From positions 1 to 28,642 of the IMG/VR virus record IMGVR_UViG_3300046751_000535: a stretch of 28,642 bases of DNA; one strand, given 5' to 3'. The notes beneath the pieces are model-generated. The model worked only from the letters and a program-made list of their open reading frames with translations, was not told the origin of the DNA and did not search any database. Origin of the DNA: a virus. The position numbers and the translations under genes were made by a program. This document shows positions 1 to 28,642 of this stretch, piece by piece (position 1 is the first letter of the stretch; each line of letters opens with the position of its first letter).

Positions 1-492
1 CTTGATGAAGAGCTTCCCGGGCGCATGCTGCCGACACCCAGCAAAGGCACAGTGACTAGGCTGGAGCTGTACAAGGCATGGCATGACTTCATTCAAGAAG
101 AAGCCGCCGACCCTGAACGCGCACAAAAGCACCTCGACCCAATCAAACCTGACTTCGAAGAGGTGGAGGACGGCGACCTGTCCTTACTCGCCGAGGTACA
201 GGGAAAGATCCATGACATCGAAGTGATGAACTATCAGACGCTCGGTGACCTTGATGCCCTGAAGCAAGAGAGAGATGCCTTAAAGAAAGAGCTGGTCAAG
301 AAGTACAGCCGCTCTATCACTAACGGCAACATCTCGATTCAGGTCATACAGAAAACACCTCCGGTTGATTACCGAAGGGCATTCGACTTCCTTGGCGGGG
401 AACAAGCCCTGCTCGAGAAAGATAGCTCGCTCGAAACTTTTAGACGAGCGAACAATTCACTTCAGTCCTCAATCAAATTTGGAGAAGACTAA
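1..492 (+). CDS. YqaJ/lambda-exonuclease-type protein, C-terminal part (5' end outside window)
   Basis: The frame is open from base 1, so the gene starts upstream and only about 163 C-terminal residues are seen; the first ATG at 25 is probably internal. The visible part has the layout typical of the tail of YqaJ-type phage exonucleases: an acidic stretch, a helical segment rich in Glu, Lys and Leu (roughly window residues 62-104), then an ISIQVIQKTPPVDYRRAF segment comparable to the conserved 'v.r.gsvDYk' end of that family. Such enzymes resect double-stranded DNA 5' to 3' for single-strand annealing recombination. The catalytic core would lie upstream, so activity cannot be judged. The next gene begins at the last base of this stop region, behind a GGAG at 481-484, and encodes a protein with an SSB-like tail, which fits a recombination operon. 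Family assignment is by eye and moderate. Confidence 0.55.
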   Translation, partial: LDEELPGRMLPTPSKGTVTRLELYKAWHDFIQEEAADPERAQKHLDPIKPDFEEVEDGDLSLLAEVQGKIHDIEVMNYQTLGDLDALKQERDALKKELVKKYSRSITNGNISIQVIQKTPPVDYRRAFDFLGGEQALLEKDSSLETFRRANNSLQSSIKFGED

Positions 493-890
493 TGCAAAAG
501 AAACCTACTGCCTTCGAGGCAATCAACGCCGGTAAGGGGCGCCTTTACCCGCTAGATCGAGAGAAAAAACTTGAGAAGTACAACAAGCTCAAGCAATACG
601 GCTGGTTCCAAGAGCTAGGCAAAGAGCAGCAGGCATTGAAGATTCCAAGCTTCGATGGATGGTTAAAGATCGATCAGGAAATGATTGATAAGTTGCAGGG
701 TGCCCTTGATATCAATCACGGCAACCCATTCAGGTACAACCTAGAGGTCGCTGAGCAGAAGCGCGATGGCGAAGTCTCTCAGTTAAACATTGAGTTCTGG
801 TTGCCCAACAAGCCATCAAACAATCCAGCTCCCGCTGCTGCCCCGGCTCCACAACAAGTTGACCTCCCAGAGGACGACATTCCTTTTTAA
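492..890 (+). CDS. Putative ssDNA-binding protein with SSB-type acidic tail
   Basis: A 132-residue protein whose C-terminus has the two hallmarks of bacterial and phage single-stranded DNA-binding proteins: a Pro/Ala-rich flexible linker (residues about 108-123) followed by an acidic tip ending DLPEDDIPF. In SSB the D-D-x-P-F tip docks partner enzymes such as exonucleases and polymerases. The first 105 residues do not show an OB-fold I can recognise; they are basic and aromatic (KYNKLKQYGWFQELGKEQQ) and end in a likely strand, QLNIEFWLP. It starts at an ATG 7 nt after GGAG and overlaps the end of the exonuclease-like gene, so the two are translationally coupled. A ssDNA-binding partner for the exonuclease is the simplest reading; an unrelated protein that merely recruits SSB partners is possible. 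Confidence 0.5.
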   Translation: MQKKPTAFEAINAGKGRLYPLDREKKLEKYNKLKQYGWFQELGKEQQALKIPSFDGWLKIDQEMIDKLQGALDINHGNPFRYNLEVAEQKRDGEVSQLNIEFWLPNKPSNNPAPAAAPAPQQVDLPEDDIPF

Positions 891-902
891 AAAGGTATAG
901 GT

Positions 903-1301
903 ATGGGTTTACGGGTAACACGAGCAGTCGACAGCATTTTGTATGGCGGCAAGGACATCGATCCTAAAAGTCCCGAGACCACTTACGAGCACAAGATTTG
1001 GGTTCGTCGGGTCCGGGACCATAAAGGGAAGCAAGATTGCCTGCTGAACATCATCTCTGATGACGGCTGTGTTGAACAACTTATGACTGTTGGGGGTGAG
1101 GCACTAGAAATTAGCCCCACAGTCACCATCTCTCTAGTAGGCATTCAGGAGTATTGGTACAAGCCTGATGACTACTGTGAGGAATGCGGGCGAGGCGACC
1201 CAATTAAGACGCGGGTCGTGCCACAAGCGCGGATTTTGGTAGAAGCGCCAAGGTCTTATGAAATCATTCGTAACAACGCTAGGAGTAAGCAGAAACGATG
1301 A
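903..1301 (+). CDS. CsrA-like RNA-binding protein with an internal insertion (putative)
   Basis: A 132-residue protein. Residues about 64-85 (GGEALEISPTVTISLVGIQ) and about 109-124 (QARILVEAPRSYEIIRNN) line up with two consecutive parts of CsrA: the GExLxIGDxVxVxVLGV strands and the QVRIGVxAPxxVxVHRE strand, including the Ala-Pro and the Arg that contacts the GGA RNA motif in CsrA. Between them sit about 23 extra residues with a CEEC cysteine pair. The N-terminus MGLRVTRAVDSILYGG also resembles CsrA strand 1. CsrA proteins are about 60 residues, so this one is twice the usual length. It lies in the recombination operon, 12 nt after the SSB-tail gene, and overlaps the next gene by 4 nt (ATGA). 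If correct it would bind mRNA leaders and control translation. The alignment is by eye; an unrelated beta-rich protein is the main alternative. Confidence 0.4.
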   Translation: MGLRVTRAVDSILYGGKDIDPKSPETTYEHKIWVRRVRDHKGKQDCLLNIISDDGCVEQLMTVGGEALEISPTVTISLVGIQEYWYKPDDYCEECGRGDPIKTRVVPQARILVEAPRSYEIIRNNARSKQKR

Positions 1302-1525
1302 GTGACCAAACTATTAGTATCGACGGTAAGTCGTACAACTTCGCAGAGATTGGAGAGCGACCACGCCAGATGCTGGCACTCGTTCAACAAACAAATCAAT
1401 CAATCCAGATTCTTGCACCCCTGATCGAGGCAGCTCGTGCGGGCGCAGATGCAACCTTGTCTGACGCCAAAAAACTTCTGCCCGAACCCCTCCCTCAAGA
1501 GGCGGAAGAGGTGTCCGAAGACTAG
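1298..1525 (+). CDS. Small conserved phage protein, DUF6447-like
   Basis: A 75-residue acidic protein starting at an ATGA overlap with the preceding gene, hence translationally coupled. The N-terminus TISIDGKSYNFAEIGERPRQMLALVQQTNQSI has the pattern 'I-x-I-D-G-K-x-Y-x-(10)-L-x-x-x-Q-x-x-(D/N)' found in the small DUF6447-type proteins common in marine phages, followed by a helical stretch and a Glu-rich end. Function is unknown. It is the last gene of the plus-strand operon: about 100 nt follow before the terminator. Confidence 0.55.
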   Translation: MSDQTISIDGKSYNFAEIGERPRQMLALVQQTNQSIQILAPLIEAARAGADATLSDAKKLLPEPLPQEAEEVSED

Positions 1526-1628
1526 GTTGTTAATTAGTCCTCGGGTTTACCCTTTCCCGAGTTCCTGACTGGCTTGGCACACCAGCGACTAGAAACGTGC
1601 TGCCCTTTAGAGTGGGCCCTTGTGATTT
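1526..1628 (+). other. Intergenic leader/3' UTR with small hairpins
   Basis: This 103-nt stretch carries no gene. Three short inverted repeats can be seen: CTCGGG (1540-1545) with CCCGAG (1556-1561), CTGG with CCAG near 1567-1583, and GCCC with GGGC near 1603-1620, followed at once by the terminator. It is most simply the 3' untranslated end of the early operon, but a short structured RNA cannot be excluded. Confidence 0.3.
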
Positions 1629-1654
1629 GGGGGCGGAAACGCCCCCTTTTTTTT
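1629..1654 (+). terminator. Rho-independent terminator of the early operon
   Basis: Perfect 7-bp GC stem GGGGGCG/CGCCCCC with a GAAA tetraloop, followed by eight T (1647-1654). It separates the recombination operon from the integrase, which therefore needs its own promoter or read-through. Confidence 0.92.
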
Positions 1655-1666
1655 GCTAAGGTTAGC
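1655..1666. promoter_or_regulatory. Short dyad upstream of the integrase
   Basis: GCTAA-GG-TTAGC, two perfect 5-bp arms 2 nt apart, lies directly after the terminator and 36 nt before the integrase start. It could be a small operator for the integrase gene. No convincing -35/-10 pair was found in 1655-1690, so this is only a candidate. Confidence 0.2.
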
Positions 1667-1701
1667 CTGCGGTGCGGGGCTTCATACACATGGAGAGTTT
1701 T

Positions 1702-2589
1702 ATGAAGTTCAAAGATGTAGCAGAGCGTTACTTAAAAATAAGAACACGACGAGGCAACGAGAAAAGTCGAGCGGCAAAGCACGCGATCAATCAGATGGTC
1801 ATTCGCTGGGGTAACAGAAATGTATCCACGGTTAGGGCCAAAGATATAAACGATCTGCAGGAGGAGTTGCTCTATGAGCAAGGACTCAGCAATGCCAGCG
1901 TTAACACGTACTTAAAATACCTGCGGTTGTTACTGTGCTATGCACGCGACAAGCTTGAGGTGATTGAGAACGTGCCTTCGATTAAGACCTTGCCTGAAAC
2001 AATGAAGGAGTTGTATTTAGATCCTCAACAAGTGCGATCCCTATTGCGATGGTTAGATCCACTGAGAGCCGACATGGTGGAGTTTGCTTTGTGCTGCGGA
2101 CAACGCAACAACAATGTGCGAACACTGCGCTGGTCTCAGATAAGCAAAGACAGGAAGTACATGTCGATTGAGTCTACCGAAACAAAGAATGGCAAACCTG
2201 CACTGATCCCCTTGAACGGTGACGCTAGAGAAATATTGCGAAGGCGTGAGCTGGCACAAGAGGAATTGGTTAAGAGACGACCGTTCTTGAGAGGCAAGAT
2301 TGACTGTGTCTTTGTTCAGGATAACGGTAAGCCGTTCAGCCGTAGCGCGGTCTGTAATAAGACTTGGCGGAAGGCTGTGGACTTAGCCGGACTACCGAAG
2401 GGGACAAGCTTCCATACACTGCGACACACGTTTGCTACTTGGCACTTTCAAGCACAGACGGACACTCGCGAACTGATGGAGATTGGTGGATGGCGTTCGA
2501 TTAATTCGTTACAGCGCTACACCCACATGAACAACCTTCACAAGTTGGAAGCAGCGAGTCGCATTGAGGGCATGTTGCGAGCGAACTGA
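1702..2589 (+). CDS. int: Tyrosine site-specific recombinase (phage integrase)
   Basis: A 295-residue tyrosine recombinase. The N-terminal part (residues about 1-95) is a SAM-like core-binding domain. The catalytic domain shows the expected residues in order: Arg in CGQRNNNVRTLRW, a beta-hairpin Lys in ETKNGKPALIPL, the HTLRHTFAT box (His-x-x-Arg), the GGWRS motif and the nucleophile Tyr in LQRYTHM. Position 1702 is preferred as start because GGAG lies 6 nt upstream; in-frame ATGs at 1672 and 1690 lack a site. The gene reads towards a tRNA-Gly 3' half only about 110 nt beyond its stop, the usual int-attP pairing of tRNA-integrating phages, so it should join attP to the host tRNA-Gly(GCC) gene. 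No excisionase gene was recognised nearby. It converges on the minus-strand late operon. Confidence 0.95.
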   Translation: MKFKDVAERYLKIRTRRGNEKSRAAKHAINQMVIRWGNRNVSTVRAKDINDLQEELLYEQGLSNASVNTYLKYLRLLLCYARDKLEVIENVPSIKTLPETMKELYLDPQQVRSLLRWLDPLRADMVEFALCCGQRNNNVRTLRWSQISKDRKYMSIESTETKNGKPALIPLNGDAREILRRRELAQEELVKRRPFLRGKIDCVFVQDNGKPFSRSAVCNKTWRKAVDLAGLPKGTSFHTLRHTFATWHFQAQTDTRELMEIGGWRSINSLQRYTHMNNLHKLEAASRIEGMLRAN

Positions 2590-2667
2590 ACCCTGATTTT
2601 GGGTACGTCGCACAAAACAAAAAAGTCGAAAGTTGTACACTGGATGGGTTCAAGCCCTTCAGAAACG

Positions 2668-2690
2668 AAAAACCCCTGAGAAATCAGGGG
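2668..2690 (-). terminator. Minus-strand rho-independent terminator
   Basis: Read on the minus strand: stem CCCCTGA/TCAGGGG with a TTTC loop followed by five T (plus-strand A at 2668-2672). It would end transcripts of the late operon, whose last stop is at 2827. Because it sits just past the tRNA-like segment on the same strand, it may have been copied from the host, where it would be the natural tRNA-Gly terminator. Confidence 0.75.
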
Positions 2691-2701
2691 CTTAGAGAGC
2701 T

Positions 2702-2749
2702 TGGAGCGGGAAACCAGATTCGAACTGGCGACCTGTACCTTGGCAAGGT
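2702..2749 (-). other. attP: attP core: 3' half of tRNA-Gly(GCC)
   Basis: On the minus strand this 48-nt segment holds the 3' half of a glycine tRNA: anticodon stem-loop ACC-TTGCCAA-GGT with anticodon GCC, variable loop, T-arm GCCAG-TTCGAAT-CTGGT, acceptor strand TTCCCGC, discriminator T and encoded CCA. It closely follows the same part of known gammaproteobacterial tRNA-Gly(GCC). The 5' half is absent: upstream sequence does not form D-arm or acceptor, and the outermost anticodon-stem pair is already a mismatch. This is the signature of a phage attP core that restores the host tRNA gene after integration. It lies between integrase and late operon, with phage genes on both sides, so the molecule is unintegrated. 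Confidence 0.88.
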
Positions 2750-2780
2750 AAACCTACGGTTTTCCTTATAAATCAATAAC

Positions 2781-2814
2781 TTAGAGAAGCCTCGAACCGC
2801 AACGATTTCTCTAA
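2781..2814. repeat. Inverted repeat TTAGAGAA...TTCTCTAA in the attP region
   Basis: Perfect 8-bp arms (2781-2788 and 2807-2814) separated by 18 nt, ending 12 nt before the late operon stop. A third copy of the core TTAGAGA is at 2692-2698 on the other side of the tRNA segment. Candidate integrase arm-binding sites or a weak hairpin; no T tract supports a terminator. Confidence 0.4.
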
Positions 2815-2826
2815 TGAGTTGAACCT

Positions 2827-5800
2827 TTACGGTCTTACTGACTCGAATCTCTTGTTGTATTCATCGTACAGGCGCTCCTCTTTCTCAGCGATTGCCTGTA
2901 GTCGCTTCCACCTAACCATCGAATCAATGACCTTGTCATCGTACAAAGCTTTCTTCTCCTTCCTAAGATCTCGAAGCTGCTTCTCGATTGCCTTATGTGT
3001 CACCTCAAACTGATACAGCCGTGGACCAAACCGTTGCTGCAGGTTTCTACGGTCAGTTGGTGTCGATTCTTTGTACTCTTTTCTGTACTGCTGATAGTCG
3101 CCACGATTACTGTAGAAGGTGACTCGGTCTGAGTACTCACTAGCCATAGGCATGAACGTACGAAGGATCGGCACATCCTTCGGCAGGAGATCAGGTTCCT
3201 CTGAGGCCATCTTCATCACAGTATCTGAAGAGTCATCCAAGAACCGGCCAACACCGCCCATAAGGAACTCATAGAAGTGCATGATTCGCTCAGGGTTTAG
3301 GTCAATTGCTCCGCTGCGATACTCACTACCGCCCGATATGTCATTTAGGAACTCAGTAACCGCTGTCACACCCTCGTTTGTGCCACGCTTAGACGCATAC
3401 GCTGCAGGCCTCTCTACCATTAGAGGGTTCTGTGGGATCGTCACGTTCGAGCCAAAGAAGTTGATGTTGGCAATCTGCTCGATAGCCATGTCTCCAATAT
3501 CTGGACTAAGGAAGAACATGCCTTTTAGGATTGCGCTTTCGATCAGGTCTCTATCGTCTCCTGTGGCGTGCAAGCTCATAGGATTGAAGTGATGATCGAT
3601 CGATGTAGCGAGGTCAACGGATACCTGTTCTGGTGTCTTGATACCCATCACCATCTCAGCGCCAAAACGACCAATGTTATCTAGCAAGCCATAACCATAC
3701 GGCATCGGCATCGCGTAACCTTGACGGCCATCAGTAAAGACCATAGCGGTCTTCATCACGTACTCGTTGTAATCAACGTAGTTTGACTCGCCGTCATCGT
3801 CTTCACCCGCAAACGAGATGTTTGCCAGCGTTCTCGCAAACCCAAACATCACCATGCTTGCTGCAAGTGTTTGAGCTTTACTGACGCCTCCGTCTTTCTT
3901 GCCCCGGGTAAGCGCCTTAATGATGTTGACGTTACCCTGAACAGCGGCATTGAAGAATAAGTACAAGCTATCAATGGCGGAGCTGTATTCACCCTTTCGG
4001 TTGAAGTTAACTGTCAGATCTTTAGCAAGAGTTGCTGCGTCTGCACGCTCAACGCCGGCCTTTCTGGCCTCAATGTATGTCGCTAATCGGGCTGCGTTCT
4101 CTGTCGTTTGGTTAGCATCCTCAACCCAATCAAACATAGGCCGTAACTTATTGATGCCCTTAGCCTTCATGGTTTGCCCCATGATGGTCTCGAACCTAGC
4201 TTGCTGCTCTTCCAAGGACTTGGCTACGGAGAGACCGGTAGGTGCTCCGTCCTCGATGTACTCCTTGGCGTACTGATCGTACTCTCGAGCTTCATCCGTC
4301 TTGCCTTCAGCACCACGTCTGGCTCTGTAGAACGCCTTGAGAGAGGGCATGTATGACTTGCTTACCTTGCCTACAAGGTCAGTAGCACCCTCAAACTTGC
4401 CTTCAAGCCGGCCACCTTTTGCGTCAAGCTCTGAAATAGCAAAGGCTAAGCCAGTCTGAATATCCCGTAACGGGTTAACAAGTCCCCACGATGGGTTGTA
4501 GTTGATCAGCATATTGCGGCGGAAGTTTTGAAACCTCTGCATGGTGGTCAGAGCCTTGTTCATGAAGTCAACTTGGTTGTTGAACATGCCTACGCCGCCA
4601 CTTTGTAGCTGCCGGTTTAGCTCTTGATCTCTAACCTCAATGAAGAACGACTTGCCTCTACGCTTCACCTCTATGTACCGGGGTAGCCCATCGTCAGCAC
4701 GACGCTCTGAACGCAGCTCTTGATTGCTTTTCATTTCAGAAGGGTTGTTGTCGCGTGGTGGTCGCACCTTCTGGTTATACACTCTCCAGTTATCAGGAGA
4801 CTGGAACTTCTCAAACATCTTGAGTAGTTTTTGGGCGGTTCTATTTTTTTCCCCGCGCACAATTTTTTCTTCGGCATCCTTCATCGATACCGTTAGCGGG
4901 TTGACGGGTAGGGTTATCCGGCCTCTGGCCTTAAAGCTTTCAGAACCTTTAATGCTGAAGCCCTGTGTGCCGTTACCACCCTTCATCTCAAGACCTTCAG
5001 GGAATGCGGCAAATCCTTTTAGAGGAACATAGAATTGATAAGTGTCTTGCCAGTCCTCTCTGGTCCTGTTATCCAGCAAGCCCTGCTCAACCATGTTTTC
5101 TCGCATTTGTGTGAGCATTTGGTAGACGCGGTCTGCAATCCCTTCAAGAGAACTGGCCTTACCTTCTGACTCAGCAAGCTCAATGATTGCCTCTGCTTCT
5201 GTATCAGTAAGTCCTGACCCTTTTTCTTGATACTTGAATGGTGCAGTTTTGAGGACATCAAGTTTTTTCTTGATGAGGTTTAAATCGCTCTCGTCCTCGA
5301 CGGTATCCATCTGCTCTTCAAGAGCTTGGATCTGCTGTTCACGCAGATCGCGCTCTTGCTGTGCAATCTTGGCGTTACGCTCTGGGGCGTGCTTGGCTAA
5401 CAGATACAAACCAACCTGTTCTAAATCTACGTCAGCATCGGCAATCAAGTCTGCAATTGGCTTGACGTGCTCTTTCTCAAAATCATCTAGCTGCTTTTGA
5501 GCCTTGGAGTGCATGAGATTTTCATTGTCGTAAGCAGAAAAAGCAGAAGGCAATCGATCAAGCCCAAGGACTTGAGCAAATCTATTCTCAAGATCCTTTA
5601 ATCTTTCAAGGCGATCGCTAAGCTTACGAGTAAGTCCTTTCGGCATTACCCTTTTAAGACGACTATCAACACTCTTATCTACAGTGTGATCGTCGTTAAG
5701 ATTAAAGCTGACGTCTTGCTGGAACGGCTCATCTACCCGGATGTACTGAACGTCCTCGGCCGTGAATCCGTTAACATCATTCAGGTATCTACCGAATGCT

Positions 5801-8800
5801 GACTTAAGGCCGGGTGATGCGTCGAAGTTGGTGAGGCCATCCTCATCCTCAAACAACTGAATCATTAGGTCATCGATACGATCGAAGCCGAGATAGTCAT
5901 CACGCTCTAGGGCTCTGAGTAGGCGCTTAAACTCCGGGCTGACAGTGAGGTCATCGATGTCAAAGTCACCGATCAGGTCTTCGTAACCAATGCCTGAATT
6001 CTCTAGGTCTTTGACCGCTTGATTGCGAGCTACGTCTCGTGCAAGGCCGCTCTTGTAAGAGGGGACACGCATAGGCAGCGGCGATTCTTCCTGCTGGCTA
6101 GCAGGACCAGCTTCGCTCCATGTCCAGTCAGGCATGAGTCCAGCTTTCTGCTCAGCAAACACCGTGTCTAACACGGATGCGGTTTGGTTTGTCTCGCCGA
6201 AGGGCCCGTAGTTTAGCCAGCTGTTTTGACCGCGGGTCTCCGAGGTTAAAGCTGCTAGACCGGGGCCGGTAAACAAGCGAGCATGCGCCTGCCATGCATT
6301 CTCCTCGCCACGAGCCCGGAAGCCCGCACCTTCAATGCCATGGCCGAATGCATCATGTACTGCCCGGAACAAGTCATTACCCGTAACAACTTGATCGACA
6401 CCGTTCTGGTCTTTCCAGCGCAGCCCGGTATCAACTAGAAGCGGGTTGTCATCAACGTCGCCATCAGTGATGCCTTCGGTGCCGTACCCATCGTACGTGC
6501 CATAGACAGCCATGCGCTGATTGTTGCGGAGATCCCGAATGGCATTCCATGGGTTTCCGTCGTAAGGATCGGTCTCACTATCAAAGAACGTGAACTCGTA
6601 ACCAGCATCGACTAGGACGTCGTACTGAGCACGGGTCTGTCTGATCAGATCGTCGTATGCTTCTTTGACCGCGGGGTCTTGTGGGTTGTGCTCCATCTCG
6701 TCATACGCTTGCGCGATACGAGCGGCACGCTCAGGACTTACTTCGACGTAGGTTTCTTGTCGAGAGTATGAGATTCCATTTTGCTCAGCATATTCTTCTG
6801 CTGCTGCGACAACTCTGGGGTCTGGGCCCGTCGCGTTCTCGATGACCGGAGCACCATCAAGCGTCGTAATGCCTCCGCTTTGTAGCCGCTCTGCTCTGTC
6901 TCTAATTCGTTGTTGTCTTTCATTTGCAACTTCTCCAGTGATTGGCTGCTGCGGCTGACGCATTGCATCAACCTGCTGATCTTGAGGCACTGTATAAGTT
7001 GGAACGCCATCCGTACCGATAGCTTCTTCAAGCAATCCGTCCGCCAGCATCTCATCAATCAGCTCGACAGTAGGATTATACCCCTGACGAAGCTCTAGCT
7101 GAATAGGTGATTTTCCCTGAACCTCACCCTGTGAGGCTACAAAGTCTATTACCTGTTGCCGTAAAAGTCGTCCAGCAGCGTCCCCGTCGTCAGGTTCGGC
7201 CTGTTCTCCCAGCTCCTGATCGGCTTGCCCCGTGTCAAGGCCATCTCCGCCAACTCGTTCAGTTCCTCCATCGACTTGAACTTCTGGGCTTCCCGAGATG
7301 GGAGGTGCCCGAACTTGTCCCGGTACTGCTGTAGCATCGGTGGAAGGGTTGTCTGTTTGATCTTGCGTCTGTTCACTAGTGATATCCTCCGCTGTAAGTG
7401 TTGGATTATCTCGCAGCGATTTGATCAGATTGTACGCCTTTGGCGCCTTTTGTTTAAGAAGCTTTGGGTTTGCTGTGAGCATGGCGCCCAGCTGAGCAAA
7501 CACTTCTCGCTGAGTTGCCCTCAGTATTGCCGGTCTGTCCTCGGGCGCAGCGTCATTCAGCATAGCTTCAAGGTAGTTGAAGGGGTAACCGAAACGCTTG
7601 CCAAGATCTGTGCCATTCTCCCAGTTGCCGTATAACTCATCGACCACATCGCCAAGCAGCATGTCTGGCAAACCGTCACCATCAACGTCAGCAAACTCCA
7701 TAGCGAAATCGGGGAGGGTGTCAGAGTAGCTTTGCTCACTGTCAGCTGAGTGCCATACCTCGTGCGCCATGGCGAATCGATTGACTCGAGCCGCTTGATC
7801 ACTCGACAGACCTTCGGTGAGCTGCTCAGTGTTTATTCCTACCGCACCCGACTGAGGGAAGTAGGCAGCCACAGCATCGTCAGGAAGGTCTACATTACCT
7901 TCGATAGCATAGGTTCCGGTCACTGACTCAATGTGCTGCCGGGGTACACCTCGATCAACTAGGTCTAAGTAAATCGACATAGTCTCTTCGAGCTCTGGTA
8001 CATCAAGCGGATTACGAGGGTTGTCGTAGTGATCAACCAAAGACTGCAGGGTTACTGGATCCTCTGCCTCATCTCTGTTGTTAACAAGAGGATCACCACC
8101 ACGAGCCGGTGTAATAGTCTTAAGCAGGCTTGAGAATGAAATGGACTCTGGAACAAAGGTGTCGTCACCATTTACTTGTATCTTCTCCGAGCCCTCCTTT
8201 GCTTGCTGCTCAAGCTCGGTCTGCTTTTCTTTTAGAGACTGAGGTGTAGATACAGTAAATATAGGACCCTCAAATTCGACAGCACCGGGCTCCTTTTCAG
8301 GCTGAACTTTTCTGCGCCGGCGGCTAGCAATGCCTTGCTTTTCTAGCGATGACTTTGCTCTCTGCTGCTCTATACCATCTAGCTTTTCGATAGATGCCTG
8401 AACAGTTTCAATCGGTGCTATGTCATCCTGTACACCGTCAGCTATTAACTGCTTTTGCAGAGGGCCGGGGAGGCTACCTAGATAGATAGTGTTCTCTTCT
8501 GGCTCTAGGGGCATCTCTCCTAGTTCAACAGTTTTCTCTTGCTGAATATCAGAAATGATTTCTATCTTGGGGTTTAAAACGTTTTCCCCGTCAATCTCAA
8601 TGTAATCTCTTTTACCGCGATCATTCTGACCCTGATACTCAAGGTATACCCCTCTTTTACCTGTTCTTTTAGATACTTCCTCTCTAATAATTGCGGGTTC
8701 TTCGCTTACGGTTTCGCGAGTCACTCCATCAATTGTTTCTTTATTGGTTACTTTGACTGTTACCTGCTGACCAGCAGCAAAAGAACCTGTGTTTTCTTGG

Positions 8801-9978
8801 GGGGTGTTATCTGTTTCCGCGGCCGCTTTTTTTGCCGCACGCTTGGCCTCAACCATCTTGCCAAGACGGTCATCGTAGTCAGCCGGGTCAAACTTGGGGC
8901 GAATACCTTCAACGGTTCCACCGATTACACCACCGCCGATAAAGCCTGCAGCCAGTGAGTTTATGTACAGCGACTGAGCATTCTCGCCAGCCATGATCTC
9001 AAAAAACTCTTGCTGCTCTGACTCAGGTAGGCTCTCGTTTGCCCACGCTACTGCAGCACGACCCATAACTTCCTGAAGCGCTTCGATACCACCCTCGGCG
9101 CCGGCAGTCTTCGCTGACTCAGTAATGATTCGACGCACTACGCCACGATTGTCACTGAGCTGCTCTGCGATTGCCGTTCGCAACCCCTCAGGAGAGCGGT
9201 CCGGGAACAACTTTTTAAAGGCTCGCATGGGCACGCCTACAGAATCTAGAGCGCCTTGGGCTACACCAACAGTCAGTGCCGCAACAGGATCTAACTTGCC
9301 TGTTTCGGCCTCAATCTCTGTGAAGTTTTCGCCAGCATTCATGCCGATGCTGTACAGGGCAGAGCCACCGATTGCAGCCCGTTGAGGTATCTTGCCTAAC
9401 GCCTCTTGCTCGTAATCTTTGCGAAGCTTTTTCAGGGCGATCTTGTTACCCGCGTCTGCCGCCCCATCTGTTACTGCTTGCTGAACCCGTGCGTCGATCG
9501 ATTCCTTAAGAACGTTCTTAGCGGCACCTTTGACAGCAGCCTTTGTTGCAATTCCAGCCAGACCCCCACCAAGAAGGTCAGGCACAAGAGTGCCAAGAGT
9601 GTACTGCATGTAATCGAGACTATCGCCAAAGCTTTCAATGTCCTCCACACGAGTAACATTGCCGCCAAGAGCGTCTGCTTCAGACATCTTTTGATTGTAG
9701 TAATCCAAGCCATCGCGAACCCAGTCCTCATTGCCTAACACGGACCCTGCAAGTGCCTTAACGCCACCACCTAATCCTTGTGTCTGCGTAAACCCGGCTT
9801 TTACACCAGTGACAAAGTCGCCCGACTCGCTCTCACTTTCTTCGAGGTCTGTTACTTCCTGCTGTACGGAAGCGCGTTCTTCAGCTTTTTGCTGGCGCTG
9901 TAATGCACGATCAGATCGTTCTTGCTGACGAAGAAATAAGTCGATCGAATCATCGTCTTCATAGGATACTAATGGCAT
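2827..9978 (-). CDS. Giant polyvalent virion/ejection protein with zincin and LPD38-like domains
   Basis: A 2383-residue protein, last in the late operon; ATG with AGGAG about 7 nt upstream. Visible parts: an acidic N-terminus (1-55); Gly/Ala-rich, membrane-active-looking helices (about 125-155 and 340-355) and a helix-rich core with TAGAEGGIEALQEVMGRAA (291-309), as in phage internal virion proteins; a metallopeptidase-like segment with HEVWH (739-743), a candidate third ligand Glu825 in QREVFAQLGAML, and a DVDGDGLPD loop (764-772) between them; an acidic linker (about 890-985); a conserved domain with LFRAVHDAFGHGIEGAGFRA (around 1208) and RGQNSWLNYG; coiled coils (about 1490-1640); and an LPD38-like end with FNRKGEYSSAIDSLYLFF (from 1992). 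Large proteins of this kind are thought to be packed in the head and ejected into the host. No lytic transglycosylase motif was found, so the zincin part may act in cell-wall or protein cleavage. Domain names are by eye. Confidence 0.8.
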   Translation of the reverse strand: MPLVSYEDDDSIDLFLRQQERSDRALQRQQKAEERASVQQEVTDLEESESESGDFVTGVKAGFTQTQGLGGGVKALAGSVLGNEDWVRDGLDYYNQKMSEADALGGNVTRVEDIESFGDSLDYMQYTLGTLVPDLLGGGLAGIATKAAVKGAAKNVLKESIDARVQQAVTDGAADAGNKIALKKLRKDYEQEALGKIPQRAAIGGSALYSIGMNAGENFTEIEAETGKLDPVAALTVGVAQGALDSVGVPMRAFKKLFPDRSPEGLRTAIAEQLSDNRGVVRRIITESAKTAGAEGGIEALQEVMGRAAVAWANESLPESEQQEFFEIMAGENAQSLYINSLAAGFIGGGVIGGTVEGIRPKFDPADYDDRLGKMVEAKRAAKKAAAETDNTPQENTGSFAAGQQVTVKVTNKETIDGVTRETVSEEPAIIREEVSKRTGKRGVYLEYQGQNDRGKRDYIEIDGENVLNPKIEIISDIQQEKTVELGEMPLEPEENTIYLGSLPGPLQKQLIADGVQDDIAPIETVQASIEKLDGIEQQRAKSSLEKQGIASRRRRKVQPEKEPGAVEFEGPIFTVSTPQSLKEKQTELEQQAKEGSEKIQVNGDDTFVPESISFSSLLKTITPARGGDPLVNNRDEAEDPVTLQSLVDHYDNPRNPLDVPELEETMSIYLDLVDRGVPRQHIESVTGTYAIEGNVDLPDDAVAAYFPQSGAVGINTEQLTEGLSSDQAARVNRFAMAHEVWHSADSEQSYSDTLPDFAMEFADVDGDGLPDMLLGDVVDELYGNWENGTDLGKRFGYPFNYLEAMLNDAAPEDRPAILRATQREVFAQLGAMLTANPKLLKQKAPKAYNLIKSLRDNPTLTAEDITSEQTQDQTDNPSTDATAVPGQVRAPPISGSPEVQVDGGTERVGGDGLDTGQADQELGEQAEPDDGDAAGRLLRQQVIDFVASQGEVQGKSPIQLELRQGYNPTVELIDEMLADGLLEEAIGTDGVPTYTVPQDQQVDAMRQPQQPITGEVANERQQRIRDRAERLQSGGITTLDGAPVIENATGPDPRVVAAAEEYAEQNGISYSRQETYVEVSPERAARIAQAYDEMEHNPQDPAVKEAYDDLIRQTRAQYDVLVDAGYEFTFFDSETDPYDGNPWNAIRDLRNNQRMAVYGTYDGYGTEGITDGDVDDNPLLVDTGLRWKDQNGVDQVVTGNDLFRAVHDAFGHGIEGAGFRARGEENAWQAHARLFTGPGLAALTSETRGQNSWLNYGPFGETNQTASVLDTVFAEQKAGLMPDWTWSEAGPASQQEESPLPMRVPSYKSGLARDVARNQAVKDLENSGIGYEDLIGDFDIDDLTVSPEFKRLLRALERDDYLGFDRIDDLMIQLFEDEDGLTNFDASPGLKSAFGRYLNDVNGFTAEDVQYIRVDEPFQQDVSFNLNDDHTVDKSVDSRLKRVMPKGLTRKLSDRLERLKDLENRFAQVLGLDRLPSAFSAYDNENLMHSKAQKQLDDFEKEHVKPIADLIADADVDLEQVGLYLLAKHAPERNAKIAQQERDLREQQIQALEEQMDTVEDESDLNLIKKKLDVLKTAPFKYQEKGSGLTDTEAEAIIELAESEGKASSLEGIADRVYQMLTQMRENMVEQGLLDNRTREDWQDTYQFYVPLKGFAAFPEGLEMKGGNGTQGFSIKGSESFKARGRITLPVNPLTVSMKDAEEKIVRGEKNRTAQKLLKMFEKFQSPDNWRVYNQKVRPPRDNNPSEMKSNQELRSERRADDGLPRYIEVKRRGKSFFIEVRDQELNRQLQSGGVGMFNNQVDFMNKALTTMQRFQNFRRNMLINYNPSWGLVNPLRDIQTGLAFAISELDAKGGRLEGKFEGATDLVGKVSKSYMPSLKAFYRARRGAEGKTDEAREYDQYAKEYIEDGAPTGLSVAKSLEEQQARFETIMGQTMKAKGINKLRPMFDWVEDANQTTENAARLATYIEARKAGVERADAATLAKDLTVNFNRKGEYSSAIDSLYLFFNAAVQGNVNIIKALTRGKKDGGVSKAQTLAASMVMFGFARTLANISFAGEDDDGESNYVDYNEYVMKTAMVFTDGRQGYAMPMPYGYGLLDNIGRFGAEMVMGIKTPEQVSVDLATSIDHHFNPMSLHATGDDRDLIESAILKGMFFLSPDIGDMAIEQIANINFFGSNVTIPQNPLMVERPAAYASKRGTNEGVTAVTEFLNDISGGSEYRSGAIDLNPERIMHFYEFLMGGVGRFLDDSSDTVMKMASEEPDLLPKDVPILRTFMPMASEYSDRVTFYSNRGDYQQYRKEYKESTPTDRRNLQQRFGPRLYQFEVTHKAIEKQLRDLRKEKKALYDDKVIDSMVRWKRLQAIAEKEERLYDEYNKRFESVRP

Positions 9979-10000
9979 CCGACACTCCTATGAGTTGGCT

Positions 10001-11578
10001 TTAGATGACTATCTGTTTAGCTTTAAATTCTATTAGCTTCGCTTTGTTCTCGTCCGTGATTGATCCGTCCGGCTCAAAAAAGTCATTGAGCATTACAAGC
10101 TGCTGAGAGGAGAGGTCATCAAGCGAAACGCCAAGGAACTGTTCGATGTTTTGAGTGGCCTCACCGGAGATTACTTTTCGGCCACCTCGCATGGTCTTCG
10201 TTGTTTTTTGTCCTAGACCAATAGGCTGGATCTGACTTCTCAGCCCTTCTTTTACTTTGCTTACAAACGCGTCTGAACGCTCAATTTCACTGCGGACAGA
10301 CCGGCCGTAGAGAAGGCGCTCCCGAACTCTTTCCCGAACAGATAGCACGTTGTTTGCTAGGTCTTGCGCGTCCTCACCTACCTGAACAATGCCACCAAAC
10401 TTAGGTCCGTATTGACTAGTTAGAAGATCATCCATCCCGGCGCCTACAGTCTCCAGAGACTTAAGCTCTTCAATGATGGTCTCGGTCATTTTTTCTACTT
10501 GACCGTTAAATTCAGCTGAACCGCCGTGATCTCTTTTAATAAGACGCTCTTCAACCAGCTCCTTAAATCTAGGATTTCCTCTAAGCTCGGACATCATGGT
10601 TGATCGGCCCGCATAGGCCTGACCCGCCTCGTCCAAACTCACGGAGAATGGCGTACCGCCACTGCCGGTTCTGTTGTTTGTAAGGTCGGGATAGTAATAT
10701 CCAATGGTGCCGTTTGCTGTTCGATACTTAACAGCCACCTTGGCCTTTAGCTGTCCGGGAGTAGCCTGTCCGCCCTGCTGAGCAGGGGCTCCAGAAGAAA
10801 CCGTTACATCATGAACGTGAACATCAAGAATGGTTCCGCCTGCAGCGCTTGCTGGAGCCTGAGGAAAAGCATCCGCGGTTATCTTGCTGCCAACAAACTT
10901 AGCGTTGTTTACAGACAATCCTTCGGTTATTGCAGCTCGGACTCCGGGCGTTATGGCGCCGGGAGCTATCTCTTCACCACTCGCAATCTTAGTCATGACT
11001 CCGGTAATTTCTTGATTGTACTGGCTCATGTCTGGACGCAACGCTTTGCTTGGGTCATAGAACTGTGACCCAGACAACGCTTCGATAATCTCATCGACGC
11101 GGGCTGCATTTTGAGGGAGGGCTCTTTCTTCTGGAGACATTTCTGCTAGCCCGATTAGCTCGTTTGTGAGCAGAGCGTCTTCCTGTATTTTTTGTTCACG
11201 CGCTGCTTCATCACGCTCTGCTGCTGCAGCATCTGCAGCGGCTTGAGCATTTATGTCTGCTGTGTTTGCCTTAACACCCGCAGTGGCAGCATTGGTCTCT
11301 AAGACGCCCAGCTCTTGCGTACGCAGGTTATCGGCTCGGATATCTGCTTCGTTTGCGCGATCAGCAGCTAGGGCTGCAGCAGTCTCTGAAGCTTCGTTTG
11401 ATCTTTTTTGCTCTGCGAGTCTGTCTCGCTCAATCCCGGTCTGATCAAGGCGATACTTCGCCATGTCCTCACGCTCTTGCTCCTGAATGTCTCGCAATCG
11501 ACTCTTGTCGAAAGCATCAGACATGAGTCCAAAGCCACCTTGGAAACCTTCGGCAAATCCTGAGTAATTAGTAGCCAT
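10001..11578 (-). CDS. Virion protein with long helical N-terminus, probable internal core protein
   Basis: A 525-residue protein starting at an ATG behind GGGGG (AAGC spacing). Residues about 5-140 form a long charged, Ala/Glu/Arg/Gln-rich helical or coiled-coil region with many short heptad-like runs; the rest is mixed, with a TVEK/EELKSLETVGAGMDD helical part and a C-terminal SSQQLVMLNDFFEPDGS stretch. It has no enzyme motif I recognise. It sits between the small Gly/Ala-rich protein and the giant polyvalent protein, the place where T7-like phages keep their gp15-type core proteins, so a role in the ejection core is inferred from position, size and helical character only. Confidence 0.6.
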   Translation of the reverse strand: MATNYSGFAEGFQGGFGLMSDAFDKSRLRDIQEQEREDMAKYRLDQTGIERDRLAEQKRSNEASETAAALAADRANEADIRADNLRTQELGVLETNAATAGVKANTADINAQAAADAAAAERDEAAREQKIQEDALLTNELIGLAEMSPEERALPQNAARVDEIIEALSGSQFYDPSKALRPDMSQYNQEITGVMTKIASGEEIAPGAITPGVRAAITEGLSVNNAKFVGSKITADAFPQAPASAAGGTILDVHVHDVTVSSGAPAQQGGQATPGQLKAKVAVKYRTANGTIGYYYPDLTNNRTGSGGTPFSVSLDEAGQAYAGRSTMMSELRGNPRFKELVEERLIKRDHGGSAEFNGQVEKMTETIIEELKSLETVGAGMDDLLTSQYGPKFGGIVQVGEDAQDLANNVLSVRERVRERLLYGRSVRSEIERSDAFVSKVKEGLRSQIQPIGLGQKTTKTMRGGRKVISGEATQNIEQFLGVSLDDLSSQQLVMLNDFFEPDGSITDENKAKLIEFKAKQIVI

Positions 11579-11586
11579 GCTTCCCC

Positions 11587-12282
11587 CTAGTCGAATAGCT
11601 TGTTAATTAGGTAAGCGGCACCTAAACCAATTGCGAGTGGCGCTGCTATAGCCGACAGTCCGGCGAGCATTGCTGATCCGCCGCCTGCTGCTGCACCACC
11701 TGCCGCTGCGCCTGCTCCAGCTCCTGCAGCGCCTGCTCCAGCTGCTCCACTTGCCGCTGCTCCACTTGCCGCTGCTCCACTTGCCGCTGCTCCACTTGCC
11801 GCTGCTCCACTTGCCGCTCCAGCACCAGCTGCACCTGCTGCTGTGCCTCCAGCGGCCGCTCCACTTGCTGCAGTAGTTGCACCTGCTGCACCACTCGCAG
11901 CTAGGCCACCGCCAGCTCCTGCTTGAGCACCGGGGACAGCAGCAGCCAGCGCCGTGCCGGCTTTACCAGTAGCTGCAACATTGACTCCCGGTGCTGCAGT
12001 GCCGAGAGCCGCTGTTGTTTTGGTTACTGGCGCAGCTACAGCAGGTGACATGCCGCCACTTAAGCTAGCTGCTTTAGTGGCTTTGTATGCTTCTAGAGCC
12101 TTAGGAACCCCTGCAGAGGCACCAATGCCCCCAAAGGTTCCGTACATAGACATTTCTTGCGCTTGCTTTGCTTGCTCAAGAGCGATCCGTTGCTGGTTTT
12201 CTTGAGCCTCAAGTTTCGCTACTGCGGACATGCCCTCTTGAGCACGCCTTCTAAGGCCGAAGCCAGTGCCAATGATTGCCAT
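11587..12282 (-). CDS. Ala/Gly-rich repeat virion protein with C-terminal hydrophobic segment (gp14-like by context)
   Basis: A 231-residue protein. The N-terminal 60 residues are helical and Gln/Ala-rich (LEAQENQQRIALEQAKQAQE), recalling T7 gp14-type internal core proteins. Residues about 120-200 are almost only Ala, Gly and Ser, including perfect ASGAA repeats coded by a 15-bp tandem repeat (11741-11815). The C-terminus MLAGLSAIAAPLAIGLGAAYL is a plausible membrane-inserting helix. The start codon shares one base with the stop of the preceding gene (TAATG), with AGGTGG upstream. A membrane-penetrating ejection protein is plausible but unproven. The repeat keeps other frames open too, so overlapping frames here are artefacts of composition. 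Confidence 0.65.
   Translation of the reverse strand: MAIIGTGFGLRRRAQEGMSAVAKLEAQENQQRIALEQAKQAQEMSMYGTFGGIGASAGVPKALEAYKATKAASLSGGMSPAVAAPVTKTTAALGTAAPGVNVAATGKAGTALAAAVPGAQAGAGGGLAASGAAGATTAASGAAAGGTAAGAAGAGAASGAAASGAAASGAAASGAAASGAAGAGAAGAGAGAAAGGAAAGGGSAMLAGLSAIAAPLAIGLGAAYLINKLFD
11741..11815. repeat. Tandem repeat, 5 perfect copies of a 15-bp unit
   Basis: Five identical copies of GCTGCTCCACTTGCC, followed by a partial GCTCC. Being a multiple of three, copy changes keep the frame and alter the length of the ASGAA run in the encoded protein. Perfect identity suggests recent expansion by slippage. Confidence 0.95.
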
Positions 12283-12827
12283 TATCTGCCCACCTGTTGC
12301 GCTTTAGAGGTGATTCCACCCATGCCACCCAGTAATGCTAGGCGTCGGTCTGAATCACGCATTCTCGTTGCATTGAGACCGCCAACCAATGTGGAGGTCA
12401 TTGTGTTCTGATCCAGTTGCTGAGCGTCAACACCGTAACGTGCTGCATCTCTGTTCATGGTTCCCTGAACGTTAAGGCCCGACTGTGCCACCGCGTCTCG
12501 GGTTCGTTGAAGATCTCCTTCAAGTGCCTTTGTCCCTGTCGCAGTGATTTCGCTCGCCAAAAAGTTTTCGACTGGCGCGAATCGAGTCAGGTAATCTTGC
12601 GTTTGTGCCCGAATCAGGTCTGCAAAAAGCTTGTCGCCGGGATTGTCTTGTGGTCTCAAGCCGCTGTAACGATTGGGATCGATAGATGCGTAGGGATTAC
12701 CCATGCCGCCGGCATAAGTAGGGACGCCTCGATTAGTGCCGTCTGGGTTAGGAAAGAAGAAGTCCTGCACTTGGTTAAAGTTTACATTCCCGGACTGCTG
12801 CAACCTCTCTAAAAAACCTCCAAACAT
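12282..12827 (-). CDS. Small virion protein, paralogue of the next upstream gene
   Basis: A 181-residue protein with a start behind GGAGG. It has an N-terminal Gly/Asn/Pro-rich part (GGMGNPYASIDPNRYSGLRPQ) and a helical region beginning FAPVENFLASEI, then Ala/Gln/Arg-rich helices ending ALLGGMGGITS. The F-x-P-x-E-N start of the helical region recurs in the 192-residue protein just upstream, as does a downstream basic-small residue pattern, so the two look like diverged duplicates. Its position in the core-protein cluster suggests a structural or ejection role. No enzyme motif. Confidence 0.65.
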   Translation of the reverse strand: MFGGFLERLQQSGNVNFNQVQDFFFPNPDGTNRGVPTYAGGMGNPYASIDPNRYSGLRPQDNPGDKLFADLIRAQTQDYLTRFAPVENFLASEITATGTKALEGDLQRTRDAVAQSGLNVQGTMNRDAARYGVDAQQLDQNTMTSTLVGGLNATRMRDSDRRLALLGGMGGITSKAQQVGR

Positions 12828-12830
12828 ACT

Positions 12831-13409
12831 TTAGCCTCCGTATCCCTTAAGACCATATGCAGTCCCTGCGCCCATGCCGGTCACGGTTCCGGCTACATTT
12901 CTAAGGCTACTGGATGCACCAAAGTCACGGTCTCTTTGTGCCGTAACTCGGTCCATTTGGTTTTGAGCAAGCTGCATTTGCCCTGACATAGAGTCAGTCG
13001 CTAAGCCTTGTCCCATCTTGACGATGTTCGCTAGGCCCTGATAAGCCTGATCTGTATTGGTCAGGCCAGCATCGCTCATGGCTTGACCCATGCCTCTGGC
13101 TTGAGCAGTTCTTAGTGCAGCAGATTCGCCTTGATAGGCGCCCATAGATGGGTCTAAACCTCGCTGCATCATTGCTGCATTTTGAAAGTCAGACATTCCC
13201 TCTTCATATGCGCCGGCCGCCTGAGTAGCTGCTCGACCTATGGAAGAGTCGTAATTCTGATCGCTGAACTGATTCAACGTGCTTTGAATGTACTGATTCT
13301 CAAGGGGGACAAAGATCTCTCCATAACGCTGAAGAGAAATGGCTGCTTGTTGTGCAAGCGCCTCCTTGCTTTCTAACTCTTCGGGTTTTCCGCCGCCGCC
13401 GCCACTCAT
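12831..13409 (-). CDS. Small Gln/Ala/Gly-rich virion protein
   Basis: A 192-residue protein starting behind AGGTGAG. It opens with a Gly-rich MSGGGGGKPEELESKEALAQ, then helices with FVPLENQYIQ, RGLDPSMGAYQGESAALRTA and MGQAMSDAGL, and a Gly-rich end (GMGAGTAYGLKGYGG). Related by eye to the 181-residue protein downstream through the F-(A/V)-P-(V/L)-E-N motif. Proteins with this pattern are common beside T7-type internal core genes in environmental podoviruses; their function is unknown to me. Confidence 0.65.
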   Translation of the reverse strand: MSGGGGGKPEELESKEALAQQAAISLQRYGEIFVPLENQYIQSTLNQFSDQNYDSSIGRAATQAAGAYEEGMSDFQNAAMMQRGLDPSMGAYQGESAALRTAQARGMGQAMSDAGLTNTDQAYQGLANIVKMGQGLATDSMSGQMQLAQNQMDRVTAQRDRDFGASSSLRNVAGTVTGMGAGTAYGLKGYGG

Positions 13410-13416
13410 AGCTCAC

Positions 13417-13821
13417 CTATAATCGTTTATTGACTACACTGTATTTGAACTGGTAACCAAAGCCCTGAGCTAGGTTGACCAACCCCTCATGGGGTGTCCA
13501 AATCTCAATCGATTCATGCCCGGTATTTCGGGCTAGGGTTTCTAATTCTTCGGCGTAAACTGCTGCGCTCTCTGGAATAGGGTCGTATGCTATCCAGATC
13601 AGCAACTTACTGGCCTTCCGAAAAGGAATCGGAACGCTTTGAAGTACGCAAAACCCAGTAGTCGTCCGTGCGGGGTCTACCATAAGGTAGCTATCACCGT
13701 TTACACATGAAGCGTAAACGTCTTCTGGTCTCCAGTCTGGGGCCACATCCTCGTGGATATCCAGCAGACCAGCTTTAATGACATCCCAATGTTCTCGGAT
13801 GTCAGCAAACTCTAAAGCCAT
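13417..13821 (-). CDS. GNAT-fold protein resembling T7 gp13
   Basis: A 134-residue protein with the order of secondary structure of a small GNAT acetyltransferase: an N-terminal helix pair (IREHWDVIKAGLLDI), a strand with SYLMVDP and GFCVLQSVP, an amphipathic helix (AAVYAEELETLARNTG) and the closing 'LAQGFGYQFKYSVVNKRL' like the GNAT C-terminal hairpin. The Q/R-x-x-G-x-(G/A) acetyl-CoA loop is not evident, as in T7 gp13, which is a virion-assembly protein rather than an enzyme. Its place immediately before the internal-core gene cluster supports the gp13-like role. Start follows a GGTGAT site 6 nt upstream. Confidence 0.6.
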   Translation of the reverse strand: MALEFADIREHWDVIKAGLLDIHEDVAPDWRPEDVYASCVNGDSYLMVDPARTTTGFCVLQSVPIPFRKASKLLIWIAYDPIPESAAVYAEELETLARNTGHESIEIWTPHEGLVNLAQGFGYQFKYSVVNKRL

Positions 13822-13880
13822 TTTATATCACCGATACATAAAAATCTAAAGAAATCAACCATTAACGTTTTCTAAATACA

Positions 13881-14231
13881 CTATTCTGGCTTGGGGTTTG
13901 CATCTTTCACTTCCTTTATAAAAGTGTAGAAGGCCCCCGTCTTATCTAGAGACCCGGCATTGATGTCGTGCCAGATCTTATCGAGCTGATCTTCTAAGCC
14001 TCCATATTGATTTCTTCGGCTTTGTTCCCAGTCTAGCTCCGGGTTACCTTCAACCACGCCGATAACGGTTTGAATTTCCTCGACAAATACAAACTGCCTA
14101 GTCTGTGTTCGAGGGTTTTCTATCTCGCCGCTATCGACATATGGGTACCAGTTATCGCCTTCACCTTTAAGTCCTTGCGGACCAAAGATAATTGCCTCGG
14201 CATCAAAATCCCACTTAACGTACATCTGCAT
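13881..14231 (-). CDS. Tail fibre chaperone-like protein
   Basis: A 116-residue acidic protein; start two bases after the stop of the tail-tip gene, with GGGGG upstream (ATGs at codons 1 and 3). Residues 30-60 are beta-rich (RQFVFVEEIQTVIGVVEG). The C-terminus, QYGGLEDQLDKIWHDI then FYTFIKEVKDANPKPE, matches the 'Y-x-S/G-x-x-D-Q-L-D ... h ... I-K-x-V-K-x-x-x-P-K-P' end of small proteins encoded next to tail fibres in many phages (XkdW/DUF4376-like), thought to help fibre folding. It directly follows the 1845-residue fibre-like gene, which fits this role. The 228-residue protein at 24185-24871 carries a related motif. Confidence 0.6.
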   Translation of the reverse strand: MQMYVKWDFDAEAIIFGPQGLKGEGDNWYPYVDSGEIENPRTQTRQFVFVEEIQTVIGVVEGNPELDWEQSRRNQYGGLEDQLDKIWHDINAGSLDKTGAFYTFIKEVKDANPKPE

Positions 14232-14232
14232 T

Positions 14233-17200
14233 TTAACGAGCCCCCATCATAAAACCGGAGATCTCGTACAAATAATCAGCAGTGGTGCTGCTGTCGTTGT
14301 CATTAATTCCAGAAGAGCCGGTTCGAGTCACTTCTACCTTCATATCTACCGTCCCCGTGGTCTTGTTTGACAGAGATCCGCTAACGGCAAACTGAGCATA
14401 AAGGCTCGTATTCGCCTTAAATCGGGTTTCTCCAACAAGCTGCCAGCTACCACCGCTACCGACTGATATCGTGTCGCTTGTTGAAAACGTGCTCCCAGAT
14501 GAAAGGGTGTACACAATAGAAGTGGTATTAGAGCTGGAGTAATAGTTCACAGAAGTAGCAGTGTGCTGTTTGCCAGTCGCAAAAAGAGAGTTTCCGACAG
14601 ACACAGATCCGGTAATGTTTCCCGAAAAATTAATGATGTGCGTACCGTAGTATGACGACGAAGCTGTCGGGGTACCTATAGAGCTTGCACCGCCTGCGTT
14701 GTCCTTCATGTACATTCTGAAGCGATACGTTTTACTGTTTGTGGAGTCGTACCAGCCAGTGACGGTAGCAAACGGCTTATGGCCATTTGTCGAGTGAGTT
14801 GTAGCTGGTAGCTGTTGAGATGTTACCTGTACAGTGCCTCCGCCAGAGGCCGTATTTCCCCTAATAACCACGGTAGAAGTAGATCTAAAAGGAGAAAGAA
14901 CAGCAACATCACCTACAAGGTTATCTGCGTATACAGACGTACCAGACATTACGGTGGCACTAATATTGCCGGCAGTAATTAGATTAGCGTTAAGAGCGTT
15001 TACCCTTAGTGCGCCGGTTATAGGATCTGCCGTTAGCGTTGCTCCATCGATATCAAGGAGGGAGGTGCTTATTGTTCCCGCGGTAATTTTATCTGCAGTA
15101 AGGCTGGAGATCTTCGCGCTGTCAATGGCAGCATCACCAATGAAAGCGTTCGTGATAGAACCACTTCTGATGAATGCCGTGTCCATGTAAACACCGGCAG
15201 GAACCGACTCTCCATTAATTGTTGTCGCGTTCGCCTGAACGGTAAACGGAACAATGAGGTTTGAGCTGTTACTCGGGCTGTTGGTTTGCTCATCCGTAGC
15301 ACTGGGGTTCACCATTGCAAACTTGTCTGCGCGGATGATAAATGCAGATGTTGGGGTGCCGTCGTTGTCTGTATTAGATAAGCCAAATCCGGCGATGTGA
15401 CCGTTGTTATCTAGCTTGACCGAGTACTGACTGGACAGCCCTCCGTCCTCATCACCAACAACTTCCTGCAACGTCTGAATCGAACTTGTTTGTCCTGAAA
15501 CTGTGGCAGTAACTGTGTCAATCGCCGATGCATTAGCTGACCCGTTAGGAAACACCTCGGTATTCAGGTCGCTGACCACTTGCGCTGACGCAAGCTGTAC
15601 ATTTCCAGAGCTGTCAAAAACTGCGGTGGCTAAATTGTCAATTCTGCTGGCGTTAGCTGTACCGTCTGGGAAAACCTCTGTTGTCAGAGTGTTCAGATTT
15701 GCTGCAGTCGCAAGTCTACCGCTGCCATCTGAGTTGAATACCTCAGAAAACAGCCCATCTATTCGGCTTGCTGATGTTGAACCATCGCCATAGACCTCTG
15801 TCTCTAGGTCAGAAACCGCTGTAGAACTGGCAAGCTTAACTAAACCATTTTCATCAAAAACTGTTGCATCTAAAGTATCTAATCGGCTGGCACTGGTTGT
15901 CCCGTCCGGGAACACCTCGGAGGTTAAGGTGTTGACCGCCGATGCTGTAGCTAAATTCAGAGTGCCCTCAGTGTTACCCGAAACAAACATGGCTGCTGCA
16001 ATGTTATCGACCTTGTCACTGATAGCGCCGTCGCCATTAACTGACGTATTAAGGTTTGTTAGCGCAGAAGCTGTCGCTAATCTCGCCGTGCCGTCCTCGT
16101 TAAATACTTCCGTAACGAGACCATCGATGCGACTGGCAGAAGCCCCGCTAGTACCATAGACCTCAGTTTCTATATTGTTTAGAGCGGTAGCACTCGCTAA
16201 CTTAACTTCACCGCTGCTATCAAATACAGCGCTTTGCAGTGTGTTGATTGCGCTTGTAGAGCTTGTCCCATCAGGGAACACTTCGGCAGTAACTGTATTC
16301 AGCGCTGATGCTGTAGCTAGCTGTAAAGTGCCGGTAGTGTCAGAGCCCACAAACATTTGAGCGGCAATGTTATCTACTTTGTCAGACAGAGCTCCCGACC
16401 CATTAACTTCAGTGTTAAGGACTGTCAGTGCTGCGGCAGTAGCAAGCTCAAGGTTTCCGTCATCGTCAAAGATGGTGGTATAGATCCCGTCGATTCGACT
16501 CGCAGAAGCACCAGAAGGGCCATAAACCTCCGTCTCAAGTGCGCTCACAGCCTGTGCAGTTGCAAGCTTAATCGTTCCGTTTGCATCAAAGACCGCATTT
16601 TCGAGCGTGAAAATGGCGCTGTTAGAACCCGTGCCATTGGGGAAAACCTCGCTCTTTACTGTATCGACAACGTCTGCAACCGCCGTCAATCCTGTGCTGG
16701 GGTCGGTGAGTGTTGCGTTAAGCGTGTCTATCCGAGACGTTGTGGAGCTGGTTGGAGTCACTCCGTCGCCGTAAACCTCGGTGTTAAGCAGAGATACAGC
16801 GCTTGCTGAGGCTAAAACGGTGTTGCCATTTGCATCAAATACCGCGCCTTCCAAAGAGGTTATATCGCCCTGTATAGAGCCGACGATAGTCGAATTGCTG
16901 TCTGGGTCGTAAATCGACGAGACAGTGTTCGTCAAATTAGTAAGAGCCTGACCGGTTGCTAACCGACCGTTTCCATCAGAGTCGAATACCTCTCCCTCGA
17001 GGCTAGTAATGTCGCCCTGTATAACTGAAATCTGCGTCGTTGCGTTGGGGTCGTCGGGGTCATATATAGCTTCTATGTCTGAAGTAAGACCGCTCAAAGC
17101 CACCGTCGTTGCCAGCTTGACGTTACCGTTAGCATCAAAAACAGCGCCCTCTAAATCGGTGACGTCCGACTGAAGTACACGTACTAGGCTAGTATTGTCA

Positions 17201-19770
17201 TTTGGGTCGTAGATCGACTCAACGTCATTCCTAAGTCCGCCCAAAGCAGTCGCAGTAGCAAGACGACCGTCTCCATCATCATCGAATACCTCCGCTTCTA
17301 GGGATGTCACGTCACTTTGCAAGACCCTTACGATGCTCGTGCTGTCATCCGCGTCGTAGATAGCCTCAACGTCGTTTACCAGTCCCCCTAGTGCAGTAGT
17401 TGTTGCCAGCTTGACGTTGCCCTGAGCGTCGAATACAGCCCCCTCGAGAGACGTCACATCGCTCTGCAAAACGCGGACGATACTGGTGTTGTCGTTGGCA
17501 TCATAGATAGCTTCAACGTCGTTCTGTAACCCACCTACTGACGATGTAGTGGCAAGTCGAGCCGTGCCATCTGTATTGAAGACTTGGCTTTCGAGTGACG
17601 TAACATCGGACTGCAATACCCGAACCAAACTGCTTGCGTCGTTAGCGTTATAGACAGCCTGAAGGTCTGACACGACGCCAGATAGTGCAGTTGTTGTTGC
17701 TAAACGAGCCGATCCGTCCGTGTTGAATACTTGTCCTTCGAGACTTGTAACATCTGACTGCAATACTCTAACGAGACTGTTGGCATTATCAGCGTCATAT
17801 ATCGCCTCTACCTCATTACGCAAGCCGCTTAGCGCTGTTGTGGTTGCAAGCTTTACACCGCCATTTGCGTCATATATATCAGCCTCTAAATCGGTAATAT
17901 CCGACTGAATTACTCGGACAAGCGATGTGTCATCGTCTGCGTCATAGATCGCATCTACGTCATTTCGCAGACCACCTGTTACTGAGGTGCTCGCAAGCTT
18001 GACGTTGCCATTAGAGTCATAAACATCTGCCTCAAGATCGGTGATATCTGATTGAATGACTCTTACTAAGCTTGTGTTGTCATTAGGATCATAGATAGCT
18101 GCAACGTCATTGGTTAAGTCAGACACAGCCGAAGCCGTAGCTAGACGCGCATTGCCGTTGGGCAGAAAAACCTGACCCTCAAGGCTCGTTATATCTGACT
18201 GAATGCTCGAAACGATTGTAGTTGCAGTGGCATCGTCAGGGTCATAGATAGCCGTAACGTCGTTTTGCAGCTCACTAAAAGCAGAACCAGAAGCGAGCTT
18301 TACTGAGCCGTCTTCGTTAAATACAGCACCCTCAAGGTCCGTTATGTCGCTCTGGATGGAGGTAATAGTTCCGCCCTGCGTGGTGACAGTCGTATCTAGC
18401 GCACTAAGAGCGGTACCTGTCGCTAGGCGCAATGAACCATCAGCGTTAAAAACCTCTGCGTTTAGATCGCTAATCTCACTTTGGTTATCTGCAACTCGCG
18501 AGTCGGCAATGCTCACCCATGACTTAGTTCCATCACCATTGTCGTCCATCCATACATAAGCTTTGTTGTTGTCATCGCTGTCGTACCAGCGTGAAAAAGC
18601 AGGAATAGGGTCCGACGTAGAATCGGTAGGAGCAGATGCCTGAACATAAACGCTAGATGTACCAGCAGTCACGTCGGCAAGGGCTTCATCCAGATTCTCC
18701 AGCGATGTATTGATCGAGGTGATCGAACTGTTAATAGTCGTAATTGAGCTGTTAATGCTGCTCAGGCTGGTGGTGTGATTACCTACCGTGCCTTCAGCGG
18801 AGCCGATTCTGCTTACTAGCGAATTGCCGCTGTAGCCAGAGGTGTAGCCAACAAACGTTTCTAAGTTACCTGCTAGCTGATTAGCCGAAGTGGCTACTGA
18901 GCTAGCTGAGGATGCTGTCGATGACGCGGCATTGGCCACTGATTCAGTATCACTGAGGCGAGACACCAGACTACTGCCTGAGTAGCTGTTTATGTAGCCG
19001 GTAAATGTCTCTAGATTTGTGGCTAAAGAACTGGCAATTGATGCCGTCGACTCTGTAGTCGAAATTCTAGAAAGTAAGTTGAGTCCGCTATAGTTATCTG
19101 TGTAGCCGGTGTAAGTCTCAATCGACGTCAACAATGAATCGATTGTCGGGATCTGCGCGATCGGAGACGCTAGTGATTGTGCCAGCTCGCTTGATGTAAT
19201 CTCGCCCTCCAGCAAATCCAGTAGGATGGCTACATCTTGCTGAGTCGTACCGTTAACACCTATGGAGCTATTAAAGGGGCCTATGTCATCGAGAACATTT
19301 ACCGCTCGCACCCAATAGTAAAAGCTTGCACCCGGACCGGTAGGATCAGAAAACACCCCAGTAAAACCAGAAACCCGGGCAAGTAGTGTTGCATCAGCAA
19401 TGCTGTCGCTGGTGTGACGAAACACCTCTACAAAGGCATGGCCAACGTAATTCTTCAGATCCCATGTGAGGATGATGTTTTGAAATGCACCAGAGGCGGT
19501 CAGGCTTGTAGGCGCTGGAGGCGCCTGAATCCCACCCGTCTCTGTGACAGGGACAAATCCACTGCTAGTGCCAAGCAAACTCTGGCTGGCATTTGACTTA
19601 ATACGAACAAGATTGGTGTCAACTAAGTCCTTAAACGTTACGGCACGGTCTAAAGGACTGCCCCGGTGACCCATCAGGACATCTAGACCTTCCTTTACAG
19701 TCTCTCCAAAGCGCTTGTCGTGAGCATTCCAAGTCGGAGGTACAGCCATTACGGCCTTTTTCTTAGCCAT
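14233..19770 (-). CDS. Repeat-rich tail tip/fibre protein with FN3 and DUF1983-like domains
   Basis: A 1845-residue protein. The start at 19770 is chosen because GGAG lies 6 nt upstream and the ATG overlaps the preceding stop by 8 nt; an ATG at 19806 lacks a site. Parts in order: leader with PPTWNAHDKRFGETVKEGL; a fibronectin type III-like domain (about 82-173); a Ser/Thr-rich region with SGY-SLVSR repeats; about 21 copies of a (D/N)-x-(D/N)-G-x-x-x-L-A-(T/S) motif (about 430-1427), the first dozen in units of about 49 residues; a DUF1983-like segment (NNGHIAGFGLSN, IIRADKFAMVNP; about 1448-1490) as at the end of lambda gpJ-type host-specificity proteins; a helical ALRVNALNANLITAGNISA part; and a Ser/Thr-rich C-terminal domain that may bind the receptor. 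Its equivalent in T7 phages is not obvious. Confidence 0.85.
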   Translation of the reverse strand: MAKKKAVMAVPPTWNAHDKRFGETVKEGLDVLMGHRGSPLDRAVTFKDLVDTNLVRIKSNASQSLLGTSSGFVPVTETGGIQAPPAPTSLTASGAFQNIILTWDLKNYVGHAFVEVFRHTSDSIADATLLARVSGFTGVFSDPTGPGASFYYWVRAVNVLDDIGPFNSSIGVNGTTQQDVAILLDLLEGEITSSELAQSLASPIAQIPTIDSLLTSIETYTGYTDNYSGLNLLSRISTTESTASIASSLATNLETFTGYINSYSGSSLVSRLSDTESVANAASSTASSASSVATSANQLAGNLETFVGYTSGYSGNSLVSRIGSAEGTVGNHTTSLSSINSSITTINSSITSINTSLENLDEALADVTAGTSSVYVQASAPTDSTSDPIPAFSRWYDSDDNNKAYVWMDDNGDGTKSWVSIADSRVADNQSEISDLNAEVFNADGSLRLATGTALSALDTTVTTQGGTITSIQSDITDLEGAVFNEDGSVKLASGSAFSELQNDVTAIYDPDDATATTIVSSIQSDITSLEGQVFLPNGNARLATASAVSDLTNDVAAIYDPNDNTSLVRVIQSDITDLEADVYDSNGNVKLASTSVTGGLRNDVDAIYDADDDTSLVRVIQSDITDLEADIYDANGGVKLATTTALSGLRNEVEAIYDADNANSLVRVLQSDVTSLEGQVFNTDGSARLATTTALSGVVSDLQAVYNANDASSLVRVLQSDVTSLESQVFNTDGTARLATTSSVGGLQNDVEAIYDANDNTSIVRVLQSDVTSLEGAVFDAQGNVKLATTTALGGLVNDVEAIYDADDSTSIVRVLQSDVTSLEAEVFDDDGDGRLATATALGGLRNDVESIYDPNDNTSLVRVLQSDVTDLEGAVFDANGNVKLATTVALSGLTSDIEAIYDPDDPNATTQISVIQGDITSLEGEVFDSDGNGRLATGQALTNLTNTVSSIYDPDSNSTIVGSIQGDITSLEGAVFDANGNTVLASASAVSLLNTEVYGDGVTPTSSTTSRIDTLNATLTDPSTGLTAVADVVDTVKSEVFPNGTGSNSAIFTLENAVFDANGTIKLATAQAVSALETEVYGPSGASASRIDGIYTTIFDDDGNLELATAAALTVLNTEVNGSGALSDKVDNIAAQMFVGSDTTGTLQLATASALNTVTAEVFPDGTSSTSAINTLQSAVFDSSGEVKLASATALNNIETEVYGTSGASASRIDGLVTEVFNEDGTARLATASALTNLNTSVNGDGAISDKVDNIAAAMFVSGNTEGTLNLATASAVNTLTSEVFPDGTTSASRLDTLDATVFDENGLVKLASSTAVSDLETEVYGDGSTSASRIDGLFSEVFNSDGSGRLATAANLNTLTTEVFPDGTANASRIDNLATAVFDSSGNVQLASAQVVSDLNTEVFPNGSANASAIDTVTATVSGQTSSIQTLQEVVGDEDGGLSSQYSVKLDNNGHIAGFGLSNTDNDGTPTSAFIIRADKFAMVNPSATDEQTNSPSNSSNLIVPFTVQANATTINGESVPAGVYMDTAFIRSGSITNAFIGDAAIDSAKISSLTADKITAGTISTSLLDIDGATLTADPITGALRVNALNANLITAGNISATVMSGTSVYADNLVGDVAVLSPFRSTSTVVIRGNTASGGGTVQVTSQQLPATTHSTNGHKPFATVTGWYDSTNSKTYRFRMYMKDNAGGASSIGTPTASSSYYGTHIINFSGNITGSVSVGNSLFATGKQHTATSVNYYSSSNTTSIVYTLSSGSTFSTSDTISVGSGGSWQLVGETRFKANTSLYAQFAVSGSLSNKTTGTVDMKVEVTRTGSSGINDNDSSTTADYLYEISGFMMGAR
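15480..18490. repeat. Imperfect tandem repeat array within the tail-tip gene
   Basis: About 21 diverged repeats sharing the encoded motif (V/I)-(F/Y)-x-x-(D/N)-G-x-x-x-L-A-(T/S). From 16740 to 18490 the period is about 147 bp (49 residues, with LQSDVTSLE and AIYDxxDNTSLVRV linkers); from 15480 to 16740 shorter linkers alternate (EVYGxxGASASRIDG, NGxGAISDKVDNIA, EVFPDGTSSxSA). It shows diverged internal duplication, not a CRISPR array. Confidence 0.9.
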
Positions 19771-21409
19771 TGATTTCTCCAGCGGACTCGTACACACACA
19801 CCTCATTGATCGGATCGGAGCCGCTTAGCTCGACTTCAAATTCTTTGGCCTTGTATCCCGAAGGTAGCCTAAACAATGCTTCGCTGGTTACTGTCTCTGT
19901 GTGCTTCAATGCGCCGTCTGCATATAGCTTGAAGGTGATTCCTGAGCCGTAGCTATCAGCTTCAACCTTCGCCACGCCGAGGTTGATGGGCCTGCTGTTA
20001 TAGAACTTTCTAGACTTCCACGTATATGAGAGGTTAGTGCCGGCAGCAAACTTCTTAACACTGCCATTAACAACGATGTATAACTCATCTTCTTCTAGGT
20101 CGTTGAAGCCGGCGGTAGCATAGAAATCAAGGTCGGTGAGGGAGTTTTTTCCTCCCCGCGGATCAAAAATAAATCCTTTCTCAGTAGCCCCGTCCTTGTA
20201 GAAGCCGATGTAGTGACCCTCCCACATGAAGGCAATGATCGAAGAGGGCGCTAGTTCCTGCCACTGATCTCGAGTCAAGATGTCCTCAGTTACCAGTTTG
20301 AGCCCGTTGTCTGTAGCCATTACCAATCCATCTGGGCTGGCGTACATAACGGATGAACCCATATCGACCACAGATCGGCTAGATACGCACGACAAGGTGG
20401 AGTCTATTTCTGTAAGGGCCATAGTCGCCGGGTCTACGCCAGACGCTAAGAAAGGTTTTTCTTTAGTTAAGATAAGAAGGCCCATCTGAAGTGGTGCAAG
20501 AGCGACAATGTCCGACTTAACACCCAGCTTGTATTCATCAGGGAATGCGTGAGGCAAATACGCCTCGCTGAACGAAACCGTTCTTCCTGAGAATCCTGCA
20601 AACACTCCGTTAGGCAGCGCAGTCAAACCCAAGAGCGGACCGTCCGGATGATCTGCCGAAACATCATCTGGTGGAGCGTCGAAGTTAGCCGATGTGATTG
20701 CCTCTCCAAGCTGCTGCTCTGACAAAGAGTCTGTGTACGACGTTGTTGCAAAGGTCACGTCAGCTACGAACCGGAATGTACCAGTAGTGTCGGTGCGATA
20801 AATCCGCTTTTTGGTTAGGTTGTAGTTTCCGCTCACATTGGTTGGGAAGGTGAGCACCACATTTTGATCACTGTATACGTCTACAATTTGGTCAGATAGA
20901 GCGTCACATGGCTGGCCTTCTTCTCCGTAAGCTGTAACGTACGTGAAAACGTACGCCCGAGACTGAGGAATTTCTTCGTCCTGTTTTTCTGTAGTCGTGT
21001 CGGTTGCGACAGTAGATATGTCTGGCGGCTTTGGAACACCCAATCGATAGTAGGTGTTGTTGCCGACAATGGCGCTAGTGGTCATCCGGGGATAACCGGT
21101 TGATCCGCCTATCCCAGAAACGTAAATGCGCTCATGAGGATCTTCAGCGAGAGGGGAACGAACAATATCAAGAGCAGAGTTACTGCCAATCCATATGGAA
21201 GAATTGAATTTAAATAACGTCTTAGTTGAACCAGTAATAGCATAGGAACCAACAGGGGTGATCGTCGCAGTCGCATTGTCCTTCCAAGGCTCAAGCCTTC
21301 CTGAATCTAAACGTACGTTGGTTGCTGTTTGCGCCATATCTTCAGGCAGCAAACGAGCAAAGATCTTGGGCGCCTTACCGCCAAATGTTCTTAGTCTAAA
21401 TCCTGTCAC
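19763..21409 (-). CDS. Tail nozzle/hub-like beta-propeller protein (T7 gp12-like by role)
   Basis: A 548-residue protein. GTG at 21409 is preferred: it overlaps the holin stop as GTGA and has GGAGG 5 nt upstream, whereas the ATG at 21421 has no site. The N-terminus GFRLRTFGGKAPKIFARLLP then ATNVRLDSGRLEPW is typical of phage tail tube/nozzle proteins that open with 'GG...P...l.p..A....N...d.g.l'. The rest is beta-rich with repeated short blade-like segments (LLGLTALPNGVFAGFSG, LLILTKEKPFLASG, GHYIGFYKDG, YIVVNGSVKKF). It would form the end of the tail through which DNA leaves. Family by pattern, not by search. Confidence 0.55.
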   Translation of the reverse strand: MTGFRLRTFGGKAPKIFARLLPEDMAQTATNVRLDSGRLEPWKDNATATITPVGSYAITGSTKTLFKFNSSIWIGSNSALDIVRSPLAEDPHERIYVSGIGGSTGYPRMTTSAIVGNNTYYRLGVPKPPDISTVATDTTTEKQDEEIPQSRAYVFTYVTAYGEEGQPCDALSDQIVDVYSDQNVVLTFPTNVSGNYNLTKKRIYRTDTTGTFRFVADVTFATTSYTDSLSEQQLGEAITSANFDAPPDDVSADHPDGPLLGLTALPNGVFAGFSGRTVSFSEAYLPHAFPDEYKLGVKSDIVALAPLQMGLLILTKEKPFLASGVDPATMALTEIDSTLSCVSSRSVVDMGSSVMYASPDGLVMATDNGLKLVTEDILTRDQWQELAPSSIIAFMWEGHYIGFYKDGATEKGFIFDPRGGKNSLTDLDFYATAGFNDLEEDELYIVVNGSVKKFAAGTNLSYTWKSRKFYNSRPINLGVAKVEADSYGSGITFKLYADGALKHTETVTSEALFRLPSGYKAKEFEVELSGSDPINEVCVYESAGEING

Positions 21410-21789
21410 TTTCGCCTCCATACACGGATTCCATACACCGCACTAAACACAGCGAGGATGAGCCACTGATACCATTGAGGTGTGAGAGACAGAGCTTTAA
21501 ATCCATTCACAACATAAGGCTGCATCTGAGGGATGAAGCTCATAACAAGGGGGATGCTTAAAAGCAGAAGAATAAACTCGTCTTTCCAGCCCGAGTTTTT
21601 TATTTGCTCGAGCTCCCATGAGTTGTCAATTTCTTGACCCCTCTGCACCATTTCGATTCGGGTTTTATGCTTGAGTTCGTCTAGCTCAATCTTCTTGAGC
21701 TTCTCATCGTGCTTTCGCTGAGATCGGTTGTCGACCGCGTCAACAACTTTACCGCCAAGACTGCCAAGCAATGAGCTAACAAGGCTCAT
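21406..21789 (-). CDS. Holin (two-membrane-segment, GTA-holin-like)
   Basis: A 127-residue protein behind a strong GGAGGT site (4 nt before ATG). The N-terminal half is charged and helical (RKHDEKLKKIELDELKHKTR, then WELEQIKNSGWKDEF). Two hydrophobic segments follow: FILLLLSIPLVMSFI (about 78-92) and WYQWLILAVFSAVYGIRV (about 107-124), ending in a basic VWRRK. This layout, including the 'IKNSGWKDE-(hydrophobic)-P' passage and WYQ before the second segment, is typical of small holins of marine phages. It would make holes in the inner membrane at the end of infection. No endolysin gene was recognised beside it. Confidence 0.75.
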   Translation of the reverse strand: MSLVSSLLGSLGGKVVDAVDNRSQRKHDEKLKKIELDELKHKTRIEMVQRGQEIDNSWELEQIKNSGWKDEFILLLLSIPLVMSFIPQMQPYVVNGFKALSLTPQWYQWLILAVFSAVYGIRVWRRK

Positions 21790-21884
21790 GGCTACCTCCA
21801 GTTAAGTTGGCTAATCCGTGCGGTTAAATTTCATTTAACAACTTTGTAAGCAATTGATATCAAAGGCTTATCTGTATGTCTATT
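21790..21884 (-). promoter_or_regulatory. Holin upstream gap with two dyads and a possible promoter
   Basis: The longest gap inside the late operon (95 nt), directly upstream of the holin. It contains the perfect palindrome TTGATATCAA (21854-21863) and the perfect inverted repeat GTTAAAT-TTC-ATTTAAC (21823-21839). On the minus strand TTGATA (21858-21863) could be a -35 and TTAAAT (21833-21838) a -10, but the 19-nt spacing is long. Either a weak secondary promoter/operator for the holin or an mRNA structure. Confidence 0.35.
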
Positions 21885-22418
21885 TTAACTACCTCCCAGA
21901 GGATTGGTAGCATCGATGGCAGTCCAAAGGTCATTCATATCCCGCTCAAACCTTTTAAGTCGCTCATCGATCGTACTTAAGGCGTCAAGCTTGCCCGACA
22001 CCCGCAGCTCTGTCTCGGACGACGTCTTCTCTACAGACGCTATCCGGTCTCTTATATCTAGCAGCTCCTGCTGTGCGTCCATAATTTGCATCAGATTGGC
22101 GCCTAGCTCAGCAAGCTTACCCTGCAGATTCTCAACATCTGCCGCAGTCATTGCCTGCTCCATACCGGCTAGCTTCTTATCCATGTCCTGCAAACGGATG
22201 GCGTTAGATTCGCGTAGGTCGTCAAACCTTTTGGCCAAACCTTCTGCTTGCGTGGTAGCGGCAATAACCGCCTCAGACTGCTCGTTTAACTGAGCAAAGA
22301 ACTGAGACGCCGCCCAGATACCGCCACCAATCGTTGAGGCAAATGACAACACAATAGCGATCCAAACGCCTTTTATCTGCGTGCCGCCTACATTTAACTC
22401 TAAGTCTTCAAGGGCCAC
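21885..22418 (-). CDS. Membrane-anchored coiled-coil protein in the lysis cassette
   Basis: A 177-residue protein using a GTG start (22418) with GGAG about 10 nt upstream; it overlaps the previous gene by 11 nt. One N-terminal membrane segment, VWIAIVLSFASTIGGGIWAA (about 18-37), is followed by a long coiled coil (about 40-160) rich in Ala, Glu, Leu and Asp with regular leucines (LAGMEQAM, LQGKLAELGANLMQIM, ISSVEKTSS-type heptads). Placed immediately upstream of the holin, it could be a spanin-like or holin-regulating protein; a structural protein is equally possible. No lipobox or signal-peptidase site was seen. Confidence 0.55.
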   Translation of the reverse strand: MALEDLELNVGGTQIKGVWIAIVLSFASTIGGGIWAASQFFAQLNEQSEAVIAATTQAEGLAKRFDDLRESNAIRLQDMDKKLAGMEQAMTAADVENLQGKLAELGANLMQIMDAQQELLDIRDRIASVEKTSSETELRVSGKLDALSTIDERLKRFERDMNDLWTAIDATNPLGGS

Positions 22419-23241
22419 CGTTTAAACACTCCTCTTGGTTTGCCGCGAACCAGCAACCGCCTTCCGGGGACGTGATCCAGAAGTCGTCTGTCTCAGCTTC
22501 AGTTAACACGTCCTCTGCAGAGACAAAATAGTTGCCGACCTGCAGTCCTTGAATGGTGCTACCACCGTCAAAAGACACCCATACAGCCTGAGTGTCTAGG
22601 TCAAAGAAAACTGACGCAGCTTCCTCGTATGTAACACGCATGTCGGACGCCATGTCGTTTGCCTGCTCTAGAAGCGTTTCATCTCCCGCAACGGCCATGT
22701 ACGCAGCAGCTGTTTGTATTGCCGCCTCTGTGTTTGATAGGGCATCGTTGTACTCGGTAATGTCAGAGTCCGTAAGCGTTACGTCGTTTGCCGCCATGAA
22801 CTCTTGCAGCTCCATCGCCTCGCGCTGATCAGGCGCTGCTTGAGCGTCCTGAGCCATCTCATTAATCGTGGCAACCATGATGACTTGCTGAGCGGCCTCT
22901 ACATAGGCATCGATCATCTCGGACACAACGTCCATAGCCTGATCGGCCTGATCTTGGAAGTACTCGTCTGCACCGGGGTCGTAGGTGTAAGTGGCTGCTG
23001 CTACTGCGGCAACAGCTTGGTTGTAGGCGTTTTGCTGTTCGGTAGTTATATGACCGCTCTCAGCCATAGCAGGCGCAATGTTACCGTCCCATGCGTAGGA
23101 AGAACCTCCAGCAATCGTTTTGATACCGTAGGCAAACGTATCGCGAATACTTTGCGATGTGTCGACCAGATCATCAATCTCCGTTGCGCTTAGTGGTGCG
23201 GAAGCGATCGCTAATACTGCCATCAGACTCCTCAACTTCAT
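22408..23241 (-). CDS. Exported phage protein of unknown function
   Basis: A 277-residue protein with a clear signal peptide (MKLRSLMAVLAIASAPLSA, cleavage probably after SA at 19). The mature part is acidic and rich in Ala, Asp, Gln and Thr with several helices (AMDVVSEMIDAYVEAAQQVIM, LEQANDMASDM), then a beta-rich end (AVWVSFDGG, GLQVGNYFVSAEDV) with two cysteines (GGCWFAANQEECLNGG) that could pair in the periplasm. It starts behind GGGGG, 68 nt inside the previous gene. I do not recognise the family. Neighbours are another exported protein, a membrane coiled-coil protein and a holin, so it may belong to host envelope passage or lysis, but a secreted structural protein is possible. Confidence 0.6.
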   Translation of the reverse strand: MKLRSLMAVLAIASAPLSATEIDDLVDTSQSIRDTFAYGIKTIAGGSSYAWDGNIAPAMAESGHITTEQQNAYNQAVAAVAAATYTYDPGADEYFQDQADQAMDVVSEMIDAYVEAAQQVIMVATINEMAQDAQAAPDQREAMELQEFMAANDVTLTDSDITEYNDALSNTEAAIQTAAAYMAVAGDETLLEQANDMASDMRVTYEEAASVFFDLDTQAVWVSFDGGSTIQGLQVGNYFVSAEDVLTEAETDDFWITSPEGGCWFAANQEECLNGGP

Positions 23242-23842
23242 TGCTATTTCCCCCCGCTAGTAACTCGTCGTAAAACTCCTTATCTTCCTTGTAGTCTGGT
23301 ATCCACATTTCTGGATTTGACTTCACTTCCAGCAAAGCCATCTTGCCAACCAGCAATCTGCCACCTCTAATAATGGGGCAGGGTGTTGCGCTCATAAACA
23401 TGGCCCGCCAAACCTGAGCGTTCTGGCACATCAAGCTAACGCTTGCCACCTTCATGCCCATGTTTGATAGCGTGATCGCATTGAGCCTGCGATTACACTC
23501 GGTATCCTGAACATATTTACCTGACGAGATACCCACCGACATCAACTGTAGCCCACCTGACAAAGACTTCAGACACGACTGCTGCCCGCTACTCATAAGA
23601 CTAGGGCTAACTGCTGTCGTGACGGGCATGGATCGTGATCCAGCTCCGTTGTATGTCTTAGTGACGTTGCCGTTATTGGAGTTCGACGTATTAAGGTCGC
23701 CCTCAATATTAGTGTCGTCGCCGCCCTCAAAATCAGGCTCGTACTCGCCGTCTCTTGTAGGCGCTGGGTCTATATCTGGTACCGGCTCAATTTGCGCAAA
23801 AGCCAAACTTGGAACCAACATCAGAGCCAGTAATTGCTTCAT
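23174..23842 (-). CDS. Exported cysteine-containing phage protein
   Basis: A 222-residue protein. ATG at 23842 is preferred because it opens a good signal peptide, MKQLLALMLVPSLAFA, just 8 nt after the preceding stop; an in-frame ATG at 23902 lies inside that gene. The mature N-terminus is acidic and Pro/Asp-rich (PVPDIDPAPTRDGEYEPDFEGG), then SRSMPVTTAVSPSLMS and a region with cysteines at SCLKS, TECNRR, LMCQN and ATPCP, which could pair after export. The segment around NRRLNAITLSNMGMKVASVSLM recurs, by memory, in proteins of other marine phages, but its function is unknown. It overlaps the next gene by 68 nt. Confidence 0.6.
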   Translation of the reverse strand: MKQLLALMLVPSLAFAQIEPVPDIDPAPTRDGEYEPDFEGGDDTNIEGDLNTSNSNNGNVTKTYNGAGSRSMPVTTAVSPSLMSSGQQSCLKSLSGGLQLMSVGISSGKYVQDTECNRRLNAITLSNMGMKVASVSLMCQNAQVWRAMFMSATPCPIIRGGRLLVGKMALLEVKSNPEMWIPDYKEDKEFYDELLAGGNSNEVEESDGSISDRFRTTKRNGD

Positions 23843-23849
23843 GCAAAGG

Positions 23850-24173
23850 TTACGCCACCCAAGGCATGCCATTAGCAGACACAGGATTCTTGTCTGCTTC
23901 AATCTTGGCAGTTAGCGCCACTTCAGTAGCGTCTTGATCTACCTCTGCGTGTACCCAGCCCATAACAACTTCTTCTGTCAGGTCATCGTAAGCAACGAAG
24001 TCATCAGCATCAGCGTCAGGCGTTAAGCTTACAGTGCCGTAAGCAGAGGCAGTGTGGGTCACAGCGTCATCGCCAGCGCCTACGGTTTCTTCTTCAGTAA
24101 CGCGCCAGTGGGCAACGGTTACACCGCCGTCTGCCACGTTGTGCTCAAGGTTTGCGATAATCCATGTAGCCAT
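23850..24173 (-). CDS. Small DUF7936-like phage protein
   Basis: A 107-residue acidic protein, ATG with AGGA about 8 nt upstream. It opens ATWIIANLEHNVADGGVTVAHW and ends VSANGMPWVA; the pattern 'W-x-I-x-N-L-E-(R/H)-x-x-x-D-G-x-V-x-x-(A/V)-H-W', a central SAYGTVSLTPDADADDFVAY and 'LTEEVVMGWV' recurs in a short protein found in marine phages and cyanophages (DUF7936 as I recall it). Likely a small beta-sandwich virion or decoration-type protein, but function is not established. It lies between the fibre and exported-protein groups. Confidence 0.55.
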   Translation of the reverse strand: MATWIIANLEHNVADGGVTVAHWRVTEEETVGAGDDAVTHTASAYGTVSLTPDADADDFVAYDDLTEEVVMGWVHAEVDQDATEVALTAKIEADKNPVSANGMPWVA

Positions 24174-24184
24174 TTCTTAATTCC

Positions 24185-24871
24185 TCAATCTACAGCGTCT
24201 TTAACTGCTTGGGGGGTTTCATCAACAACAGCCTGAGCTGCTGCACGTTCTTCGTTGTCTTGTGTAATAAGAGGATTCTCGATGGTCTCCTCGGTAGGCT
24301 CTGCCTCTGGGTCGTCTCCGTACACTGTGCGTGTAACAGTAGCCTCTAGCGGCTCGATGGCTGCTTGAGTAACGACTTCTTCAAGCACATCTTCCATCTC
24401 ACCCGTTTCTTCGTTGAAGACTTGCTCGCCTGTAGGTAAGCTTTCTACGACTTCTTCACGACCTACGGATAGCTGGTATTGTTCTAAACGTGCTTTGGCA
24501 GTTCTGTAATCGTCAGCCTGTGAATTAAATAACTTCTCTGCTGCGGCGTCTAAGATGTCTTGAGGCACATCGCCGATAGTAGTTCCGCCTGTAATAGTTT
24601 TAGGGAACCGCTCTTTAACGTCTGCAACATGGTCTTCCCATGTGCCGTCGAACTGCATACCAAGTTGGTCACCTGTAGAGGCGTAACCATCTGGTCCTGT
24701 GCGTAGAGCTACATAATCAGGCTCAGTAACGTCTGGACCTTCGGGAGTGTTGCCTTCATTAATCCAATCGAGGATTAGTTGATAATCTCTGTTAGCTGGG
24801 TTGTTCGGAACGGACATATTGCCGTTAACGAGGTAGCTATTTTCTTGTGTTTTTACTGTTTCAATAATCAT
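24185..24871 (-). CDS. Acidic tail fibre chaperone-like protein with long C-terminal extension
   Basis: A 228-residue protein, ATG 2 nt after the preceding stop with GGAG 8 nt upstream. The N-terminal half has YLVNGNMSVPNNPANRDY (13-30) and ILDWINEGN, and the motif GYASTGDQLGMQFDGTWEDH (62-81), VKERFPK, which correspond to the fibre-assembly chaperone family (XkdW/DUF4376-like) seen beside phage fibres. The C-terminal 130 residues are very acidic (many Glu, Asp, Thr), with no fold recognisable. It sits after the 365-residue fibre, matching a fibre-folding partner. The motif is shared with the 116-residue protein at 13881-14231. Confidence 0.6.
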   Translation of the reverse strand: MIIETVKTQENSYLVNGNMSVPNNPANRDYQLILDWINEGNTPEGPDVTEPDYVALRTGPDGYASTGDQLGMQFDGTWEDHVADVKERFPKTITGGTTIGDVPQDILDAAAEKLFNSQADDYRTAKARLEQYQLSVGREEVVESLPTGEQVFNEETGEMEDVLEEVVTQAAIEPLEATVTRTVYGDDPEAEPTEETIENPLITQDNEERAAAQAVVDETPQAVKDAVD

Positions 24872-24873
24872 GA

Positions 24874-25971
24874 TTATAGCTCCGCGTCTATATTTAAATA
24901 TCCGCCAGATAGAAGTCTTACTTCTAAAGCATTTCCAACAGTCAAGGACTGGCTCGGGTGTGTCATGTCTAGCCTTGCCCCATGTGTATTAGATCTAGCA
25001 TTGAAAGCAGTGGATGTTACCCAGCCCCCTGATACATCCAATACTTCAATTTTGCTCACACCACCAACTATGGTTGTAGTCGGCTGTACTCTCTTGGGCG
25101 TGTTAAATTTTAAATAATTTAATGACCTGTAGTTTGCATACGCTAATCCATTGCAAATTAACGTCTCTGCGGCAGCACCCCCACCTGAATCAGTAGATGT
25201 ATCGTATGCTATTTTTTCATAATAACGCTGACACAAAGCCAGTTCTTCACCGTATGAACGATGCTCAAAAGGAGTGGCGACGTTGCCTAGTTCTAGTTGG
25301 CAATTAGCCATTTGAAATGTGTCAGAAGTCGCCCAATCCGAATTATCACCCCACAGCTCAAAATGAATGTTGCTGTGTGTCATGCTGGACGGAAATGTTT
25401 TAGTCGCCGTATGGTAAGTCCATGACGTAGTTACTTCATGCGTGTCTAGATTAGTTACAGTAAGGTCATACTGACTGTTTCCTCCAGCAAACACGCCGCT
25501 TGCTGTGTTGGGCAGTCTACTATTAATAGTGGAGCGCTTTGATGCTTTCATCCACCAACTCATAGTAACCGTCTGCCCCGCCATAATATTAGCGCCGTTC
25601 TCTACTGGCTGATTAAAGTTGGGAGCGTTTCCTCCAGACCCAACCGTGTACCTCATAGTCTTAGCTATTTCGCCTGTAGGTAAGGTGTCCTCTATTTGTG
25701 CGTATGTACCGTCATAGTATGTAACCCAGCGGTCAGCCGTGATGTAGTTGTATGGCCCGTTCGTGGAGTCTACTACGCTAGTGCCATTACGTTGCCAGAT
25801 TAAAAAATTACCATTAATCAGCAAGTTACGGCGCCCAACCCCAACTAGAGCCTGTTGCTCTTGAGGCGTCTCCGCACGAAGCATTGCCTCACCAGCTACA
25901 CCCGTAGGTTTCTTAAGTTCGTTAAGCTGCTCGCGAACATTGATCTGGGGTTTTGTAATCTTGACCGTCAT
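24874..25971 (-). CDS. Short tail fibre / receptor-binding protein
   Basis: A 365-residue protein whose start follows GGAGG by 6 nt and the preceding stop by 1 nt. After a 50-residue leader (MTVKITKPQINVREQLNEL, VGVGRR) comes the pattern NLLINGNFLIWQRNGTS ... ADRWVTYY typical of many marine phage fibres that carry a carbohydrate-binding-like beta-sandwich (about 50-245, with MSWWMKASKRS, FELWGDNS and VATPFEHRSYGEELALCQRYYEK near its end). The last 110 residues are beta-rich and Ser/Thr/Gly-rich, probably the tip. It is likely to act with the 868-residue fibre upstream in host recognition. No enzymatic residues are evident. Confidence 0.65.
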   Translation of the reverse strand: MTVKITKPQINVREQLNELKKPTGVAGEAMLRAETPQEQQALVGVGRRNLLINGNFLIWQRNGTSVVDSTNGPYNYITADRWVTYYDGTYAQIEDTLPTGEIAKTMRYTVGSGGNAPNFNQPVENGANIMAGQTVTMSWWMKASKRSTINSRLPNTASGVFAGGNSQYDLTVTNLDTHEVTTSWTYHTATKTFPSSMTHSNIHFELWGDNSDWATSDTFQMANCQLELGNVATPFEHRSYGEELALCQRYYEKIAYDTSTDSGGGAAAETLICNGLAYANYRSLNYLKFNTPKRVQPTTTIVGGVSKIEVLDVSGGWVTSTAFNARSNTHGARLDMTHPSQSLTVGNALEVRLLSGGYLNIDAEL

Positions 25972-25972
25972 G

Positions 25973-28642
25973 TTAGTCCTCCGCGACTAAGCCGTTACTG
26001 GCGCTGATCGCCGCGCCTACAGCGTCTGTTGTGTTGTCGACTCTTCGGAGTCCTTGGAATACGCTACGTCCTGAGCTTGTACCCGCGTGGAGTAGTTCAG
26101 TATCGTCATCGTATGCGAGGGCTGTTACAGCGTCTGAGGTGCCGTATAGAGTAGCTTTGGCGTTCTCTTGGAAGAGACGCTTTTCATCGTTGTAGATTTT
26201 GGCAATTTGTTCGGCTGTTGGAGCTGTGGCGGAGATGCGCCAAAGGGCTAGGGAGCCGTCGGTGTTAGGTAAAGCAAAATCCTGCCCTATACCTAACATT
26301 ACAGTACCGCTTGTGTTATTTAAGTTTCTGTTGCTGGCTAATGAAGCAGAAAGACCGCCATTAACATACATATACACCACACCACTTTGCCTAACTAGGG
26401 TAGCGAAGCGCCATGTATTATCATCAACAGCGAAACCAGAGCTCATATGGTCAAATGCACTGTAGTTATTTGCTGATGACACAAAGTACAAGTTACTTGT
26501 ACCGGAGTCTATTCGTAACTGCCACTGCCCGTCACCTTGGAAGGTACCCCCAGAGGCGTCACCATATTGAATCAATCTTCGGTGCCCTGTAGTAGCGGGT
26601 GCTTTAAACCACCCCATCACACAGAAGTCACCAGTACCAAAGTCTAGGTCACTGTTATAAGGCTGTTGTAGATAGTTACTGCTAGAGAACCCACTATACG
26701 CCACAAGGTCAGCGCCCGTTGCTACAGCCGTCTTAGTGACTGTGCCGAATACTTGGAGACCGTTGCGATTAACACTGCGGTCTTCTTCTGCTAGGCGTAC
26801 TGAGATGTTGTCAAAAGTTGCAGTATTTCCAATTCCAGTTGTCGAAACTCCTAGCTGAATTGCTGTACTCGTATAACGGGCTTCAAACGTAAGGCTATGA
26901 ACCCCTGCTGTACCTAACCCAATGTTAAAATGGATATTATCAACGTGAGCAAAATTAGCACCAGAAACACCTTCATACGAAAAAACATATGTTTTACCGA
27001 CTTCAGTAGTCACTGTAGTGTCCAAACGAGTCCTATCCGCTACAGTATTTGTGAGAACAAGTTGACCGTTTGTTGAAGTCGCCGTGCCGTTAGAATTTAC
27101 TGTCCATCCGTTAACATTGCTATCAAACGTACCATTAGTAACCAACTCAGACCCAGTAACATTCGTAGTATCAGTATCCGAAAGGGTAGCTAACTTGATG
27201 TCGCCCGGCATCCAGCCTGTGGTGTAGTCTGTATCAATTTCACAGCCTAGCGTTGTTGTAATGCTGTCAAAAGAATCCCAACGACGAATACCTAGATGCT
27301 GGCCCGTATCATTTCTAATATAAGTGGCGATCGTATGGTCATCTATAATCGCTGCAGAGCCAGTGCCGTTGTTATAATAGTGAAGTACTGGCTTAACACT
27401 CGTACTGAATTTACCTTCCTCTGCAAGAAGATTAAAGGTGCCATTGCTATACTCCATCAGCGCATAACGATAGTTAGTGGTAGCACAGCTAAAGCGCAGG
27501 TGTTGGTGATCAAGCCATTTGATCTGTTTAATTTGGGTTCGCCCAGTGTAATTGTAGACGACACCGTTATTCTCAATGATGCTGATACCGCCATGAGTAG
27601 CAACCGCTATGGTTGGCACAGGTAGTCCAGTGTCAGCGTCTATAGGTGCGTTGGGGAGGACTGTCACTGCAAGATCATTTACAGCCAAATCACTGCTCGG
27701 CCCTGCGTACAGAGCAGTGGTTCTATCCCCTAGAGATGTGAAATTATTTGATGTTAATAGGCTGTCGTGTCTACCTTGTTTGTAACTTCCAAATACTCCA
27801 ACGATATTGCTGAAAAAGTAATCTGCCACAAAGTTTAGTTGGTACCAACCGTTGCCGCTGTAATTAAAGATAGAATCTCGTTGGGATCCGAAAATAGAAC
27901 CATCACGAGCGGTAACACTTGCGGCGTAACCGCTGTTATGGGTCAAATCAGCGTATTGCGCCCACAACGGCATGGCAGGATCGTCACCGTCATATATCCT
28001 TATTATGTTACCAGTGTGTACCAGCACAGCAACAGCAGGGAACTTCTTAGTTGCACCACGAGTGCTAGTGTTCAGCGTCTCGTTGTACCAGCTAGTGTTT
28101 TGTGTGCGGTGTCTCCATGCACCACCGTCAGAATCCTTGCTAGTGTCATAGACGAATATGTCTACGGCTGTGTCAGACTTAGACTCAGCGATAGCTTGGA
28201 GATCTAGGGTGTTGGTGCTAACTGACTCAGTGTTGACGGTGCCTGACAGGTAGAGGTCTTTGAAGCGATAAGAAGAAGTTCCCAAACTAACCGTGTTGTC
28301 TGCTCTTGTCGCATTTCTTAAAGGAACATGTGCAAAAGCATCAAAACTAATGCCTGAATGATTAGTTTCTCCGTTGACTTGAAAGCCATGAGATTGATAG
28401 GCAATACTACCGACTTCGGTGCCGTCTTTGCGGAAGCTTACAATGTCCCCATCGTTGCCTGTTCTATTTAAATAAGCGGCAACTGCACCGACGCTGTTTC
28501 TAATTTGCCCTGTCGGAGTAACGTACAAACCGTTTTCTGTAGAGCTTGTATAAAGGTTGGAGTCAGTGGTTCCAAGCATCCAGTTGCCAGAGCTATCTAT
28601 TCTTGCTGTTTCAGTGCTTCCGTTAGCAAATCTTACATAGCC
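25973..28642 (-). CDS. Large tail fibre with carbohydrate-binding-like and LamG-like modules (5' end outside window)
   Basis: The frame is open to the window edge; an ATG at 28579 is preceded by in-frame fibre sequence (RFANGSTETARIDSSGNW), so it is internal and the gene starts upstream. About 889 residues are visible. Parts in order (from 28579): fibre shaft-like motifs such as NTVSLGTSSYRFKDLYLSGTVN; a beta-propeller-like region (about 145-460) with NYSGNGWYQLN, TIAVATHGGISIIENNG; a CBM-like sandwich from TGSELVTNGTFDSNVNGWTV to TATFDNISVRL (about 478-600); a LamG/concanavalin-like domain (about 625-770) with DFGTGDFCVMGWFKAP and GSLALWRISA; and a short last segment (GTSDAVTALAYDDDTELLHA, EED end). 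It is the largest candidate for binding surface sugars. Confidence 0.7.
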   Translation of the reverse strand, partial: GYVRFANGSTETARIDSSGNWMLGTTDSNLYTSSTENGLYVTPTGQIRNSVGAVAAYLNRTGNDGDIVSFRKDGTEVGSIAYQSHGFQVNGETNHSGISFDAFAHVPLRNATRADNTVSLGTSSYRFKDLYLSGTVNTESVSTNTLDLQAIAESKSDTAVDIFVYDTSKDSDGGAWRHRTQNTSWYNETLNTSTRGATKKFPAVAVLVHTGNIIRIYDGDDPAMPLWAQYADLTHNSGYAASVTARDGSIFGSQRDSIFNYSGNGWYQLNFVADYFFSNIVGVFGSYKQGRHDSLLTSNNFTSLGDRTTALYAGPSSDLAVNDLAVTVLPNAPIDADTGLPVPTIAVATHGGISIIENNGVVYNYTGRTQIKQIKWLDHQHLRFSCATTNYRYALMEYSNGTFNLLAEEGKFSTSVKPVLHYYNNGTGSAAIIDDHTIATYIRNDTGQHLGIRRWDSFDSITTTLGCEIDTDYTTGWMPGDIKLATLSDTDTTNVTGSELVTNGTFDSNVNGWTVNSNGTATSTNGQLVLTNTVADRTRLDTTVTTEVGKTYVFSYEGVSGANFAHVDNIHFNIGLGTAGVHSLTFEARYTSTAIQLGVSTTGIGNTATFDNISVRLAEEDRSVNRNGLQVFGTVTKTAVATGADLVAYSGFSSSNYLQQPYNSDLDFGTGDFCVMGWFKAPATTGHRRLIQYGDASGGTFQGDGQWQLRIDSGTSNLYFVSSANNYSAFDHMSSGFAVDDNTWRFATLVRQSGVVYMYVNGGLSASLASNRNLNNTSGTVMLGIGQDFALPNTDGSLALWRISATAPTAEQIAKIYNDEKRLFQENAKATLYGTSDAVTALAYDDDTELLHAGTSSGRSVFQGLRRVDNTTDAVGAAISASNGLVAED

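Follow-up and report, generated by a model that had tools for sequence, protein, structure and literature searches.

The window, by which the whole analysed stretch of DNA is meant, comprises the 28,642 bases of one virus record. Its minus strand encodes a giant polyvalent protein, and inside the open reading frame (ORF) of this protein, where a predicted zincin-type peptidase fold ends, a second, short gene begins in the +1 frame. The peptidase had been pointed out by a first-pass annotation made from the sequence of the window; the nested gene was absent from it. The features concerned are the following, in window coordinates; the long ORF is called the host gene and its frame the host frame.

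2827..9978, minus strand: ORF of the polyvalent protein, host frame of the nested gene, 2383 amino acids (LPD38 E 4.3e-21)
8947..9846, minus strand: conserved N-terminal region, residues ~45-344, common to nearly all relatives by blastp
7357..8097, minus strand: predicted zincin domain, residues ~628-874 (AlphaFold pLDDT 85.9, pTM 0.83; 20 distinct homologues)
7750..7764, minus strand: HEVWH motif, residues 739-743, with H, E and H invariant in the 20 distinct domains
7741..7743, minus strand: Asp746, third residue after the motif, invariant in the same 20
7663..7689, minus strand: DVDGDGLPD, residues 764-772, not conserved across the aligned zincin homologues
7582..7593, minus strand: FGYP, residues 796-799, with F, Y and P invariant in the 20 domains
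7504..7506, minus strand: Glu825, putative third zinc ligand within ExFAQxG, likewise invariant in the 20
7386..7390, minus strand: GGAGG, Shine-Dalgarno-like site of the nested gene (from the Shine-Dalgarno count)
7149..7376, minus strand: nested gene, +1 frame of the host gene, GTG start, 75 amino acids, stop included (from conservation, Shine-Dalgarno and codon-position tests)
6109..6861, minus strand: exchangeable cargo module with VHDAFGHG, residues ~1040-1290, missing in the related loci L002 and L003, present in other phages
2845..5709, minus strand: LPD38-type C-terminal part, residues ~1424-2378, by similarity to relatives

Neighbours of the ORF include a tail fibre protein and an internal virion protein; the ORF matching the latter (19763-21421) overlaps the tail fibre ORF (14233-19806) by 44 bases (19763-19806). 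Another large ORF (25973-28642, minus strand), cut by the window end, has a Laminin_G_3 (concanavalin-like) domain and no PHROG match.

From IMG/VR 80 related loci were collected, using an alignment of the conserved C-terminal half as query. A significant LPD38 domain lies near the C-terminus of the 2383-residue ORF, and with the zincin and the exchangeable modules it makes up the combination by which polyvalent proteins are recognised, several unrelated domains plus an LPD in one large phage protein. The constant parts of the architecture are residues 45-344, the zincin and, for most relatives, the C-terminus of the LPD38 type; the modules between them are swapped. Some loci (L107, L112, L125 and L148) keep the N-terminal region and the zincin, but in their C-terminus no similarity to the LPD38 type was detected; an ART-PolyVal domain is among the swapped modules of L107. 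The VHDAFGHG module has relatives in mycobacteriophage, Nostoc phage and Planktothrix phage proteins, and an unrelated module takes its place in L002 and L003. Residues 941-988, just behind the nested gene, gave a weak sub-threshold match to FtsK_gamma (E 0.05) and possibly form a small winged-helix module. Between the window and L097, host codons 1698-1757 (~4708-4887, minus strand) are almost identical at synonymous and nonsynonymous positions, which looks like recent exchange or very strong constraint. Because of its polyvalent family, and for this reason only, we infer that the giant protein is probably injected into the host together with the DNA.

The first-pass annotation had read the segment as a gluzincin-type HExxH...E peptidase, and HEVWH (739-743), DVDGDGLPD (764-772) and Glu825 in REVFAQL (residues 824-830) were all recovered at the positions it claimed. 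The homologue comparison that it had proposed as a check bore the metal site out: although the 20 distinct domains fall to 27% identity to that of the window, HExxH and Glu825 are invariant in them, and the complete set of unchanged residues is H739, E740, H743, D746, F796, Y798, P799, E825, F827, A828, Q829 and G831. Since the putative metal-site residues are kept in all 20, the motif, of which 0.007 are expected per shuffled copy of the protein, is not a chance occurrence. It is present in every 5'-complete ORF of the clade, and the distance from its second His to the Glu is 78-102 residues across the zincin copies. The calcium loop, which the same annotation had placed between the motif and Glu825, did not survive: DxDGDG is found only in the closer homologues, and elsewhere unrelated sequence of variable length occupies this place. 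One related ORF (L034) carries two HExxHxxD motifs, at residues 927 and 1872; HEAWHVID belongs to the present zincin, and HEWWHALD is of a kind seen in a distant clade and was not matched by the zincin profile.

The structure prediction that the annotation had also proposed yielded a zincin-type fold, with HExxH and Glu825 in two long helices of the alignment-based AlphaFold model. When Foldseek candidates were ranked by VIA-align, Certhrax, lethal factor and the PPEP endopeptidases, Zn-peptidases of the M34 group, came out on top (Z 8-11); sequence identity in the structural alignments was 13-17%, and Foldseek's own scores against the PDB were weak (best E 0.05). Among the sequence families, Pfam Peptidase_M90 (PF06167) matches seven homologues (best E 8.8e-5) and ATLF (PF07737) likewise seven (best 3.7e-4). 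Against a curated ATLF cut-off of 27.4 bits, the window's domain scores 12.1, L107 19.1 and L112 21.8, all below it, the weak matches in L107 and L112 spanning both the motif and the Glu helix; for Peptidase_M90, no match of the window's own domain was reported at E up to 1. Filing the domain under ATLF or M90 was therefore rejected, and we describe it as a predicted gluzincin that works like the lethal-factor/PPEP group and is not counted as a member of either family. Residue invariance, predicted fold and the weak homologue matches to these two families together support the gluzincin assignment. That His739, His743 and Glu825 lie close together in space is predicted from the fold match only. 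The modelled zincin fold with an intact metal site is very probably correct, and the domain is predicted, with somewhat less confidence, to be catalytically active.

About 110 bases downstream of the zincin features flagged earlier, a stretch of low synonymous divergence was recognised. It belongs to the linker behind the zincin (host codons 868-943), for which disorder is predicted (pLDDT <50 from domain residue 254 onwards) and which is nevertheless unexpectedly conserved, and it overlaps the +1-frame gene. This frame is open in all 20 copies and codes for a conserved protein of ~75 amino acids, ~8 to 9 kDa and mostly basic, with no cysteine in the copies checked and with invariant Tyr, His, Glu, Ala, Trp, Arg and Asp positions. 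The protein had no convincing match, and weak scattered ones only, in PHROGs, Pfam, NCBIfam or the PDB sequences, and we found no description of the gene in the open-access literature. Neither the zincin nor the nested protein has cultured-phage relatives in INPHARED or, with single-protein queries, any in bacterial genomes.

The evidence for coding comes from several properties of the overlap. Between the window and L002, pS is 0.04 in the linker; the zincin has 0.66 and the region upstream 0.61. In six of eight pairs, synonymous divergence along the whole host gene reaches its minimum at the nested-gene codons or right beside them; in the other two these codons are among the lowest, beside stretches that are near-identical in protein as well. 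With only the small protein as query, 53 loci were obtained. In each of them the small gene sits inside a long ORF, always in the same relative frame, and has its start codon 16-18 codons ahead of a Y...FGH motif. A Shine-Dalgarno core is found upstream of the start codon in 39 of 43 distinct copies, as against 9.4% of control start codons in the same frame. Within the overlap, it is the third (wobble) position of the small frame that differs most often, and the value for the host third position, 0.54 in the zincin flank, drops to 0.19. Among codon differences of a single base, 1396 are synonymous and 975 nonsynonymous when read in the small frame, as compared with 368 and 1753 when read in the host frame. 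This codon-position pattern indicates that the constrained product is the small protein and not the host spacer. When the host protein was held fixed and its synonymous codons were redrawn (500 draws per pair, nine pairs), the +1 frame remained open in 20% of the draws made for each sequence, and in every one of the nine pairs, distant ones included, the real identity of the +1 protein was above that in all 500 draws. As the sequences in these tests are related to one another, the counts do not represent independent events. What distinguishes an overlapping gene, its own start with a ribosome binding site and protein-level selection in the second frame, is found here, and the nested gene is very probably real and translated. 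An autoprocessing site as the cause of the linker conservation was considered and rejected, as the constraint is carried by the +1 frame; the low synonymous divergence of the spacer consequently no longer argues for such a site there.

The zincin and the nested gene are strictly paired. Of 45 loci found with the zincin, one (L178) ends before the nested-gene position, and the gene is present in the 44 testable ones, down to 27% identity; in the most distant of them (L194) the nested-protein match is weaker but significant (E 2e-6), and the nested gene there has a GGAGG and an ATG of its own. Each of ten long contigs contains the zincin once and the nested gene once, and no match to the nested gene was obtained in Stx-type and other distant LPD38 phages, which are without the present zincin. 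Such pairing with a single peptidase makes a partner role of the small protein the leading interpretation.

The explanation that we favour, though we would put its chance at a little under one half, is that one stretch of DNA yields two proteins: a gluzincin which processes the giant protein and a small protein which works with it. In this mechanism zinc would be bound by His739, His743 and Glu825, Glu740 would act as the general base, and Asp746 and Tyr798 would support the site. The zincin would process the giant protein by proteolysis, either during packaging or once it has been ejected, rather than being aimed at a single host target; the domain is a fixed core while the cargo behind it is swapped, hence it most likely serves a function that all these phages share. 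Whether such processing is the main role of the zincin we regard as an even question. Where the zincin fold ends, ribosomes would restart in the +1 frame, using the internal Shine-Dalgarno site, and produce a distinct protein of ~75 amino acids, the host frame there presumably coding only for a tolerant, disordered spacer. The small protein would most likely work with the zincin as an inhibitor, a chaperone or a packaging partner. A direct action on the zincin is suggested tentatively, and with the same reserve the two may be seen as an obligate peptidase-regulator pair, encoded out of frame so that neither moves alone.

Against a partnership it has to be considered that physical linkage alone could account for the pairing in the absence of a joint function. 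The small protein might be a virion protein or an early host-takeover protein in its own right, which is overprinted in the tolerant spacer and has only its time of expression in common with the zincin. This is a serious possibility, and an unrelated overprinted gene is nearly as likely as the partner role: a second frame can evolve freely in a stretch predicted to be disordered, the two genes adjoin in the DNA and would move together anyway, and no similarity to known peptidase inhibitors was found. It accounts less readily for the fact that the small protein never occurs apart from the present zincin in 53 loci nor in a second copy in the ten long contigs, even though a stop introduced in the +1 frame without effect on the host protein would easily remove it. 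Far less probable, indeed scarcely credible, is that there is no second gene and that a signal in the DNA or RNA, or recent exchange of the stretch between phages, accounts for the low synonymous divergence. In its favour, some other stretches of the host genes are also near-identical between pairs; those stretches, however, lack nonsynonymous differences too, while the host-frame changes in the overlap are mostly nonsynonymous and fall on the +1 wobble position. Moreover the start codon, Shine-Dalgarno site and stop are kept, and even in distant pairs the identity of the +1 protein is above every redraw.

Other roles for the zincin itself were also weighed. It might be an effector that cleaves a host protein after ejection, the small protein shielding the zincin or the phage until then. 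Its nearest folds do include toxins that cleave host proteins and the PPEP endopeptidases, and such a role was proposed for polyvalent zincins (PMC5512222), but a core domain that stays fixed amid swapped cargo is better explained by a virion function that the phages share than by a target specific to one host, and we consider the effector role unlikely. The first-pass annotation had suggested that the zincin could replace the missing T7-type transglycosylase; that it does so and opens the cell wall appears very improbable. No SLT domain was detected in the ten long related contigs or in the window proteins scanned, which agrees with it; this is only an absence, from a search of the ten contigs for SLT, whereas the nearest folds cleave proteins and the zincin is the fixed core whatever cargo follows.

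The peptidase is real but of a kind already known, since polyvalent-protein zincins were described in 2017 (PMC5512222). These zincins are mostly a prediction, and the nested gene provides a candidate partner which can be expressed, removed and tested. If the obligate pair is true, the virion peptidase would be produced along with a small control protein of its own. The nested gene also shows how a gene family, though strictly conserved, can escape listing when it lies wholly inside another gene; more of them may well come to light if giant phage genes are scanned for synonymous divergence.

According to Iyer et al. 2017 (PMC5512222), zincin-like peptidases are the commonest domain of polyvalent proteins, and autoprocessing or host cleavage was proposed for them. 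Like the MPTases described there, the present domain belongs to a giant multi-domain phage protein and has HExxH followed, in a later helix, by a Glu; it shares with one widespread phage MPTase clade the Asp three residues after the motif, invariant here as D746. The conserved His which that clade is described to have at the end of strand 2 has no counterpart, as the invariant or nearly invariant columns outside the motif contain no His in the 20 distinct domains. A nested gene behind the domain, as found here, is not mentioned in the passages of that paper considered here. The lethal-factor/PPEP group (peptidase family M34; Pfam ATLF) provides the best structural matches, with ATLF scores below the Pfam cut-off, and Peptidase_M90 (the MtfA family) matches the seven homologues but not the window's own domain. 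The C1 domain of the N4 virion RNA polymerase is another case of HExxH in a giant ejected phage protein (PMC12633501); its motif, HELVH, is without the Asp of the present zincin, and the polymerase was matched by neither the zincin profile nor the nested-protein profile. With the overprinted genes of viruses (reviewed in PMC8227390) the nested gene has in common that a second frame lies inside an older gene; unlike them, it represents a family absent from the libraries searched, fixed in widely diverged phages and furnished with its own Shine-Dalgarno site, start and stop.
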